From Halohasta litorea (GTDB taxonomy: Archaea; Halobacteriota; Halobacteria; Halobacteriales; Haloferacaceae): a stretch of DNA of 64,000 nt. How positions within the stretch are numbered: the first letter of the stretch is position 1; every line of letters starts with the position of its first letter. Below, in pieces: positions 1 through 64,000 of the stretch. The notes under the pieces were generated by a model that did not search any database, was not told the DNA's origin, and saw only the letters and a list, made by a program, of their open reading frames with translations. A program made the position numbers and the translations under genes. The stretch spans positions 186,001 to 250,000 of the forward strand of contig NZ_JANHDJ010000003.1 in assembly GCF_024494645.1 (NCBI RefSeq), read 5' to 3'.

Positions 1-1304
1 GCTCGGAGATCGTCGAGCGCCCCGTCTTCGACGTCGACATCGAAGCGCTGGACGATCGCCGCCAGCGCCAACCGCGCGCCCGTGATCGAGAACTGTCGGC
101 CGATACAGGCGTGGGGGCCGCTACTAAAGGGGAAGTAGGCCTCCACGGACTGCGGTGACCGATCTTCCCATCGGTCGGGATCGAACGTCGCTGGATTCTC
201 GAAATAGCGCCGGTCGCGGTGGATCGACCACTGGGGCATGATGATCGCCGCCCCCTCCGGAACCCGGTACTCGCCGAGCCGCACGTCCGCCGAGGCCTGC
301 CGGAAGACGGCCCAGGCGGCGGGGTACAGCCGGAGGGCCTCCTGGAACACCCGACCCGTGTATTCGAGCTCCGAAACGTGCTCGTAGCTCGGCGTCTCGT
401 CGCCGATGACTGCATTGGCCTCCTCGCGGACGCGCTGTCGAATCTCGGGATGCTGCGACAACAGACACTGCGTGTAGGTCAACGACAGCGCGGTGGTCTC
501 GTGACCGGCGATCAGGAACGTCGCCACCTCGTCGCGGATCTGGTTCGGCGGATACTCCACGTCGGGGTCGTCCTCGGCCAGCAGTAGCATCGTCAGCATA
601 TCTTTCGGCCGCTCGTCGGCATCCGGATCGCGGGCCGGGAGGTCCTCGCGGCGGCGCTCGATGAGTTCTTCGGCGAGGCCCAAAATCCCCTCGGCAGCCT
701 CCTCGAACTCGGGATCGGTTCGGGTCGGGACCCACTCGGGGGTGACCGCATCGAGGCCAAACTCGAACTCGTCGCCAGCGACCCGCATCCAGGAGTGGAA
801 CTGTTCGGCCCGCTCGCGGCCGATGTCCTCGCCGAGCAGAATCTCGCTTGCGACCCGGACGGTCAGCGCAGTCATCTCGCCGTGGAGGTTCCGGGAGATC
901 GAGTCGCCCTCGGTGATGGCGGTCGACCATTCCTCTACCAGCGTCGAGACGCGTCGGCCGACCGTGTTGGCGTAGGCACGGACCTGCGGGCCCATGAACG
1001 CCGGGCCCATGATACCGCGCTGTTGTTCCCAGAGGTCGCCCTCGCTTTGGACGAGGCCCTGAGTGGCGATCAGCGCCGCCGGACCGCTGGCCGGAACGCG
1101 GCTGAACTCCGCGGGACGGGACAGCGCGTCATGAACGAGCTCGGGGTTCGTCACGACCACCAGCGGCGCGCGACCGGGAATGGGCACCGCCGCGACGTCG
1201 TCGAACCGTGCTTGCATCGCCTCGATAAACCGGAAGGTGTCGTCACCGAACCGGAGTGCGTTTATGAGCCCTGACTCCGGTGGATTCGGCAGCTCGCGTC
1301 CCAT
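1..1304 (-). CDS. Cytochrome P450, C-terminus cut by window edge
   Basis: The reverse strand reads an open frame from the ATG at 1304 to the first base of the window. About 434 residues are visible and the stop lies outside. All P450 hallmarks are present: the I-helix motif AGHETT, the ExxR motif in EALR, and the heme-thiolate loop FSSGPHACIG, whose cysteine binds the heme iron. No N-terminal membrane anchor is seen, so it should be a soluble heme monooxygenase of the bacterial/archaeal kind. Redox partner and substrate cannot be told from sequence. It is divergent from the UspA gene, 88 nt away. Family assignment is secure; the physiological role is unknown. Confidence 0.9.
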   Translation of the reverse strand, partial: MGRELPNPPESGLINALRFGDDTFRFIEAMQARFDDVAAVPIPGRAPLVVVTNPELVHDALSRPAEFSRVPASGPAALIATQGLVQSEGDLWEQQRGIMGPAFMGPQVRAYANTVGRRVSTLVEEWSTAITEGDSISRNLHGEMTALTVRVASEILLGEDIGRERAEQFHSWMRVAGDEFEFGLDAVTPEWVPTRTDPEFEEAAEGILGLAEELIERRREDLPARDPDADERPKDMLTMLLLAEDDPDVEYPPNQIRDEVATFLIAGHETTALSLTYTQCLLSQHPEIRQRVREEANAVIGDETPSYEHVSELEYTGRVFQEALRLYPAAWAVFRQASADVRLGEYRVPEGAAIIMPQWSIHRDRRYFENPATFDPDRWEDRSPQSVEAYFPFSSGPHACIGRQFSITGARLALAAIVQRFDVDVEDGALDDLR

Positions 1305-1392
1305 ACACCCTAGAAGGGACGGCGGGGCTTGTAGGTTCGGCCCTGACTGTCCGGGGGATGGAATTAAGCGGCGGGCCGACCAGTATTAAATC

Positions 1393-1833
1393 ATGTACGA
1401 TACGATCCTCGTGCCGACCGACGGCAGCGACACCGTAGAACAGACGCTCCCCCACGCGATCCGGCTCGCTGCCGACACCGGTGCGACGATTCAGGCCCTC
1501 TACGTTGTCGACACACGGGCGATCCACGCCGCCGACGCCGACGAGCGCGAGGCCGTCGAGACCGACCTCGAAGCGGCGGGCCAGCAAGCCGTGGAAACGA
1601 TCGCCGACCGGGCCGCTGCGGAAGGAATCGAGTTCGAAACCGCAGTCAGACGCGGCACCCCCGACAAGGAGATCGTCCGCCACGCCGAGGAATCGGACAG
1701 CGATGTCATCGTCATCGGCACCGACGGAAAGACACCGCGCGAAAAGCTGCAAGCCCTCGGCAGCGTCTCCGAGCGGGTCGTCGACAGCGCGCCGATCCCG
1801 GTGTTCGTCATCAAGGGCAAAGACGTCGCCTGA
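1393..1833 (+). CDS. Universal stress protein, UspA family
   Basis: This 146-residue protein starts MYDTILVPTDGS, the canonical first beta strand of UspA domains. It ends with the nucleotide-loop region GTDG...GSVSERV followed by PVFVI, the family's last strand. This is a single Usp domain of normal length, of the ATP-binding type by its glycine loop, although the spacing between the glycines appears one residue longer than the classical motif. Usp proteins are cytoplasmic, usually dimeric and induced by stress; the specific function is unknown. An AT-rich stretch lies about 20-30 nt before the ATG, consistent with a near-leaderless transcript as is common in haloarchaea. Confidence 0.93.
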   Translation: MYDTILVPTDGSDTVEQTLPHAIRLAADTGATIQALYVVDTRAIHAADADEREAVETDLEAAGQQAVETIADRAAAEGIEFETAVRRGTPDKEIVRHAEESDSDVIVIGTDGKTPREKLQALGSVSERVVDSAPIPVFVIKGKDVA

Positions 1834-1888
1834 TGGACCACAGCAGTGAACGACACGCTTAACCGCGAAACGGCGTGAAAGGAGAGTA

Positions 1889-1918
1889 ATGAGTACCGCC
1901 CCGGAGGTGTCGGCGTGA
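1889..1918 (+). other. Nine-codon mini-ORF overlapping the Elp3 start
   Basis: An ATG at 1889 follows a GGAG-containing purine run and encodes MSTAPEVSA before a TGA. That TGA overlaps the GTG start of the next gene in a GTGA arrangement. The peptide resembles the usual N-terminus of haloarchaeal proteins (MSTAPE...). It could be a translationally coupled leader peptide, or the original N-terminus of Elp3 detached by a frameshift. Expression is unproven. Confidence 0.3.
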
Positions 1919-3576
1919 GCTCCGAGACCGCCAGCGAAGCCGATCCGTTCCGGCAGGCCTGCGAGGCACTCGTCGACCGGATCATCGACGGCGAGATCGA
2001 CCGCGAGGACCTCGAATCGGCCAAGCTCGAGGTCTGTTCGGAGTACTCCGCGCCCAAGGTGCCGAAAAACACCGAGCTCCTGGAGTTCGCCCCACAGGAA
2101 CACCGCGAAGACGTCAAAGCAGTCGTCAAGCGCAAGCCGGTCAGGACCGCCTCGGGCGTCTCGCCGGTCGCCATTATGACCTCGCCGCATATGTGCCCCC
2201 ACGGGAAGTGTCTCTACTGTCCCGGCGGGCCTGCCAGCGAGTTCGACTCCTCCCAGAGCTACACGGGCCACGAGCCCGCTGCCGCCCGCGGCGTCCAGAA
2301 CGACTACGACCCCTACGGTCAGGTCACCCTCCGGCTCCACCAGCTCCGGACGATCGGCCACCCGGTCGACAAAGTCGAGTTGATCCTGATGGGCGGCACC
2401 ATGACCGCCCGGAGCCACGACTACCAGGAGTGGTTCGTCAAGCGCGCCCTCCAGGCGATGAACGACTACGACCTCGACAGCGACCCCGAGGCCGCCGAGG
2501 GCGTCAGCTTTGCCGAAGACCCCGACGACTACGAGTTCGCGTATCTCGAAGACGTGATCGCCGAAAACGAAACCAACGAGATCAGGAATATCGGCACCAC
2601 CTTCGAGACGAAGCCGGACTGGTGTGACCCCGAGCAGATCGACCGAATGCTCGACCTCGGTGGCACCAAAGTCGAGGTCGGCGTCCAGACCACCTACGAG
2701 CGAATCAATCGGGAAATGCACCGCGGCCACGGCTCCCAGGCGTCGATCGATGCCAACCGTCGGCTGCGGGATTCGGGGTTCAAAGTCGGCTTCCACATGA
2801 TGCCCGGCCAGCCCGGCATGACCAAGGAGATGTGTCTGGAGGATTTCCGCCAGCTCTTCTCGAACTCGGACTACAAACCCGACTACCTGAAGATCTACCC
2901 CACGCTCGTCGTTCGGGACACCCTGACCTACGATATGTGGCGGCGCGACGAGTACGAACCGCTGAACAACGAGGAGGCCGCCGAGGTTATCAGCGAGATC
3001 ATGGGGATGATCCCGAAGTACACCCGCCTCCAGCGCGTCCAGCGTGACATCCCCGCGGACTTCATCGACGCCGGGGTCTGGAAGTCGAACCTCCGACAGC
3101 TCGCCGCCCAGCGGGCCGAGGAGAAAGGAATTGAAATCCGGGACATCCGCGCCCGCGAGGTCGGGATGAACGAGGCCGACCCCAATCCCGAGGATATCGA
3201 ACTCGACATCATGACCTACGAGGTCTGCGGCGGCACCGAGCATTTCATCAGCTTCGAAGATCCCGTCCAGGACCTGCTGATCGGGTTCTGTCGACTCCGC
3301 TTCCCGAACGATCCGGTCCGACGGGAACTCCAGGACGCGGCCATCGTCCGCGAACTCCACGTCTACGGCAGCGAGGCGGGCATCGGCAAGGAGGCAGGCG
3401 ACCGCGACTGGCAGCACCGCGGCTACGGCCGGAAACTGCTCGCACAGGCCGAGGAACTCGCCGTCGACGCAGGATTCGACAAACTAAGCGTGATCTCAGG
3501 AATTGGCGTCCGGCAGTACTACCGCGAGAAACTGGGCTACACTCAGGACGGCCCCTACGTCAGCAAGTGGCTGTAG
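1915..3576 (+). CDS. elp3: Elp3 family tRNA uridine(34) acetyltransferase (radical SAM + GNAT)
   Basis: A 553-residue protein with the two-domain Elp3 layout. The radical SAM half carries the CX4CX2C cluster motif (CPHGKCLYC, cysteines near residues 94, 99 and 102). The C-terminal GNAT acetyltransferase half (about 400-553) contains HRGYGRKLL, the acetyl-CoA binding turn. Archaeal Elp3 works as a single protein that starts carboxymethyl modification of the wobble uridine in tRNAs. Length and motif order match the family. The GTG start at 1915 is the first in-frame start; a nine-codon mini-ORF overlaps it. The very long open frame on the opposite strand is a GC-rich shadow. Confidence 0.94.
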   Translation: MSSETASEADPFRQACEALVDRIIDGEIDREDLESAKLEVCSEYSAPKVPKNTELLEFAPQEHREDVKAVVKRKPVRTASGVSPVAIMTSPHMCPHGKCLYCPGGPASEFDSSQSYTGHEPAAARGVQNDYDPYGQVTLRLHQLRTIGHPVDKVELILMGGTMTARSHDYQEWFVKRALQAMNDYDLDSDPEAAEGVSFAEDPDDYEFAYLEDVIAENETNEIRNIGTTFETKPDWCDPEQIDRMLDLGGTKVEVGVQTTYERINREMHRGHGSQASIDANRRLRDSGFKVGFHMMPGQPGMTKEMCLEDFRQLFSNSDYKPDYLKIYPTLVVRDTLTYDMWRRDEYEPLNNEEAAEVISEIMGMIPKYTRLQRVQRDIPADFIDAGVWKSNLRQLAAQRAEEKGIEIRDIRAREVGMNEADPNPEDIELDIMTYEVCGGTEHFISFEDPVQDLLIGFCRLRFPNDPVRRELQDAAIVRELHVYGSEAGIGKEAGDRDWQHRGYGRKLLAQAEELAVDAGFDKLSVISGIGVRQYYREKLGYTQDGPYVSKWL

Positions 3577-3600
3577 GCCGTAGGTAGTCGCTACCGGTCG

Positions 3601-4377
3601 TTAGTTGTCTTTTACTACGGCCACGATGCGGAGCCGACGGTAGTCGGCGATCCAGGACCCATCAGCGAAATAGTCGCCGCGAAGCCGGTCTTCGACACCG
3701 TCGATGACCGCCTGCTGGTCGGCCGCCGAAAGCCCCGCCAGCAGGCTGTCGCCGAACCCCTCCATCCACGTGGCGAGACCGTCTTCACCGTCGAGTTCGG
3801 TCGGCCGGTCGAACAGCCTTGCGTACCGGACTTCGAACCCGTGGGCTTCGAGCCAGCTGGCGTACTCGCCAACAGTTGGAAAGTACCACGGCATCGGCGT
3901 CTCGTAGCCACGGGCGGCCAGTTCGGCGTGGGTCGCCGAAACGATAGCCGCGATGTTGCCACTGCCGCCGAGTTCGGCGACGAACCGACCGCCCGGTCGA
4001 AGGGCGTCGACAACTGAATCGAGTACAGCATCCTGATCTTCGATCCAGTGGAGCGCGGCGTTCGAAAAGACGGCGTCGAACGGCTCGTCGACCGTAAAAT
4101 CGCGGGCATCAGCATGGACGAACTCACAGTTAGGGTAGCTGTCGCGGGCGGCCGCAACCATCTCGGCGGACTGGTCGAGCCCGACTGCGGTTGCGCCCGC
4201 CTCGGCGATTTGCTGTGTGAGGTGACCCGTCCCACAGCCGAGGTCCAGGATTCGCTCGCCCGCTTGGGGGTCCAGGAGACCGACGACGTCCGCGCCGTAC
4301 TCGTAGACGAACGAATGAGCGTCGTCATAGGTCGACGTGTTCCACTGGTTCCGAGCCTCGTCCGGTGGCTGACTCAT
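3601..4377 (-). CDS. Class I SAM-dependent methyltransferase, trans-aconitate-methyltransferase-like
   Basis: A 258-residue protein with methyltransferase motif I LDLGCGTG near residue 45. An acidic residue ends the following strand (VGLDQS), and FDAVFSNAALHW is the motif IV region of the Tam/Methyltransf_11 group. The Tam-like signature SNAALHWI and the C-terminal helical part fit small-molecule methyltransferases. The substrate cannot be inferred. It converges on elp3 with a 24-nt gap and lies just downstream of the 4415-5116 gene on the same strand, so the two may be cotranscribed. Confidence 0.88.
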   Translation of the reverse strand: MSQPPDEARNQWNTSTYDDAHSFVYEYGADVVGLLDPQAGERILDLGCGTGHLTQQIAEAGATAVGLDQSAEMVAAARDSYPNCEFVHADARDFTVDEPFDAVFSNAALHWIEDQDAVLDSVVDALRPGGRFVAELGGSGNIAAIVSATHAELAARGYETPMPWYFPTVGEYASWLEAHGFEVRYARLFDRPTELDGEDGLATWMEGFGDSLLAGLSAADQQAVIDGVEDRLRGDYFADGSWIADYRRLRIVAVVKDN

Positions 4378-4414
4378 CGTCTACACTCACTGTGTCCGAC
4401 AGTTATAAACACAG

Positions 4415-5116
4415 CTACCCGCCGAGGGCAGCGAGCAGCCCACGGAGTTGGGTCGACCCGTGTTCTCGCAGCGCACGCAGGAATCGACGGCGTGCGCCAG
4501 CCAGCGCGTCGTCGAGGGCGGCCGCGGCATCGGTGAATACGCCCTGGCCGTAGCCGACGAGCACGCGGTCGGGATCGAACCGATCGAAAAGCGACCGTGG
4601 TGGGAACAGCCGGACGACACCGTAGCAGGCGAGTCGCTCGTCACCGACCGTATAAAAGGGGGCCGTACCGAGAGCATCCGGCACGTAGAGCGTCCCATCT
4701 CCCTTTCGGTAGGCGACCGCCTCGTCGTAGCCCGGGAGGGGACTGACTCTCGACAGCTCGAACCCCGACGCCCCGAGCGTCGCCTCACACCGCTCGACCG
4801 TCGAGGAGAACCGACCCTCCAGACGCGTCAGCCACGTCGGGACGTGGATCGACACGTCGTGTCGGCGGGCGATGGCGTCGGCGTCCCGCGCGTGGTAGTT
4901 CGAGCAGATCGCCACCCCCTCAAGCTCGCCGTAGTCGGCGATCAACTCGTCGAGTCCTGAAACGTCGAGGGGGTCGAACAGCCAGACGCCATCCGATCCG
5001 GCGAGCAGGTGGCTCGCTCGCCTGCCTGTCTCGTCGGGATGGGCGATCCACTCAGCACCCTCGTCCCACCGGTCGATCTGTGGGTCGGTGGGTCGACTGC
5101 GATCGTACATCACCAT
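4415..5116 (-). CDS. Haloarchaeal protein resembling a degenerate metallo-beta-lactamase-fold domain
   Basis: A 233-residue soluble protein. The pattern of strands in the N-terminal half (HLLAGSDGVWLFDPLDVSGLDELI, then a position like 'GVAICSNYHARDADAIA') resembles the beginning of a metallo-beta-lactamase fold with the canonical HxHxDH replaced by NYHARD. The metal site is therefore probably altered or lost. No other domain is recognisable. The gene precedes the methyltransferase at 3601-4377 on the same strand with a 37-nt gap. Its function is unknown; the fold suggestion is an inference from the strand pattern. Confidence 0.62.
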   Translation of the reverse strand: MVMYDRSRPTDPQIDRWDEGAEWIAHPDETGRRASHLLAGSDGVWLFDPLDVSGLDELIADYGELEGVAICSNYHARDADAIARRHDVSIHVPTWLTRLEGRFSSTVERCEATLGASGFELSRVSPLPGYDEAVAYRKGDGTLYVPDALGTAPFYTVGDERLACYGVVRLFPPRSLFDRFDPDRVLVGYGQGVFTDAAAALDDALAGARRRFLRALREHGSTQLRGLLAALGG

Positions 5117-5226
5117 ACAGTCCTCTCAAAGTGATTCATCAAAAACACTCATGGCTCGACGGGAGCCAACGGCTAACCATACGTATTAATCGGGCAAATA
5201 AAGCCAGTTGCTGCTAACAACGGCGT

Positions 5227-6006
5227 ATGGAAAACCTACTCCAGGACGAAACGGCAGTGGTTACGGGCGGCGCAAGCGGGTTCGGCCGGGAGATCGCGCT
5301 GACGTTCGCCGACCACGGCGCAGATGTGATCGTCGCCGACATCCGAGAAGACCCCCGCGAGGGCGGCGAGCCGACACACGAACGCATCGCAAGCGAGACC
5401 GATCGCAGCGCGCACTACGTCGAGTGTGACGTGACAAACCCGGGCGATCTGGAGGTGGCCGTCGACGCGGCCGACGAGCTCGGCGGGATCGACATCATGG
5501 TCAACAACGCGGGGATCACCAACGAGACGGACTTCCTGGAGGTCACTGAGGAAGAGTACAACCAACTCATGTCGATCAACGTCAAGGGCGTCTTCTTCGG
5601 CTGCCAAGCGGCAGGCAAAAAGATGCTCGACAACGGCGGCGGGAAGATCGTCAATATGTCGAGTGCGGCGGCCTACCGCGCGATGGCCGAACTCTCGACC
5701 TACAGCGCCTCGAAAGCCGCCGTCCGGACGCTGACCTACGCGGTGGCCGACCGCCTTGGCGGCAACGACATCCGCGTCAACTCGATCAATCCAGGATTCA
5801 GCAACACACAGATGCTGGAAAACTCGGAGTTGGGCAGCGGGATCAAGGGGCGGATCGACGCGAAGCTGCTGAAGCAGACGATCCCGGCTGGGCGGTTCGG
5901 CGAGGCCGAGGAGGTCGCCAACGTCGCGCTCTTCCTCGCCAGCGACATGAGTTCCTACGTCAACGGCGAGTCGATTCTGGTCGACGGCGGGATGATCCAT
6001 ACGTAG
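5227..6006 (+). CDS. Short-chain dehydrogenase/reductase (SDR)
   Basis: A 259-residue classical SDR. The cofactor loop is TGGASGFG near residue 14, an acidic residue follows the second strand (VADIRED), and NNAG, the catalytic serine region (NMSSAAAY) and the YSASK motif are all present. The acidic residue after strand two suggests NAD(H) preference. The C-terminal DGG motif closes the fold as expected. The substrate is unknown; many haloarchaeal paralogues are annotated as 3-oxoacyl-ACP reductase-like without evidence. A separate promoter is likely, since the upstream gene is divergent and about 110 nt away. Confidence 0.92.
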   Translation: MENLLQDETAVVTGGASGFGREIALTFADHGADVIVADIREDPREGGEPTHERIASETDRSAHYVECDVTNPGDLEVAVDAADELGGIDIMVNNAGITNETDFLEVTEEEYNQLMSINVKGVFFGCQAAGKKMLDNGGGKIVNMSSAAAYRAMAELSTYSASKAAVRTLTYAVADRLGGNDIRVNSINPGFSNTQMLENSELGSGIKGRIDAKLLKQTIPAGRFGEAEEVANVALFLASDMSSYVNGESILVDGGMIHT

Positions 6007-6045
6007 GGCGCAACCGCTATTGGTCGCGGGCAGTACCCATTCAGT

Positions 6046-6876
6046 ATGTCCGATTCAGTCGACCACGGACCCACCGGGGAGTGGCGGCTCATCCGCCAGC
6101 AAGCCCGTTCCGGCCCGATGCAGATGGCCCTCGACGAGATTGCCGCCGAAACCGCCGCCGCGGGCGGCCCGCGAACCGTTCGGGTCTATCAGTGGGAGCC
6201 CGGCTGTCTGTCACTCGGCTATCACCAAGATCCCGAGACGGTCGACTGGGCAGCCTGCGAGGCAGCTGGCATCGACGTGACCCGCCGACAGACCGGCGGC
6301 GGCGGCATCTACCACGACACTTTCGGCGACATCTCCTACTCGATCACTGCACCGGCCGCGGAGTTTCCGAGCGATCTACTAGAGGCGTATCACCAGCTCT
6401 GTGAGCCGGTCCTCGACGCCTTCGAGCGGATGGGCGTCGACGCCTCCTTTGTCGAGACGGAGGCCGACGAACTCTACACTCCTGCGTGCTATCTGCGGGC
6501 ACTGCACCCGGCCCACGACATCGTTGCCGGAGGCCAAAAGATCAGCGGGAATGCCCAATACCGTCGAAAGGACGCGGTGATTCAGCACGGATCACTGACG
6601 TACACGGTGCTAGCTGAGCGGCATTTGTCGACCTTCGTCGACCCGCCGACCGATGCAGAAGCGTTTCGGGAGCGAGTGACGGGGATCGACGAACAGGCCG
6701 ATTGCAGTCGCAGCGAGGCAGTCGCAGCCCTCGAATCCGCGCTCGCCGAGTGGTCGGGAGCCAGCGAGGGATCGTGGACCGACGACGAACTCCACCGGGC
6801 CGAGGAGCGCGTCGCGGAGAAGTACGGGGCCGACGAGTGGGTGCGGCGTGTGCCGGGCGGGCGGGCGGTCGACTGA
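6046..6876 (+). CDS. Lipoate-protein ligase A / BPL-LplA catalytic domain protein
   Basis: A 276-residue protein of the biotin/lipoate ligase superfamily. The motif RRQTGGGGIYHD matches the RRxSGGGxVxHD lipoate/ATP loop, and AGGQKISGNAQYRRKDAVIQHGSL matches the KxxGxAQ...HG motif with the adenylate-binding lysine (written here only as a landmark). Such proteins transfer lipoate, octanoate or related acyl groups onto the lysine of E2 or H proteins. The C-terminal accessory domain is short, as in archaeal LplA-N forms that may need a separate partner. It is 39 nt from the SDR stop and may be cotranscribed with it. Confidence 0.86.
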   Translation: MSDSVDHGPTGEWRLIRQQARSGPMQMALDEIAAETAAAGGPRTVRVYQWEPGCLSLGYHQDPETVDWAACEAAGIDVTRRQTGGGGIYHDTFGDISYSITAPAAEFPSDLLEAYHQLCEPVLDAFERMGVDASFVETEADELYTPACYLRALHPAHDIVAGGQKISGNAQYRRKDAVIQHGSLTYTVLAERHLSTFVDPPTDAEAFRERVTGIDEQADCSRSEAVAALESALAEWSGASEGSWTDDELHRAEERVAEKYGADEWVRRVPGGRAVD

Positions 6877-6883
6877 CGGGCGG

Positions 6884-6997
6884 TTACTGGTCGTCCCCGG
6901 GGAGGGATCGACCGCATTCTGGACACTCCGTCTCGGTGATCGTCACCTGGAGATCACAGTCTGGACAGTACCGGCGGTAGCAGGCTGGGTCGCCCAT
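6884..6997 (-). CDS. 37-residue zinc-ribbon micro-protein
   Basis: A reverse-strand frame from ATG at 6997 to TAA at 6884 encodes 37 residues with two CPxC knuckles, CPDCD and CPECG, spaced for one zinc ion. Haloarchaea encode many such tiny zinc-finger proteins, several with regulatory roles, but this one has no assigned function. The gene is convergent with the lipoate ligase-like gene and follows the flavin oxidase on the same strand. The paired CPxC motifs in so short a frame make chance unlikely. Confidence 0.72.
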   Translation of the reverse strand: MGDPACYRRYCPDCDLQVTITETECPECGRSLPGDDQ

Positions 6998-7040
6998 ACA
7001 GGCAATCGAGTGCGGACCGTCTTAGCCATCACGCCGGGGG

Positions 7041-8456
7041 CTAGCTGTCCGCCTCAGTACGTGGTGCGATGTTTTGGTTCACGCGGAAGAGGTTCTCGGG
7101 GTCGTATTTCGTCTTGATTTCGACCAGCCGGTCGTAGTTGTCGCCGAACAGCAGCCGAGCCGGGTCCTCGTCGAATCCGGGAAAGTTGCCGTACCGGCCG
7201 CCAGTGACCGACAGCTTCTCGAAGGCTGCGAACCCCTCGCGGGCCCACTCGATGTTCGCCTCGTCGTCTTCGGGATCCTCCCAGTTGGCCTCGAAGGTGA
7301 GCATAAACGGTTTGTCGCGGTGCCAGAAGGCAGTGGCGTCCTGTGGCACCTCGGCGACCGCGCCGCCGAGCCACCAGATGTCGACCGTCGAAAGCGCCGA
7401 CGGCGCGACCTCGTTGCACCGGAGCATGAGGTCGATGACCTCGTCGGTGAAGTCCGTGAGATAGGTCGACTTCCAGTAGTAGCGGAGGCCGTCGGGGTAG
7501 TCCTCGTCGAGGAGTGTCTGCAGCGCCTCGAACTGAGTCGGCCCGCTGAAGTCCGCGATGGGGTCGACGCCCTCGCTGAGCGACGCCATCATGGTCTCGG
7601 CCTCCTCGGGATCGGCCCTGATGCAGCCGAGGAAGGCGACTGCGGGCTCGTCCCACAACTCGGCGGGAAACTCGTCGAGTTCGGGGATGGTGGCAGCGAA
7701 CGGCAGGATCGCGGCGGTTCGCGGTGCCGACTCGGTCCACTCACGGAAGTGACCCAGCAGTCTGGCGGCCTCCTCGCCGTGGTACCACGCGAACACCTGA
7801 TAGATCTCGGGGCCGACGTCGTGGAGTTCGTACTCGAAGGCGGTGACCACGCCGAAGTTGCCACCACCGCCCCGGACCGCCCAGAAGAGGTCCTCGTGCT
7901 GCTGGTCGTTCGCCGTGCGAACCTCGCCGTCGGCGGTCACGATCTCGACTTCGAGGAGATTGTCGACCGAAAGCCCAAAGTCACGCGAGAGGTGGCCGTA
8001 GCCACCGTTGAGTGTCAGCCCGGCGATCCCCGTCTCCGAGACGGCACCGAGCGGCGCGGCGAGCCCGAATAGCTGGGTTTCGTGGTCGACATCGCCCAGT
8101 GTTGCCCCGGCCTGTGCGCGGACCGCCCGCGCCTCGCGGTCAACGAAGACGCCGTTCATCGCCGAGAGGTCGATCATGAGCCCACCGTCAGCGACGGCGT
8201 AGCCAGCAACGTTGTGGCCGCCGCCGTGAACCGCGATCTCCATCTCGAACTCGCGGGCAAAATTCACCGCGGCGACGACATCCGCGGTCCCAGTCGGCTG
8301 GACGATCAGCGCGGGCCGCCGGTCGATCATCCCGTTCCAGACCGAGCGGACGACGTCGTAGGCCTCGTCGTCCGGGAGGAGTACCCCACCCCGGAGTTCC
8401 GTTCGCAACGTCGGAAGCTGTGATTCCAGTGTGGAGAGTGTGCGAGTAGCCATCAT
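7041..8456 (-). CDS. FAD-binding oxidase of the berberine-bridge (BBE) type
   Basis: A 471-residue flavoprotein. The N-terminal FAD_binding_4 (PCMH) region includes VHGGGHNVAGYAV, where the histidine of GGGH is the usual site of covalent 8-alpha flavin attachment. It ends with the BBE-domain motif near YGDNYDRLVEIKTKYDP (17 residues shown as landmark). No signal peptide is visible, so it is probably cytoplasmic. Relatives oxidise sugars, alcohols or alkaloids with oxygen; the substrate here is unknown. Two adjacent methionines leave a one-codon uncertainty at the start. It is divergent from the nfo gene. Confidence 0.9.
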   Translation of the reverse strand: MMATRTLSTLESQLPTLRTELRGGVLLPDDEAYDVVRSVWNGMIDRRPALIVQPTGTADVVAAVNFAREFEMEIAVHGGGHNVAGYAVADGGLMIDLSAMNGVFVDREARAVRAQAGATLGDVDHETQLFGLAAPLGAVSETGIAGLTLNGGYGHLSRDFGLSVDNLLEVEIVTADGEVRTANDQQHEDLFWAVRGGGGNFGVVTAFEYELHDVGPEIYQVFAWYHGEEAARLLGHFREWTESAPRTAAILPFAATIPELDEFPAELWDEPAVAFLGCIRADPEEAETMMASLSEGVDPIADFSGPTQFEALQTLLDEDYPDGLRYYWKSTYLTDFTDEVIDLMLRCNEVAPSALSTVDIWWLGGAVAEVPQDATAFWHRDKPFMLTFEANWEDPEDDEANIEWAREGFAAFEKLSVTGGRYGNFPGFDEDPARLLFGDNYDRLVEIKTKYDPENLFRVNQNIAPRTEADS

Positions 8457-8593
8457 TCTTCACTAACAGTAGCCATAGATCCGCACTGGCATAGAGATAC
8501 AGTGACATATGCCGTCGAGATAGGGACGTGTTCTCGACGAGTGGACGCAGATACAGTCGACACGACAGCCGGAATCAAGGCCTGTTAGGCAGC

Positions 8594-8606
8594 AAATATT
8601 TATATA
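8594..8606 (+). promoter_or_regulatory. Candidate TATA promoter for endonuclease IV
   Basis: The stretch AAATATTTATATA stands out in GC-rich surroundings about 60 nt before the nfo start codon. A start site about 25 nt downstream would give a leader of some 35 nt. It lies between two divergent genes and could also serve the flavin oxidase. Confidence 0.45.
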
Positions 8607-8664
8607 CCAACAGATCGGTTCCGCCATCGAAGTCGCTTTGAGGGCCGTCGACCTACCATCGCGT

Positions 8665-9534
8665 ATGAACGTCGGTGCACACGTTTCGATCTCGGGCTCG
8701 CGCGTCTCTTCGGACACCGCAACCCCGGAGTACAGCGATATTCGCAACGCAGTCGACCGCCAACTGGCCTTCGGCGGCAACTGCGGGCAGATCTTCACCA
8801 CCTCGCCGCAGGTCTGGCAACAGCCCGAAATCAGCGACGAGGCCGCCGAGGGCTTCCGCGAACTCACTGCCGAAAAGCTGGAGGGGCCGTGGGTGATCCA
8901 CTCGGCGTACCTCGTCAACCTCTGTACGCCGAAAGACGACCTCCGACAGAAATCTATCGACAGCATGCAGGCCGAACTCGACGCTGCCGACAAGCTGGGT
9001 ATCCCGTTCGTCAACGTTCACCTGGGTGCCCACACCGGTGCGGGTGTCGAGGGGGGTCTCGACAACGCTGCCAGCGTCATCGATGAACTCGATGTGCCCG
9101 AGGACGTCCAGATCCTCATCGAGAGCGACGCCGGGAGCGGCACCAAACTCGGCGGCGAGTTCGAGCATCTCGCGGGCATCATCGACAGAACGGACGAAGG
9201 GATCGGCATCTGCATCGACACCGCCCACACGCTCGTGGCGGGCAACGATCTGACGACACCCGAAGCCGTCGACGAGACGGTCGAACGGTTCGACGATGTC
9301 GTGGGGCTCGAACACCTCGAATACATCCACCTCAACGACTCGAAACACGACGTCGGCACCCACAAGGACGAACACGCGCTGATCGGCGAGGGCTACATCG
9401 GCGAGGACGGCATCGCGGCGATCATCAACCATCCCGAACTCCGTGACCTGCCGTACGCACTCGAAACCCCGACCGAGGACGGCAAAGGCTTCGAGTGGAA
9501 CATCGCCAAGGTCAAAGAACTCCGCGAGAACTAG
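8665..9534 (+). CDS. nfo: Endonuclease IV (AP endonuclease)
   Basis: A 289-residue TIM-barrel AP endonuclease starting [12 protein letters not shown], the typical N-terminus. Metal-ligand signatures of the family are visible: [22 protein letters not shown](S)[18 protein letters not shown] and the late ALETP element. It cleaves the backbone 5' of abasic sites in base excision repair with three zinc ions. Length is normal. The ATG at 8665 is preferred because the protein begins exactly where homologues begin. The following methyltransferase starts only 5 nt after the stop, suggesting cotranscription. Confidence 0.95.
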
Positions 9535-9539
9535 TCGCC

Positions 9540-10343
9540 GTGCGCCGGTTTTCCGCCGAGTATCTCGAACGGACCCGCGAGGGGATGTGGGCCGACTCTC
9601 GGGGGGCACTCGTGGACCTCTCGCTGGACAGTCGGAGCCGCATCCTGGATGTCGGCTGTGGCACGGGGGAACTGACTCGGGTGCTGGCCGACGAATCGCC
9701 CGCCGAAGTCGTGGGCTGTGATGCCGATACTGACCTCCTCGCAGTCGCCAACGAACACGTCCCAGCTGTTGGTGGTGATGCTTTCTGCCTCCCCTTTGCC
9801 GACGACAGTTTCGACCTCGTGGTCTGTCAGGCCCTGCTGGTGAATCTCCCCGATCCAGCGGCTGCCCTCCGGGAGTTCGCCCGCGTCTCGTCGGATCTCG
9901 TCGCCGCGATCGAGCCGAACAACGCGGCGGTCAGCGTCGACTCGACTGTCGAGCGTGAAGTCGAACTCGACGCCCGCCTTCGGGAGGCATATCTCCGCGG
10001 CATCGAGACCGATGTCGCACTCGGCGACCGGCTCGAAACACTGTTCGAGGAGGCCGGAATCGACCGGCTGTCGACCCGCCAGTATACACACGAAAAGCGG
10101 ACTGACCCACCCTACAGCGAGATCGACCTCGAAAGTGCGGCCCGGAAGGCCAGCGGAGCCGGACTCGTGGATCACGAACCCGAACTCAAAGCAGGGCTGG
10201 CAGACCGGGAGCCGACGTATGACGAACTCCGGCGGGCGTGGCGTGAGATGGGCCGGAGCGTCATCGAGGGGATGCAGCGGGGCGATTACGAACGTATCGA
10301 ACGCGTCCCGTTCGATGTGATGGTTGGTCGAGTCTCAGTCTAG
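9540..10343 (+). CDS. Class I SAM-dependent methyltransferase
   Basis: A 267-residue protein with motif I LDVGCGTGELT near residue 38, the strand-two acidic residue in GCDADTD, and the motif II/IV region FDLVVCQALLVNLPDP. It is of the UbiE/Methyltransf_11 type with a helical C-terminal half. The GTG at 9540, right behind the nfo stop, is chosen because the methyltransferase fold begins there; a further-upstream in-frame start would sit inside nfo. The substrate is unknown. The 3' end overlaps by 9 nt the convergent DUF21 gene. Confidence 0.85.
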   Translation: MRRFSAEYLERTREGMWADSRGALVDLSLDSRSRILDVGCGTGELTRVLADESPAEVVGCDADTDLLAVANEHVPAVGGDAFCLPFADDSFDLVVCQALLVNLPDPAAALREFARVSSDLVAAIEPNNAAVSVDSTVEREVELDARLREAYLRGIETDVALGDRLETLFEEAGIDRLSTRQYTHEKRTDPPYSEIDLESAARKASGAGLVDHEPELKAGLADREPTYDELRRAWREMGRSVIEGMQRGDYERIERVPFDVMVGRVSV

Positions 10344-10850
10344 GTATGGCTTTTCGATCTCCGAGTCGGCGCTCAAAAGCGCGTTGAGCCGCCCCGTGAT
10401 TGCCTCCAGGACGGAGATCAGTGGCGACAGTGCCCGTTCGACGAACTGGACGGGGCCGATAACTCGCAGCGACCACCGTTCGGCGTTGCCGAGCCCGAAG
10501 GCCTTGGGGACGATCTCGCCGAAAATCAAAATCACGAGACTGGTCACCAGTGTCGTCACGACGACCGCAGTTCCGGCGGGGACGTAGCTGATGACCAAGA
10601 CCGTGATAATGCTCGAAATGGCGATGTTGACGATGTTGTTGCCGACCAGCAGCGTCACCAACAGTCGATGGGGGTTGGTGCGTAACTCCTGGAGGAGCCG
10701 TGCGTCGGCGTCGCCGGTGGCTGCCAGCTGATCGATCTGGTCGGCCGACAAGGAGAAAATAGCGATTTCGGAGCTCGAAAAGAAGGCACTCAACAGGAGC
10801 AAACCGAGCGTTGCACCGATTCCAGCCACTGTAACCGTCGAAGAGATCAT
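10335..10850 (-). CDS. DUF21 (CNNM transmembrane) domain protein without CBS domains
   Basis: A 171-residue membrane protein with FFSSSEIAIFSLS at the first helix and VGNNIVNIAISSI plus FGEIVPKAFG later, which are the DUF21/CNNM transmembrane-domain signatures. Full-length relatives (CorC/HlyC-like, CNNM magnesium or sodium transporters) add a CBS pair and a CorC_HlyC domain; these are absent here. The gene may be a naturally short form or a truncated one. It should sit in the cytoplasmic membrane. The ion transported, if any, is unknown. Confidence 0.83.
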   Translation of the reverse strand: MISSTVTVAGIGATLGLLLLSAFFSSSEIAIFSLSADQIDQLAATGDADARLLQELRTNPHRLLVTLLVGNNIVNIAISSIITVLVISYVPAGTAVVVTTLVTSLVILIFGEIVPKAFGLGNAERWSLRVIGPVQFVERALSPLISVLEAITGRLNALLSADSEIEKPYLD

Positions 10851-10992
10851 ACCGACAGTCCGTCCAGGGAACGGAAGAGGCTATTGACGTCGACAGAGAG
10901 ATCGGGTGACGTGAGAATCGTCTCCGCACAGAGATCCGCGGCAGCACCCCGATCAGCGACCAGTTTAGGTTCACGCGGGGCCAACGGTAGCT

Positions 10993-11388
10993 ATGGCACG
11001 AACACTCCTCGTTGGCCTCGGCATCGTCATGGCACTGTTTCCGGACCGCGTTACCAACTGGTATCAGCGGGTCGCCTTCGAGAACCCCGAGGCGGCCGTC
11101 GGCAACTCGTGGCTCGGCTCGGCAGTGCGGATCGAAGGGTTACTGATCGCCCTCTGTAGCCTCACTGGCGGCCGGGGCTACGCGTGGCTGCTGAATCTGA
11201 TGGGACTCGCGGGTGGAGTCGCCGTCCTGTTCCCGAGGCAGTATCTCGACTGGGGAGCGAGGGTTTCCTACCAGAACCCAGAGGAGATAGAATGGACCGG
11301 CTGGTTCCCCACCGTCGCCCGCGGCCTCGGCGTCTGCTACGTCGTCGGGAGTCTGCGTGACTACCGGCGTCGACACAGCGCCGACTGA
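10993..11388 (+). CDS. Small haloarchaeal integral membrane protein
   Basis: A 131-residue protein with three or four hydrophobic segments: near the N-terminus (LLVGLGIVMALFPD), in the middle (two closely spaced segments around LLIALCSL and LNLMGLAGGVAVLFP), and near the C-terminus (GLGVCYVVGSL). It contains repeated 'YQ(R/N)..FENP/YQNPEE' elements (residues about 24-32 and 91-97), suggesting an internal two-fold duplication. I do not recognise a characterised family. It is an isolated gene between a divergent DUF21 gene and a convergent ComA-like gene. Confidence 0.7.
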   Translation: MARTLLVGLGIVMALFPDRVTNWYQRVAFENPEAAVGNSWLGSAVRIEGLLIALCSLTGGRGYAWLLNLMGLAGGVAVLFPRQYLDWGARVSYQNPEEIEWTGWFPTVARGLGVCYVVGSLRDYRRRHSAD

Positions 11389-11425
11389 TCGAACCGAATC
11401 ACGACGGCCATCAAGCGAGTCGGCG

Positions 11426-12253
11426 TCACTCCTCCCGCGTGTAGGTCACCGTCCGGCCCCAACTGCTCTTTTTGCCCCACAGCCCCGAGCGCATACATTC
11501 GAGTTCGACGATCTGGGAGTTGTCGACGAACAGGTTCACGTTCGGCCCGAAGTTCTTGATGTACCACTCGAAGACCTCGGGGTCGGCAGCCTCGAAGACG
11601 CAGTTTTCGATCCCGACCTCGTTGGCGATCTCGAAGGCCACATCGGTCCGCCACTCTCTGACCTGCTCGGTGATCCCCTCGGATTCGACCATGATCTTGT
11701 AGGCTCCGGCGTCGAGATGCTGTTTGGCCTCCTGGATCGCGCTACCGGGGTCGATCTCGGGTTCGCTCTCCAGTTCTTCGACACTCGACGCGCCACCGGC
11801 ACCGAACTGGACGTTGATCTCGGGTTTCGGTTTGAGGTCGTGGTCGGCGACGAGTTCGGTCAGCGCGACCATGTCGTCGGTCCCGGTCGCCAGAAACCCG
11901 CTGGAGACTTCAACGATGTCGAAGCCGAGTTCGCCGGCCTCGGCGACGTACTCCTCGACTTTGTCGTGGTCCCGGACGAGGACGTTCTCGATGAAGCCGC
12001 CGGTCGAGACCGAGACGTTGTACTCGTGGCAGATGTCGATCAGCTCTCGGACCGCCGACTCCGGCATCAGGGCGAAGGAGCCGCCCGAAAACTTGTAGAT
12101 GTCGACATACTGGCCCATCGTCTCGAAGATGTCCCGGAGTTCGCGCGGGCCCATCGGATCGTAGTAGGGGCCGCGCATCTCGGTGATGCCGGTGTCGCGT
12201 GGCTTTTCCGGCCTGTGGTTCTGGTGGAGGAACTCGAAAGTGCGGTCGACCAT
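11426..12253 (-). CDS. comA: Phosphosulfolactate synthase (ComA) family protein
   Basis: A 275-residue TIM-barrel protein with the ComA family landmarks: VDIYKFSGGSFAL near residue 50, VSTGGFIENVL, FDIVEVSSGF, MVESEGITE and the late NVNLFVDNSQI. In methanogens ComA condenses sulfite with phosphoenolpyruvate as the first step of coenzyme M synthesis. In haloarchaea, which do not make methane, the family probably supplies a sulfonate or has another substrate, so the name reflects homology only. Length is close to that of archaeal ComA (about 250-275 residues). Confidence 0.85.
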   Translation of the reverse strand: MVDRTFEFLHQNHRPEKPRDTGITEMRGPYYDPMGPRELRDIFETMGQYVDIYKFSGGSFALMPESAVRELIDICHEYNVSVSTGGFIENVLVRDHDKVEEYVAEAGELGFDIVEVSSGFLATGTDDMVALTELVADHDLKPKPEINVQFGAGGASSVEELESEPEIDPGSAIQEAKQHLDAGAYKIMVESEGITEQVREWRTDVAFEIANEVGIENCVFEAADPEVFEWYIKNFGPNVNLFVDNSQIVELECMRSGLWGKKSSWGRTVTYTREE

Positions 12254-12306
12254 GGCTGACCTGACGGCCGTACATCACTTAGCGGTAGTTCCCAGCTACG
12301 TTGCAG

Positions 12307-13701
12307 CTACATCGACGCCGGTGGGTCGAACAGTTCGGTGAGATCGGTCGCGTCGTACTGTTCGAGCGTCCGAATGGTGTCGACGAAGCCGTAGCGGTGG
12401 GTGTCGCCGTACCGCCCGCGGGCCATCTCGTGGAACTTCGCCTCGACATCCGCCCAGTCCATCGGATCAGTCGGGTGGCCACGGAACGAGCGCTTTTCGA
12501 CGGTATAGGTCGTTTCGTCGCCGAGTTCGATCTCGATGCGAGCGGGCATCTCACCGGCCTCGAACCGCTCGGTGAACCCCCCGTCCGCTTCGACGGTGAC
12601 TGTCCGAAGCAGTGTCTGGACGTCTTCGCTGTTGATGCGTTCGGGCTCGTACGCCTCGTTCGTGAGTTCGTGGTCGATGAGCGCGACCGCCAGCATATAC
12701 GGCAGCGAGTGGTCGGCCTGGGCTTTCGTTTCGACCTCGTAGCGCGAGCCCTCGCCGCCGCCGATGATGAGCTTCGCACCCGCGAAGGTATCGAGGTGGA
12801 TCGACGCTACCTCGCCGGGGTCGATCTCCTCGCGTTCGGCGAGTTCGATCACCCCTTCGACGGCCGACTGAGCGTAGGTTTCGGCGACGTACCGCTTGGT
12901 CATCACATCGAAGACCCGCTCACAGCCCGGATTGAGGTCGATCGAGAACTCGCCCGAGATTGTGTCCTTCCACCCCTTCTGTCCCTCGAAGAGATCGATT
13001 GGTCCCTCGACGCCGTTGCGTGCGAGCAAGCACGAATAGACGGCGTTGCGGGCAGCATTCGCACTCGCCAGTCCCTTCCACTCGTTGATGCCGCCGGTCC
13101 GGGTCACCCGCAGGGCGTTGTGGGCTGTGCCTGCGATCCCCAGTGCGTTCCGCAGTTCCCCATGGTCGAGGCCGAGGATTTTCCCCGCGCCCGCCGCCGC
13201 GGCGATGACGGTGTGGGTAACGTGGTCCCACCCCTTGTCCCGGACCGGTGCGTTCCACGCCAACTCGCCCTGTACTTCGTAGGCGACGCCCACCGCCTCG
13301 ATGAGTTCGCGGCCCGAGGCGTCGACGACCTCGCCGCAGGCGACGACGCTCCCGATGGTGTCGCTCGGATGGGGCGTCTCGCCGGGTGCGAGAAACGAGT
13401 CCATGTAGTCGAGGTATCGCGTGAGGGCGGTGTTGTACATCGCCGCCCCATCGGGTGTGGCCCACATCGCCGCCCCATCGGGTGTGGCCCGCTCGTCGCG
13501 GCCCCAGAGTCGACACGGACCTTCGACTTCGAACTCCGTGACCGTCTCGCCGACTGCGTCGACCGGCGGCTTGCCCATCGCGCCGATAGCGATTCCAGCC
13601 GAATCGAGGACGCGTTTCTTGAGTTCCTCGATCGTCTCGTCGGAAAACTCGTCGTACGAAACGCTCTCGATGAAACTCGCCAGTTCCGCGGTGGTGGTCA
13701 T
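12307..13701 (-). CDS. MmgE/PrpD family protein with in-frame tandem duplication
   Basis: A 464-residue protein of the MmgE/PrpD family, which includes 2-methylcitrate dehydratase and cis-aconitate decarboxylase. Family features include ALTRYLDYMDSF (the substrate-pocket helix), HPSDTIGSVVA and HGELRNALGIAGT. An unusual feature is a nine-residue tandem duplication, ATPDGAAMW followed by ATPDGAAMY, just before the active-site helix. It is encoded by two identical 27-nt units. The reaction is uncertain: the family covers several lyase activities on tricarboxylates. The gene is separated by about 100 AT-rich nt from the next gene on the same strand. Confidence 0.87.
   Translation of the reverse strand: MTTTAELASFIESVSYDEFSDETIEELKKRVLDSAGIAIGAMGKPPVDAVGETVTEFEVEGPCRLWGRDERATPDGAAMWATPDGAAMYNTALTRYLDYMDSFLAPGETPHPSDTIGSVVACGEVVDASGRELIEAVGVAYEVQGELAWNAPVRDKGWDHVTHTVIAAAAGAGKILGLDHGELRNALGIAGTAHNALRVTRTGGINEWKGLASANAARNAVYSCLLARNGVEGPIDLFEGQKGWKDTISGEFSIDLNPGCERVFDVMTKRYVAETYAQSAVEGVIELAEREEIDPGEVASIHLDTFAGAKLIIGGGEGSRYEVETKAQADHSLPYMLAVALIDHELTNEAYEPERINSEDVQTLLRTVTVEADGGFTERFEAGEMPARIEIELGDETTYTVEKRSFRGHPTDPMDWADVEAKFHEMARGRYGDTHRYGFVDTIRTLEQYDATDLTELFDPPASM
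13437..13490 (-). repeat. Perfect 27-bp tandem duplication inside the MmgE/PrpD gene
   Basis: Two directly adjacent identical 27-nt units (13437-13463 and 13464-13490) duplicate nine codons in frame. Perfect identity implies a recent slippage or recombination event. Confidence 0.95.
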
Positions 13702-13806
13702 ACAGCAATAGCCACGACCAGCCCCAAAGCTATGCTGTGTTCGCCTGTTTGTTATAGCAATATTCAGTTTATCGACTGGTATCGGACGATAACTGGTAAC
13801 CAGTAG

Positions 13807-14469
13807 TTAAATAACGTCGCCGCGGACGGTCGCGCCGGTCTGTTCGGTTCGGTAGCGGCTCACGCGTTCTGCGGCCGCCTCGGCCGTCTCACTGTCGACG
13901 CCCATCTGTTCGAGCGCCCCCGAGAGCGTCGGAAACGGCAGCTCGCCTCCGCGGAGCTTGCCGAGGAGGTCGTCATCCCACTGGCCGTCGACCCACAGGC
14001 AGACGCCGCGGGGATCGAGAATTTGTTCATAGGACTCCCGAGCGAGCGCGCCGCGAAGCCGCTGGGTGACGTTCTCGTCGAAACTCGCATTACAGACTTC
14101 GAGGTGGATCGGCTCGTTGCCGCCCAGTAGGTGGGCGGCCAGACATTTCTCGGGGGCAGCGTGGCCGTTGTCGTTGGCCCGGACGTACTCCGGGAACTGT
14201 TCGGCCCACTCGGCGGAGACGCTTTGGCCGATACCCTTGACCCCGTGTTTCTCGTGGTAGGCCTCAGCCGTCTCGCTGTCGCCGCGGAGCCGGATGTCCT
14301 TTTTCAGATAGATGTCGAGCCGTTCGATCGGGTCGAGGCCGAGGGCCACGTCGCCGTAGACCCAGATTTCCCGTACTGGGACGGGCATGGGGTCGGCATC
14401 GACCGTCTCGATGAGCTGCTCGACGCGGTCGAGGGCGCTGTCCCTGTCGAGTCGTTCGGAGTCTGCCAT
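13807..14469 (-). CDS. Haloarchaeal conserved protein, nucleotidyltransferase-like N-terminus (DUF7095-type)
   Basis: A 220-residue acidic protein. Its N-terminal region (VREIWVYGDVALGLDPIERLDIYL) looks like the 'GDVALG...D' element of minimal nucleotidyltransferase/GrpB-like folds, but no full catalytic triad can be confirmed. The rest has no domain I can name. The protein begins best at MADSERL (14469) rather than four residues upstream, because that ATG gives the conserved-looking acidic start. It is the last ordinary-looking chromosomal gene before the CRISPR island. Its function is unknown. Confidence 0.65.
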   Translation of the reverse strand: MADSERLDRDSALDRVEQLIETVDADPMPVPVREIWVYGDVALGLDPIERLDIYLKKDIRLRGDSETAEAYHEKHGVKGIGQSVSAEWAEQFPEYVRANDNGHAAPEKCLAAHLLGGNEPIHLEVCNASFDENVTQRLRGALARESYEQILDPRGVCLWVDGQWDDDLLGKLRGGELPFPTLSGALEQMGVDSETAEAAAERVSRYRTEQTGATVRGDVI

Positions 14470-14778
14470 TGGCCGATTCACGCACGCCGCAGAGAAACGG
14501 GTTTCGACCCAGTAGAGAACTATTTTGCAGTCCAGGAACCGTCAGACCACGACGCGATCGGCGATATAAATTACATACTGCGATACCAAATACCAGAGTG
14601 GGCGAACGTCAGAAGTTCGGCAGATGGATTTCTACTAACCATAAGATATGTGATAGATAGGCGACAATCATACATTACGTGTTTGAAAGCTCTGCGGGGG
14701 TACATCCAGATCCACACGTCTCAGTACTCCTCGGGATCGACATCGCATTGTTTCAAGCTCACTACGGGTACATCCAGA

Positions 14779-14817
14779 TCGCTACACCCACCAGTTCGCC
14801 AGCACAGTCTTGCCGCC
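14779..14817 (-). repeat. Array 1 spacer, near-identical to spacer at 16097-16135
   Basis: This spacer matches the one at 16097-16135 at 34 of 39 positions. All five differences are transitions. Read on the transcribed strand the sequence would encode GGKTVLANWW, a P-loop-like stretch, suggesting both spacers target allelic variants of one ATPase-like gene. The coding interpretation is an inference. Confidence 0.85.
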
Positions 14818-16096
14818 ATTTCAAGCCCACTAAGGTACATCCAGACCTCCATAGACCCGGTTCGTGTAGTCTTCATCAATGTTGTTTCAAACCGACAACG
14901 GGTACATCCGATCCTATCCAGATTATGCCGGGTATGGTGTCCTCTCCGTCGTTTCAAACCTACAATAGGTACATCCAGACCGTGCGCATATGGCAGTGGT
15001 GAACCTCGTGATCGCGTTTCAAGCCTTCAAGAGTACATCCAGATCCCGCCGTAGTGCGGGCATCCCTCGCAGACATCGGGGTTTCAAGCCGACAACGGGT
15101 ACATCCAGATCCGACCTCACCAACAAGCGGATTCACTCGCCGCCGTTTCAAGCCCATTATGGGTACATTCAGATCCGGCCGCATTACCATTGTATCGTCG
15201 TTACCGATTGGATGTTTCAAGCCCACTTTAGGTACATCCAGTACCAGCGGGCAGCGAACGACGTGGCACGGCTGTCTCGCGTTTCAAGCCCGTAAGGGTA
15301 CATCCAGACCTCGGATGCTTCAATTGAGCCGATCGCTGGCTGTGCGTTTCAAGCCGACGATGGGTACATCCAGTACCGTGTCTTTATTCGTTGAGTAGAT
15401 AACGTAGCGATTGTTTCAAACCCACAACGAGTACATCCTGACCTGTCCCCCGGACACGCATATCGCCCCATGTGTACCGGTTTCAAGCCCGTAAGGGTAC
15501 ATCCAGACCAAGCCTCCTTGATGCGTGAATCGCGTCCACGCGGCGTTTCAAGCCTTCAGTAGGTACATCCAGAACCCGTCGCAGGCCGACAAGCGATTAG
15601 GCTTCTATACGTTTCAAGCCCACAATGGGTACATCCAGACCGATCAACGTCGCCGACTGGTCCGATCAATGGCTCGTTTCAAGCCTACAACGGGTACATC
15701 CAGATAGCATCTTCTCATAGTCGAACGCACCCATGTTATGCTGGTTTCAAGCCCGCAACAGGTACATCCCAACTGACGACGAGCGCGATTGCGCCCATGA
15801 TCAAGACCATGTTTTAAACCCACTAAGGGTACATCCAGTCCGATGACAACGAATACGGTCGGTAGGTGCGTATTTCAAGCCCATTATGGGTACATCCAAA
15901 CCGACTGCGTGGACGATTGAACACAACGATTTCTGGATATTTCAAACCCAGAAGGTACATCCAGACCGATCCCGACCGTCTCCGTTCTCGGCTACATCGT
16001 CATGTTTCAAGCCGACAACGGGTACATCCAGTCTCTTCTCAAGTGCGGCGCGGATCACGGCGGGGTAGTTTCAAGCCCACTAAGGGTACATCCAGA

Positions 16097-16135
16097 TCAC
16101 TGTACCCACCAGTTCACCAGCACAGTCTTACCGCC
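16097..16135 (-). repeat. Array 1 spacer, near-identical to spacer at 14779-14817
   Basis: This is the partner of the spacer at 14779-14817, twenty units closer to the leader and therefore presumably acquired later. On the transcribed strand it would encode GGKTVLVNWW, differing by synonymous changes and one V/A exchange from its partner. Confidence 0.85.
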
Positions 16136-16696
16136 GTTTCAAGCCCACAACCGGTACATCCTGAAAGACCAGAAGACCAACTCTGTCTGTTTCGGGAGTG
16201 CGTTTCAAGCCCGTAAGGGTACATCCAAGCCTCGTTCTCCGGCTCACCGAGTTCCTTGATTGCGCCATTTCAAACCCAATAAAGGTACAATCCAGTGCCC
16301 GACCGTAATTGTGGACTCGCCCGCACTCGTCGCAGTTTCAAACCCTCCGAGGTACATCCAGAACCGAAGGCATCCACATCGCGGCGGCCAACAAACCGAT
16401 GTTTCAAGCCTACAACGGGTACATCCAGAACGCTTACCCCCCAACCCGACCGGAGGAGCCGCACCCGGTTTCAAGCCCACTACGGGTACATCCAGACCAC
16501 TGAAAGACATCGCTCCGTCGGTCCTCGGCAACACGTTTCAAGCCTACCACTGGTACATCCAGAACGACGACGGCACTATCTACCGCGATCCAGCGGGCTG
16601 GTTTCAAGCCAACAACAGGTACATCCAGACCCAGCAAGGCCACTAAGACCTCTCTCGCTCTCTGCACGTTTCAAGCCGACAGTGGGTACATCCAGA

Positions 16697-16802
16697 CCTA
16701 CCCGAAATCAGGTAGTTACACTATTCTCTTGCCTGTTCACACTAAGTTGTTTCCGTCGACTATCAATCACTCCAAAACCCACCGAGGGTCGACTGAAACA
16801 GA
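16697..16802 (-). promoter_or_regulatory. Leader of CRISPR array 1
   Basis: This region lies between the leader-proximal repeat and the cas3 stop. Its segment 16734-16799, read on the minus strand, is homologous to 25147-25211 in front of array 2. Shared blocks include CGGTGGGTTT, GTCGACGGAAACA and TTAGTG-GAACA. Next to the first repeat there is a small hairpin (CTACC...GGTAG). Because cas3 ends exactly where the leader begins, the array may also be transcribed by read-through from the cas operon. Confidence 0.85.
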
Positions 16803-19664
16803 CTACAGAAGCCGGTGTGTTATAGACTTAGATTCGTCATTTGACAGCCCTTTCCAACCATATAACCCCGTATTCTCAGCTGCCTCTTGGTCAAGTAGAT
16901 AGAGATCGTCATCCAGTTGATGTGCGACCTGCGTAATTGGATTCTCATCTCGATTACGCGGTACGTCACAACCAATATGCCGCAGACACTCTCGAAGCGA
17001 GAGCTTGTGAGACGTGTGGTTGATCTGATCTGCTCTCCGATAGGCTTCTAAGAGCTTGTCTTCAGTTGATGACTGTGACACATAGACGGTGATTTCTGGA
17101 CGGTCGTCGTCTATCAGTGACGTTTGACTCATCGCCGTACCGTCGACAGAGTCCATATCCGGCGTCTGGTGTGGGATCTCGGTTGCGATCTCCTCGCGGT
17201 AATCATCGTAACCCCCCAAGAAATCTTGTTGTGAGATGTGTCTGCGATCAGTCCTGATGTGCTGTGTGAGGGACTGAACCGTCTTATTGAGTTCATTAAT
17301 CCCACTTTGGTTATAGACGTACTCAGCGGGGATACGGTTCATATTCGCAGGATCTTGGGCGTCCAGCTGCCATACTGTGACCTTACCGTTCCCGATACCG
17401 TACTCGTAGTCACGGTTACATCGCCCTGCGGCTTGGACGAGGCTATCGTAGGGGGCAATATCGCGGTATAGACTCTCGAAGCTAATGTCGACGCCTGCTT
17501 CAATTAGTTGGGTCGTGAGCGCAACGATTGTCGGTAGATCGTCCCGATCGGCCTCAGAACGCGGATACTGTTCGAGCAAGTCCGAAAGCCCATCGAGTAT
17601 CCGTGAACGGTCACACGGTCTGTTGCGGGTCGTAAGCGGGACTACGAGAACGTCGGCATCGGTCGAAAGCAATGACTCAACAAGATCCTCTGGTGTCGGG
17701 AGTTGGTTGTAGACTGTATCCCTATCAAAGTCACTCGGAGAGTCTAGATTCTCTGGGAGCGGTGGTTCTGCGTCTGTTATCAGATCACGATAGACTGTAT
17801 GGATATTGGCGTACTCAATTTCGGTGTCAACATCGAGGTCGGCTATCAGTGATTCAGCAACGGCTCTCGCATTTGAGACGGTATTATGGATCGACAAGAT
17901 ACTATCCCGGCCGCTGCCGATCTCGTCTCGAAGGCGTTGGGCGGCGGTTGTTGGTGGAATCGGATCGTCGGCTGTCACTGACTGGTCGACGGTGACAGTG
18001 ACGTTTTCGGGAAGCGTGACTGACGGTGCTAATTCAGCATCTTCGGGTGTTTCAGAGGTTGGGGTTGGATACTCAAGCGGGGGATGGGTCGCACTCATCA
18101 AGATGACTGTTGCATCGAATACCGTGTAGAGAGTGTCAATCAGTTGTTCGACCCGGCTCCACCATGTCGGCGGTGTAGTCTGTGGTTCGTCGATGATGAT
18201 GGTACTATTGTAGAACTGCGGGAGTTTCGTCGCCTGAGATTTTGATGGACCGTATAGCGATTCCCACAGCTGGACAGTCGTACTAAGTGTAATATCGCTG
18301 TGCCACGACTGGTAGGCCATTTCCGTCACATCGTCTGAGTCTGTATCAACATCCTCTTCATCGCCATCTGAGGTATTGTCTGCAAGATAGTGGTCGACAC
18401 CGATTGAAACGTCTGTCTGCAAGGCGTTGGTGTCGGTATTAAACTCACTCGCTGGGTCGAATAGCGTCTGATACACATCTTCTGTCTGTTCGATGATCGA
18501 CGTGTACGGCAAAATGTGGATCAGTGGGCCACTCTGCTCGCTTGCAGCATTGAGCTTGAGAGCGGCCTGTGTCACGGTGAGTGTCTTTCCGGCTCCGGTC
18601 GGGAGAGTGACCCGATAGACCCCGGATTGTGTCGGGTTCTCTTCTCCTGATTCTTCTGTGTCCGGTGTCGTGTCGGTCACGAACGCATCGAGTTGGTAGT
18701 CCTCGCCTGAGTTTGTCGGTGGCTCTCCTCGTGCTTCCGTAGAGTGTTCCCGACTCTCACCAGTGAGTGATTCGACCCGTTTGAGCGTTTCTTGACGGGT
18801 TTCCTCGCGTTTCTGATTCAGTAGTTCTTCTGGTGTCTCTGCATTCGTCGGTGGCGAGAGTTCTGTATCGACGTAGGTGTCGATGACAGCTGGATCTGGT
18901 AGATTATGGCTGGGTGGCGAGAGGCCAGCGGAAGCAGGAGTATCAGCCCCTTTCAACCCGCCCCATAGTTCAAGCAGATCGTGGTACACATCCACCGATT
19001 TGTAATTTGATTTGAGCGAGACGCCCGTCAGACCGGATATGTCGTCGGCGATACCTTCTCGTAACCCGTCCTCAACGATGTCGATGAACCGTTGCCATGA
19101 GATTTCAGGCGGAGTATCTGGGTCGGCCAGTAGCCCATCATTTTGGGATAAATGCTCAAGCAGCTGCGTAGCGATCTCCCGGCTCTGAGTGTGTTGATGG
19201 ATGTTATCAACTTGATGTTGAACCGTCTCCCACCGCGTTGTGTCGACGAACCGGTCAAACGAATAACTCTCAAGATCGGGCAGCGTCCCGTGGTGTCGGG
19301 CCACAGCTATCGACGCCGGGAAGGCAACCCGAACGGGATACCCTAGCTCTCGGAGAACCCACCATGTCGTGACACCACCGATGAAGCTATGATCTGCAAC
19401 CCGCCCCGGCGGTCGGTCGATCGATGGAACAGTAGTGTTAGCGTGGTCTTCTTGCCACCACGTCGTGATTTTTCCAATATCGTGACACCACGCCATGACG
19501 TACAAAACTGGTCGTGTTGGCGTTCCATCAGCGAGTGTCGTATCCGGCGGTGTGTTTGCCAGACAGTGATTCCCGACAGCAGCTAGATGATCGAGGACCG
19601 GTTCGTGTGTCCCCGACGCTATCGGGTGGTCGGTATGTGCAAAGTAGATCGGATCGTTTGTCAT
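16803..19664 (-). CDS. cas3: Cas3, HD nuclease-helicase of type I-B CRISPR
   Basis: A 953-residue Cas3 with both halves fused. The N-terminal HD domain has MAWCHDIGK (H61, D62) and further histidines in HSFIGG and ARHHG. The superfamily 2 helicase has the Walker A LPTGAGKT, the DEAD-box variant IIDEPQ, motif III MSATHPP and motif VI QAAGRCNRD. It is recruited by Cascade to unwind and degrade the invader's non-target strand. It is the last gene of the wHTH-cas6-cas8b-cas7-cas5-cas3 operon, 14 nt after cas5. All catalytic motifs are intact, so interference may be functional. In most haloarchaeal loci cas4, cas1 and cas2 would follow; here the array 1 leader does. Confidence 0.95.
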   Translation of the reverse strand: MTNDPIYFAHTDHPIASGTHEPVLDHLAAVGNHCLANTPPDTTLADGTPTRPVLYVMAWCHDIGKITTWWQEDHANTTVPSIDRPPGRVADHSFIGGVTTWWVLRELGYPVRVAFPASIAVARHHGTLPDLESYSFDRFVDTTRWETVQHQVDNIHQHTQSREIATQLLEHLSQNDGLLADPDTPPEISWQRFIDIVEDGLREGIADDISGLTGVSLKSNYKSVDVYHDLLELWGGLKGADTPASAGLSPPSHNLPDPAVIDTYVDTELSPPTNAETPEELLNQKREETRQETLKRVESLTGESREHSTEARGEPPTNSGEDYQLDAFVTDTTPDTEESGEENPTQSGVYRVTLPTGAGKTLTVTQAALKLNAASEQSGPLIHILPYTSIIEQTEDVYQTLFDPASEFNTDTNALQTDVSIGVDHYLADNTSDGDEEDVDTDSDDVTEMAYQSWHSDITLSTTVQLWESLYGPSKSQATKLPQFYNSTIIIDEPQTTPPTWWSRVEQLIDTLYTVFDATVILMSATHPPLEYPTPTSETPEDAELAPSVTLPENVTVTVDQSVTADDPIPPTTAAQRLRDEIGSGRDSILSIHNTVSNARAVAESLIADLDVDTEIEYANIHTVYRDLITDAEPPLPENLDSPSDFDRDTVYNQLPTPEDLVESLLSTDADVLVVPLTTRNRPCDRSRILDGLSDLLEQYPRSEADRDDLPTIVALTTQLIEAGVDISFESLYRDIAPYDSLVQAAGRCNRDYEYGIGNGKVTVWQLDAQDPANMNRIPAEYVYNQSGINELNKTVQSLTQHIRTDRRHISQQDFLGGYDDYREEIATEIPHQTPDMDSVDGTAMSQTSLIDDDRPEITVYVSQSSTEDKLLEAYRRADQINHTSHKLSLRECLRHIGCDVPRNRDENPITQVAHQLDDDLYLLDQEAAENTGLYGWKGLSNDESKSITHRLL

Positions 19665-19678
19665 GCGGCTCTCCTCAC

Positions 19679-20617
19679 TTATTTGAAGATGACCGTCTGC
19701 TCATCGACGGTGGCCGCATAGTCGGTGTCGACTGGAAGAGAGCCTGCATCCTCGCGGTACTGGTATGCAGTATAGGCCGTCGTTCGGCGTGTTTTGAACC
19801 CATCGTCGACCTGTTCCATCTCTGCTGGTGTCTGTTCGGTCGTGAGTTGTGTATTCGCCTGCATCTGCACGGTTCCGGCAGATGACGGTACAGCAGAATC
19901 GACTTCGACAGCTCCATCTCCGTCGACTGGCGTAGGTGAGAACTCACCGTGATACTCAATCGACGCAAGACACTCTGACAGGCCGAGTGTTGGTGTATAG
20001 TGGCTTTCTCCTGTCTCAAGAAGCTGTTTCAATTCGTTGTAGTAATCCTCCGAGCTTAACCAGATGTTGATCCGATACCGAACGTCTCGAAGCATCGTGT
20101 GGGCAACCCGTTGATGCACCTTCCCCTCGTCAATCTCCGAGGGATGCTTTTCGTATTCAAGTGTCAACCCACCCCCTGAAACAGATTTCATCTGATCGGG
20201 GTCGGTGTTCCGGTGTTTGATCGGCATACTGATGTCTCGAAGCGGATTCTCAACACTCACACTGAGGGCCGAGTGGGTAAGGTCGAACAACTGGTAGTAG
20301 CTGTTGACCTCTAAGCCGAGCATCGCCGCGATCATCCCGTTCAGTGTCGTTCGGGGTGGCAAACCGTAGGTGAGCCGCGTCGACGAGGTTTCGATCTTAC
20401 GGAAGTGTGCGAACGGTGCTGTCACAGTGAACGATAGACACTTCTCGGGTATCTCGTGAACCGACGCTAACTCCTCGCCGGTCGGCTCATAGTTGGGTGT
20501 CGTGTATTCTCCGGATTCATCATCGCGGTTGGTACTCTTCGTCGGTCGGTCGATTTCTGTCTTCTCTTCACTACTCCCTGACGCAAAATCAGAGAGCGTC
20601 GTATTCTTTTCCGACAT
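19679..20617 (-). CDS. cas5: Cas5, type I-B Cascade subunit
   Basis: A 312-residue protein with the Cas5 RAMP signature near residue 65: LSFTVTAPFAHFRKIET, then YGLPPRTTLNGMIAAMLG, the typical 'xPPRTTLxGMxxAxLG' element. Cas5 caps the 5' handle of the crRNA in Cascade. The first 50 or so residues are an acidic, low-complexity extension, and a long acidic loop follows residue 220; both are common haloarchaeal additions. It sits between cas7 (16-nt gap) and cas3 (14-nt gap), so it is cotranscribed. Confidence 0.93.
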   Translation of the reverse strand: MSEKNTTLSDFASGSSEEKTEIDRPTKSTNRDDESGEYTTPNYEPTGEELASVHEIPEKCLSFTVTAPFAHFRKIETSSTRLTYGLPPRTTLNGMIAAMLGLEVNSYYQLFDLTHSALSVSVENPLRDISMPIKHRNTDPDQMKSVSGGGLTLEYEKHPSEIDEGKVHQRVAHTMLRDVRYRINIWLSSEDYYNELKQLLETGESHYTPTLGLSECLASIEYHGEFSPTPVDGDGAVEVDSAVPSSAGTVQMQANTQLTTEQTPAEMEQVDDGFKTRRTTAYTAYQYREDAGSLPVDTDYAATVDEQTVIFK

Positions 20618-20633
20618 AGGCTATCTCCGGTCG

Positions 20634-21749
20634 CTACTCATACAGCGAGATTCGATCCACGTCCACACCGAGTTCAGATTCGATGTAGTCGGGGAGAGTT
20701 TGATCCAGCACGTTAGAATCTTCTTCTAACGTGAGGCGGGTGTCCTGTAGGATGTGAACTGTCTGGATTCGTTCGGCGGCTTCTTCCAGTGTCTCCATCA
20801 ACCCAGAGATGTCGACAGTCACGTCGTGGATGCTGGTGAGGGCGTCGACGTCGTCGCTGTTCTCTCCGAGATCGAGAGTGCGATCTAGGTTGCCCATGTG
20901 GAAGCCTTCGTCGTACTCGACACGGAGGTAGAGGCGGGGGTGCTGGCCGCGTTTGCTCCGGCTGTTGGCTTGATTCTTGACGCCCTTCCAGAACAGTTCA
21001 TCCAACCACTCGACATCTGATTGCCGGAGTCGAGTGTCGTCTGCGTTGTGTTCGTTGATGACCGCACTGAACCCGTAGAGGCCGTACACGATTCGATGAT
21101 CGTCCAACTGGAACCCGCCTTGTTCGTTCCCTCTGTCTTCATTGGCCTCATCACCACTGTCGTCGTTCTGGTTTGTGCTAATAACCGACGTGAGTGAGTT
21201 GTACCCGCTGTTTTCCCGAACACGGTGGTATGTCCGACCGGGTGAGATTTGAACCGGACCTTTTAGATGGGCCGGAAGGTGGTTGTCAATCTGTTTGGCG
21301 ATTGCCTGCGCCTCGTCGTTCTCGTCGATCGAGAATGAGAACGTCGCTCCGAAAAACCGAACATCGACGGCTGTATCGAGGAAATCGTCGAAGAATCCCT
21401 CGCCAATATCTTCGGGGCTGTCGACATCTGCGATTGTCTCGGCTAGCTCTGATCGGGTTTTTCGGTTCCCTGCTTCGGTGCGAACATCTGCGATATACAC
21501 ACCCTGATCGTCGCCACACTCAACGGCCATCTGATCGCGGAGATAGCGTTTGAGCCGAACGTCAGTGATGATTCCCTGTCCTGTTGATGGGTCTTGTCGT
21601 GGCTTGTTACTCGGACTGAGTGGGTCGCCGTTCGGGTTCGCATCTTGAGCATCCATCAAGAACAGAATCTCCGATCGGTTCTCGACGGAAGTGAATGCGT
21701 TGTTGTCTGCCTCTGTGCCTTCGCTGTCGGTTGGGTCTTGAGTTGACAT
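20634..21749 (-). CDS. cas7: Cas7 (Csh2), backbone subunit of type I-B Cascade
   Basis: A 371-residue protein opening its fold with SEILFLMDAQDANPNGDPL, the canonical Cas7/Csh2 start, then ITDVRLKRYLRDQ and VRFFGATFSF. The C-terminal HILQDTRLTLEEDSNVLDQ region is also typical. Cas7 polymerises along the crRNA spacer and forms the Cascade backbone. The start at 21749 (MSTQDPT) is preferred over an in-frame upstream ATG that would overlap cas8b. An acidic insert (residues about 218-233) is probably a haloadaptive loop. Confidence 0.94.
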   Translation of the reverse strand: MSTQDPTDSEGTEADNNAFTSVENRSEILFLMDAQDANPNGDPLSPSNKPRQDPSTGQGIITDVRLKRYLRDQMAVECGDDQGVYIADVRTEAGNRKTRSELAETIADVDSPEDIGEGFFDDFLDTAVDVRFFGATFSFSIDENDEAQAIAKQIDNHLPAHLKGPVQISPGRTYHRVRENSGYNSLTSVISTNQNDDSGDEANEDRGNEQGGFQLDDHRIVYGLYGFSAVINEHNADDTRLRQSDVEWLDELFWKGVKNQANSRSKRGQHPRLYLRVEYDEGFHMGNLDRTLDLGENSDDVDALTSIHDVTVDISGLMETLEEAAERIQTVHILQDTRLTLEEDSNVLDQTLPDYIESELGVDVDRISLYE

Positions 21750-21771
21750 TGGTAGTCTCTCCTGTGAGTGA

Positions 21772-24018
21772 TTACGTGTGTGTCTGCGCTCCAAACGCCA
21801 TGCCGAGTGCGACGTGGTACTGAATATCCGACGACGATAGCTCCCACTCACTGACCGGCATGGTGGTGAGGTCTTCGGTCAGCTGGCTTGTCTGAGTCTC
21901 GTACTTCCAGATGTTGTCCCCGTTTTCAGCGGTCGCATACGTGTTGATGAGATCGAGTACGTCTGTGACGTATTCCTCGACGTTGTGTTTTGTAATCGTC
22001 GACGGGCTGAGTCGGGAATTGAGTGGTTTGGTTCCCTTCGACGATTGATACGCCGAAACGGTCGTAATGAGTGACCCTAGTGTGAATACTGCTCGCCGTG
22101 ACGGGCTTTCAGCTAACACCGGTTGTTCGGTTATCATCCGCTCGTAGGCTTCTTTTTCTGCTATCGCTCGTTGCTTGGCTGTAACGTCTGTACTCCCGTC
22201 TTCGTCTTGATCGGCACTATCGTCTGCGTCTGTCATAGGATCTGTGTCGGTGAGATCGGTGTCACTACGATTCTTCTGGGCTGGGATACAGTACGGTTCG
22301 TCAGTGTCCGGCGTCTCTGGAAGGTCTACATCGAGTAATCCAGACCGGCCGAGCGTGACTAACTGTGCAAACTGCTGGATGATCTGAAGGGTTGGAACAC
22401 GTCGACCATCATCCGCTGTTGGGTCGTATCTATCCTCAAGATGCGGAATATAGGCGTCCAACAGTTGACTCAACGAAATCGGCTTCTGTTGAAGTAACTG
22501 CTTGTAGAACGCATATCCCGGCTCGTTCTGGTCGACATCGTCCTCATCGGTCGTCGTGACTGTCGTATTGATGAACCAATACGGCGTCGTGATCTGGGCG
22601 AGGAAATCTGTTTCAGGGGTGGCAAAGTCCCATGTGTACGTCTCGAACAAGCCTGTCTCCGACAGATCACGGGCGACTCCTGTAGCCTCCTGTGCAATGT
22701 CGACCGTCGCAAGCATACTCCCGCCTTTGACCTCTGCAATCGCCCGGTTGCGGTCACTCTGGTAGTTGACGATAGCGACTGTCCAGAACCGAAGCGATTT
22801 GACGATTGATTCGGGGACGTGATCTGAATCGACTTCTTCCTGAATCAGTCGGTAGAACTGTTCGATTGGGGTGTGCGTGACACCTTCATCATCCTCGTCC
22901 GGGTCGGAACGGGTGTACGTCTCCCACAGTAGCTCGTAGAGATACCGCATCTTCTGTGGGGTCTGTTCACCCCCAAAGTACGGGAGGTGGTAGAGACTCA
23001 ACCCAGCTGACTGTTTGCAGGCATCAAGGAACGGCGTTGATTTGCCGATCACAGCCGACGTTTCTGCTGTGAATGGGTGGGTCGCGGCCGAAAGGTCACG
23101 ATTCAAATGGGGCATCCACGCCCGCTTCTTGCCTGTATAGAGCGATAGCGGGGCCGCCCCCTGACCGAACACTTGCTGTTCAGCACCACTCTGGACGTAT
23201 CCGACAGCCGTCCCTGACGCATCACAGTCGTTCTTTGTTCGCCACTTCCCCTTTCGTTGGGCCTTCATCGCCTCCAATAGGACATCCATGTCTGCCGGAT
23301 ACAGCCACCTATCATCGTCGGGATCGGCCGGAGGTGATAGTTCATCCGCAGACACAGACTCAGATGACTCATAGAACCGTATCGACACAAGCCGAGTTAC
23401 ATCCTTACTGTCGTCTACAGTGAGTTTGGTTTCGATCTCATCTCTCAATTCGTCCATCTCCTCCGATTCGTGGAGCGACTTGATTTGCTCGATGATCCAG
23501 CCATCTTCGTGATCGTCGATCACTGGCTGAATGAGGTCTTGGGTCGGCCACCCATCAATAATATCACTGAACTTATTTTCAGAGATGTAACTGAAATCCT
23601 TGTATGTGGACTTATCAGGATCTATACCGCCTTCTTTCGATGTCTTCTGCGTGATGCTGTGGTCGACACCATTGCTGGCTTCGTACTCGGAAAACGCACA
23701 CCGGTCGATATGCTCTTTTGTGCCGGTAACGACCGAAGTTCCGATGGGTGTGACTGACCGCTGTTCTCGATTCAGTTGCACATCAAGGTAGATGATTGCC
23801 TGCTCCTCACCGATGATAGAGTTGACTTCCATCGGCGTTAAGAACTGCTGGTACTCCTCGGAAGCGGCATACGGAGTTGGTTCCTGCCCCAACTCAAGCA
23901 TCTTCCCGTAGATGTACTGAAGGTCTGTCAACGATCCCGGCTCGCGGCCACCGGGGAAAATCACACCCTCAAACTCGGTGTCAGGAATGTCACCCTCGGG
24001 ACGATAGGCACTACTCAT
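21772..24018 (-). CDS. cas8b: Cas8b (Csh1), large subunit of type I-B Cascade
   Basis: A 748-residue protein in the position of the Cascade large subunit between cas6 and cas7. N-terminal TDLQYIYGKMLELG and the middle LSLYTGKKRAWMPHLN are Csh1-like, and the C-terminal third carries a long acidic linker (about residues 595-620) before a helical end. Cas8b recognises the PAM and supports Cas3 recruitment. Large subunits diverge quickly, so the call rests on size, operon position and partial motif resemblance. Confidence 0.88.
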   Translation of the reverse strand: MSSAYRPEGDIPDTEFEGVIFPGGREPGSLTDLQYIYGKMLELGQEPTPYAASEEYQQFLTPMEVNSIIGEEQAIIYLDVQLNREQRSVTPIGTSVVTGTKEHIDRCAFSEYEASNGVDHSITQKTSKEGGIDPDKSTYKDFSYISENKFSDIIDGWPTQDLIQPVIDDHEDGWIIEQIKSLHESEEMDELRDEIETKLTVDDSKDVTRLVSIRFYESSESVSADELSPPADPDDDRWLYPADMDVLLEAMKAQRKGKWRTKNDCDASGTAVGYVQSGAEQQVFGQGAAPLSLYTGKKRAWMPHLNRDLSAATHPFTAETSAVIGKSTPFLDACKQSAGLSLYHLPYFGGEQTPQKMRYLYELLWETYTRSDPDEDDEGVTHTPIEQFYRLIQEEVDSDHVPESIVKSLRFWTVAIVNYQSDRNRAIAEVKGGSMLATVDIAQEATGVARDLSETGLFETYTWDFATPETDFLAQITTPYWFINTTVTTTDEDDVDQNEPGYAFYKQLLQQKPISLSQLLDAYIPHLEDRYDPTADDGRRVPTLQIIQQFAQLVTLGRSGLLDVDLPETPDTDEPYCIPAQKNRSDTDLTDTDPMTDADDSADQDEDGSTDVTAKQRAIAEKEAYERMITEQPVLAESPSRRAVFTLGSLITTVSAYQSSKGTKPLNSRLSPSTITKHNVEEYVTDVLDLINTYATAENGDNIWKYETQTSQLTEDLTTMPVSEWELSSSDIQYHVALGMAFGAQTHT

Positions 24019-24022
24019 ACGA

Positions 24023-24829
24023 TCACATCCCCGTCAGTACCGGCTCTTGTTTGGATGTGAGCGAAAGCGTACCCAACCCGAAGTTGTTCCGTTCGCCAAT
24101 CCCTGCTCCCAGTGCAAGATTAAGGGCGTCTCTGTGGGCCTGACTCCGCACCTCGTAGTCAAACTCCCACTTGCTCAGGACGATTCTCTGAGTGTGGTCG
24201 ACTGTAACACGCAACGGTATCGAATACGTCTTCTGTAGCGTTTTACGGTCGAATAGCGGGCCATGAATATCCTCCGGGCTGTCTCTCGACTGGTCAGTAA
24301 GTGACTCCCACTTGCCTGTGAGATTTTCTCTGACCCGATCAACAAAGGCTTGTTCCGGATCGTCTTCTGACCAATAGTACACATCCGACCCCGGATTCTC
24401 TAATCCAAACTCGGATACTCGGTCATTAGGGACTGAAATTAACACCCCGGTATCCGATTCAAGCGTTCCCTGAGTTCCGACCTGTCCAACATCAACTGTT
24501 GATTGGTCAATCCCCTGTACGGTGAATTGCATTTCACCGATATTGAACGATGGATCACTCGACACTGACTGGGCTATGTGACCGACGATCTCCGGATCGA
24601 CCGTGTTCACGACTAACTGCCGTGTCTCGCCCGCCGATACATCACCCCACGGCATGAGTTCGGTGAACGAAATGCCAAGTGTCGACGGTGTGTCTCCCTT
24701 TTTCGATTCCTCAATGATTGGATCGGGTATCCGATTGAGGACCGCACCGTGCAACTTTCGATGGTACATATCCGGATACTGGCAGTCGGTGTCTGCTTCC
24801 AGATAGAGAATGAGCTTCGTTACGTTCAC
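24023..24829 (-). CDS. cas6: Cas6, CRISPR repeat endoribonuclease
   Basis: A 268-residue Cas6. Two RAMP-like halves are followed by the C-terminal glycine-rich loop GAGIGERNNFGLGTL, the hallmark of the family. It cuts the repeat 8 nt before its 3' end, leaving a 5' handle, here CTTGAAAC or TTTGAAAC. The strict conservation of that handle and of GGATGTACC in otherwise variable repeats fits selection by Cas6 binding and cleavage. A GTG start at 24829 overlaps the stop of the upstream wHTH gene by 4 nt, and cas8b follows after 4 nt, so translation is probably coupled. Confidence 0.94.
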   Translation of the reverse strand: MNVTKLILYLEADTDCQYPDMYHRKLHGAVLNRIPDPIIEESKKGDTPSTLGISFTELMPWGDVSAGETRQLVVNTVDPEIVGHIAQSVSSDPSFNIGEMQFTVQGIDQSTVDVGQVGTQGTLESDTGVLISVPNDRVSEFGLENPGSDVYYWSEDDPEQAFVDRVRENLTGKWESLTDQSRDSPEDIHGPLFDRKTLQKTYSIPLRVTVDHTQRIVLSKWEFDYEVRSQAHRDALNLALGAGIGERNNFGLGTLSLTSKQEPVLTGM

Positions 24830-25086
24830 TTGTCGATGCTCACCTCATCTACAACACTCCATAGCAGAGCGTTCCCGACTTTCTCAGACTCAACCTTCCC
24901 GTCTTGTTCCAGCTGGCGTAACCGGCGGTACGCAGTCGGTTGTTTGTAGCCAAACCGATCTGCGACAGCCTGTGTCCCAGTTGGACCCTCTGTATCGAGG
25001 TAGTCCAAGAGGTCTGAGTCGGAGTAGGCTTGGATGTATTGCCCTGTATCCGAATCACGATTTCTCGCCACAACGGTTCCTTGCAT
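24826..25086 (-). CDS. Winged-helix regulator heading the cas operon
   Basis: An 86-residue protein with a clear winged helix-turn-helix: SDLLDYLDTEGPTGTQAVAD, recognition-helix region GYKQPTAYRRLRQLEQDG, and a wing with KVGNALLWS. It is the first gene of the cas operon and its stop overlaps the cas6 start by 4 nt. It borders the shared region from which the operon and array 2 diverge. This position suggests autoregulation and possibly control of leader activity, analogous in idea to Csa3- or Cbp-type regulators but not obviously homologous to them. The function is an inference from fold and context. Confidence 0.85.
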   Translation of the reverse strand: MQGTVVARNRDSDTGQYIQAYSDSDLLDYLDTEGPTGTQAVADRFGYKQPTAYRRLRQLEQDGKVESEKVGNALLWSVVDEVSIDK

Positions 25087-25247
25087 ACCTCACTACATAG
25101 TAGTCACGCTAAATGACATAAAACCTTGTATTATTCAATACATGGATTTCAGTCGGCTCCCGGTGGGTTTGGAGGTTATTGAGGGTCGACGGAAACAGTT
25201 TAGTGAGAACAACTAATAGAAGGCTCTAACAACCCGATACGGGATTG
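25087..25247 (+). promoter_or_regulatory. Leader of CRISPR array 2 and divergent cas promoter region
   Basis: A 161-nt AT-richer region between the first cas-operon gene (minus strand) and array 2 (plus strand). The segment 25147-25211 is homologous to the leader of array 1, sharing TTTCAGTCG, CGGTGGGTTT, GTCGACGGAAACA and TTAGTG. A small hairpin (CCCGataCGGG) precedes the first repeat. AT-rich DNA around 25110-25140 may hold TATA elements for both directions. Confidence 0.85.
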
Positions 25248-26687
25248 GGTTCGGATGTACCTCCGGTAGGTTTGAAACCTCACCGCGATCGGGCTCGGCG
25301 GCGCAGCAGTATGGGTTCGGATGTACCTCTGGTAGGTTTGAAACACCCCGGAGTTGGTGACGTAATTGACCCCTGCGGGGTTCGGATGTACCTCTGGTAG
25401 GTTTGAAACCTCACCGACGGCTCGGGGACGTACCGCGTCAGAATGGTTCGGATGTACCTCTGGTAGGTTTGAAACGCCCAAATCGAGAGCGCGCTGCCAG
25501 CTATCGACAACAGGTTCGGATGTACCTCTGGTAGGTTTGAAACAAAGCCGAACACGCCGACCGAGACCTCACGGCGTACTGGTTCGGATGTACCTCTGGT
25601 AGGTTTGAAACGGTAACTGCCAGCAGATGATTGGGTTGCGTGCTGGAGGTTCGGATGTACCTCTGGTAGGTTTGAAACATGGGCGTCGTCGAAGACTACC
25701 TCGACCTCCAGCGGGGTTCGGATGTACCTCTGGTAGGTTTGAAACGGGCTCGTGAGACCACAGGGCGTGGAACACAGACTCGGTTCGGATATACCTCTGG
25801 TAGGTTTGAAACACCGGGAAATCCCGGGTTTTACCGGCTCTGGCCGGGGTTCGGATGTACCTTTGGTAGGTTTGAAACGTCACCCTCGACGACGGACGGA
25901 TCGGCCGGGTCGAGGTTCGGATGTGCCTCTGGTAGGTACCCGTAGGAGGATTGAAACCCGCCGTAGTCAGTTTTCGACCCTATCGGACCTGTTCCGTCTG
26001 GATGTACCCATTGTCGGCTTGAAACGTCTGCATGGCTGTCGCCTGTCGGATAACCTGAGTCGGTCTGGATGTACCCGTTGTAGGTTTGAAACTTGACTCG
26101 GCGGTGGTAGGTTGAGACGCCGTATTCGTAGTCTGGATGTACCCGTTGAAGGCTTGAAACGAGGCGAATACGCTGAGTCCGTACCTCCAACAATTGGTCT
26201 GGATGTACTCGTTGTGGGCTTGAAACGTTGAGGACGCAACCGAGGACTGGCAGATTGAGAAGCGTACTGGATGTACCTGTAATGGGCTTGAAACGTGATT
26301 CGGTGTATGATCCAGCCCGTCTCGGTTTCGAGGGTCAGGATGTACTCTAGTGAGCTTGAAACAACGGCGTACCTATCGCGGAACAACTGATCAAGTCGTA
26401 TTGGATGTACCTATTGAGGGCTTGAAACCCTGCTGCCTCAACTGCTCGGAGTCCTTTGAGAGTACTGGATGTACCATAGTAGGCTTGAAACAACGCCATC
26501 TGGTGTGATGAACCCGCCCACTACGATAGCATTGGATGTACCTATAGTAGGCTTGAAACGGGGGAACCGCACCGCAGTCAGCTGGTTTCGGGATATGGAT
26601 GTACCTAGTCGGCTTGAAACAAAAATGCGCTCTACACCACTCCGAACCTGATCAGGTGGTCTGGATGTACCTGTCGTGAGTTGAAAC
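25248..26687 (+). CRISPR. CRISPR array 2: 22 repeats, 21 spacers, two repeat types
   Basis: Transcribed rightward from the 25087-25247 leader. Repeats 1-10 are 31 nt of type A (GGTTCGGATGTACC...GGTTTGAAAC); seven are identical and three differ by one base each. Repeat 11 is a 44-nt chimera. Repeats 12-22 are type B, 29-31 nt, ending CTTGAAAC, and all differ in the core and often in the first four bases, like array 1. The last unit (26658-26687) ends ...GAGTTGAAAC and is degenerate. Spacers are 32-38 nt. The type A core ACCT...AGGT is a self-complementary variant of the ACCC...GGG core. The array ends 1 nt before a possible ATG of the downstream orc/cdc6 gene. Confidence 0.97.
25914..25957 (+). 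repeat. Chimeric 44-nt junction repeat of array 2
   Basis: The unit begins as a type A repeat (GGTTCGG, then CCTCTGGTAGGT) and continues with ACCCGTAGGAGG plus ATTGAAAC, the second half of a type B-like repeat. It marks the exact boundary between the homogeneous and the hypervariable halves of the array. Its structure suggests joining of two arrays or repeats at the short GGTACC/GGT homology. Confidence 0.9.
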
Positions 26688-26706
26688 TATGACTTCTTTC
26701 GGAAGA

Positions 26707-26727
26707 TTCGGAAACTACCCACTTCCG
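26707..26727 (+). promoter_or_regulatory. Shared upstream motif, copy 1 (before orc/cdc6)
   Basis: The motif TTCGGAAACTACCCACTTCC plus one base has an inverted-repeat flavour (CGGAA...TTCCG). It ends 30 nt before the ATG at 26758. A TATA-like TTTATTTATC follows at 26728-26737, at the right distance for a leaderless transcript starting at that ATG. Confidence 0.6.
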
Positions 26728-26757
26728 TTTATTTATCAAGAGGACGTATCAGATCCC

Positions 26758-27762
26758 ATGATTACGGACGCACGGGTGCTACAGCCCGAATTTGTCCCGA
26801 ACGACGTAAAGCACAGATCGGCAGAGGTGAGCCACCTATCGGATACGCTCCGCCCGATCGTCGACGGCGACCGGGCGACCAACTCCCTACTGTATGGTCC
26901 ATCAGGAGCCGGGAAGACGTGTATCGCCCAGTTCACCATCGAACAGTTGCGAGAGAACGTCGTCGACCTGAACTACCAGTACGTGAACTGCTGGGAGGAC
27001 CACACTCGGTTCAAAACGCTCTACAGGCTGTTGGACGGCATCGAGAGTACATTCGACATCCACCGACAGTCGACGCCCAAGGACGAACTGTTGGAACGGC
27101 TGAGAGGCTACGACGGCCCACCCTACGTCGTGATCCTTGATGAAGTCGACCAGCTACAGGATAAGAGCCTGCTGTACGATCTCTACCGGATGCGCGACCT
27201 CACGATGGTTCTGATTGCCAACCGAGAGGAAGACGTGTTCAGTACGCTCGATGACCGGCTGAACAGCCGTCTTGAGTCGTGTGCGCGTATCAGATTCGGG
27301 CAATACGATATTCGAGAGTTAGTCACGATCCTCGAAGATCGCGCTCGATGGGGACTTGAGCCGGATGCAATCGACACTCAGGAATTAGAGACGATTGCCG
27401 ACTATGCAGCCGGGGATGCACGGGTGGCTATCGGGATTTTCCGAAACGCCGCACGGGTTGCTCGACGCAACGGTGATGATCGGATCACGGTCGACGTGAT
27501 TGACGGGGTAGTTTCGGAAGCGAAATCGGAAATCCGTCAAAAGACGACAGACAAGCTCACTGACCACCAACAGGCTCTCTACGATATCATCAAAGAAGCC
27601 GGAGAGATCAGCGCGGGCAACCTCTACGACTCTTACTGTAAGGCGGTTAAAAACCCGAAAACCCGTCGAACAATGCGGAACCACCTCTCGAAACTGGAAC
27701 AGTACAACCTCATTTTCGCCACCGGGAAGACGAAAGCACGTAGCTACCAACCCTATTCGTAG
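26758..27762 (+). CDS. Orc1/Cdc6-family AAA+ ATPase
   Basis: The protein has 334 residues from the ATG at 26758, or 357 from an in-frame ATG at 26689 that abuts the last CRISPR repeat. The inner start is favoured by an upstream TATA-like element and shared motif, and because [14 protein letters not shown] resembles family N-termini. Walker A is YGPSGAGKT and Walker B is [10 protein letters not shown]; sensor regions and a C-terminal winged helix ([20 protein letters not shown]...) follow. Orc1/Cdc6 proteins bind origins and load MCM. Accessory copies like this one are common on plasmids and integrated elements. No clear origin repeats are visible beside it, so a replication role here is unproven. 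Confidence 0.9.
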
Positions 27763-27764
27763 AT

Positions 27765-27784
27765 AAGCCGGATTTCGCTGGCTT
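27765..27784 (+). terminator. Small hairpin after orc/cdc6
   Basis: AAGCC and GGCTT pair across a 10-nt loop immediately after the stop codon and before the convergent small gene. It may terminate or insulate transcripts. There is no strong T-run, so the call is tentative. Confidence 0.3.
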
Positions 27785-27792
27785 GTATCTGA

Positions 27793-28035
27793 TCAGTAGA
27801 ACCGATATTCATTCGATACACTGTCGCTGTCATGCCTAATCACATCGTACTCTAAACCTTCAAATTCCAAGACACCGAATGTGAGTCTCATTCCTAAAAG
27901 AGAACTATCGTCGACATTTGCCCTTTCGGCTATTCTACCCGCCCGAACGCGTTTCTCACCTTCCTTCATCAAGTCGTTACAGGCTTGTTCGACCTTCTGG
28001 ATGTATTCCTTTTCCACCATACCATATATGTCCAT
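27793..28035 (-). CDS. Small 80-residue protein, HTH-like, function unknown
   Basis: The 80 residues contain a plausible helix-turn-helix (RAGRIAERANVDDSSLLGMRL) followed by a strand-rich end (FEGLEYDVIRHDS...YRFY) that could be a wing. Two possible starts exist, at 28035 and at the methionine six codons in. It is convergent with orc/cdc6. Base composition is AT-rich like the rest of this stretch. I do not recognise the family; small HTH proteins of this type often accompany mobile elements. Confidence 0.6.
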   Translation of the reverse strand: MDIYGMVEKEYIQKVEQACNDLMKEGEKRVRAGRIAERANVDDSSLLGMRLTFGVLEFEGLEYDVIRHDSDSVSNEYRFY

Positions 28036-28097
28036 ATATCAATAGTAAATACTATCGGTGAATATAATGGGACTCTACTATACCTTTCCGGCCTGAT

Positions 28098-28117
28098 TTC
28101 GGAAACTACACTCCGAA
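28098..28117 (+). promoter_or_regulatory. Shared upstream motif, copy 2 (before exonuclease-like gene)
   Basis: TTCGGAAACTACACTCCGAA is a perfect 6-bp inverted repeat (TTCGGA/TCCGAA) with an 8-nt centre. It ends 30 nt before the ATG at 28148, the same spacing as copy 1. A weak TATA-like TTCATATC follows at about 28119-28126. Confidence 0.6.
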
Positions 28118-28147
28118 CTTCATATCGGTTCCGTCGAACCAGCATCT

Positions 28148-28792
28148 ATGGGTGATTTAGACCCAATCGCGTTCGACATCGAAACCAGCGGCTTCGGAAA
28201 CGAATCGGTACTCACTGTAGCAGGGTTCGCCTCTACACTCGGTGAGGTCGTTATCCTGAACACAGCTGGTCGACAGGCGAACAGCACTCAGTTAGAACAG
28301 GCTCTTGCCGAGTATTCTGACTACGGCGTCGACGTAATCGTCACAGACGATGAGGCAGGGCTACTCTCTGCCGTCGAACAGGTGGCTACCGACCGACTGA
28401 ACAAAGATCGCCACTATCTGACGGCCTACAACGGTGAGACGTGGAAAGGCGGGTTCGATCTGCCGTACCTTCGGACGGCGTGCATCTCTCATGACGTTGC
28501 GTGGCCGTTTCCGAATATGGCCTACGCCGACGTGTTCGAGTTCGTCGATCGGTTCGACACCCACGACGAGAAAGGACTGGTCGGCGTCTACGACGAGTTG
28601 ATCGGGAAGGCGAACTGTGACCCCTTCGACGACAGTAAAGAGGCCGTCGACGCCTTTGAGAGCGGTAAGTGGGAGCCGCTATTGTTGCACAACCTTGCTG
28701 ACATCCAACGAACGCTTGAGCTGGCGATGCTCGGCGAGCGGTACGTCCCTCGGTCGGATTTCAAAATGAAGAATCTCTCGCCGCCAAACTAA
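28148..28792 (+). CDS. DEDD (DnaQ/PolB-type) 3'-5' exonuclease-like protein
   Basis: A 214-residue RNase H-fold protein. It starts with IAFDIETSGF (the DxE motif of DEDD exonucleases). Later it has YNGETWKGGFDLPYLRT (second acidic motif), YADVFEFV, and HNLADIQRTLELA (third motif region with a final aspartate). This is the arrangement of the predicted PolB-like exonuclease family found in archaea and viruses. It lacks polymerase domains. The context beside an Orc1/Cdc6 and a CRISPR locus suggests a mobile replicon or defence-linked nuclease, but substrate and role are not shown. Its stop overlaps by 4 nt the convergent repressor-like gene. Confidence 0.78.
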   Translation: MGDLDPIAFDIETSGFGNESVLTVAGFASTLGEVVILNTAGRQANSTQLEQALAEYSDYGVDVIVTDDEAGLLSAVEQVATDRLNKDRHYLTAYNGETWKGGFDLPYLRTACISHDVAWPFPNMAYADVFEFVDRFDTHDEKGLVGVYDELIGKANCDPFDDSKEAVDAFESGKWEPLLLHNLADIQRTLELAMLGERYVPRSDFKMKNLSPPN

Positions 28793-29304
28793 CGGTCAAA
28801 CGGATTGTCATCTGGCTTACTTGTTGATACTTTCAGGTCGACTGAAAACTCTGAACCTTTTTCGACATCCTTGTTTTCTATTATTTCATCTGCGAAATCT
28901 TCAATGTTTTCTGGTTTTCCAGACCAATCTAAGAATTCATCCTTCTTTTCTTGAAAATTCTTTCGTACAGATACTAGTTCATCGTGGATTTGCCTGACTC
29001 CATTGATTCGCATCCTATAGACGATAATCATACCAAGTGGTGAAAGTGCCCAAACACGACGAATGGTACCATCACGATCTTCCTGAGTAGGATATATCAA
29101 ATCCAGATTCAATGCCTCATCTCTTCGATCATTGATATAGCCTCTGCTGATATCCAGTGCATCATCTATTTCTTCAAATCGGTAGCCAAACCCATCAAGA
29201 AATGCCAATAGCTCGACTGCTCCTTTTTCTTTGATAAACTCGGAAATTCCCTCGTAATCGACATTATCCCAATCAACAGGAGAGTCGGTTATATTGCCGT
29301 CCAT
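28789..29304 (-). CDS. Winged-helix repressor-like protein (PhiH1-repressor-like)
   Basis: A 171-residue protein. Residues about 17-90 form a winged helix: ISEFIKEKGAVELLAFLDG, then FEEIDDALDISRGYINDRRDEALNLDLIYP, then a beta-wing (GTIRRVWALSPLGM). A helical, possibly dimerising, C-terminal part follows. The layout resembles haloviral PhiH1-type repressors and related archaeal regulators. The gene is markedly AT-rich compared with the chromosome. Two copies of a semi-palindrome lie upstream of it (29361 and 29469), which are plausible operators for itself and for the divergent transposase-like gene. Confidence 0.75.
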   Translation of the reverse strand: MDGNITDSPVDWDNVDYEGISEFIKEKGAVELLAFLDGFGYRFEEIDDALDISRGYINDRRDEALNLDLIYPTQEDRDGTIRRVWALSPLGMIIVYRMRINGVRQIHDELVSVRKNFQEKKDEFLDWSGKPENIEDFADEIIENKDVEKGSEFSVDLKVSTSKPDDNPFDR

Positions 29305-29360
29305 TAAGACACCATCTGCGGGGCTACCTATTCATTATGTATACTAGTTCAATTTGTACT

Positions 29361-29379
29361 TAGATACAAAATGAATCTA
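29361..29379. promoter_or_regulatory. Semi-palindromic operator candidate, copy 1
   Basis: TAGATACAAAATGAATCTA is a near-perfect inverted repeat. It lies 57 nt upstream of the repressor-like gene start. A related half-site (TTCAATTTGTAC) sits just to its left at about 29348-29359. Confidence 0.6.
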
Positions 29380-29445
29380 TATTCTGATTGAACTGCTGTA
29401 TTGATTTTCTGCTTATAACCTTCTGGGCAGTATATTGATTCGGAA

Positions 29446-29466
29446 TTCGGAAATCACACCCTCGAA
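29446..29466 (+). promoter_or_regulatory. Shared upstream motif, copy 3 (before transposase-like gene)
   Basis: TTCGGAAATCACACCCTCGA plus one base resembles the copies at 26707 and 28098. It ends 33 nt before an ATG at 29500. It is the weakest copy, with an imperfect inverted repeat (TTCG/CGAA). Confidence 0.5.
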
Positions 29467-29468
29467 AA

Positions 29469-29487
29469 TAGATACAATTTGAATCTA
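29469..29487. promoter_or_regulatory. Semi-palindromic operator candidate, copy 2
   Basis: TAGATACAATTTGAATCTA differs from copy 1 only in its centre (ATT for AAA-type bases). It occupies the position where a TATA box would lie for a leaderless transcript starting at 29500. Binding here would therefore repress the transposase-like gene. Confidence 0.6.
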
Positions 29488-29499
29488 CAGAAACATACG

Positions 29500-29571
29500 A
29501 TGAGTACGGTTTGCCTGTCTACAAGAGCGGGTGAGAAATTATGCAAATGGGGGAATCAGAGTGCAGACTGA
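29500..29571 (+). other. 23-codon ORF, possible displaced N-terminus of the transposase-like gene
   Basis: An ATG at 29500 at leaderless distance from the shared motif encodes 23 residues (MSTVCLSTRAGEKLCKWG and five more) before TGA. If one base were removed near 29569 the frame would continue as ...SADDSPAVAQAI into the 29531-31291 protein. This may be a frameshift, a programmed frameshift site, or a short leader ORF. Confidence 0.4.
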
Positions 29572-31291
29572 TTCTCCCGCAGTGGCTCAAGCGATAGTCA
29601 TTCATGCAGAAACCCTCTGTGAGCGCGAGTCTAATCTATGGGATGTAATTGACCGGCTCAGTATTCCGGTCGATGACTTGACTGACAACCGCAACCAAAA
29701 CAAGGTCACGTTCGGGACTGAGCCACTTGTTCGGGCGTTTCTCTATCAGCAGGCGAAAGGAATGTCACAAAACGAACTCGCCCATCGGCTCCACACACGA
29801 CCGTCACTGATCAAAGCCTGCGGATTCGATATTCGGAAACGCGAACACGCACCCCAACAAGGAACGATCAACCATACGTGGCGACAGTTCAGTGAGGCTA
29901 CCCAGAATATCATCGAAGCAGCTGCAAAGGGGATCGCACAGGTCGCTGTTGAGAACGACGTGATAGCCGAATCGCTCGTGGCTACCGACCCCTCGAAAGA
30001 CGACGACACTGACCAAACGGAGCAGGAAGCACACAGACAGAAAACGACTAAGACTATCAAGCTCGCTCGACAGCACGCCTTTCCAGAGTTCAAGAGCGGG
30101 CGGGCCGTCAACAAAACCTACGAGGACGAAGAAATCCTCGAAATGTTCACACGCGCCTGCGCTCACCGTGGCAGTGCCAAATCCGAAGGTGACTACGGCT
30201 GGTTGACCGACGACGATCAGACTGCCCACGGCTCGACGATCCTGCGTGTGATTAAGCAGTTTGCTACCCCCAGCGACGAGGACGCCCAGCTGACGATTGA
30301 TGACCTCCTCAAGAACGACAATATGCCGGAGGTTGATGCTATCAGAGACGAACTGATGGGGTCATTCGATGGTGCCGTCGACAATATCATCTCGTCTATC
30401 CGGGGAGCGGGGCCGTTCAGCGACCGCAAAAAGACCGCTGCAATCGACATCACTCCCGAAGAAGTGTTCATGTCGCCGTGGAAAAACAAGACCGAGGAAA
30501 TCACTCGCCCCGATTTTCCCCGGATGGTCAGCGGCTACAAGAAAGATAACGACTACAAACGGGGATACAAGTACGCCACGATCACGCTGGCTGGTGATTT
30601 AGCACCGATCATTCTGGGTGTCGAACCCGTCAAAGAGAACTCGAAATGGGAAGACGACGACGCACCATCCTACTCGAAAGCCGACATCGTAGCCCGATTG
30701 TTAGCCAAAGCCGAGCGGTTCGTCGATCTTGATGAAGTGTACTTGGATCGCGGATTCCACAGCAAGGGCGTCTACGCCTCTATCGAGAACCGAGACATCA
30801 TCTACACCGCTCCGGTTCCGAAGTACGAGGACGATCTGGATACAATCAAGGACATCAAAGAGCATCCTGACGCCGATGCAGCTGTCAAACACAACGTTCC
30901 AGTCGGATACGACGGTGAGCTACACCACACCGCTGAATATCTCTACGTTCCGAGTACAAGCGATGATGCAGATGGGAAGTATGCCGTCTTCACGACGAAT
31001 CGGGATGAGGTTGGGACCGATGAGATCGCGCCGATCAGCGATAGCTACAGTCGACGGTGGGACATCGAAAACCAGTACAAGTCTATCGAAGAGTTCCTGC
31101 CGAAAACGTCGTCGACAGACTACCGCGTTCGATTCACGAATTTCGTGTTGGCTGCACTGCTCTACAACCTGTGGCGGCTAACCGACTATCTGATCAAGGT
31201 AGCACGGGAGCAACCGATTCGATCACCACCGGTAGTGGGCGTTAAGACGTTCGTGAGAGCTATCGGCGACTTCCTCAGAGAGATAGATTAA
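29531..31291 (+). CDS. Large DDE transposase-like protein (IS4-type fold)
   Basis: From GTG 29531 this gives 586 residues; the true N-terminus is uncertain (see the ORF at 29500). The N-terminal half has an HTH-like region (GMSQNELAHRL) and acidic stretches. The catalytic half shows an aspartate in AAIDITPE, a second in VYLDRGFHSKGVY, and the C-terminal glutamate motif RRWDIENQYKSIEEFLP, matching the DDE/YREK pattern of IS4-superfamily transposases. No terminal inverted repeats or target-site duplication were found around it, so it may be a domesticated or decayed copy, or a non-IS relative. Coding composition is AT-richer than the core chromosome. Confidence 0.8.
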   Translation: MRNYANGGIRVQTDSPAVAQAIVIHAETLCERESNLWDVIDRLSIPVDDLTDNRNQNKVTFGTEPLVRAFLYQQAKGMSQNELAHRLHTRPSLIKACGFDIRKREHAPQQGTINHTWRQFSEATQNIIEAAAKGIAQVAVENDVIAESLVATDPSKDDDTDQTEQEAHRQKTTKTIKLARQHAFPEFKSGRAVNKTYEDEEILEMFTRACAHRGSAKSEGDYGWLTDDDQTAHGSTILRVIKQFATPSDEDAQLTIDDLLKNDNMPEVDAIRDELMGSFDGAVDNIISSIRGAGPFSDRKKTAAIDITPEEVFMSPWKNKTEEITRPDFPRMVSGYKKDNDYKRGYKYATITLAGDLAPIILGVEPVKENSKWEDDDAPSYSKADIVARLLAKAERFVDLDEVYLDRGFHSKGVYASIENRDIIYTAPVPKYEDDLDTIKDIKEHPDADAAVKHNVPVGYDGELHHTAEYLYVPSTSDDADGKYAVFTTNRDEVGTDEIAPISDSYSRRWDIENQYKSIEEFLPKTSSTDYRVRFTNFVLAALLYNLWRLTDYLIKVAREQPIRSPPVVGVKTFVRAIGDFLREID

Positions 31292-31572
31292 CATGGACTC
31301 GCTTCTTCGGGTTCTCCTAACTGGTAGTCGCAACACTGTGCAGTAATCCGATTTTTCGGCCTCATTTGTCGGTCAGCTAACCCGACTCCGAGCAGATCCC
31401 TGACTTTTCTTGCGGCTACTTATTTTCACACAACCAAGTGTATGTTAGATCCAGATACTACCGCCAACTCGTTGGTAGCACCCCCTATCTGCCGATTATG
31501 TGAACGTATGCGCTCGGGGCGACTGTGCGGGAGACGAAACCGGTATCCCCACCCATCAGCAACCCACTGGTA

Positions 31573-32538
31573 ATGGAGTGCGACAAGTGCGACAAGGAGG
31601 CGGTGATGCACGCATCGTATTCGGGGGCCCACCTCTGTGGGACCCATCTCTGCCTCTCGGTCGACAAACGCGTCCGTCGCCGGATTCGGGAGGACGCGCT
31701 GCTCTCGGCAGAGAGCACCCCCGAGGACCCTGAAAAGTGGGTTATCGGGCTCTCGGGCGGCAAGGACAGCGTCGTGTTGACTCACATCCTGGACGAAACG
31801 TTCGGACAGGACCCGCGGGTCGAGATGATGGCCCTGACTATTCACGAGGGGATCGAAGGCTACCGCGACGAGAGCGTCGAGGCCTGTGTCGAGCTCGCCG
31901 AGGATATCGACATGCGCCACGAGATGGTCACTTACGAGGAGGAGTTCGACGTGCGGATGGACGACGTCGTCGAGGACGACCCCGAAAACATGGCCGCCTG
32001 CGCCTACTGCGGCGTGTTCCGCCGGGACCTTCTCGAACAGTACGCCGACGAGTTCGGTGCGGACAAACTGCTGACGGGCCACAACCTCGACGACGAGGCC
32101 CAGACCGCGCTGATGAACATCCTGGAGGGTGACGTGAAACAGATCGCCAAACATTTCGACGCCAGCCTCGGCAGTTTCGAGGACCGAAACGAGGGAACGG
32201 ACTTCATTCCGCGGGCCAAACCCCTCCGGGACATCCCCGAAAAGGAGGTCGCGCTGTATGCCCATATCAAGGACTTGCCTGCCCACATCACCGAGTGTCC
32301 CCATTCCAGCGAGGCCTACCGCGGCGAGATCCAGAAGTTGTTGTGGGATCTCGAAGAAAATCACCCCGGCACTCGCCACTCGATCATGTCCGGCTACGAG
32401 GAACTCGCAGAACTGACCGCCGACCGCTACCGCGGCGACGAGGGCGCGGACCTCAACGAGTGCGAGCAGTGCGGCTCGAAAACCGGGAGCCGCGTCTGCC
32501 GGAAGTGTCGACTGATCGAATCAATCAACGCGGTATAA
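31573..32538 (+). CDS. ncsA: NcsA-type tRNA 2-thiolation protein (TtuA/Ncs6, TIGR00269 family)
   Basis: A 321-residue PP-loop ATPase. It is framed by zinc fingers (MECDKCDKEA...HLCGTHLC and a C-terminal CEQCGSKTGSRVCRKC), with the ATP pyrophosphatase loop GLSGGKDSV and the central ACAYCGVFRR cysteine pair. This is the TtuA/Ncs6 layout for thiolating U34 or U54 of tRNA, using a ubiquitin-like sulfur carrier (SAMP) in haloarchaea. The ATG at 31573 is preferred to in-frame upstream codons because the zinc finger starts the protein. It marks the return to core chromosomal composition after the island; the 281 nt before it hold nothing recognisable. Confidence 0.93.
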   Translation: MECDKCDKEAVMHASYSGAHLCGTHLCLSVDKRVRRRIREDALLSAESTPEDPEKWVIGLSGGKDSVVLTHILDETFGQDPRVEMMALTIHEGIEGYRDESVEACVELAEDIDMRHEMVTYEEEFDVRMDDVVEDDPENMAACAYCGVFRRDLLEQYADEFGADKLLTGHNLDDEAQTALMNILEGDVKQIAKHFDASLGSFEDRNEGTDFIPRAKPLRDIPEKEVALYAHIKDLPAHITECPHSSEAYRGEIQKLLWDLEENHPGTRHSIMSGYEELAELTADRYRGDEGADLNECEQCGSKTGSRVCRKCRLIESINAV

Positions 32539-32656
32539 GAGTCGAGCAGGGCGACACAACCGATGGTTCGGCCACTGTAACCGCTGTTTGAGCCAGCCGT
32601 GCTTTTATACTCTCGCCGCCGGACCAGTCAGTAGGGTCACCGGACCCGGATACATC

Positions 32657-33325
32657 ATGGAACTCAACGACTTCGTCGCGGCAAACGAACCCGGAGAGAC
32701 CGGCAAACGCTTCGAGTTGGAGAACAGCAAGCTCCTGGATATCGATGTCGACGGAACGATCATCGCCAAGGCCGGATCGATGATCGCCTACGACGGCGAC
32801 CTCTCGTTTACCGGGAAATCCTCCGCCGAGGGAGGATTAACAGGGATGATCAAAAGCAAGGTCACAAGCGAGGGGACGCCCGTCATGGAGGTCGAAGGCC
32901 AGGGCCACGTCTATCTCGCCGACCAGGAAAAGAAGATCCAGATTCTCGAACTCGACGCCGGGGAGTCGATTTCGGTCAACGGCAACGACGTGTTGGCCTT
33001 CGAGGATCGGGTCGACTACGAGATCAGTACCATCGGCAGCATCGGCGGCGCGTCGGCGGGGGGTCTGCTGAACGTCTATCTCACCGGGCCGGGAACCATC
33101 GCGATCACGACCCACGGTGACCCCCTGGTGTTGGAGCCGCCCGTGCGAACCGATCCCGATGCGACCGTCGCGTGGTCGAGTAACCTCTCGCCGAGCCTCA
33201 AAGCCGACCGGAGCCTGAAGGACTCGATCGGCCAATCGTCGGGCGAAACCTACCAGATGAGCTTCGAGGGATCGAACGGCTTCGTCGTCGTCCAGCCCTA
33301 CGAGGAAGGGACACAGCCGGTCTAA
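32657..33325 (+). CDS. AIM24 family protein (TIGR00266)
   Basis: A 222-residue protein of the AIM24 beta-sandwich family. IIAKAGSMIAYDGDLSF, LYLADQEKKI-type strands and GLLNVYLTGPGTIAITTHG are typical. Mitochondrial Aim24 affects inner-membrane organisation, but the function of the prokaryotic family is unknown. The start at 32657 (MELNDFVAAN) is preferred, since upstream codons would give an unconserved tail. A 5' AT-poor leader of about 100 nt separates it from ncsA. The C-terminus is proline/glycine-poor and complete. Confidence 0.9.
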   Translation: MELNDFVAANEPGETGKRFELENSKLLDIDVDGTIIAKAGSMIAYDGDLSFTGKSSAEGGLTGMIKSKVTSEGTPVMEVEGQGHVYLADQEKKIQILELDAGESISVNGNDVLAFEDRVDYEISTIGSIGGASAGGLLNVYLTGPGTIAITTHGDPLVLEPPVRTDPDATVAWSSNLSPSLKADRSLKDSIGQSSGETYQMSFEGSNGFVVVQPYEEGTQPV

Positions 33326-33381
33326 GCCAGCGGCTCGGTGAGCTGGTAGTAAAAAAACAGGAACCACTGACGGAGTCGCGG

Positions 33382-34569
33382 TTAGCGGATGACGTCGAGC
33401 CCGTTGGACTTCTCGAGTTCGTCGGTCCCGCCGTCGGACTCCCAGGAGGTTTTGTTCTGGTTCGAGACGTTCGCGCTCGCGTCGAACGACTGATTCTGCT
33501 GTTGATCGAGGCTCTGTCTGGATTTGTCGGCCTGTTTCTGCGTCGTCGGGCCGAGGACCTGGGCGCTCTGGACGCCGGTCATGATCGCCATGACGCGGAC
33601 TTTGCCCTTGTAGTTGTCCTGGATACGGGCACCCCAGATCACGTTCGCACTCGCCTCCAAGCGTTCGGTGATGTTGTCGGCGATCCCTTCGGCCTCCTTG
33701 AGTGTGAGGTCCGGGCCGCCAGTGATGTGGACGAGCCCACCCGAGGCACCACGGTAGTCGACATCCAAGAGTGGATGGTTCATCGCCTCGTTGACGACTT
33801 CCTGGGTCTTGTTTTTGTCCTGCGTCTCACCAACCAACATCACCGCGACGCCGCCCTGATTCATAATCGTCGACATATCGGCGTAGTCGAGGTTGATGAG
33901 GGAGGGCTGGGTGATCGTCTCGGAGATGCCTTTGACGGTTTCGGCGATGATCTGGTCCATCACCGAGAAGGCCTTGCCGATCGGGAGGTTCGGGACGTAA
34001 TCGAGCAGGCGGTTGTTGTCCAGTACGATGATCGAGTCGGCGGTGTTGCGGAGCCGTTCGAGGCCCTCTTCGGCTTTCACCGTGCGGGCTCGCTCGACGT
34101 TGAACGGCGTCGACACCATGCCGACGACGATCGCGCCCTGGTCTTTGGCGATCTGTGAGACGACGGGAGCCGCACCGGTACCGGTGCCGCCACCCATGCC
34201 CGCGGTGACGAACACGAGGTCGGCCTCGCCGAGAACCTCTTTGATCGTTCCTTGGGCCATCTCGGTTGCGCGCTCGCCCATTTCGGGGTCGCCACCGGCA
34301 CCGAGGCCGTTGGTCAGGGATTTCCCGACCAGGATCTTGGTGTCGGCTTCGATCATCTTCAGGTGCTGTTTGTCCGTGTTGATCGCGATCGTGTCAGCGC
34401 CGTCGACGCCGATGTTGTACAGTCGATTGATGGTGTTGTTCCCGGCACCACCGGCACCGACGATCACGATCCGTGGGTCGCCGAACTCGTCGTCGTCATC
34501 GAGTGCGGCGTCCATGTCCCGCTTCTCGGCCTCGGCGTTTTCAAGCGCGTCCTGGACGATGTCTTGCAT
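33382..34569 (-). CDS. ftsZ2: Cell-division tubulin FtsZ2
   Basis: A 395-residue FtsZ. The N-terminal extension [15 protein letters not shown] is characteristic of haloarchaeal FtsZ2. The GTP-binding motifs are [15 protein letters not shown], the tubulin signature [13 protein letters not shown], and the T7 loop region [11 protein letters not shown]. The C-terminal tail ([17 protein letters not shown]...LDVIR) holds the usual disordered linker and end peptide. In Haloferax FtsZ2 drives division-ring constriction with FtsZ1. It follows cdrS with a TAATG overlap, forming the known cdrS-ftsZ2 operon; cdrL lies upstream. Confidence 0.96.
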
Positions 34570-34751
34570 TATGCTTTCACCCAGTTGCGCTCGGTGTTCG
34601 ATCGTCGCGTCTCTGCCTCGTCGTGTTCATTGAGCATATCGCGGACAGCCGACCGGATCGCCTCGCTCCGGTTCGGAAATTGGCCGGTGTCGACCATTTC
34701 CTCGACTTCCTCGATCTGCTGCTTTGGAATTCGTAGTGTCACACGCTCCAT
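34569..34751 (-). CDS. cdrS: CdrS, ribbon-helix-helix regulator of ftsZ2
   Basis: A 60-residue protein starting [20 protein letters not shown], then [16 protein letters not shown], the ribbon-helix-helix fold of the MetJ/Arc type. Its stop overlaps the ftsZ2 ATG. In Halobacterium and Haloferax, CdrS is known to control ftsZ2 expression and cell division. The ATG at 34751 is chosen because the DNA-binding strand begins there; the longer upstream frame is not conserved-looking. Inverted GTAAGAC/GTCTTAC repeats upstream are candidate operators. Confidence 0.93.
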
Positions 34752-34765
34752 GCTTACATTCCCCG

Positions 34766-34772
34766 GTAAGAC
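34766..34772. promoter_or_regulatory. GTAAGAC half-site in the cdrS leader
   Basis: A single GTAAGAC lies between the cdrS promoter and start codon, matching the arms of the inverted repeats at 34844 and 34907. It may be an additional weak site for the RHH regulators. Confidence 0.35.
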
Positions 34773-34843
34773 AGTCGACAGTATCACGCCAGTGAGGCGT
34801 GCTACCGTCGGCGGGGACCGTTTCCGTCCGACCGACGTACACT

Positions 34844-34861
34844 GTAAGACGACTGTCTTAC
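34844..34861. promoter_or_regulatory. Inverted-repeat operator GTAAGAC-gact-GTCTTAC
   Basis: A perfect 7-bp inverted repeat with a 4-nt centre. It lies just downstream of the minus-strand TATA-like element at 34886-34895, near the likely cdrS transcription start. It is a candidate binding site for CdrS or CdrL. Confidence 0.7.
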
Positions 34862-34885
34862 GCAACCGAACAGTATCCCTGAATG

Positions 34886-34895
34886 TATATAAAAG
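34886..34895 (-). promoter_or_regulatory. TATA-like element of the cdrS-ftsZ2 promoter
   Basis: On the minus strand the sequence reads TTTTATATAC in a GC-rich context. It is flanked on both sides by GTAAGAC/GTCTTAC repeats, as expected for an autoregulated promoter. Confidence 0.55.
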
Positions 34896-34906
34896 TATCG
34901 GCAGTT

Positions 34907-34927
34907 GTCTTACACACGGCGTAAGAC
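34907..34927. promoter_or_regulatory. Everted operator pair GTCTTAC...GTAAGAC
   Basis: The same two 7-mers as at 34844 appear in everted order with a 7-nt gap, upstream of the cdrS TATA-like element. Together with 34844-34861 they bracket the promoter. Confidence 0.65.
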
Positions 34928-34959
34928 GCCGTTATGGAGCCTGTACCGCCTGTTTTCGT

Positions 34960-34980
34960 GTGTTATGCGTTGTCTAACAC
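34960..34980. promoter_or_regulatory. Inverted repeat GTGTTA/TAACAC at the cdrL 3' end
   Basis: A 6-bp inverted repeat overlapping the cdrL stop codon. The same TGTCTAACAC sequence recurs just before the cdrL start (35522-35534). It could be an operator or part of a terminator. Confidence 0.4.
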
Positions 34981-35517
34981 GTCGGCTGCGGGTGTCCGAC
35001 GGCCGCAGCTGGGGCAGAACCCCCAGTCGGACTGGATCTCATCGCCGCACTCACAGAACAGTCTGTGGGTAGCTTTTTCGCCGCAGTTGGGACAGTAGAC
35101 GTGGTCGTCGTCGACCGTCTCACCGCACTGGGCACAGCTGGTGGCGCTCGGCTCCGGGGCGGCGGCCCGGCCGGATGTCTTACGATTTGTTGGCTCGGCC
35201 TCGCGGTCGACGGCGACGTTGTCGGCGGAGAGCCCCTCCAGCGAGACGTTGACGTTGATGTCGGGCACGCGGGGCTCCGCGCGGCGCTCGGGTCGGCTCG
35301 ACTCCCGTTCGGCCAGCAGTTGGTCGAGCCGGTCGGTCACCAGTTCGTCGATCGTCACGTCGCCGGTCTCGGACCGATCGTCGGACTGCGTTGAGGCACG
35401 CTCCAGGGAGTCGAGGTGAGAGCGGAGCGCCTCCCGCATCACCTCGCTTTTCGAGGCCTCAAGGGCCTCCAGCCGACTGACGAGCTCGTCGTCGGCGCGG
35501 AACGTGATCTTACTCAT
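34963..35517 (-). CDS. cdrL: CdrL, ribbon-helix-helix protein with C-terminal zinc ribbons
   Basis: A 184-residue protein. The N-terminal RHH domain (ITFRADDELVSRLEALEA, SEVMREALRSHL) is followed by an acidic linker. The C-terminus has paired zinc-binding motifs: CAQCGE...CPNCGE, then CECGDE...CPSCGR. The arrangement next to cdrS-ftsZ2 matches CdrL, the longer partner of CdrS in Haloferax, which binds the cdrS-ftsZ2 promoter. It is separated from cdrS by about 210 nt containing the repeated operators. A palindromic TGTGTCTAACACA lies 5 nt before its start codon. Confidence 0.9.
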   Translation of the reverse strand: MSKITFRADDELVSRLEALEASKSEVMREALRSHLDSLERASTQSDDRSETGDVTIDELVTDRLDQLLAERESSRPERRAEPRVPDINVNVSLEGLSADNVAVDREAEPTNRKTSGRAAAPEPSATSCAQCGETVDDDHVYCPNCGEKATHRLFCECGDEIQSDWGFCPSCGRRTPAADVLDNA

Positions 35518-35521
35518 CGGG

Positions 35522-35534
35522 TGTGTCTAACACA
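35522..35534. promoter_or_regulatory. Palindrome TGTGTCTAACACA upstream of cdrL
   Basis: A 5-bp inverted repeat with a 3-nt centre, immediately before the cdrL ATG on the minus strand. It shares TGTCTAACAC with 34971-34980 and resembles the TGTCTTAC operators, suggesting autoregulation. Confidence 0.5.
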
Positions 35535-35628
35535 GTACAGGTATTTGAACGTTCGCTTGTGGCAGACAGATGTCAGACGGACGCCGAACAGTAACCCTTA
35601 ATTGTGGCAGCGGGGTACGGTTCGGTGA

Positions 35629-35702
35629 CCGCCCTTAGCTCAGCCTGGTAGAGCAGTCGACTGTAGATCGACTTGTCCCCCGTTCAATTCGGGGAGGGCG
35701 GA
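35629..35702 (+). tRNA. tRNA-Tyr (anticodon GTA)
   Basis: All arms fold: acceptor CCGCCCT with AGGGCGG, a four-base D stem (GCTC/GAGC), anticodon stem GTCGA/TCGAC around loop CTGTAGA with anticodon GTA, and T stem CCCCG/CGGGG around TTCAATT. The discriminator is A, and no CCA is encoded. No intron is present. The last 21 nt are repeated 109 bp downstream. Confidence 0.97.
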
Positions 35703-35760
35703 CTGAACCTCAGCACCAGTGAGCTACTGCGAACGGTGCTGAGTGTGAAGGATACCCCGA

Positions 35761-35832
35761 CCCGAATTGAGCTTGTGAGTCGCGCGCAACGAAGTGAGCA
35801 CGTCTCACAGTGTTCAATTCGGGGAGGGCGGA
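35761..35832 (+). repeat. Duplicated tRNA-Tyr 3' end within a long imperfect hairpin
   Basis: Positions 35812-35832 repeat exactly the last 21 nt of the tRNA (35682-35702), the classic signature of integrase attachment at a tRNA gene. The same copy also pairs with CCCGAATTGA at 35761-35770, and TGTGAG (35774) pairs with CTCACA (35804), so a long hairpin is possible. A separate hairpin CAGCACC/GGTGCTG occupies 35710-35740. No integrase is present between or next to the copies. Confidence 0.8.
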
Positions 35833-35911
35833 TTTTTCAGTCGACGCGAGACCGTTAGAATGCGGATCGCTCTCTCACAAGCCATTTACCCCCTGCTCAC
35901 GTCGATCCGAT

Positions 35912-36520
35912 ATGGACTACGAATCGAACCTCGATCGAGCAATCGAGGAGCTGCCGGATCTCGGCGGCTCCGACGAGCGACTGGACGTACCGGACGCCGA
36001 GGTGCAGAAAGACGGCGCGTTTACGCGGTTTACGAACCTCTCGACGATCGCCGACGCCCTGGACCGCGATCCCGAACACCTCCACAGTACGATCCAGCGG
36101 GAGCTCGGGACCGCCGGACAGTACGAGGACGGCCGGGCCCGCTACAACGGGTCGTTTTCGTCGACCGAACTGAATGCGGCGATCGAATCCTACATCGCCG
36201 AGTACGTCACCTGCTCGGAGTGTGGTCTGCCGGACACCAAACTCGTCACCGAAAACCGGACCCAGATGCTGCGGTGTGAGGCCTGTGGGGCGTTCCGACC
36301 GGTCGCCAAACGCCGCCGGACCGACGACCAGACCGACACCCCGGATATCGAGGAGGGCAAAACCTACGAGGTCGAGATTACGGGCACGGGCCGCAAGGGC
36401 GACGGTGTCGCCGAGCGCGGCAAGTACACGATCTTCGTCCCCGGTGCCGAGGAAGGCGACCAGGTTGAGATCTACATCAACAACGTCAGCGGGACGCTGG
36501 CGTTCGCGCGGCTGGCCTGA
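35912..36520 (+). CDS. Translation initiation factor aIF2 subunit beta with TRAM domain
   Basis: A 202-residue protein combining the eIF5/IF2-beta fold with a C-terminal TRAM domain. The first part includes VQKDGAFTRFTNLSTIADALDRD and the zinc finger CSECGLPDT...CEACGAFRPV. The TRAM domain (GKTYEVEITGTGRKGDGVA) is a haloarchaeal addition not found in methanogen aIF2-beta. The factor binds Met-tRNAi with the alpha and gamma subunits. The ATG at 35912 fits the conserved MDYE start. Confidence 0.93.
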   Translation: MDYESNLDRAIEELPDLGGSDERLDVPDAEVQKDGAFTRFTNLSTIADALDRDPEHLHSTIQRELGTAGQYEDGRARYNGSFSSTELNAAIESYIAEYVTCSECGLPDTKLVTENRTQMLRCEACGAFRPVAKRRRTDDQTDTPDIEEGKTYEVEITGTGRKGDGVAERGKYTIFVPGAEEGDQVEIYINNVSGTLAFARLA

Positions 36521-36586
36521 GGTTTCGATCGACTGCCCACCACCGGGATCGGTGTTTTCAAGCCCGTCGTGTCGTAGTTCTCCACA

Positions 36587-37228
36587 GTGAGTTCCGTCGC
36601 CATCTGTTTCGATCTGTTCGGCACGCTCGTCGAAAGCGAGCGGCCGGACGATCCAGCCCGCGCAGTCGCCGATGCCCTCCGCGGCCGCGGCGTTGCGGTT
36701 CCCGACGACTGGGCGGCGGCCTACAGTGAGCCACATATCGACGCTCCAGAGGGCGCGGAGGTGCCGCTGCCAGCCCACGTCAGCGCCGCCCTCGCCAGCC
36801 GCGGCGTTGAGGCCCCGAACAACGCCCCCCGCCGAGCCGTCGTCTCGACGTTCGACCCTCAGGTCGAGACCCGCCGCGGAGCGGTCGAGGCGGTCGCGGC
36901 CGCCCGCGAGTATGGGCCGGTCGGCCTGCTGTCGAACTGTTCGGTCCCCGAGCTCGTCGGTCGAACGCTGATCCGCTCCGAACTCTCCCGCGATTCATTC
37001 GATCAAATCGTCTCCAGCGTCGCCTGCGGCTGGCGCAAACCCGACCGGCGGGCCTTCGAGACGGTTGCCCGCCAGCTGTCGGTGCCCGTCGACCAGCTGG
37101 TCTACATCGGCGACACGCCCGCGACCGACGGCGGCATCGAGGACTGCGGCGGGACGTTCGTCGACGTAACCGACACCCCACTGTCGCGGCTCCCTCACCG
37201 TCTCGACGAGGTGTGTCGGACAGTATGA
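36587..37228 (+). CDS. HAD-family hydrolase next to cobalamin genes
   Basis: A 213-residue HAD phosphatase: motif I FDLFGTLVE, motif II LLSNCS, motif III K in CGWRKPDRRAF, and motif IV IGDTPATDGG, where the aspartate carries catalysis. It uses a GTG start at 36587. It heads a cluster with cbiB, cobS, cobY and cobD, 31 nt before cbiB. A role in a cobalamin phosphatase step (for example the alpha-ribazole-phosphate step) is possible but only inferred from position. Confidence 0.85.
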   Translation: MSSVAICFDLFGTLVESERPDDPARAVADALRGRGVAVPDDWAAAYSEPHIDAPEGAEVPLPAHVSAALASRGVEAPNNAPRRAVVSTFDPQVETRRGAVEAVAAAREYGPVGLLSNCSVPELVGRTLIRSELSRDSFDQIVSSVACGWRKPDRRAFETVARQLSVPVDQLVYIGDTPATDGGIEDCGGTFVDVTDTPLSRLPHRLDEVCRTV

Positions 37229-37259
37229 GCATGGAGTCAGATACTGCGAGAGGTCGTGT

Positions 37260-38189
37260 ATGCCAGTAACCCTCGCTGTGGTTGTCCTGATCGTCGCGCT
37301 CCTGGACCGCCTGGTCGGCGAGCCACCGGCCCGGCTGCATCCGGTCGTCTGGTTCGGCCGACTCGTCGGGCCCCTCGACCGCCCGTGGGCGTCGCCACGA
37401 GCGGTCGGGACGCTGGCGGCGGTCGGGCTCCCGCTGTCGGCGGCGGCCCTCGTTGCCGGTGCGGTCTGGCTCGCGGGGGACGTCCATCCGGTGGCCGGGG
37501 GTGGCGTCGCCGCTTTCGTGCTGTTTTCGTCGACCAGCCTCCGGCTCCTGTCGTCGACCGCCCGCGAGGAGATCGCGCTGTCGGAGACCGACCTCCCGCG
37601 TGCACGAGACGAACTCAAAGCGTTGGCGGGCCGCGAGGCGAGCGAGTTGTCGCCCGAACTGGTTCGGAGCGCGGCCGTCGAGAGCACCGCCGAGAACCTC
37701 GCCGACGGGCTCGTCGCCACGCTATCGGCGGTTAGTGTGGTCGCCATCGTCGCCGCAGTGTCCGGCTGGTCCGGTCCAGTGCTGCCGGTCGCGGTTGCGG
37801 CTGCCGCGTGGGTGAAGGCGATCAATACGATGGATTCGATGATCGGCTACCGCTCGAAGCCGGTCGGCTGGGCGGGCGCACGGCTCGACGATCTGGTTAT
37901 GTGGCTTCCCGCCCGGCTGACCGCGCTCCTCATTGCGGCTGCAACGCCGAGTCCCGACCCACTGTTGAGCGGTCGGCGCTGGGCGCGGATTCCGGCCTCG
38001 CCGAACTCGGGGTGGCCGATGGCGACACTGGCGGCGGCGCTGGGGGTCCGGCTCGAAAAGCCAGACACGTACACGCTGAACGACGTGGCCGAACTGCCGA
38101 CCGCCGGAGCCGCCAACCGGGGCGTCGATCTCGTCGATCGGGCTGGCTGGCTCGCCTTCGGTTCGACGGCGGTGATCAGCCTTGTCTGA
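37260..38189 (+). CDS. cbiB: Adenosylcobinamide-phosphate synthase CbiB
   Basis: A 309-residue membrane protein of the CbiB/CobD family. The opening VVLIVALLDRLVGEPPARLHPVVWFG is a family signature (26 residues, cited by its LDRLVGEP and HPVVWFG parts). VESTAENLADGLVATL and INTMDSMIGYRS are the conserved inner motifs. It attaches aminopropanol phosphate to adenosylcobyric acid. Its stop overlaps the TTG start of cobS by 8 nt, indicating coupling. Confidence 0.94.
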   Translation: MPVTLAVVVLIVALLDRLVGEPPARLHPVVWFGRLVGPLDRPWASPRAVGTLAAVGLPLSAAALVAGAVWLAGDVHPVAGGGVAAFVLFSSTSLRLLSSTAREEIALSETDLPRARDELKALAGREASELSPELVRSAAVESTAENLADGLVATLSAVSVVAIVAAVSGWSGPVLPVAVAAAAWVKAINTMDSMIGYRSKPVGWAGARLDDLVMWLPARLTALLIAAATPSPDPLLSGRRWARIPASPNSGWPMATLAAALGVRLEKPDTYTLNDVAELPTAGAANRGVDLVDRAGWLAFGSTAVISLV

Positions 38190-38943
38190 CGGTCCCATCA
38201 CGGCACTCCGGGGCGCGGTCGCCTTTTTAACCCGGCTGCCGGTCGGCGGCGGGGAGGCGGCGTGGAACGCGTTCCGCGAGCGTCCCTACACGATACCGGT
38301 GGTCGGCTACCTCATCGGCGGGCTCGCCGGGCTGGCCTTTTTCCTCCCGGCCCAGCCGACGACCGTCGTCGCGGGCTATCTCGTCGTTCTCTACGGCCTG
38401 ACGGGCATCACTCACGCCGATGGACTTGCCGATATCGGTGACGCGATGGCAGTCCACGGCGACCGGGAGCGCCGACGGGAGGTCCTGAAGGACTCCGCGA
38501 TCGGTGTCGGCGGCATGCTCCTGTTGGGGCTGACGCTGATCGTCCTGACGCTCGGGGTGCTCGGCTTCGCGGGGACGGATGCGATGACGTCCGTTCGGCT
38601 CGTGATCGCCGCGGAGGTCGGCGCGAAACTCGGGATGGTCTTGGTGATCTGTTATGGCCGCCCGGCCCACGAGGGATTGGGCTCCCAGCTCGTCGGGCGG
38701 CTCGATCGGGCGGACTACGGCCCGGCGGTGTTGGTGGCGGCTCCGGCGGTTCTCCTCGCGCCGGGGGGATCGACTCCCGCGCTGCTCGGGGCGGTCGTCG
38801 CCGGACCGCTGGTCGGCGCGGTGATGTTGACCTGGGGCTACCGCTCGCTGGGTGGTGTCACCGGCGACGTGATCGGTGCGACGAACGAACTCGCCCGCGC
38901 GGTCGGACTCCATCTGGGGGTGGCCGTATGGATCGTGTTCTGA
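38182..38943 (+). CDS. cobS: Adenosylcobinamide-GDP ribazoletransferase CobS
   Basis: A 253-residue integral membrane enzyme, with five or so hydrophobic segments and the signature GLTGITHADGLADIGDAMAVHGDRERRREV (core: HADGLADIGDA). FLTRLPVGGGE near the N-terminus is also typical. It joins alpha-ribazole to adenosylcobinamide-GDP to form adenosylcobalamin. The TTG start inside the 3' end of cbiB is used because the conserved N-terminus would otherwise be lost. Confidence 0.94.
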   Translation: MSDGPITALRGAVAFLTRLPVGGGEAAWNAFRERPYTIPVVGYLIGGLAGLAFFLPAQPTTVVAGYLVVLYGLTGITHADGLADIGDAMAVHGDRERRREVLKDSAIGVGGMLLLGLTLIVLTLGVLGFAGTDAMTSVRLVIAAEVGAKLGMVLVICYGRPAHEGLGSQLVGRLDRADYGPAVLVAAPAVLLAPGGSTPALLGAVVAGPLVGAVMLTWGYRSLGGVTGDVIGATNELARAVGLHLGVAVWIVF

Positions 38944-38958
38944 GCGGAGGCCGGTAGT

Positions 38959-39537
38959 ATGGACGGCCTACTTATGTGTGGTGGCGAGGGGACGCGACTC
39001 CGACCGGCGGTCGGCGAGACCGAAAAACCGCTGGTGGAAGTCGACGGTAAGCCGATGGTCGACCACGTCGTCGAGGCCCTCCAGGAGAGTCGGGTCGAGA
39101 GTGTCATCGCCGCCGTCTCGCCCGCAACCCCGGAGACGGCCGCACGGCTGGCCGACCGCGAGGGGGTTCGGCTCGTCGAAACGCCGGGGGAAGGATATGT
39201 CGCCGATCTCGCCACGGCGCTCGATGCCGTCGAGCAGCCGGTCGTCACCGTCACGTCGGATCTCCCGCTTTTGACCGGCGGGCTCGTCGACCGTGCCATC
39301 GAGGCGGCCGACGGGGAGTCTCTGGCGGTCTGTGTCCCCCGCTCGTTGGTCGAACAGGTGGGGGCCAGCGTCGATACGACAGTCGACCACGACGGGAAAC
39401 GGGTAGTGCCGACGGGGCTGAACATCGTCGGCCCAGGAGAAGATCGGCGTGTCGTCTGGAGCGCCGAGCGGCTGGCGATCAATGTGAATCGGCCCGTGGA
39501 TCTCCGGCGTGCCAAAGAGTTGTTTATTGATATGTGA
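38959..39537 (+). CDS. cobY: CobY, archaeal adenosylcobinamide-phosphate guanylyltransferase
   Basis: A 192-residue nucleotidyltransferase: MDGLLMCGGEGTRL is the NTP-binding loop and VTSDLPLLT the metal-binding motif. CobY is the archaeal replacement for CobU and makes adenosylcobinamide-GDP. It starts 15 nt after cobS, consistent with one operon. A NTP-transferase of sugar metabolism is the alternative, but context strongly favours CobY. Confidence 0.9.
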   Translation: MDGLLMCGGEGTRLRPAVGETEKPLVEVDGKPMVDHVVEALQESRVESVIAAVSPATPETAARLADREGVRLVETPGEGYVADLATALDAVEQPVVTVTSDLPLLTGGLVDRAIEAADGESLAVCVPRSLVEQVGASVDTTVDHDGKRVVPTGLNIVGPGEDRRVVWSAERLAINVNRPVDLRRAKELFIDM

Positions 39538-39633
39538 AAATCGGTTTTCGAATAGCCCGATTTGACTTTGGAAACGGCAGATTTCGCTGTTAATAGAAAT
39601 ATAATTTAGAGGGATACCCCTGTTTATGTTCGT

Positions 39634-40638
39634 ATGGACCCCCAGAATCTCGATACACTCGACCGCGTGCCACACGGTGGTGCGTCGGACCCGCAGCTAC
39701 TCGACTTCAGTGCAAACACGAACCCTGCTTCTCCCACAGGGGCCGCAACAGTCTACGAGTCGGCGTTTTCGGCGGCTCGCCAGTATCCGGTCGACGACTA
39801 CTGTGAGTTCCGCGCTGCCGCCGCAGAATACATCGGTGTCAGCGGCAGACAGATCATCCCAGCCCCCGGCGGGCTGGCCGGGATGCGGCTCCTGTTGTCG
39901 GTCGTCATCGACGACGGCGACAGCGTCGCGATCCCGGCACCGAGTTTCGGCGAGTACGCCAAGGAAGTACAGCTTCAGGGCGGCGAGCCGACGTTCGTCG
40001 ACCACGACGAGATCCAGACGATCGATCCCGAACCACACGAACTGGTGATCGTCTGTAATCCGAACAACCCGACTGGTACCGCCTACTGCCCGATGGGGCT
40101 TCGAGCACTGGCCGACCGATGTCGGGACGCCGGGACGACGCTGCTCGTCGATGAGGCCTTCCTGGACTTCACCGACGAGCCGTCGCTGGCTGGCACCGAG
40201 GGGGTCGTCGTCGCCCGCTCGCTGACGAAGATCTTCGGGCTCCCCGGGCTCCGGGCAGGCTTTCTGGTGGCGACCGGCCAGCTCAGAGAGCGCCTCGACG
40301 TGGCGCGACTCTCCTGGACGCTGAGCACGCCCGCCGCGGCGGTCGGGGCTCACTGTCTGGGCGAGACCGAGTTCGTCGAGGAGACCCGCCAGCGCGTCGA
40401 GGCCGAACGGCAGCGAATGGCCGAGCGACTCTCCGAGCGGTTCACCGTCACGCCCTCGGAGGCACCGTTTCTGCTCCTGGAGACCGACGAACCGGTCGCG
40501 GAAATCATCGACGAGGCCCGCTCGGCGGGGATCGTCATCCGGGATGCGACGACCTTCCGCGGGCTCGATTCGCACGTCCGGGTCGCAATTAAACGAGACC
40601 ACGAAAACGACCAGCTCCTGGAGGCACTCGGCGTTTAG
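39634..40638 (+). CDS. cobD: L-threonine-O-3-phosphate decarboxylase (CobD-like PLP enzyme)
   Basis: A 334-residue fold-type I PLP enzyme related to histidinol-phosphate aminotransferase. VPHGGASDPQLLDFSANTNP is the CobD-like start. NPNNPTG binds substrate and phosphate, VDEAFLDF holds the PLP-ring aspartate, and SLTKIFGLPGLRAGF contains the Schiff-base lysine. It would provide (R)-1-amino-2-propanol phosphate for CbiB. Its last bases overlap the stop of the convergent transducer gene. Histidinol-phosphate aminotransferase is the alternative; the cobalamin neighbours favour CobD. Confidence 0.9.
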   Translation: MDPQNLDTLDRVPHGGASDPQLLDFSANTNPASPTGAATVYESAFSAARQYPVDDYCEFRAAAAEYIGVSGRQIIPAPGGLAGMRLLLSVVIDDGDSVAIPAPSFGEYAKEVQLQGGEPTFVDHDEIQTIDPEPHELVIVCNPNNPTGTAYCPMGLRALADRCRDAGTTLLVDEAFLDFTDEPSLAGTEGVVVARSLTKIFGLPGLRAGFLVATGQLRERLDVARLSWTLSTPAAAVGAHCLGETEFVEETRQRVEAERQRMAERLSERFTVTPSEAPFLLLETDEPVAEIIDEARSAGIVIRDATTFRGLDSHVRVAIKRDHENDQLLEALGV

Positions 40639-42185
40639 CCGAGGCGGTTGGTCGTCGCGGCGGTGGGTTGTGAGCGGTCGACGCGGTCCATATCGGCCAG
40701 TTCGTTGAGGTAGTCGACCATGTCGTCGATCGCGTCGCGCTGTTCGGCGGCCCCCTCGGTGATCTCGCCGATGCTCGCTTCGATTTCCTCGGCCTGTTTG
40801 GCGACCGATTCGGCCGTGGCGGTGATCTCTTCGAGCGACGCGGCCTGATCGTCGTTGGTGTCGGAGACCTCCGAAATCCCTTGGGCGGCCTCCTGTGAGG
40901 CGGCGACGATGTCCGACAGCGACTCCAGGACGCCGGAGATCTCGGCGTTGGCGCTGCGGACCTGACTGTTTGTCGTCTCGGAGACTGCGGCCGTCTCGCG
41001 AGTCCGGTCCTGAATCTCGCCGATCAGCTCGGAGATCTCGTCGGCGTTCTCCTTGGTCTCCTCGGCGAGGTTCTTGACCTCGTCGGCGACCACCGCGAAG
41101 CCATCGCCCGATTCGTCGGCCCGGGCGGCCTCGATGTTGGCGTTGAGCGCGAGGATATTGGTCTGGTCGGCGATGTCGGCGATCACCTCGACGACCTCGT
41201 TGATCGCGTCCATCCGGCCCTCCAGCTGTTCGACTGTCTCGACGAGCTCCTCGGTCGACTCGACGACCTCCTCCATCTCCTGTTGGGCGCTCTCGCCCGC
41301 CTCCGCACCCTCTTCGGCGGCCTGCTCGGCACGGTAGGCCGCCGAGTCGACCTGATCGGAGGTGGCCGCGACCTCCTCCATGGTCGCACTCAGGTTCTGC
41401 ATCTCGTCGCTGACCTGCCGGAGGGATTCGTTCTGGTCGCTGACCTCCTCGTCGATGTCGGCCGCGCCGGAGGCGATCTGGTCGGCCGCCGCCGACAGCT
41501 CCTCGATCTGGTCGACGAGTCCCCGAATCATTGTCTGGGTCGAGTCGGCGACGCCGTTGATCGCGTCGGTGATCTCCAAAACCTCGTCGTCGAGCAGATC
41601 GCGGCCGTCGGTGTACTCGACACGCGCGCCGAGCCGACCGTTTTCGATCTCCTGGGCGGTGTCGGAGACCTCCTCGACCAGCCCGCCCATCGCCTCCCGG
41701 CGGCGGATGACTTCGGTGTTGTCCTGGATGAGTTGGATGACGCCCTGCAGCTCTCCGGCCTGGGTGATCGGCGTTGCCACCGAGTGGACGTACAGCGTCT
41801 CGCCGTCGGCGTTGTCGAGTTCCTGTTCGAGTTCGTAGGCCCGCTGGTCGCGGCCCGAGCGGTCGGCCCCGAACGTCTCGTCGGCCCGGTCGGGGTTGTC
41901 GACGACGGCGTTGGCCAGCGTTCGAGTGCGGTCGTCCTGGAAGAACCGTGCGGTGTCGTCGTCGCCCAAGACGGATTCGCTGTCGATCCCTGTCAGGACC
42001 TCCATCTCCCGGTTCCAGCCGATGATGCGGTGGTGTGTGTCGATCATGAACGCTGGCTGCGGAAGCGTGTCCAACAGCGCGTCCGTCGAGATGTCGATCT
42101 CCTCGTCGGCCGACTGTCGACCGCCCAACGTATCGTCAGTCCCGCCGGTCGCACTCCGGGCCCCTTCGGGGTTCCCTTGTGGCAT
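40635..42185 (-). CDS. Soluble methyl-accepting transducer with PAS domain
   Basis: A 516-residue protein without membrane segments. Residues about 35-165 form a PAS domain (LDTLPQPAFMIDTHHRIIGWNREME). A HAMP-like linker leads to a coiled-coil MCP signalling domain whose tip is VIADIADQTNILALNANIEAARADE (cited by DQTNILALNA and AARA). Methylation-helix regions rich in Glu/Gln flank it. It would signal to CheA from the cytoplasm in response to redox, light or a small ligand through PAS; the stimulus is unknown. It is isolated from other che genes here. Confidence 0.92.
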   Translation of the reverse strand: MPQGNPEGARSATGGTDDTLGGRQSADEEIDISTDALLDTLPQPAFMIDTHHRIIGWNREMEVLTGIDSESVLGDDDTARFFQDDRTRTLANAVVDNPDRADETFGADRSGRDQRAYELEQELDNADGETLYVHSVATPITQAGELQGVIQLIQDNTEVIRRREAMGGLVEEVSDTAQEIENGRLGARVEYTDGRDLLDDEVLEITDAINGVADSTQTMIRGLVDQIEELSAAADQIASGAADIDEEVSDQNESLRQVSDEMQNLSATMEEVAATSDQVDSAAYRAEQAAEEGAEAGESAQQEMEEVVESTEELVETVEQLEGRMDAINEVVEVIADIADQTNILALNANIEAARADESGDGFAVVADEVKNLAEETKENADEISELIGEIQDRTRETAAVSETTNSQVRSANAEISGVLESLSDIVAASQEAAQGISEVSDTNDDQAASLEEITATAESVAKQAEEIEASIGEITEGAAEQRDAIDDMVDYLNELADMDRVDRSQPTAATTNRLG

Positions 42186-42319
42186 AGCAACCGATAGGGA
42201 ACACAGAATGTTATTGGTTTCCGTACTATTATCAGATTTTATATTTTATCCACAGTATCGTTGTATTATATCACACATTATGGGCATAAATAGTGCGGTT
42301 TGATGACGGTCACAGCTAC

Positions 42320-42871
42320 TCAGTGAAGGGTCCCCTCACGATGCTCGACGTCGTAGGCGAACAGCGCGTAGCCAACGTCTTCGGGCGAGTAGCCGGTCTC
42401 GCTTGCGATCTCGCGGATCGGCTCGATCATCGTCACGTAGTCGGCGGCATCGAACGACTCCTTGCGGCCCTCGACGAAGTCGAACCGTTCGAGTGTGGCC
42501 CAAACGCGGGTATCGACGATCGCGTGCCGCGAGGGGTCGAGGGCAGTGAGCACACAGGAGGCCGTCGGAGCCTTGAACCCACTGAGGCCGGTGAGCAGGT
42601 GGATCTTCGAAAAGTCGCCGTCGACGCGCCGGACGTTGGCGGTGACTTCTACACAGCGGTCGGCAGGGTTGCGGTCGACGTGGTAGGCGCTGCGGGTCGA
42701 GGATTCGTAGGCGATCTCGTATAGCTGCTCGCGGGTCAGGTGGCCCTGCTGGCGGTACTGCTGGCCGAAGTCGGCGATTCGCTCGGGAAGAACACCCTGT
42801 GTTTCGGCGTACGACTCCAGATACTTGGCAACGAGTGTCCCGTCGATCCCAGCCATATCGGCGAGAGACAC
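42320..42871 (-). CDS. Helix-hairpin-helix (HhH-GPD-like) protein
   Basis: A 183-residue all-helical protein. Segment LLTGLSGFKAPTASCVLTALDPSRHAIVDTRVWATLER mirrors the HhH and following helix of base-excision glycosylases ('GxGxxxA...D'; cited by GLSGFKAPTA and AIVDTRVW). The D in VDTRVW sits where the catalytic aspartate of the HhH-GPD family lies. It lacks the iron-sulfur cluster of endonuclease III. DNA repair is plausible but unproven. The start may be five codons inside, at MAGIDGT. Confidence 0.65.
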   Translation of the reverse strand: MSLADMAGIDGTLVAKYLESYAETQGVLPERIADFGQQYRQQGHLTREQLYEIAYESSTRSAYHVDRNPADRCVEVTANVRRVDGDFSKIHLLTGLSGFKAPTASCVLTALDPSRHAIVDTRVWATLERFDFVEGRKESFDAADYVTMIEPIREIASETGYSPEDVGYALFAYDVEHREGTLH

Positions 42872-42930
42872 GACAGCACGGAAAACGTTCGCATTTGGGA
42901 GCTCAGGACGGCTGTGGCTGCGTGGGCCAG

Positions 42931-44109
42931 TTAGTCGACGACTAACTCGATCGGATACTCGGTGATGTTCTCGTAGCCGTCATCGGTGACGATCACGATG
43001 TCCTCGATCCGGACCCCGCCGACCGCCGGATCGTACAGTCCCGGTTCGACAGTGATCACCTGTCCGGCCACCAGATCGCCGCCATCGGTCGAGAGCCGCG
43101 GCCGCTCGTGGACATCCAGGCCGACGCCGTGGCCGGTGCTGTGGATGAACCCGGTCTCGGTCGAAGGGTCGGCCCGCAGCGTCGGGAGTCCGGCGTCCTC
43201 GTAGACCGCACAGGCTGCTGCGTGGACGTCCTCGCCAGTGTTTCCGGGTTCGACCGCATCGAGGGCCGCCGCCAGCGCCCGCTCGGTGAGGTCGTACCAC
43301 TCGGCGAGCGTCTCGTCCGGCTCGCCCTTGCAGAACGTCCGGGTCATATCAGCGTGGTACTTCGTCGACTTGTTCCGGGGGAAGATGTCGACGATGATCG
43401 GCTCGGTCGCGTACAACGGCCCGCTGCCGCGGTCGTGCGGGTCAGCCGCCCGCTCGCCGCAAGCGACGATGGTCTCGTCGAGTCCACAGCCGTGTTTTAA
43501 GAGGGTGATCTCGATGGCCTCTTTAACGCGCTCGCTGGTCAGGGTCTCGCCATCGACGAGCAACTGCCCGTCGGCTCCGATAGTCGACCGTTCGATCAAC
43601 CCCTCGGCGGCGGCCATCGCGGCCTCGTTGGCCCGCTGGGCCGCCCGAACGTGGTCGAGTTCGGGCGGCGTCTTGACCGCCCGGATGTCGACCAGTACGT
43701 CGTCGGTATCGACGACGACTTCGATGCCCTGCTCGCGGAGACCGTCGGCGGTCCCCACGGGAAACCGCTCGGGGACCGCGACCGATTCGACGCCGCCCGC
43801 CGAGAGGAAGGCCGCTGCGACCCGATGGCTCGCCTCGCGCGGTCCGTAGGCGTCGACTAACTCCCGTTTGTCGTAGGCTACCGGGCGCTCAATGCGGTCG
43901 GCACGGCTCTCCGTTCGTGCCCGACCGTATTCGAGCCCCGAGACGAGCACCGAGAGTTCCTCCGGCGTGTAACACGTGAAAAACGGATCGGGGGCGTCGA
44001 ACCCCGAGAGATACCGCTGATTCGAGTCGGTGCTGGCGGCGTCGATAGCGTAGGCATCCACCCCAAGCGAGTCGAGATGGGCATCGAGACGACTGAAATC
44101 CGGGTCCAT
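42931..44109 (-). CDS. M24 family metallopeptidase, Xaa-Pro aminopeptidase-like
   Basis: A 392-residue pita-bread metallopeptidase. The N-terminal creatinase-like domain is followed by metal-site motifs: [22 protein letters not shown] (two aspartates), [13 protein letters not shown] (histidine), and the two glutamates in TVEPGLY and RIEDIVIV. Such enzymes remove N-terminal residues before proline. It should be cytoplasmic. The family also includes creatinase-like hydrolases, so the exact substrate is unsure. Confidence 0.9.
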
Positions 44110-44436
44110 ATCTCGGTTGTAGCGACAGAAGGGTAAGATCGTTGGCCCTCACAGCGACCGGAAACAACTGTTCGGCCCGGGAATCTTTCACGCAGAATTG
44201 AAAAATCAGATATAGTATATATAAAGCTGGGATCGCCGCAGAGCGTGTCGGCTTCACGTCCTACCTCCGTCAGACACATATCAGTTTGAATTATATTTTC
44301 TGCAATGGGTTAATATGCGTGGCTATCATATGCAGGTGTAGCTTATGCTCTTGCCTCTTCGTGACCAGATCGGTACCGCCCAGGGAGAATCAGCCGGGCA
44401 ACTGCCCCGTAATCGCCGTCTCGACAGGGTCCGACG
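44110..44436 (+). promoter_or_regulatory. Long AT-rich intergenic region before the cetZ pair
   Basis: The 327 nt between divergent genes hold a strong TATA-like sequence (TATAGTATATATAAA around 44211-44225), preceded by GAAAAATC, which could be a TFB recognition element. A second AT-rich patch lies at about 44285-44335. A start near 44250 would give a leader of about 190 nt for cetZ. No ORF or RNA could be supported. Confidence 0.5.
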
Positions 44437-45606
44437 ATGAAACTCGCAACGATCGGCGTCGGCAACGCCGGTAGCAAGCTCATCGACCGGATGCTCGAAT
44501 TCGAACAGGAAACCGGACGGGACCTCTGTCGACACGTCCTCGTGATCAACACCGCCCGCACGGACCTCGCCAAACCGGACCACGTCCCGGAGGACCGCCG
44601 GGTGTTGATCGGCGATACTCACCAGAAAGCCAAGGGCCACGGCGTCGGCGGCGACGGCGAGGTCGGCGCGGAGGTCGCCAAAAACGATATCGACGAGATC
44701 CGCCGGGTGTTCGACGACGTTGAGATCCACGAAGTCGACGCGATCCTCGTGGCGGCTGGCCTCGGCGGTGGCACCGGCAGCGGGGCCGGGCCGGTCGTTA
44801 TCGACGAACTCCAGAAGATGTACGACGAGCCGGTATACGGGCTCGGCGTCCTGCCGGGCGAGTACGAGGGCGGCCGTCCCGCCTTGAACGCCGCCCGTTC
44901 GCTGCAGTCCTTTGTGACGAAAGTCGACAACTTCATCGCCTTCGACAACGACGCCTGGCGCTCCCGCGGCCAGACCGTCGAGGAGGGTTACGAGGAGATG
45001 AACCGCGAGCTCGCCACCCGGATCGTCACCCTGCTCGCAGCGGGCGAGGTCGACGACTCCGACGTCGGGGAGAACGCGATGGATTCGAGCGACATCATGC
45101 GCACCCTCGACACCGGCGGAGTCTCCTCAATCGGCTACGCCTCGACGGATCTCGACAAGCCGGAGGGACTGCTCTCGAAGTACAAAAAGAAAGAAGACGA
45201 CGAGATCAACTCGATGGACGCCGCCAAGATCAAGGGGCTCGTCCGTCGGGCGGTCAACTCCCGTCTCACGATCCCGTGTGAGGTCTCGAGCGCCGACCGC
45301 GCGCTGATTATCTTCGCCGGGCCGTCATCGATGATCTCCAGGAAGGGGATCGAATCCGCCCGCGAGTGGCTCGAACAGGAGGCCGACACCGTCGAGGTGC
45401 TGGCGGGTGACGATCCCCGTGAGGATTCCGATACGCTCGCGGCGGTCGTTCTGCTGTCGAACGTCACCGAGACCCCGCGGATCAAGGAGATCCAAAATCA
45501 GGCCGTCGACGCCCAGAACAAGATCAAGGAACTCGACGCCGTTCGGGAGGAGGAAATTGCGTCGCTGATCACCGACGATGACAATGAACTCGACCCGATC
45601 GTCTAG
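44437..45606 (+). CDS. cetZ: CetZ, archaeal tubulin-like cytoskeletal protein
   Basis: A 389-residue CetZ. The tubulin-superfamily motifs include the N-terminal MKLATIGVGNAGSKLID, AGLGGGTGSGAGPVVIDE (T4 signature), LPGEYEGGRPALNAARS and a second-domain NSRLTIPCEV region. CetZ proteins act in rod-shape formation and motility of haloarchaea rather than division. The T7 loop and GTP-binding residues appear intact. It is followed after 39 nt by a second, divergent cetZ, so the two are probably one transcription unit. Confidence 0.94.
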   Translation: MKLATIGVGNAGSKLIDRMLEFEQETGRDLCRHVLVINTARTDLAKPDHVPEDRRVLIGDTHQKAKGHGVGGDGEVGAEVAKNDIDEIRRVFDDVEIHEVDAILVAAGLGGGTGSGAGPVVIDELQKMYDEPVYGLGVLPGEYEGGRPALNAARSLQSFVTKVDNFIAFDNDAWRSRGQTVEEGYEEMNRELATRIVTLLAAGEVDDSDVGENAMDSSDIMRTLDTGGVSSIGYASTDLDKPEGLLSKYKKKEDDEINSMDAAKIKGLVRRAVNSRLTIPCEVSSADRALIIFAGPSSMISRKGIESAREWLEQEADTVEVLAGDDPREDSDTLAAVVLLSNVTETPRIKEIQNQAVDAQNKIKELDAVREEEIASLITDDDNELDPIV

Positions 45607-45645
45607 TAGCCGCCGATCGGCGATTCCGACGGCGGGGACCGAGCG

Positions 45646-47124
45646 ATGAAACTCGCGCTGTTCGGCGTCGGCAACGCGGGCACCCGGATCGTCGACCAGC
45701 TGCTCGACGCCGAGTCACGGACCGACCGGCCGCTGACCGACGGCAACGTCCTCGCGTTCAACACGACCCCCTCCGCGTTCGCAGACACCAGCCACATCGA
45801 CGACGAGCGGCAGGTCGTCATCGGCGACATCCATCCGGACGTGAGCCGTCCCGAAGATCTCGCCGACGAGAGCGGGGAGGACCGTCGGGAGGGGGTCGCT
45901 GGCGATCCGGAACTCGGCGTCGAAGTCGCCCGCGACGATCTGCCGGAGATCCGGCGTGCGCTCGATCTGGTCGACGACACCGAAGTCGATGCGGCAATGA
46001 TCGTCGCCGGGCTGGGCGGCGGCACGGGCTGTGGGCTCGGCGCGGTGCTGCTCGAAGAGCTGGCGTCGATCTACGAGCTCCCGATCTACGTCCTCGGCGT
46101 ACTGCCGACCAGCGAGGAGTCCGACCGACGAGCGTGGACCGCCGCGCGTGCGGTGCGGACGTTCGTCCCATTGGCCGATGCCGTGTTTCCGATCGACACC
46201 GAGTCGTGGCTCGCCAGCGCGGAGAGCGACGACTACGACGAGCTCAACAGGGCAATCGCGACCCGACTCGTCTCGCTGTTCGGAGCCGGAGAGCGCGAGA
46301 CGGCGGCCATCTCGGAGCTCCGGATGGACCCGAACGACCTCAAGCGAACCCTCGATGTCGGCGGACTGGCAACCATCGGCTACGCCGAGACCGAACTCGA
46401 GGAGGTATCGGAGGGATGGTACCGACGGCTCCGCCGACTGCTCGGCTTGGACGTGCCGGAGCGCGAACCCCAGACCGATGCGGTGTCGATCAAGAACCTC
46501 GTCCAGCGGGCTGCCGACTCGAAGCTCACGCTGCAGTGTGATATCGAGACGGCCGACCGCGTGCTGCTGGTGTTGTCGGGCCCACCCAAGGAGCTCTCAC
46601 GGAAGGGGTTCGAGACCGGCCGCTATCTGCTCGAAGACAAAACCGGGACCGTCGAGATCCTGGCCGGGGACGAACCGCTGCCGGAGGGCTCGCGGATCAC
46701 GGCGACGATCCTGCTGTCGAACGTGACCGGCGTGCCGCGGATCGAGACGCTCCAACGGCGGGCAGTCGAGTTCCAGCGCGAGCAGGATGACCTCTCAGCA
46801 TCCGATCCGGACGATTTGTCGGCCGCTACTACCCTCTCGACAAGCGACACCCAGCGATCAGCAGGCAACCAATCGACAGGAGACGACCAGTCGGCGGGAG
46901 ACGAACAGCCACCCAGCGACGACCACGGGTTCGACTTCCAGGAGGCCGAATTGGTCGACCAGTCCGAAGCCGACTCCGAAGGGGAGTCCACGTCCTCGGA
47001 AGACGAAACCGAGGAAGAACCCACGCCCGCGGACGGTGATACTGCTGACGACGATACTGCCGCCACCGAATCCGAGTCCACGGGGGACGGGTCGGCTGCC
47101 GAAAACGAGCCACAGAAACAATAA
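45646..47124 (+). CDS. cetZ: Second CetZ paralogue with acidic C-terminal tail
   Basis: A 492-residue CetZ-family protein. MKLALFGVGNAGTRIVD and AGLGGGTGCGLGAVLLEE are the nucleotide motifs, where the usual serine in GGGTGSG is cysteine. An extra segment (SRPEDLADESGEDRR) interrupts the loop after residue 65. The last about 110 residues form a low-complexity Asp/Glu/Ser tail absent from the first copy. It may pair with the upstream CetZ in a heteropolymer or modulate it. The divergence and tail suggest a specialised role; function is unknown. Confidence 0.9.
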   Translation: MKLALFGVGNAGTRIVDQLLDAESRTDRPLTDGNVLAFNTTPSAFADTSHIDDERQVVIGDIHPDVSRPEDLADESGEDRREGVAGDPELGVEVARDDLPEIRRALDLVDDTEVDAAMIVAGLGGGTGCGLGAVLLEELASIYELPIYVLGVLPTSEESDRRAWTAARAVRTFVPLADAVFPIDTESWLASAESDDYDELNRAIATRLVSLFGAGERETAAISELRMDPNDLKRTLDVGGLATIGYAETELEEVSEGWYRRLRRLLGLDVPEREPQTDAVSIKNLVQRAADSKLTLQCDIETADRVLLVLSGPPKELSRKGFETGRYLLEDKTGTVEILAGDEPLPEGSRITATILLSNVTGVPRIETLQRRAVEFQREQDDLSASDPDDLSAATTLSTSDTQRSAGNQSTGDDQSAGDEQPPSDDHGFDFQEAELVDQSEADSEGESTSSEDETEEEPTPADGDTADDDTAATESESTGDGSAAENEPQKQ

Positions 47125-47181
47125 CTGACGCCGCCGATCCAACTCCGGTATTCTGATAGCCTTTCGCTGGGACCACGGGGT

Positions 47182-48519
47182 ATGGACGTTCACATCTCGA
47201 CCTCGACAGTCGCGGGCATCGCCCGGGCACCACCATCGAAAAGCTACACCCACCGGGCGATCCTCGCGGCGGGCTACAGCGACGGCGCGACCGTCTACGA
47301 CCCCCTCGACAGCGCCGACCCCCGAGCGACGATGCGCGCGGTCGAAGGCTTCGGCGGAACGGTCGACCGCCCCGAGACCGAGGGCTCCCTCGAAATTTCC
47401 GGGTTCGACGGGACGCCGGAGGTTCCCGACGACGTAATTAACTGTGCCAACAGCGGAACGACGATGCGACTCGTCACCGCGGCGGCGGCGCTCGCCGACG
47501 GCGGGACGGTGCTCACCGGCGACGACTCGCTCCGCTCGCGGCCACAGGGGCCGCTCCTGGAGGCCCTCGACTCGCTCGGCGTCCGCGCCACGAGCACCCG
47601 CGGCAACGGCCAGGCCCCACTGGTCATCGAGGGACCGCTCGCGGGCGGCGAGGTCGACATACCCGGCGACGTCTCTTCCCAGTACATCTCGGCGCTGCTG
47701 ATGGCCGGTGCCGTCACCGAGAAGGGGATCGAACTGAACCTGACAACCGAACTCAAAAGCGCACCCTACGTCGATATCACGCTCGAAGTCCTGGAGGATT
47801 TCGGCGTGGTCGCCGAACCGGTCGGCGCGAGTGGTGCGGACGGCGTCCGCTCGGCAGGTGCGGAGGGGTTCGTCGTCGAGGGCGGCCAGCAGTACAGCCC
47901 CGAGGGCGGCACCTACCACGTCCCCGGCGACTTCTCGTCGATGTCATACCTGCTGGCGGCGGGCGCAATCGCCGCGGCCGACGGCGAGTCGGTCGTCGTC
48001 GAGGGAGCCCAGCCGAGTGCACAGGGAGATAGCGCGATCGTCGACATCTTAGAGGCGATGGACGCCGACATCGAGTGGGACCGAGACGCGGGCGAGATTA
48101 CTGTCGCACAGTCCGACCTCACCGGGACGACCGTCGATGTCGGCGACACCCCCGATCTGCTGCCGACGATCGCAGTGCTCGGCGCGGTCGCCGAGGGCGA
48201 TACCGTCATCGAGAACTGCGAGCACGTCCGGTACAAGGAGACCGACCGGGTGAGCGCGATGGCCACCGAACTCGAAAAGCTAGGCGCGTCAGTGACCGAG
48301 GAACACGACGTACTGACGATCCACGGCAGCGACACGACGCTCTCGGGAGCGGCGGTCGAGGGCTACCACGACCACCGCGTCATCATGTCGCTGTCGGTCG
48401 CGGGGCTCGTCGCCGAAGGAACGACCACGGTGACGGGGGCCGATCACGTCGACATCTCGTTCCCGGACTTCTTCGACGTGCTCGACAACCTGGGCGGCGC
48501 GGTCGATCGAACCGAGTAG
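47182..48519 (+). CDS. aroA: 3-phosphoshikimate 1-carboxyvinyltransferase (EPSP synthase)
   Basis: A 445-residue EPSP synthase: [18 protein letters not shown] near the N-terminus, [11 protein letters not shown] (substrate phosphate site), [14 protein letters not shown], and [11 protein letters not shown] near the C-terminus. It joins shikimate-3-phosphate and phosphoenolpyruvate in chorismate synthesis. Length and motifs are normal. It follows the cetZ pair at 57 nt but probably has its own promoter. Confidence 0.95.
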
Positions 48520-48528
48520 TCCGGTGCG

Positions 48529-49329
48529 CTACGCGAGACGGTCGGTGACGTCGAGCAGTCCATCCGACTCGTTGCTGTCGGATTCGTCGCTGGTCGACTC
48601 GGTTTCCTCGGTCGAACTGTTGGTCGGCTCGGTGTCGGCCGATTCATTGCCCGTCTCCGTGCCGTTGGCGGCCTCGGCGGCTGTTGGCTCGGCTGTGATC
48701 GACTCGGCGAGCGTCCGTGCGTTCTCACCTTCGGTCATCCGGAACTGTCGGGGATAGACGCCGATGGCGACAAGCAGGTCGTCGCCGCGATCGACGGCCT
48801 CGGTCACGTGAATGTCGAGCTCCAGGGGCAGCCCGGAGAAGTTCGCCTCGGCGACGAACCGCGATTTGGTGGTCGACTGGTCGAGGATCGTGATCGTCTC
48901 ATCGCTGTCGTGTTCGATTCCGTCGATCGACTCGTAGTTGTCCCCGATCAGTTCGACCACCTCTCGACCCGACATCTCGCCGACCGGGTTCATCGTCCGC
49001 CCAGCGATTTCGAGCTTCGGCGTCGAGAGCACCGCGAACGTCGCGGTCGCCTGCTGGGCGAGTCCCTCGATGCCGACCTGTTTTTCGTAGTTGGAGAGAT
49101 AGCTCGTGACGGCGATCGTCTCCGACTGCCCGGCGACCTCGACCGTTTCCTCGGTGACGATCTCCTCGATCCCAACCGCCGCGTAGCTGGTCGAATCGAG
49201 CGCCGACTCGCTGACGCCTGCCGGTGTCGACTCCAGACTGGTCACCGTACCCAATACGCCACTGAGACAGCCCGAGACGCCGAGCATACCGGCAGCTGCG
49301 GTTCCTGCGAGGAGGGCCCGTCGGTTCAT
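48529..49329 (-). CDS. Tat-type lipoprotein, DUF6517-like
   Basis: A 266-residue secreted lipoprotein. The N-terminus NRRALLAGTAAAGMLGVSGCL has the twin arginine and a lipobox cysteine (GVSGC), so Tat export and lipid anchoring are expected. The mature part has a beta-rich core (TSYLSNYEKQVGIEG, FAVLSTPKLEIAG). It ends in an acidic Ser/Glu/Asp/Asn tail of about 60 residues. Many haloarchaeal paralogues of this kind exist with unknown function. It is convergent with aroA, 9 nt away. Confidence 0.85.
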   Translation of the reverse strand: MNRRALLAGTAAAGMLGVSGCLSGVLGTVTSLESTPAGVSESALDSTSYAAVGIEEIVTEETVEVAGQSETIAVTSYLSNYEKQVGIEGLAQQATATFAVLSTPKLEIAGRTMNPVGEMSGREVVELIGDNYESIDGIEHDSDETITILDQSTTKSRFVAEANFSGLPLELDIHVTEAVDRGDDLLVAIGVYPRQFRMTEGENARTLAESITAEPTAAEAANGTETGNESADTEPTNSSTEETESTSDESDSNESDGLLDVTDRLA

Positions 49330-49408
49330 TCACCAAAGACAGACCACCCGTTGATAAGTGCTTGTTGGAAACTGGTCAGTACAGTTATACAGTTCGCTAC
49401 TGCGCTCC

Positions 49409-51274
49409 TCAGTCCTGGTCCCCATCACCCAGGCCGCCGTCGGCGTGTGGATCGCCCGTCGCGTCATCGCTGCTGTCGGCGGGCGCAGCCGACGACGCCT
49501 CGCGTTTCTCGGCGAGTCGCTGCTCGAACCACCGCCACTCGGCGGAGAACTGATCGGTCTCTTTGAGGTTCCAGACATCGGCGTCCTCGACTTTCGGCCC
49601 CACCCGGAACGACTGGAACAGGTTCAGCGCCCAGATGCCCAGCCCGATGATCAACAGGACCGCGCCGAAGGTGGCCAACTGCTGGAGCACCTCGAACTCG
49701 GCGGGGTAGGCCGCCCGGCGGCGCGGCAGGCCGAGATAGCCCAGCGCCAACAGCGGCGTAAACGTCGTAAACACGCCGACGATGGTGATGTAGGCGTGAA
49801 CCTTCGCGGCCCGCCGGTCGTACATCCGACCCGTGAGCAAGGGGAACCAGAAGTAGCCCGCCGCAAAGGCCATGAACGTGATGATGCCGACGACGATGAA
49901 ATGGAAGTGACCGACGACGTAATAGGTATCATGAAGCACGAGATCGATCGGAATCGACGCCAGAAAGACGCCGGTGACGCCGCCGATGATGAACGTGCCG
50001 ATCGAGCCGATCGAGAAGATCATCGGCGCGGTCAGTCGGATCGAACCGCCCCACAGGGTCGTGATCCAGTTGAAGACCTTGACCGCCGAGGGGATGGCGA
50101 TGGCGATCGAGACGGCCATAAACGCCGCCCGGAGCCGGGGGTCGATCCCCGTCGAGAACATGTGGTGGGCCCAGACGCCGAACGAGAGGACCCCGATCGC
50201 CAGCGTCGAGTAGACGATGAACTTGAAGCCGAACAGTTTGCGGCCCGCGAACTTCGGCAGGATGTAGCTCACGAGCCCGAAGGCCGGTAAGACGAGGATA
50301 TACACCTCGGGATGGCCGAAGAACCAAAACAGGTGTTGCCACAGAATCGGTCCGCCCTCGGCGGTGAAGAAGGCGGTGCCGATGTTGCGGTCGGCCAGCA
50401 ACATTAGGAGGGCACTCCCGAGCAGCGGGAACGCAAAGAGGACGATCCCGCTGGTGGTGAGGAGTGTCCAGGAGAAGATATCGAGACTCGACCACGTCAC
50501 CCGCTCGCCGCGCATGGTGAAGATGGTCACGATGATGTTGATCGCCCCCATCACGGTGGCGAGACCGCTGAGGTGTAAGCCCAGCAAGAGCAGGTCCATC
50601 TGGGGGTTTTGCAGCGTCGTCGACAGCGGGACGTAGAGCGTCCAGCCGCTGGCTGGCGGTTCCAGGATCAGTAAGACGGGGATGTCGATCCCGAAGGACA
50701 ACAGCAGCTTCCCCAACACCTCGGTGAGCAGGCCAGCCCGCGCTAACAGGAAGGCCATCGGGATGAGCCAGAAGGCGATGGCGTTGATCCGGGGGAACGC
50801 CATGTCCTCGGCGTCAAGCAGGATCGGGATGAAGTAGTTGGCGAAGCCGAAGAAAACGGGGGTAACGAAGAAAAACAGCATCGTCAGCCCGTGCATCGTG
50901 AAGACGGCGTTGTAGGTCTGGGCGTCCCAAATAGTCGGGTTCGCCGTGAACAGTTCCGCCCGAATCATCATTCCGTCTGTCGCCCCCCAGGTCCCGGCGG
51001 CAATCCCGAAGAGGATGTAGAGAATCCCGATATCCTTGTGGTCGACCGTCGTCAGCCACCGAAGCAGGCCATCGGGTTTGTGCGCAAAGCCGGTTTGTCG
51101 CCCCGGCAGCCAGGCCGAAAACCCGCCGTCCGAGACGAGTTGCCTGTCAGTCGGCTCGGAAGCGGTCGCCCGACGAGCCACCAGCACCGCACCTCCGACG
51201 AACGTGACCGCAAAAAAGGCCAGCAACGCGAGGTCTATCGGCACTGTCGACCACTCCCGCGGTCCTGTGAACAC
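49409..51274 (-). CDS. coxA: Heme-copper oxidase subunit I (aa3-type)
   Basis: A 621-residue integral membrane protein with about 14 transmembrane segments. The heme-copper motif WFFGHPEVYILVLP has the histidine-tyrosine pair at the copper site, and HDTYYVVGHFHFI holds the heme a and a3 histidines. WAHHMFSTG carries the two copper-B histidines. It is the catalytic subunit of the proton-pumping terminal oxidase. Subunit II is not in the window. The C-terminus has an acidic tail. A small membrane protein lies 89 nt upstream on the same strand. Confidence 0.95.
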   Translation of the reverse strand: MFTGPREWSTVPIDLALLAFFAVTFVGGAVLVARRATASEPTDRQLVSDGGFSAWLPGRQTGFAHKPDGLLRWLTTVDHKDIGILYILFGIAAGTWGATDGMMIRAELFTANPTIWDAQTYNAVFTMHGLTMLFFFVTPVFFGFANYFIPILLDAEDMAFPRINAIAFWLIPMAFLLARAGLLTEVLGKLLLSFGIDIPVLLILEPPASGWTLYVPLSTTLQNPQMDLLLLGLHLSGLATVMGAINIIVTIFTMRGERVTWSSLDIFSWTLLTTSGIVLFAFPLLGSALLMLLADRNIGTAFFTAEGGPILWQHLFWFFGHPEVYILVLPAFGLVSYILPKFAGRKLFGFKFIVYSTLAIGVLSFGVWAHHMFSTGIDPRLRAAFMAVSIAIAIPSAVKVFNWITTLWGGSIRLTAPMIFSIGSIGTFIIGGVTGVFLASIPIDLVLHDTYYVVGHFHFIVVGIITFMAFAAGYFWFPLLTGRMYDRRAAKVHAYITIVGVFTTFTPLLALGYLGLPRRRAAYPAEFEVLQQLATFGAVLLIIGLGIWALNLFQSFRVGPKVEDADVWNLKETDQFSAEWRWFEQRLAEKREASSAAPADSSDDATGDPHADGGLGDGDQD

Positions 51275-51363
51275 ATATCATGCCGCTACTGTCTCGGGGT
51301 TGTTAGATGTGTTTGAGTGTTGTCATGAATGTCGGTCGACTTGATAGCCATGGCGGCGACCAG

Positions 51364-51825
51364 TCAGGGAGAGTTTTGGCCGACCTCGGGCTCCGGCCGA
51401 TCAGGGGTCGGCTCAGCGGAGTCGCTGAACCGGTCGTAGAACGCCCCCAGCAGGAAGCCGTAGGCGAGGTGGGCCAACAGCGTGAACCCGGCGAACACCG
51501 CCAACAGTGGGCCGGTGATGTCGCCACGGCCGAGGATGAAAAAGGCGATCCAGAGGGCTGCGCCGAGGATCATCCCGTTGGACGGCGAGTCATCGAACGG
51601 GAAGTAGGGCTCGATGGCGACGAACAGCAGCGGCCAGATGACCGTGCCGACGAACGCGAAGGTAATGAAGCCGATAAAGGTGTTGCCGGGCATCCCGACG
51701 TAGCGGGCGACCGCGTCGAAGGCCCGAACCTGCTCTCTCGTTTCGACCTCCAACATGAGAAAGACGACCGACATCACCGAGATTCCGGTCGCCCCGCCGA
51801 GGATGCCGCCTGCGATCCGGTTCAC
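51364..51825 (-). CDS. DUF6789-type membrane protein beside coxA
   Basis: A 153-residue protein with four hydrophobic segments (starting MNRIAGGILGGATGISVMSVVFL, cited by ILGGATGI) and an acidic C-terminal tail. GTG start at 51825. It sits directly upstream of coxA on the same strand and is therefore a candidate accessory or assembly factor. The family is only known as a haloarchaeal/archaeal domain of unknown function, so this is inferred from neighbourhood. Confidence 0.75.
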   Translation of the reverse strand: MNRIAGGILGGATGISVMSVVFLMLEVETREQVRAFDAVARYVGMPGNTFIGFITFAFVGTVIWPLLFVAIEPYFPFDDSPSNGMILGAALWIAFFILGRGDITGPLLAVFAGFTLLAHLAYGFLLGAFYDRFSDSAEPTPDRPEPEVGQNSP

Positions 51826-52043
51826 GCCACCTCACCCAGAGTCTCCATACACCTCCATCAGCACCGCAGTCGACATAAAACTCGGTTCCCGTCGGATTCG
51901 GCGACTGTGTTATAAACGGACCAGTGAATCGGACCCCACAGATCAGTCAACACTACGTAGCTCGCGTCACTACGAGCAGCCATGATTACAGTCGAGGGAC
52001 CGACGGCCAAGTGGACTCGCATCGAGACGGGAGGAACCGACTC

Positions 52044-53426
52044 ATGACACGCCAGTACGCGCCCGTCTCGCCGCCGGTCGCGCTGACGATCGCTGGCAGC
52101 GACTCCGGCGGCGGCGCGGGCATCCAGGCCGATTTAAAAACGATGGAGGCCCACGACACCTTCGGGACCTCCGTGGTCACCGCGACGACCGCCCAGAATA
52201 CCACAGGTGTCCAGGACGTACACGTCCTCCCCCCGGACCATATCGAAGCCCAGTACCAAGCCGTCGTCGACGATTTCGCCGTCGAAGCGATCAAGACCGG
52301 GATGTTGGCGAGCGAAGAGGTGATTGAGACCGTCGCCGACTGCATCGACCGCTACGGGGGACCACTCGTCGTCGACCCCGTGATGGTCGCTGCCACTGGT
52401 GACCGACTGCTCAGCGAGGACGCCGAGGATGCGTATAACGAACTCATCGCCCGATCGACGCTCGTGACTCCAAACGTCGACGAGGCGGAGATCCTCACCG
52501 GTACCGAGATCGACGACCAGGCGGCTGCGGAAGCGGCTGCCACCACACTCGTCGAGCAGGGAGCCGACGCCGCCCTCGTCAAGGGCGGCCATCTCGACGG
52601 CGACGAAGTTGTCGACACCCTTGTCGTCGGGCAGGGCGACGACAGCCGGACCGAACGATTCAGCCATCCACGGATCGAGACCGCCGCGACCCACGGCTCG
52701 GGCTGTACGCTGTCGAGTGCGATCGCCGCCCGGGTGGCCGCCGGGGAGTCGCTGTCGGAAGCGGTTGCTGGCGGCGCCGCGTTCATGGAACGCGCCGTCC
52801 GCTACGGAATCGACGTAGGGTCGGGGTCGGGGTCGGTCCACCACATGGTCGACATCCGCGAGCGGGCCGACCGCGTGGCGGTAAGTGAGGCCGTCGAGTC
52901 GGTCGTCGCCCGGCTGGTCGATCGGAACGTCGAGACGCTCGTTCCCGACATCGGGATGGGTGTCGTCGGCGCGACGCGCTACGCTGAGACGCCAGCCGAG
53001 GTCGTCGGTGTCGACGGTCGGCTCAGCCGGACACGGAGCGGAATCCGACCGACAGCAGGGGTTCGCCCCGGTGGCTCGCGGGGGCTCGCCCGACAGCTCG
53101 TGGCTGCCCGCGAAACGCATCCCGAGCTTCGGTTCGCGGTCAACTGCCGGTTCGATAGCGGGGTCGAAAGCGCGCTGGCGGCGGTCGACGGGCCGGTAGT
53201 CGAAGCAGCGACCGCCGACCAAGACGAAGCGCGTATCGAACGGGTCGACCACACGGCCCCAGTGGTGGGCATCGATGAGGATCGACTGCCAGAGGGCGAC
53301 CCGCCAGCGGCCGTGGTCGACCGCGGTGGCGAGGGTCGGGAGCCCGGCGTCGTGCTGTTCGCGTCGGATTCGGAGACGCTCCTGGAACGAACACTGACGC
53401 TCTACGAGGCACTGATTACGGAGTAA
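52044..53426 (+). CDS. thiD: ThiD-ThiN fusion: HMP-phosphate kinase and thiamine-phosphate synthase
   Basis: A 460-residue two-domain enzyme. Residues 1-260 are the HMP/HMP-P kinase Thi[37 protein letters not shown] and [14 protein letters not shown]. The rest is ThiN ([14 protein letters not shown]...[10 protein letters not shown]), the archaeal thiamine-phosphate synthase that replaces ThiE. It phosphorylates the pyrimidine and joins it to the thiazole. The ATG at 52044 fits the family start; an upstream frame is non-conserved. I see no THI-box riboswitch in the 218 nt upstream. Confidence 0.94.
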
Positions 53427-53477
53427 TCGCTCGGCGTGGGGAGTCGACGAATAAATAAAACCGAAGCAGGTGGCAGT

Positions 53478-54032
53478 CTACAGCGAGACGGCCGATTTGC
53501 TGACGAGCGAATCGGGCACGCGGAGTTCGGTGACCGTCGAGGCACCCGGTGCGGTGGTGAGTGTCAGCGACACCCGCTCGCCGCCGCTGAGTGGGCTACC
53601 AAGGGCTTCTGCAGCATCGAAGGAGATCTTGTAGCGGTCACTACGATCGGTGATCACGTTATCGTTCGTTGTCGACGTGATGTTACTGATCGAAGCTTCA
53701 CTGTCACCGACGACACCGGTTACGACCGAGTCAGACGTAACGAACTCGTAGGTGACGTTTTCGAGCTGTATATCCTCGGCTCCTGCTGCTTTCGTGAGGG
53801 TGACGTTGACTTTGTCAATCTCGTCGCCATCGGTCACGTTGCCCGTTGCCGACAGGATGTTAATGCGGTCGCTGACCTGCTGTGTCGATTCTTCACCGGT
53901 TGCTTCGGCCTGTGTCTGGAGGAGTCCGGCCGTGTTAATCAGTACACCTGCGGCGATTGCGGCGACCAGCACCATCGCAATGAAGACGATGAGGGTGCCG
54001 ATTCCGACTTGACCTCTGTTTTCTGTGAACAT
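53478..54032 (-). CDS. Archaellin (preflagellin-type) protein
   Basis: A 184-residue type IV pilin-like protein. The N-terminus [20 protein letters not shown] has the FlaK-type cleavage context [12 protein letters not shown], followed by the hydrophobic assembly helix ([18 protein letters not shown]). The mature part is beta-rich and shows N-glycosylation sequons (NVT, NIT). The upstream longer frame is rejected because the ATG at 54032 gives the signal peptide. It is a single gene, not beside an arl operon, so it is a minor or orphan archaellin or related pilin. Confidence 0.9.
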
Positions 54033-54257
54033 TGTCTGTATAGTCTGTAGTTGTTGCGTGCTACAGACACTGTGTGATCGAAAAAGGCGGTTGTAATTAA
54101 ACTCATCTCCCCAAATATTTATTTTGATATCAGAAAGTAAACTAGGTGACAAGTCCATGGAAGTTCGCACAACGACCTCGATCAGCGGGCTGCGGAGAAT
54201 CGGACACTCTGTGGGTTCGGAAAGCAAAAAGCGTAGCCGATAGGCCGTCGGTACGTC

Positions 54258-54779
54258 TCAGCGAACGAGCCGACTACAGGAGCCACAGAGGTTCTCTTCT
54301 TTGACATCGACCTCGCGAACGGTCGGTGAGAAACTCATCACGCATTTGGAGTTGTCGCAGTGTTCCAGCCCGAGGGTGTGGCCGATCTCGTGGACGACCT
54401 CCTTGCGGACGCGGTCGGAAAAGACGGCGGTTTCGGGCTTCGAGGAGATCCCGCCATCCGAGGAGGTCTGGAGGCGGTACGTCGAGATGACCGAGCCGTT
54501 GCCGTTGAGATAGGCGAGGCCGAACACGTAGTTGCGGCGGCGGTAGTAGAGGTCCTCGGCGGTGACGCCGATGTTTTTGTCGCCCGATCCCACGCGGCTG
54601 ACGAGTTCGATCAGGTCCTCGGCGCGGTGTTGGTTCCGATTGGGGTCGAACGCGCCGTCGGGGATGGGTTGGCTGTCCTGGACGGTCACATTACAGCCGT
54701 AGACCGACCGCAGGCTAGCCGAGGATTCCCGCTTGACCTGCGCGGGGACGTCCCCGATCGGCACGATGTCGACAAGCAT
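54258..54779 (-). CDS. amzA: Archaemetzincin family zinc metalloprotease
   Basis: A 173-residue protein with the extended zinc-binding motif [12 protein letters not shown], then CVMSF (the Met-turn) and the second CxxC-type zinc site [10 protein letters not shown] that define archaemetzincins. It starts at [11 protein letters not shown] (54779), since the upstream in-frame residues are not family-like. The protease target is unknown. It is a single-domain intracellular protein. Confidence 0.93.
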
Positions 54780-54909
54780 GGAAAGCGGTATGGAGGGGCT
54801 GTTATTAAGTCTCACGCCAGACCGGCGTGCCGTCCCACGATTGGCGGCGGCCAGCACCGCGTTCGGCGTCTCGGTACGTTTTTTTCAGTGCCACGTTTCG
54901 GTTCGGTTG

Positions 54910-55776
54910 ATGGACGTAGATACGGTCGTACTCGACATCGACGGCGTACTGCTCGACGTGGCCGACTCCTACCGGCAGGCGGTCGTCGACAGCGTCGACC
55001 GCGTGTACGGCGAGACGGTCGACCGCGAGGCCATCCAGGCGTTCAAAGACGCCGGGGGGTTCAACAACGACTGGCTGGTGACCGACGCGGTCGCCCTGTA
55101 CGTGTTGGCCGGGCAGGCGGGCTACGAGGCCGATATCGGGACGTTCACCGACGACATCGCCGCTCACGGCGGCGGCTTGGAGGGCGCGGAGGCCACACTG
55201 GCGGCCGAACTCCCGAACGCGACCTTCGAGGAGATCGTCGACGAGTGGGACCCCGACGAACTCCGCGAGGTGTTTCAGGCACTCTATCTCGGTGCTGACC
55301 TCTATCGAGAACTCGAAGCTAGCGAGCCGCCGTTCGAGACGGCGGGCTACATCCACGACGAGCCAGTGGTGGTTGACCCCGAAACGCTCGATGTACTCAC
55401 GGACCGCTACAACGTCGGCGTGGTGACGGGGCGACCGGCCGCCGAGGCGACGATCGCGCTGGATCGTGCCGGGATCGAAGTCGACGACGCCCACCGGTTT
55501 ACGATGGACAACTGGGAGCAGGGCAAACCACACCCCCACGCACTCATGACGCTGGCCGACCGCTTCGGTTCCGAATCCGTGGTCTTCGTCGGCGACACGC
55601 TGGACGACATCGAGACGGCCGTCAACGCAGCCAGCGAGGACCCGGAGACGATTTATAAGGGAATCGGCGTACTTACCGGCGGGCTGACCGGCGAATCGGG
55701 CCGCGAGAAGTTCACCACTGCCGGGGCCGCCGCGGTGCTCGAATCGGTCAACGAGCTGCCTGAGTATTTAAATTAG
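54910..55776 (+). CDS. HAD-superfamily hydrolase (TIGR01548-type)
   Basis: A 288-residue HAD enzyme: motif [17 protein letters not shown], motif II GVVTGRP, motif III lysine in [12 protein letters not shown] and motif [12 protein letters not shown]. The long helical cap (about residues 20-145) fits the TIGR01548 subgroup of archaeal phosphatases. The substrate is unknown. The window also contains hisH not far away, but the family link with histidine synthesis is only suggestive. Confidence 0.88.
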
Positions 55777-55857
55777 TCACCGGCTACCGTCCCACAGATA
55801 CCGGGGTCGTTCGCCGCACACGCAAGTCTTAGGGTCGAACCGTTCCCACGATTCGTC

Positions 55858-56526
55858 ATGCGAATCGCACTCCTAGGCGGCACTGGCGATATCGGCGAGG
55901 GGCTCGCCCTGCGGTGGGCGTTCCACTCCGACCACGAGGTCGTGATCGGCTCCCGTGATCCCGAGAAAGCTCGGGCGAAAGCCGACGAGTACGAAGCCGA
56001 GATCGAAGAGCGAGGCGTCGACACCAAAATTACGGGCTTCGAGAACGCGATGGCTGCCGACCGCGCCGACGTGATCGTCTTGGCGGTTCCGGCCTACCAC
56101 ATTGCCGACACCGTCGAAGCCGTCGAAGACTCGCTTTCGGAGGGAGACATCCTCGTCACGCCCGCAACGGGGATGAAACGCGACGAGGACGGTTTCCACT
56201 ACCATCGGCCCGGCGCGGGCAGCGTGACCAAGATCGCGGTCGACGCCGCCCCCGAAGGTGTCCCCGTCGTCGGCGCGTTCCACAATCTCGCCGCGGGGCG
56301 GCTCACGGATCTGGACGCTGACTTAGGTATCGACACGCTACTTATAGGGGATGACGAGTCTGCGAAGTCGACGGTCGGCTCGCTCGCCGAAGATATCGAC
56401 GGGCTGCGGGCACTGGATGCGGGCGGCATCGCAAATGCCGCCGAGATCGAAGCGGTCACGCCACTGCTGATCAACGTCGCGATGAACAACGACGGCCTCC
56501 ACGATCTGGGCGTCCGGTTCGACTAA
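55858..56526 (+). CDS. npdG: F420:NADP oxidoreductase (NpdG)
   Basis: A 222-residue Rossmann protein. MRIALLGGTGDIGEGLALRWA holds the NADP-binding loop, GSRDPEKA the phosphate-specifying arginine, and VVGAFHNLAAGRL, typical of Fno/NpdG, follows. It transfers hydride between coenzyme F420 and NADP in the cytoplasm. Length is normal for the family. It lies alone with about 80 nt on each side. Confidence 0.93.
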   Translation: MRIALLGGTGDIGEGLALRWAFHSDHEVVIGSRDPEKARAKADEYEAEIEERGVDTKITGFENAMAADRADVIVLAVPAYHIADTVEAVEDSLSEGDILVTPATGMKRDEDGFHYHRPGAGSVTKIAVDAAPEGVPVVGAFHNLAAGRLTDLDADLGIDTLLIGDDESAKSTVGSLAEDIDGLRALDAGGIANAAEIEAVTPLLINVAMNNDGLHDLGVRFD

Positions 56527-56566
56527 CCTATATAAACAAACGGCGGTTATTTATATACGATTGCGG

Positions 56567-57220
56567 CTACTCGGCACAGAGATCGACGAAGTTCCGGAGA
56601 ATCCGCAGGCCGGTCTCGCCGCTCTTTTCGGGGTGGAACTGGGTGCCAAAGACGGTTCCCTCCTCGTTGGCGATCACCGCAGGGAAGTCGACGCCGTAGT
56701 CGGCGGTAGCGACGACAGCGTCCTCGTCGTCGGGGTCGGCGTAATACGAGTGGACGAAGTAGGCGTACTCGCCATCCACACCCTCGACGAGGGGGTGCTC
56801 GCGCTGCACATCGAGTTCGTTCCAGCCCATGTGGGGAACCTTGCGGTCGACGTCGAAGCGTACGTTCGTGCCGGGGACGAAGTTCAGCCCCTCGACGTCG
56901 CCCTCGCCCGCGTGTTCGGCCTCCTCGCTCGATCCCAGCAGCATCTGCATCCCGAGACAGATGCCGAAGATGGGCTGGCCGCGGTCGGCTGCCTCGGCCA
57001 ATGCCTCGCGGTAGGGACCGGCGTTGTCCATTCCCTCGCGGAACGCGCCGACGCCCGGGAGGACGATGCCGTCGGCGTCGGCGAACGTATCGGGGTCTTC
57101 GGAGATCGTGACGCCCGCGCCAGCGCGTTCGAGGCCACGGGTGACGCTGCGGAGGTTGCCGAGGCCGTAGTCGACGACGACGATCTCGGCAGCCGTTTGT
57201 TCGGGTGGGGTCGCGCTCAT
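56567..57220 (-). CDS. hisH: Imidazole glycerol phosphate synthase subunit HisH
   Basis: A 217-residue class I glutamine amidotransferase: IVVDYGLGNLRSV, nucleophile loop FGICLGMQML with cysteine, and catalytic histidine and glutamate in FGTQFHPEKSG. It supplies ammonia to HisF in histidine synthesis. HisF is not nearby. It is convergent with npdG. Confidence 0.95.
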   Translation of the reverse strand: MSATPPEQTAAEIVVVDYGLGNLRSVTRGLERAGAGVTISEDPDTFADADGIVLPGVGAFREGMDNAGPYREALAEAADRGQPIFGICLGMQMLLGSSEEAEHAGEGDVEGLNFVPGTNVRFDVDRKVPHMGWNELDVQREHPLVEGVDGEYAYFVHSYYADPDDEDAVVATADYGVDFPAVIANEEGTVFGTQFHPEKSGETGLRILRNFVDLCAE

Positions 57221-57286
57221 ACAGGCTCTCTGGGGGCGGGAGGCAAGTGGTTTTCCGTTCGCGCAGTCGGGTCGCGACGAGACGAG

Positions 57287-57847
57287 TTAGATAACCGCCG
57301 AGACGCCGCCGAACAGCCCGACGGTGACCAGCAGTCGACCCAAACTGCCGATGAACGTCGCAATGGCGAACTTCAGGTAGTCCTTTTCGAGGATGGAAAA
57401 CGCGTAGATCGAGATCGTATCGGGGAAAAACGGGACCGACAGCGCCATCGCAAGCCCGGCGTAGCCGTACTGCCGGGCCAGCTGGACCGACTGCTTTTCG
57501 GACCACGCCAGGATGTTCCACCGCGAGTCCCGGAGCCAGCGGACGATCGGCCCGGCCTGTTTGACCTCCTGGCCGATATGGAAGGCAAACAGGCTACCGG
57601 CGGCCTTGCCGGTCGCGCTCACCAGCATGATACTGGCGAGTCGACCCCCGGGGCCGAGACCCAGATCGATCGGCGCGACCAGTACGACCTCGCTCGGCCC
57701 TGGCAGGATGAACGCGATCAGAAACGAGTAGACGAAGATGATGCCCATGCCGGGCCACCCAGTCGCCGACTCGACGAGGGCTTCGACACCCTCTGCGACC
57801 GAAATCAGCGGCAGTTCGGCGACGTGTGTGAGAGACAACACGCCCAT
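57287..57847 (-). CDS. VTT/DedA-type membrane protein (YqaA-like)
   Basis: A 186-residue protein with four to five hydrophobic segments and the VTT-domain pattern: AFILPGPSEVVLVAP, ATGKAAGSLFAFHIG, GYAGLAMALSVPFFPDTISIYAFS. The 'E...G...P...D' residues of the re-entrant loops are visible. Family members act as lipid scramblases or transporters. The substrate is unknown. Confidence 0.85.
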   Translation of the reverse strand: MGVLSLTHVAELPLISVAEGVEALVESATGWPGMGIIFVYSFLIAFILPGPSEVVLVAPIDLGLGPGGRLASIMLVSATGKAAGSLFAFHIGQEVKQAGPIVRWLRDSRWNILAWSEKQSVQLARQYGYAGLAMALSVPFFPDTISIYAFSILEKDYLKFAIATFIGSLGRLLVTVGLFGGVSAVI

Positions 57848-58060
57848 GTTAGTGGTCGCCTCTCATCTGACTACTGGCCCGCCGGTGGTCGGTATCGACA
57901 CGATTGTCCAGGACGACATGGAGTGGCAATATTGTTAGTAACTCACTAATCGACCGGCAAGAACGTACCGATACCGTCGACCCATGGAGGTCTGGTCGGA
58001 TCAACTCAATAGCATGATATTTTGTCACTATTGTCGCTGTGGTTGGTGTGAACGGTTAGC

Positions 58061-58195
58061 ATGAGAGTTCGGCCCCGTGAGATCAACGACGAAGCAGCAC
58101 TCGCCGATGGACTGGCCGAATATCTCCCACGACTCAGTGATGAAGGATCAGAAGAGACTGTCAGAGACGTCAAGTCGGCGCTGGTGAGCGAATAG
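58061..58195 (+). CDS. 44-residue acidic micro-protein
   Basis: A frame from ATG 58061 to TAG 58193 encodes 44 residues: basic at the start (MRVRPREIND) and acidic afterwards. No motif is recognised. It ends 2 nt before the convergent NifU-type gene. A similar basic-then-acidic pattern occurs in short haloarchaeal proteins, but expression is unproven. Codon third positions are less GC-rich than in neighbours. Confidence 0.4.
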   Translation: MRVRPREINDEAALADGLAEYLPRLSDEGSEETVRDVKSALVSE

Positions 58196-58197
58196 AG

Positions 58198-58524
58198 TTA
58201 GAAGTGACCGGCCGACTCGTTGGAGTACTGCAGATCGCCGCCGCGACCGCCCTCGACCGTGTCGGCACCGGTATCACCAGTAGAGGGGACCTTGACCTCG
58301 ACGTTTTCGATCTCCTCGAACTCCATGAACATATCCCGCTTGATGTTCTGGGCGGTAACGTTCGAGATCCCACAACCCGAACAGGTACCGCCGAGTTCGA
58401 CGACGACCTGTCCGGTCTCGGCGTCGGCCTCCCGGACCACGCTTGTGCCGCCGTGCATCTGGATGATCGGCATCTGTTTGACCATCCACGTCTCGACTCG
58501 TGATTTGAGGCTCTCGTCACTCAT
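58198..58524 (-). CDS. NifU C-terminal domain (iron-sulfur scaffold-like) protein
   Basis: A 108-residue protein with the NifU-C signature [22 protein letters not shown], where CSGC binds a bridging cluster (cited by GTCSGCGIS). It starts with a conserved helix and ends in a glycine-rich tail. It likely carries or transfers iron-sulfur clusters. Partner proteins are not adjacent. Confidence 0.9.
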
Positions 58525-58597
58525 TACTCCTTCTTGGGGCTGCAGCTATGGGTAAGTTGTGGTTCGAGTGCGAATCAGCCACAAACGATCATCGCGT

Positions 58598-59566
58598 TTA
58601 GAGCCGCGAGCGGTCGCCGGTGCCGTCGGTGAGGGCGCTGGCGACCGCCCCCTTAACGACGACGTCGTCGCCGTGGTCGGTCAGCATGACCTCGGGGATG
58701 TTCGCCATCACCATGTCGTCGAGGCGTTCCCGGAGGGGATCGACCACCAGCTCGGGGTTGTTGAGCGCGACCGCGCCGCCGACGCTGATCACCAGCGGGG
58801 CAAAGGCATGGACGATGTTGGCGACGCCCATCGCGTTCCAGTGGGTGACCTGCTCGATGACGTGGTCGGCGAAGGCGTCCTCGCCAGCGTGCTCGAAGAC
58901 GTCGACCGCCGAGAAATCGGGATCTTCGAGGGGGAGGGCAGTGTCGATGGGGTCGTCGTCGTGGAGGCGGCGGGCGTAGGCGGGGATGTTGTTGCCCGAG
59001 CAGTAGGCCTCCCAGTGGCCGTCGTGGCCACAGCCGCAGGTCATGATTCCCTGGGGGTCCAGCGTCATGTGGCCGACCTCGCCAGCGTTGCCGTCCCAGC
59101 CAGCGATGACGTGGCCATCGACACAGACGCCCGCGCCGATCCCCGACGACATCGTCAGGTAGACCATGTCGTCGGGGTTGCGCTCGGAGTGGAACCGCTC
59201 GCCGATGACACCCGCGATCGTGTCGTTGTGGAGGTAGATGTCGTCGGTCGCCAGCAGTTTCGAAATCGGTCCCGTAAGCGGGATGCGGTCGATCCGGTCG
59301 GGGAGGTTGGCCGGGTCTTCGACCGCGCCCGCGGCGAGATCAAGCGGGCCGATCGAGCCGATACCACAGGCACTCGCAGCCGAGGGGGCGACCCCGGCCT
59401 CGTCGCAAGCCTCACGGATGTGGTCCAGGATCGCTTCGGTGACCGCGATGCCGGTCGGTCCGCGCGGCGTCGACCCACGGGCCGAGCCGAGGATCGTCGC
59501 CGAGTCGTCCGCGACGACCGCTCGCACGTTCGTTGCCCCGAGGTCGACGCCCACGTAGTAGGCCAT
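58598..59566 (-). CDS. ROK family sugar kinase (glucokinase-like)
   Basis: A 322-residue ROK kinase: phosphate-1 loop YYVGVDLGATNVR, DIYLHNDTIAGVIGE (catalytic Asp region), GNAGEVGHM, and the zinc cysteines in GIMTCGCGHDGHWEAYCSG (cited by CGCGH...C). ROK enzymes phosphorylate glucose or N-acetylated sugars with ATP. The ATG at 59566 fits the family start; a longer frame would add a non-homologous tail. The substrate is probably glucose in haloarchaea, by homology. Confidence 0.92.
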   Translation of the reverse strand: MAYYVGVDLGATNVRAVVADDSATILGSARGSTPRGPTGIAVTEAILDHIREACDEAGVAPSAASACGIGSIGPLDLAAGAVEDPANLPDRIDRIPLTGPISKLLATDDIYLHNDTIAGVIGERFHSERNPDDMVYLTMSSGIGAGVCVDGHVIAGWDGNAGEVGHMTLDPQGIMTCGCGHDGHWEAYCSGNNIPAYARRLHDDDPIDTALPLEDPDFSAVDVFEHAGEDAFADHVIEQVTHWNAMGVANIVHAFAPLVISVGGAVALNNPELVVDPLRERLDDMVMANIPEVMLTDHGDDVVVKGAVASALTDGTGDRSRL

Positions 59567-59680
59567 CACGCGAATAGGGAGGGCGATAGCACTTAATTGA
59601 GCCGCTTTTTGCTCACGCGTGAATAGAGTTCCCACGGGAGCTGTCGAGGGCCGAGCACAGAGAGCGATAACGGTCGCAGC

Positions 59681-60064
59681 TCAGTAGTCCGGCGTATCGT
59701 CTTCGACGGTCCGTTTCATGGACTTGCGGCGGGATTTGGCGTCCCGACCGGTCGCCTCAAGCAGGAACTCGTTTTTCAGCGAGACCGCCTCGGCAGCGGC
59801 GTCGGCCTCGCCCGCGGCGATGACTTCCTCGGCGGGCCGCTCCTCGAAGTGGACCGCGAGCTTGTCCTTTTTGCCACTGTACTCTGCGGCCCCGGCGAGA
59901 ATCCGGTTGAAAACCGGGTTGTCCGGCTCTTCGACCACATACAGCTCGTGGCCGTTTGCCTCTTCGGTGCCGGTGACGGGGCCGAAGTACGATTCGATCG
60001 TCGACTCGAGGTCGGGGACGCGGTCGTCGAGATGCTCGCCGCGACGCATCTTGTACTCCTTCAT
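59681..60064 (-). CDS. DUF5611-type haloarchaeal protein
   Basis: A 127-residue protein starting MKEYKMRRGEHLDDRVPDLE, with an alpha/beta core and a basic C-terminal segment (RDAKSRRKSMKRT). It is a conserved haloarchaeal protein of unknown function. It precedes the ROK kinase on the same strand, 114 nt away. Confidence 0.78.
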   Translation of the reverse strand: MKEYKMRRGEHLDDRVPDLESTIESYFGPVTGTEEANGHELYVVEEPDNPVFNRILAGAAEYSGKKDKLAVHFEERPAEEVIAAGEADAAAEAVSLKNEFLLEATGRDAKSRRKSMKRTVEDDTPDY

Positions 60065-60130
60065 CGGCCATCCGTTTGCGAGGCGACGGTTTACCTGTTT
60101 CGTCGTTCCGATCTGACAGCACCCCGAAAA

Positions 60131-61105
60131 TTAGGTCGGCCGCTCGGAGATGTAGCCGCGTTTGCACTCCGGACAGATATCGCCAGCGCGCATCGAGGAG
60201 TCCCCCGCCAGCCGCGAGAGGCCGCACTCCGGACAGTAGAACTCGGTTTCGATGTCGTCGACGGTCGGCTCGTACTCGACGGTCGACTCCTCGGCACGGG
60301 TAAAGGAGAGTTCGACCTCCTCGCCGTCGGCGGCCGGTTCGGCCTCTGATTCGGTGATCTCGGGGGTGAAACCGCCGCCGAAGGTCATATCCTCGGGCTC
60401 GCCTTCGGGCGGCTCGTCGGCCGAGTAGCCTTCGTCATCGCCCTCGACGTCGGGCCACTCGGTGTCCCCGTCGCTCTCCTCACCGGTGTCGTACTCGGGC
60501 CACTCGCCGGGTTCGCGCTCGGCCGACGGCTCGTCGGCCTCCTCGTCGGTGTCGTCATCGGTGAGAATGACGCCGTCGTCTTCGGCCGACTCGACGGTAT
60601 CGGTCGGCTCGTCGGCGGGGTCGGCGGGCGCGGCGGCGTCGGCCGCGGCGGCCTCCACGTCGTCGACGGTCATATTGGCGGGTTCGGCCGCGCCGAGGTC
60701 CTCCGGCTCGCCGCTCTCGCCGGGCTCGTCGTCCTCGTCGGTCCAGACCTCCGCATCCTCGGTAGTCGAGACCGAGTCGTCGATCGTCACGCCGAGATCG
60801 TCGCCACCGGTGGTCCCTGTCGATTCGGCGGCCCCGGTGGCGGTCTGCTGTGTGGCCGACTGCCCGGCGGTATCGGCGGGACCGGCGGCCGACTCGGCGT
60901 CGGGCGCGTCGGCTTCGGCCGCGGTTGCGGTGAGCTGTTCCATCGAGGTGACCTCGGTGTTCTCGCTGACGATCCGCCGCTCACCGCACCGACTGCATGT
61001 TTTGACCTCGTTGACGGTGATTACCACTTCGTTTCCCTGTTCTTCGCGTTCGCGTTCGAGTTCGGGCTCGCCAAAATCGTGGCTGAGCAGACACCGGAGT
61101 CCCAT
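60131..61105 (-). CDS. Zinc-ribbon protein with long acidic linker (DUF7093-like)
   Basis: A 324-residue protein. An N-terminal zinc knuckle (CLLSHDFGEP..., VKTCSRCGERRIV) and a C-terminal zinc ribbon (FYCPECGLSRLAG...DICPECKRGYIS) are joined by about 200 residues of Asp/Glu/Ala/Pro low complexity. The architecture suggests a flexible adaptor or regulatory protein. The function is unknown. The acidic linker is highly charged and prone to shadow frames on the other strand. Confidence 0.8.
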   Translation of the reverse strand: MGLRCLLSHDFGEPELEREREEQGNEVVITVNEVKTCSRCGERRIVSENTEVTSMEQLTATAAEADAPDAESAAGPADTAGQSATQQTATGAAESTGTTGGDDLGVTIDDSVSTTEDAEVWTDEDDEPGESGEPEDLGAAEPANMTVDDVEAAAADAAAPADPADEPTDTVESAEDDGVILTDDDTDEEADEPSAEREPGEWPEYDTGEESDGDTEWPDVEGDDEGYSADEPPEGEPEDMTFGGGFTPEITESEAEPAADGEEVELSFTRAEESTVEYEPTVDDIETEFYCPECGLSRLAGDSSMRAGDICPECKRGYISERPT

Positions 61106-61222
61106 TAGACGACATATCGAAGTAGACGACTAAAAGCTACTCCCTCTTGTCCGCCACGTGTCTGACGCTCCGGGCCATTCGCGCCGGTAGACGTAAATCC
61201 GTACCCCTCGTTAGCTGTGAGT

Positions 61223-61519
61223 ATGGGAGCGAAGCCCGAGTATCGGGATCGCCCGGCCGTCGAGGTCGACATCCTCGATGCACTCGTCGAGCGCGCCGAC
61301 GAGGGGATGACCGTCCTGGAACTCCGGGCGGTCGTCGACAGCGACATCGATCGGATCGAAACCGGGCTGTCGACGCTGAAAGACGACGGCCTCATTACGG
61401 TCGACAAGCAGGACGGCACTGTTCGCATCCAACCGGCCGACCACGTCATCGAGACGAATCCGACACCCGAGGATGAGGAGACATGGGTCGACGTGCTTCG
61501 GGATCGGCTCGGCTTTTAA
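61223..61519 (+). CDS. Small winged-helix protein (DUF6432-like)
   Basis: A 98-residue winged helix: VDILDALVERADEGMTVLELRAVVDSDIDRIETGLSTLKDDGLITVDK shows helix 2, the recognition helix and the wing start (cited by DIDRIETGLSTLKDDG). It is conserved in haloarchaea with unknown function. ATG at 61223 is preferred over a GTG two codons upstream. It is followed after 64 nt by the YgfZ-like gene on the same strand. Confidence 0.82.
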   Translation: MGAKPEYRDRPAVEVDILDALVERADEGMTVLELRAVVDSDIDRIETGLSTLKDDGLITVDKQDGTVRIQPADHVIETNPTPEDEETWVDVLRDRLGF

Positions 61520-61583
61520 CTAACAGGCCACTGTCGCCTGCCGAGGCGTCGCTGTTTTACTCCATCGGGACCTTGAGTCGGTA

Positions 61584-62693
61584 ATGACACTTGTCGGAGA
61601 CAGTCACACCGAACTCGGTGCGACGTTCGTGAGCCGGAGCGGCCGCGAGGTCGTCGACCACTACGGCCGCCCCGAAGTCGCCCATCGGGCAGTTCGCAAC
61701 GGGGTCGGCGTGATCGAGATGGCCTACGGCATCGTCGCCATCGAGGGCGACGACCGCGTGGAGTACGTCGACAACATCGTCTCCAACCGGGTCCCCGAAG
61801 AAAACGGCGAGGGCTGCTACGCGCTACTTTTGGACCCGCAGGGCCGAATCCAGTCGGATCTCTACATTTATAATGCCGGAGAGCGGCTCCTGCTGTTTAC
61901 GCCGCCCGCCGAGGCCGCGCCGCTGGTCGAGGCCTGGCGCGAGAAGGTCTTTATTCAAGATGTCGAGATAACCGACGAATCCGATTCGTTCGGCGTCTTC
62001 GGTGTCCACGGGCCGATGTCGACCGAGAAAATCGCCTCGGTGCTCAACCATGCGGGCGCACCCGAACCCGAACTCACCTTCGAGCGCGGCTCGATGGGCG
62101 ACGCCGGGGTCACCGTCGTCGCGAGCGACAACCCGACCGGTGAGGAGGGGTACGAGGTGATCTGTGGGGCCGACGACGCCGAGAGCGTCCTGGATACCCT
62201 GATCAATCACGGCCTCAACGCCGCGCCCTTCGGCTACCGGACGTTCGACTCGCTGAGCCTCGAAGCGGGGACGCCGCTGTTCGAGACCGAGCTCCACGGT
62301 CGGGTTCCCAACACCGCGGGGCTCCGTCACGGCCTCGACTTCGAGAAGGGCTGTTACGTCGGCCAGGAGCTCGTCTCGAAGGTCTCAAACCGCGGCCAGC
62401 CGAGTTCGCGGCTCGTTGGGCTGCGAACCGACTCGCTGGTCGAGGCCGGGGCGACAGTGACCGACGCGGGCGAGGAAGTCGGCGAGGTGACGCGGGCCGT
62501 CGAGAGCCCCTCGCTCGACGAACCGATCGCGCTGGCGTTCGTCTCCTTCGATGCCCAACTCGACAGCGCCGCCGTCGAGAACGCCGAGGCGGCAGCCGAT
62601 GCCGAAGCGGTCGATCTCCCGTTCGTGACCGGTAGCAGAGACTCCCTTCGGCTGCCGAGCTATCCCGACCCGAAGACGACAGATCAGGGGTAG
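61584..62693 (+). CDS. GcvT-like folate-binding protein (YgfZ/CAF17 type)
   Basis: A 369-residue protein of the GcvT/YgfZ fold. The diagnostic YgfZ motif KGCYVGQE is in GLDFEKGCYVGQELVSKV. YgfZ-type proteins use tetrahydrofolate in repair or assembly of iron-sulfur enzymes, while GcvT is the glycine-cleavage aminomethyltransferase. The motif favours the YgfZ side. Archaeal annotation often says aminomethyltransferase. No gcvH/gcvP neighbours are seen, supporting this. Confidence 0.87.
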   Translation: MTLVGDSHTELGATFVSRSGREVVDHYGRPEVAHRAVRNGVGVIEMAYGIVAIEGDDRVEYVDNIVSNRVPEENGEGCYALLLDPQGRIQSDLYIYNAGERLLLFTPPAEAAPLVEAWREKVFIQDVEITDESDSFGVFGVHGPMSTEKIASVLNHAGAPEPELTFERGSMGDAGVTVVASDNPTGEEGYEVICGADDAESVLDTLINHGLNAAPFGYRTFDSLSLEAGTPLFETELHGRVPNTAGLRHGLDFEKGCYVGQELVSKVSNRGQPSSRLVGLRTDSLVEAGATVTDAGEEVGEVTRAVESPSLDEPIALAFVSFDAQLDSAAVENAEAAADAEAVDLPFVTGSRDSLRLPSYPDPKTTDQG

Positions 62694-62724
62694 GTTAATA
62701 CAGCTACCTGATCTATACGGGATT

Positions 62725-64000
62725 ATGAACATGGATCCCCGACTCTCGACGGGCGTCTCGGGGTTGGATGCGGTACTGTCGGGCGGGGTACTGCCCGAGC
62801 GGTCCTATCTCGTTCGAGGCGGACCGGGCACGGGCAAGACCATTCTCGGCCTCCAGTACCTGCTGGCGGGCATCGAGGCCGATGAGACCGCGCTCTATCT
62901 CAGTTTCGAGGAGCCGCCCGACAACATCATCGAAAACGCCGCCCGACTCGGCTTCGACCTCTCGGGGATCGAGTTCCTGGATCTCACGCCGAGCGGTGAC
63001 CTGTTTGCGGACCCACGGCCATACAGCATCTTCGAGCCCGACGAGGTCGAAGGCGAGACCGTCCTCGGGCGGGTCAGCGAAACGATCGACCGGCTCGCTC
63101 CCGACCGGGTGGTGTTGGACTCGGTTAACCGGATGGAGGCGCTGACGGCCGACCGGTATCAGTTCCGCCAGCAGCTGGTCTCGCTGATGACGCGGCTGAC
63201 CGACAACGGCGCGACGGTGCTGTTTACGACCCAGCCGACCAGCGAAACTCCTGACGACGAACTCCAGTTTCTGGCCGACGGGACGATCGAACTCGATTTC
63301 GGATCGAAGGGCCGAACCATCCAAGTCACGAAGTTCCGCGGCTCGGGGTTCCAGAGCGGCTCTCATACGGTCCAGATCACCGACACCGGGATGGCGGTCT
63401 ACCCGAAGCTCGTTCCCGGCAACTACGAGCGGGAGTTCGTCGCCGAGACCGTCTCTTCGGGTGTCGAGGGGCTCGACTTGCTTTTGAACGGCGGGATCGA
63501 ACGCGGAACGGTTACGGTGCTGAGCGGGCCGACCGGCGTCGGCAAGACGACGACCGCGACGAGTTTCGCCGTCGAGGCGGCCAGACGCGGCGAGCGGGCG
63601 GCGCTCTACCTCTTCGAGGAGAGTCCCGGCACCTTCCGCCACCGCTGTGCAGGCATCGGGTTGCCGATCGACGAACAGATTGACGCGAGGACGCTCGCGG
63701 TCGAAGCCGTCGAGCCGGTGACCATCTCGCCCGACGAGTTCGCGGACGCGGTCCGCGAGGAGGTCGAGACCCACGGGACCCGGCTGGTGATGCTCGACGG
63801 CATCTCGGGGTATCAGCTCTCGATGCGCGGCGAGGACGACGACATCGTCACCGAACTCCACTCGCTGTGCCGGTATCTCAACAACATGGGGGTGACGACG
63901 ATCCTCCTGGACGACGTCTCGAAGGTCACCGGCAACACCGAGGTGACGAGCCACGGAATCAGCTATCTCGCCGACAACGTGGTCATGCTCCGCTATCTCG
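62725..64000 (+). CDS. Two-domain KaiC-like ATPase, 3' end cut by window edge
   Basis: The plus strand is open from the ATG at 62725 (alternative ATG 62731) to the last base, giving about 425 residues. Two RecA-like KaiC domains are in tandem: the first has STGVSGLDAVLSGG and Walker A RGGPGTGKT, the second has SGVEGLDLLLNGG and Walker A SGPTGVGKTT. Catalytic glutamates (SFEE, FEE) follow each. Haloarchaea carry several KaiC-like proteins used as signalling ATPases; a clock role is not implied. The adjoining frame on the opposite strand is a shadow. Confidence 0.9.
   Translation, partial: MNMDPRLSTGVSGLDAVLSGGVLPERSYLVRGGPGTGKTILGLQYLLAGIEADETALYLSFEEPPDNIIENAARLGFDLSGIEFLDLTPSGDLFADPRPYSIFEPDEVEGETVLGRVSETIDRLAPDRVVLDSVNRMEALTADRYQFRQQLVSLMTRLTDNGATVLFTTQPTSETPDDELQFLADGTIELDFGSKGRTIQVTKFRGSGFQSGSHTVQITDTGMAVYPKLVPGNYEREFVAETVSSGVEGLDLLLNGGIERGTVTVLSGPTGVGKTTTATSFAVEAARRGERAALYLFEESPGTFRHRCAGIGLPIDEQIDARTLAVEAVEPVTISPDEFADAVREEVETHGTRLVMLDGISGYQLSMRGEDDDIVTELHSLCRYLNNMGVTTILLDDVSKVTGNTEVTSHGISYLADNVVMLRYL

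Follow-up and report, generated by a model that had tools for sequence, protein, structure and literature searches.

Repeats of haloarchaeal type I-B CRISPR systems have been mapped functionally. Nucleotides 1–12 bind Cas6, with the primary site at 2–8, nucleotides 11–15 and 18–22 are the two anchors for the Cas1–Cas2–Cas4 complex, and the last eight nucleotides bind Cas5 (PMC9458426). The repeats have no conserved hairpin, and Cas6 is thought to wrap the unstructured RNA (PMC9458426). Two kinds of described systems come closest to the locus reported here. In CreTA, one or two ectopic repeats guard a toxin RNA, and one of them, psi-R1, has lost the adaptation anchors while retaining the nucleotides binding Cas5 (PMC9458426). 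The other kind is represented by provirus-encoded haloarchaeal I-B systems without cas1, cas2, and cas4; according to the available portion of that report, their repeats hardly differ from those of complete systems, and degenerate repeats are not mentioned there (PMC12596717).

The locus lies in a window of 64,000 nucleotides of the genome of Halohasta litorea (contig NZ_JANHDJ010000003.1, positions 186,001 to 250,000); its features are listed in Table 1. It resembles the provirus-encoded systems, as far as the available portion of that report describes them, in combining interference genes and an array with the absence of the adaptation module, but differs from them in its degenerate repeats. 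The loss of the adaptation anchors and the retention of the Cas5-binding nucleotides are shared with psi-R1 of CreTA; unlike the latter, the repeats of the window also keep the Cas6-binding nucleotides, and more than 40 degenerate ones sit in two full, regular arrays, one of 31 and one of 22 units, each with a leader. We consider it likely that this I-B system is limited to interference and that the repeat segment serving adaptation alone is under relaxed constraint.

Table 1. Features of the CRISPR–Cas locus of Halohasta litorea; positions are those of the window.
Feature	Position	Strand	Remark
CRISPR array 1	14678–16697	−	31 repeats, every one with a diverged core; 30 spacers of 31–39 nt
Array 1 leader	16698–16800	−	By alignment, homologous to the leaders of array 2 and BOL3-1
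cas3 (HD nuclease and helicase)	16803–19664	−	
cas5b	19679–20617	−	
cas7/csh2	20634–21851	−	Open frame as listed; the real start is probably downstream
cas8b (Csh1/TM1802 kind)	21772–24018	−	
cas6	24023–24829	−	
Winged-helix protein, 86 aa	24826–25086	−	Head of the cas operon
Array 2 leader	25130–25248	+	Placed by leader alignment
Array 2, leader-proximal block	25249–25878	+	10 near-identical repeats GTTCGGATGTACCTCTGGTAGGTTTGAAAC
Array 2, junction repeat	25916–25958	+	Hybrid and elongated: left part of the young repeat, right part of the old one
Array 2, distal block	25996–26688	+	11 degenerate repeats resembling those of array 1

The cas genes form a minus-strand operon, cas6-cas8b-cas7-cas5-cas3, in which every frame is open; the presence of cas8b, cas7, cas5, cas6, and cas3 within one operon assigns the system to type I-B. 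Matches to the NCBIfam models of Cas5h, Csh2, and Cas6 were above the cut-off, those to Csh1 and the Cas3 core were significant but below it, and Pfam Cas_TM1802 was matched above the cut-off. The winged-helix protein encoded at the head of the operon is possibly its regulator. Compared with their orthologs in Halorubrum sp. BOL3-1, the cas genes have dN/dS values of 0.07–0.15 at pS of 0.63–0.70; these low ratios average both lineages and are no proof of present function.

Neither Cas1 (PF01867) nor Cas2 (PF09827) was matched anywhere in the genome of H. litorea (99.9% complete), while the Haloferax volcanii controls were positive. Cas4 was not found at the locus; the sole Cas4-family match in the genome was weak and fell in a frame of 938 aa on a different contig. 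The adaptation module cas4-cas1-cas2 of complete I-B systems was not present in the locus. The archaeon seems to have kept the interference machinery and lost the genes for adding spacers. Since the genome is a draft assembly of 34 contigs, the presence of Cas1 on an unassembled plasmid is possible. An earlier, sequence-only reading of the window could not take into account that cas1 and cas2 are absent or that a role in acquisition has been published for the repeat middle. Directly past the distal end of array 1, where a complete relative has adaptation genes, a DUF7095 protein is encoded (13807–14481).

Array 1 is transcribed from the minus strand, and its leader is at the right, between the array and the end of cas3. 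Array 2 (25249–26688, plus strand) is located on the opposite side of the cas operon, and its leader is homologous to that of array 1. It consists of 22 units: 10 near-identical leader-proximal ones, one hybrid junction repeat, and 11 degenerate ones. The sequence-only reading had overlooked this array, including its distal half with degenerate repeats. The predicted ATG of an Orc1/Cdc6 gene (26689–27762) directly follows the last array 2 repeat (26663–26689); the gene may be transcribed together with array 2, or its start may be misplaced.

The motifs TTTCAA and TACATCC had been reported as intact in 29 of the 31 array 1 repeats each, and both counts were exact on recount. The variability of the middle between them was also confirmed, but the number of its versions, given as 26, was not: there are 25 among the 30 non-terminal repeats by alignment and 23 among the units with both motifs exact. 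Leader-proximal units of array 1 do differ from each other, as had been claimed (cores CCCACTGTCGGC, CCTGTTGTTGGC, and CCAGTGGTAGGC). We aligned 41 degenerate repeats, 30 from array 1 (terminal repeat excluded) and 11 from array 2, in a 30-nt numbering. Core positions 14–20 were changed in 106 of 287 cells (37%), whereas end positions 5–13, 21–22, and 24–30 were changed in 15 of 738 cells (2%; Fisher P 2.8e-49). Changes are thus about 18-fold rarer in the Cas6-binding part and the handle. Positions 1–4 are loose as well (44/164 cells changed). TGTAC and most of TTGAAA are invariant, with the seven positions between them showing 41–83% consensus. The heaviest change occurred at positions 14, 15, 17, and 20, while A11–C13 and G21–G22 were kept; 11 of the 41 repeats have core deletions, with losses of 1–2 nt among them. 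Positions 14–20 and 23 account for 115 of the 174 changes in the repeats of the window, and decay is found mainly in and between the two published anchors. A hairpin with compensatory pairs was considered and rejected: pairing across the core was at the chance level (25 pairs vs 25.0 expected), in line with the lack of a conserved hairpin in haloarchaeal I-B repeats.

The missing adaptation genes, together with the decay of terminal repeats common to many arrays, could be taken to indicate a dead array that simply decays. In that case, according to the sequence-only reading, mutations would be spread across the whole repeat, but with 2% of the ends and 37% of the core changed they are not. The Cas6-binding part and the handle are avoided by changes by a factor of about 18, and the cas genes are open, with dN/dS of 0.07–0.15. 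Moreover, the handle is lost in terminal repeats and kept in internal ones: 5 of 287 handle positions were changed in the internal repeats of the window vs 35 of 120 in the terminal repeats of other arrays, where the handle has no spacer to serve. We therefore regard plain decay as very unlikely. Young uniform arrays contained 13 mutation events outside terminal repeats, of which four were in the 5′ zone (1–10), four in the core (11–22), and five in the handle (23–30); with such an even spread, the mutation input is not core-biased, whereas old arrays are core-biased in comparison with young ones (P 0.005). Taken together with this mutation spectrum, the contrast between internal and terminal handles points to purifying selection on each unit. 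The earlier proposal that the ends are selected while the core is free to vary was thus borne out for the Cas6-binding end and the 5′ handle.

A search for the repeat pattern in 391 haloarchaeal genomes revealed it only in the genome of H. litorea itself and in Halorubrum sp. BOL3-1, where the locus resides on the 163-kb plasmid p163 (NZ_CP034693.1). The same pattern gave single matches only in 84,980 GTDB genomes and IMG/VR; those from GTDB were in unrelated bacterial contigs and were taken as chance. No close relatives of Cas8b were found in a scan of genome contigs, and no description of whole arrays of this pattern was found in the searchable literature, which leaves most subscription journals outside. 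Both loci have the gene order cas6-cas8b-cas7-cas5-cas3-array, with proteins 66–81% identical and homologous leaders. However, nearly all of the 26 repeats of BOL3-1 are GTTTGGATGTACCCGTTGTGGGTTTGAAAC, in contrast to the variable repeats of the window, and their core CCCGTTGTGGG is the consensus core of the window. Near-identical repeats with the same core indicate that variability is not built into the system. Cas1 was not found in the genome of BOL3-1, and its array demonstrates that uniform repeats are possible without Cas1; presumably, its spacers were acquired in trans, or the loss of Cas1 is recent. In contrast to the open cas6 of the window, cas6 of BOL3-1 is split by an ISH3 element (transposase gene; L056:10097-12303), and since its array is pristine, BOL3-1 has probably lost crRNA processing recently.

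No age gradient was found in array 1 (number of changes vs position: rho 0.10, P 0.61), but one was evident in the distal block of array 2 (rho 0.78, P 0.004). Neighbouring repeats of array 1 were no closer to each other than distant ones (4.41 at lag 1 vs 4.20 overall; permutation P 0.86). The lack of position dependence and the unlike neighbours are what would be expected if all repeats had started out alike and changed independently. The independence is imperfect because some core variants of array 1 recur at distant positions (CCCTT-ACGGGC, for example, occurs three times), and core column 4 is associated with column 6. This recurrence and the hybrid junction repeat of array 2 would also suit an old mosaic, in which recombination joined several arrays with different repeats before the whole was frozen; such an origin is, however, extremely unlikely, as array 1 has no blocks of like repeats, and its variants centre on a single consensus, which is the BOL3-1 core.

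The 391 genomes were searched for matches to the spacers of both arrays and of BOL3-1. TTC is the PAM in related haloarchaea, and it was present directly upstream of the matches of three spacers: array 1 spacer 25 (a1s25; two genomes, 3 and 4 mismatches), array 1 spacer 3 (a1s3; one genome, 5 mismatches), and array 2 spacer 19 (a2s19; a terminase-like gene, by sequence, in two genomes, 7 mismatches). Such matches to mobile elements beside a TTC PAM are what is expected of a haloarchaeal type I-B system. Two more spacers of array 1 matched spacers of other arrays in the same register: a1s16 in G251, with 5 differences, and a1s14 in G302, with 8. Among phage records, no strong protospacer was found for arrays 1 and 2; a2s19 matched the Halorubrum virus Humcor1 terminase gene at 86%. 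Counting one match per spacer, with frames partly assigned by hand, about 18 of 29 spacer differences were at third codon positions, an excess which indicates the divergence of viral genes rather than random spacer drift. Spacers 9 (16094–16135) and 29 (14776–14816) of array 1 correspond to one protospacer position and differ in five bases; they were probably taken from related viruses. Spacers 17 and 19 of BOL3-1 form a similar pair.

Judging from these matches, the five recognisable old spacers (a1s3, a1s14, a1s16, a1s25, and a2s19) seem to have drifted much less than the cores, in a sample biased by the fact that only undrifted spacers can be recognised. Either the spacers are selected like the handles, or the cores were changed by another process. 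This low drift is the main weakness of explaining the cores by drift under relaxed constraint and the main support for error-prone repeat duplication, in which the middle of the repeat is miscopied at each acquisition, for example, when the single-stranded repeat folds during gap filling. Besides the seemingly far lower mutation of old spacers, miscopying would account for the confinement of changes, including the 1–2 nt deletions, to the core. However, errors made in this way would be inherited and make neighbours alike, which was not observed; the array of BOL3-1 and the young block of array 2 were copied faithfully; and mutations of young arrays are not core-biased. Error-prone copying during adaptation, which had been among the hypotheses of the sequence-only reading, thus appears unlikely.

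The relation between the loss of Cas1 and repeat decay was analyzed among family genomes with a Cas6 relative; the loci were chosen from search matches, the sample is small, and phylogeny was not corrected for. Strong decay of the main array was found in three (G000, the genome of the window; G161; G302) of the eight Cas1-less genomes (the others being G012, G018, G222, which is BOL3-1, G362, and G372) and in none of the 14 Cas1-bearing ones, the main arrays of which are uniform except for terminal repeats (P 0.036; P 0.014 with eight Cas1-bearing plasmid loci added). Among the eight genomes without Cas1, at least four contain arrays that are largely uniform, so the loss of Cas1 is not sufficient for decay; in G362, five units were seen, too few to score. 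Like array 2, the arrays of G161 and G302, both without Cas1, have a uniform leader-proximal block (about 14–15 repeats) followed by a heterogeneous one, but they belong to other repeat families and are changed more mildly than those of the window. The I-B array of G302 (L123:8195-11837) has 14 identical repeats, then about 40 heterogeneous ones, and its variability is highest in the core. In G161, variability in the 5′ zone equals or exceeds that in the core, chiefly owing to position 9. Some repeat variants of G302 recur in runs and at distant places. Nor is the loss of Cas1 strictly necessary: on a Cas1-bearing plasmid of Halomontanus rarus, where one array is uniform over at least 116 units, a seven-unit side array upstream of cas6 (L212:9325-9800) varies mildly, mostly in the core. 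This fits the view that stale arrays lose the core, rather than that Cas1 loss as such causes it. A complete I-B system on a plasmid of Halorussus caseinilyticus, cas6-8b-7-5-3-array-cas4-cas1-cas2-array, has a leader motif similar to that of the window and uniform repeats.

Divergence might also have been selected for: identical repeats recombine and delete spacers, so that arrays which are not renewed survive only if diverged. A similar argument was made for creA repeats (PMC9458426), and an array without Cas1 is unable to replace lost spacers. However, identical cores in array 1 are commoner, not rarer, than chance (6 pairs vs 0.9 expected, P 0.005), adjacent repeats do not differ significantly more than random pairs, and uniform arrays persist in other Cas1-less genomes. 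Diversifying selection of this kind is, in our opinion, quite improbable. More broadly, it is unlikely that the cores are actively diversified, be it by a mutagenic acquisition step confined to the middle or by selection against identity, so that a non-renewed array keeps its spacers. Of the interpretation offered by the sequence-only reading, selection on the ends is supported, while error-prone copying and the suppression of recombination are not. Relaxed constraint fits the data better than error-prone copying, active diversification, or the plain death of the array.

Under relaxed constraint, the repeats of the arrays would once have been identical, about GTCTGGATGTACCCGTTGTGGGCTTGAAAC, and each would have changed independently since. 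Purifying selection on each unit would keep what a crRNA needs, namely the 5′ part, bound by Cas6, and the handle, bound by Cas5, while the middle, which carries the Cas1–Cas2–Cas4 anchors in related haloarchaea, would no longer be needed and would drift. Cas6 probably wraps an unstructured repeat, and this would explain why the linker can vary widely in sequence and lose 1–2 nt. Adaptation would have been lost first, with decay following; the uniform block of array 2 must then be a later addition, made by acquisition in trans or by recombination. The units of the arrays would still be processed into crRNAs, and interference would still work at this locus. A demanding assumption of this explanation is that every unit stayed under selection during the time needed for 37% of the core cells to change.

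The 41 degenerate repeats represent a natural mutational scan, which separates, within 30 nt, the needs of Cas6 and Cas5 from those of acquisition only, and which agrees with the functional map from Haloarcula hispanica. If the linker is indeed tolerant, cleavage by Cas6 would be indifferent to the sequence and length of the core and would be lost on changes in GGATGTACC. Such arrays may be missed or cut short by array finders that assume near-identical repeats, and core decay could mark loci that have ceased to acquire spacers. The locus suggests that a CRISPR system can survive for long as immunity that is fixed and no longer adaptive, with selection acting on each unit.

Follow-up and report, generated by a model that had tools for sequence, protein, structure and literature searches.

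A 44-nt repeat unit between the young and old parts of a CRISPR array in a Halohasta litorea type I-B system without its own uptake genes

The CRISPR locus studied here contains one aberrant repeat of 44 nt (25914-25957), whereas the other 52 units of its two arrays measure 29 to 32 nt (one left-array unit having been set by hand to 14780-14750 in the table of unit lengths). We asked how this repeat arose, and what kind of boundary it marks. An earlier note on the window (the whole 64,000-nt stretch of Halohasta litorea DNA that was analysed) had described it as a chimera at the junction of two repeat blocks. Its existence and coordinates are borne out, as is its placement exactly between ten type A units (25248-25878) and eleven type B units (25995-26687).

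Organisation of the locus

We identified a minus-strand type I-B operon that reads cas6, cas8b, cas7, cas5, cas3, with an outward-pointing array at each end (Table 1). In addition to the five genes cas6, cas8b, cas7b, cas5b and cas3 within one operon, the system has the 8-nt handle (n)TTGAAAC, spacers of about 36 nt and a TTC PAM that mark type I-B. A whole-genome search for Cas1 and Cas2 returned no match (genome 99.94% complete), and the Haloferax volcanii control was matched in the same search.

The closest locus found is that of plasmid p163 of Halorubrum sp. BOL3-1 (NZ_CP034693.1), with Cas8b 68%, Cas7 82% and Cas5 80% identical. Against BOL3-1, pN/pS was 0.17-0.31 for cas7, cas5, cas8b and cas3, at synonymous sites near saturation, and cas6 is intact in the present genome. 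A small helix-turn-helix protein gene with weak matches to ArsR-like and Csa3 HTH models occupies the gap between cas6 and the right leader (24829-25089). The CRISPR system is contained in a low-GC island (approximately 14500-31500; 0.46-0.57 versus 0.60-0.70 around it), which also carries a transposase gene and, immediately behind the right array, orc1/cdc6; the island looks like an integrated plasmid.

Table 1. Features of the CRISPR locus, in coordinates of the window.
Feature	Coordinates	Strand	Description
Left array	14681..16698	-	31 variable type B repeats
Leader, left array	16699..16800	-	
cas3	16803..19664	-	PF18019, PF22590
cas5b	19679..20617	-	PF09704, TIGR02592
cas7b (Csh2)	20634..21746	-	PF05107, TIGR02590
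cas8b (Csh1/TM1802)	21772..24018	-	PF09484; TIGR02591 domain below its cut-off
cas6	24023..24829	-	Pfam PF01881, NCBIfam TIGR01877
Leader, right array	25095..25247	+	66-nt core 83% identical to left leader
Right array	25248-26687	+	22 units
Young block	25248..25878	+	10 type A repeats and spacers, leader-proximal; 7 identical, 3 with one change
Aberrant 44-nt repeat	25914..25957	+	Left part A-type, 13 extra nt, B-like right part with end ATTGAAAC
Old block	25995..26687	+	11 variable type B repeats, 29-31 nt, and spacers

Conservation and drift of the old repeats

The old units number 42 (31 in the left array and 11 in the right), and they do not form one repeat type, with a single identical pair among 41 of them (the 32-nt terminal unit being left out of this count). 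Variation spares two boxes almost completely, GGATGTACC and GG-n-TTGAAAC, and affects the remainder; exact GGATGTACC and exact TTGAAAC are each present in 36/42 units. Counted over the 30 B units that are 31 nt long, changes per cell were 0.28 at positions 1-5, 0.019 at 6-14, 0.30 at 15-21, 0.017 at 22-23, 0.20 at 24, 0.006 at 25-30 and 0.067 at 31, and the B consensus differs from the BOL3-1 repeat only at positions 4 and 24. Motifs for repeat duplication reportedly lie in the variable middle of the repeat in Haloarcula hispanica.

Within the handle of the B units, position -8 varies, positions -7 to -2 are fixed in 40/42 and position -1 changes to T only (4/42). This pattern mirrors the mutagenesis of the Haloferax crRNA handle, for which the available part of PMC4326828 reports that -8 can be changed or deleted, that C at -1 can be replaced by U or A though not by G, that other handle deletions abolish interference, and that the 3' handle is dispensable for it. 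As the 3' handle is dispensable, the GGATGTACC box would act before interference, presumably serving Cas6 or something else at that stage.

Adjacent units of the left array were not more alike than others (p 0.81), giving no sign there of a copying error passed on at each uptake. Adjacent units were more alike among the right B units (p 0.025) and in the variable tail of a second Cas1-less haloarchaeal array, that of genome G445 (p 0.002), indicating that some of the divergence was passed on as these arrays grew. No signal of selection for pairwise difference was identified (0 identical pairs among 30 units versus 0.09 expected from shuffled columns). Compensatory evolution of a stem was rejected, the pairs 15-21 and 16-20 keeping their pairing no better than shuffles (17 versus 16.7 and 24 versus 24.3 of 30, respectively). 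Older, trailer-end repeats are known to carry changes, and recombination between repeats to remove units (review PMC8047081, available part); in the present locus, by contrast, whole arrays vary rather than the last repeat only.

The type A repeats and the 44-nt unit

Changes per unit across the A block are, in order, 1,0,0,0,0,0,0,0,1,1, so that most fall at the old end of the block. Compared with the BOL3-1 repeat, A is changed only at positions 5, 15, 16, 18 and 21, all variable in B (chance 0.026). Because these five differences all fall at freely drifting B positions, type A can be understood as a drifted repeat; it is best read as one such unit, the first repeat of the array, which would have been copied when uptake resumed. 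The exact A repeat had no occurrence in genome_contigs, and with at most 2 mismatches it was found in only one of 392 genomes of the order, the present genome itself.

The left 24 nt of the 44-nt unit have one mismatch to type A and score -9.4 bits as A versus -32.9 as B, so that the A-type identity of this half is secure, with A ahead by 23.5 bits. The 20 nt that follow carry the end ATTGAAAC. The right 21 nt have 5 mismatches to A, 4 to the BOL3-1 repeat and 3 to the nearest B units, and score -18.9 bits as B, -26.2 as strict A and -18.8 as A drifted at B-unit rates. Read as a recombinant repeat, which calls for each half to be assignable to a different parent, the unit has a left half of type A and a right half in which B leads strict A by 7.3 bits and is level (0 bits ahead) with drifted A. 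Thus, of the proposed A-left, B-right chimera, the left assignment stands firmly, whereas the right one holds only against unmutated A, and a B-type right half is favoured only if both halves mutated at the same rate. Two bases of the right half, G at 20 and A at 24, are absent from all A units and likewise from the 30 B units that were scored. The GGTACC/GGT homology described at the junction was not recovered; the overlap is GT only (A positions 23-24, B positions 10-11), without a 6-nt homology.

The 44-nt unit retains the 8-nt handle and, at the right distance, 7/9 positions of the GGATGTACC box; judged by this retention, it is probably still processed, perhaps poorly. Its predicted RNA folding is unremarkable (z 0.41); good folding was seen for two A units (z -2.6 and -3.1).

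Spacers and protospacers

We inspected protospacers at 27 loci, and identified one with a TTC PAM for 5/41 B spacers and 0/10 A spacers. That of R19 lies in terL of Halorubrum virus Humcor1 (30/37), and the others are those of R21 (29/37), L03 (31/36), L16 (29/34) and L25 (32/35). Spacer L16 additionally resembles a spacer in an ordinary array of G377, a genome of another genus (L069, contig 1; 29/34), indicating that both took the same protospacer. Phage matches of the left array comprised 7 records, none haloviral.

Mismatches between spacers and protospacers concentrate in one codon phase (16/28, p 0.006), suggesting that much of the difference arose in the viruses. Non-wobble mismatches amounted to 12/121 in the matched B spacers, versus 105/360 changes at free repeat positions (p 8e-6). 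The drift of repeats and the drift of spacers thus disagree, and either selection acts on the spacers or detection reached just the good ones, protospacer detection being biased toward little-changed spacers. Two spacers of the left array (14781-14817 and 16099-16135) begin alike and differ in only a few of 37 bases, and the repeats after them differ by 2/31; they represent either a drifted duplicate unit or two uptakes from variant viruses.

Comparison with related systems

BOL3-1, like the present genome, is without Cas1 and Cas2 genome-wide; its repeats, in contrast, hardly vary (5 different sequences over 30 nt among 26 units). In p163 (L044 1-2631 and 10094-12303), an ISH3 transposase gene interrupts cas6 and an IS5 gene sits inside the array at the start of the record, so that BOL3-1 can probably no longer produce crRNAs anew by means of its own Cas6. 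A search with Cas7 against genome_contigs and viral_contigs yielded no named relatives.

G445, from the same genus group as BOL3-1, resembles the present genome in lacking Cas1 (whole genome), in having a uniform block at the leader followed by a variable tail, and in tolerating change at handle position -1 (C 42, T 5, A 3, G 0 of 50). Its operon, read from open reading frames, is cas6-8b-7-5-3, and its array (L105/L091, contig 90, 8.5-11.8 kb) has 50 units, the first 9 identical and the following 41 comprising 33 sequences whose divergence rises toward the far end. Unlike the array studied here, it is built of 30-nt repeats of the GTTTCAGACGAACCC kind and has no over-long unit. Repeat lengths of 30 and 31 nt are interleaved along it.

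We surveyed 43 loci (40 cas8b loci of up to 20 kb each, G445, BOL3-1 and the window), dropping chance chains with a mean distance >11 and reverse-strand echoes; an array was not found at three of them, L107 (with Cas1), L120 and L131 (both without). Hypervariable arrays were present at 2/5 Cas1-less loci with arrays versus 0/35 with Cas1 (p 0.013, a value that is too small since G445 was picked for its variable array). BOL3-1, G012 and G018 are without a nearby Cas1, yet their arrays are not variable, which shows that the absence of nearby Cas1 does not alone make an array variable. Cas1 absence is genome-wide for the present genome, BOL3-1 and G445, and locus-level for G012 and G018.

Adaptation-deficient haloarchaeal I-B systems have been described (Naki and Gophna 2025, PMC12596717), which in the available text share with the present one I-B effector genes without cas1 or cas2 and, in Natrinema salifodinae and Halobacterium GSL-19, no second, Cas1-bearing CRISPR-Cas. 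Their repeats are near-identical, whereas those studied here are hypervariable and in two arrays flanking the operon; those systems are carried by proviruses, and the likeness drawn here is of gene content. The main text of that paper, as available, contains neither the word Halorubrum nor the word degenerate. In literature searches we recognised no earlier description of repeat variability in arrays that lack Cas1.

Origin of the 44-nt unit

The boundary is where the young and old parts of a single array meet, and the system to which this array belongs has no uptake genes of its own. On balance, and with modest confidence, we read the 44-nt unit as the scar of an out-of-register recombination between an A repeat of the young part and a B repeat of the old part. 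An ancestral repeat close to that of BOL3-1, taken as outgroup, would have built both arrays. Cas1 and Cas2 would then have been lost, or never carried, so that repeats were no longer re-copied and each drifted alone, with selection presumably preserving those positions that crRNA maturation and the 5' handle require; the absence of Cas1 and Cas2 and the pattern of change are observed, and selection is the probable cause of that pattern. Uptake may later have restarted at the right leader, with Cas1 and Cas2 supplied in trans and since lost, and the first, already drifted repeat would have been copied into a uniform A block. Finally, an A repeat would have recombined with a more distal B repeat, in a register shifted by 13 bp and with 2 nt shared, deleting the intervening units, leaving the 44-nt unit and sharpening the boundary.

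When both halves mutate alike, joining A-left to B-right scores -28.0 bits and duplication within A -35.4; the join is favoured because the left half of the unit has hardly drifted. In addition, the sole over-long unit stands exactly on the boundary (1 of 22 places by chance), as expected if the two blocks recombined, which favours recombination of A with B over a chance duplication. Against the join, the right 21 nt fit drifted A as well as B, and only 2 nt of overlap support it. The two right-half bases shared with neither the A units nor the scored B units also count against this reading, as does the disagreement between repeat drift and spacer drift. No strain with an unrecombined array was found.

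Slippage is a possible but less likely origin, in which a 13-nt tandem duplication of the repeat middle (TACCTCTGGTAGG) occurred in the last A unit and was mutated later. The extra segment is indeed 13 nt and aligns with the adjoining 13 nt, and a drifted A right half scores the same as B; however, the copy requires 4 to 5 changes versus one in the left 24 nt, the strict A-A form is worse by 7.4 bits, and the boundary position is left unexplained. We consider it improbable that the 44-nt unit predates the A block, as the first repeat when uptake restarted, and that the A repeats are its shortened copies. CRISPR array growth is polarised, and the boundary is where a template for the A block is expected, accounting for the position of the unit. 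However, every one of the ten A units reads A at position 12 and T at position 24, against G and A in the 44-nt unit, and a cut 31 nt from the leader should give copies ending in TACCCGTA, not TTTGAAAC.

The earlier note had instead proposed a recombination or mis-integration that fused a new repeat lineage onto an old array. Recombination at the boundary remains the best reading; mis-integration by a shifted second cut is disfavoured, as we reason that it would lengthen the repeat at its spacer end rather than duplicate its middle. The abrupt change of repeat and the uniform A block are what a fused foreign array would give. That origin is nevertheless very unlikely, and a new lineage is not supported, since A lies inside B variation, the right leader is about equally near to the left (83%) and BOL3-1 (82%) leaders and so not foreign, and the A repeat was found in no other genome searched. 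An assembly artefact is hardly credible, since any read would be longer than the unit, which lies in the interior of a chromosomal contig of 380,980 bp, and no result of the analysis points to one.

Implications

A wider idea, which we offer as rather doubtful, is that Cas1-less haloarchaea cannot regain lost spacers, so that units whose repeats have diverged too far to recombine would survive. Their arrays would retain just the features required by Cas6 and the effector; everything else would be lost, spacer-integration motifs among it, and the 44-nt unit would be where recombination from the uniform young block met the protected old block.

The junction alone is a modest curiosity, and its surroundings are more useful. 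The 42 independently mutated repeats amount to a natural mutational scan of the type I-B repeat once uptake had stopped, which separates the needs of crRNA maturation and interference from those of uptake only, and agrees with laboratory data from Haloferax. Together with G445, they provide a testable rule, that Cas1-less arrays age characteristically and that renewed uptake leaves a dated uniform block.
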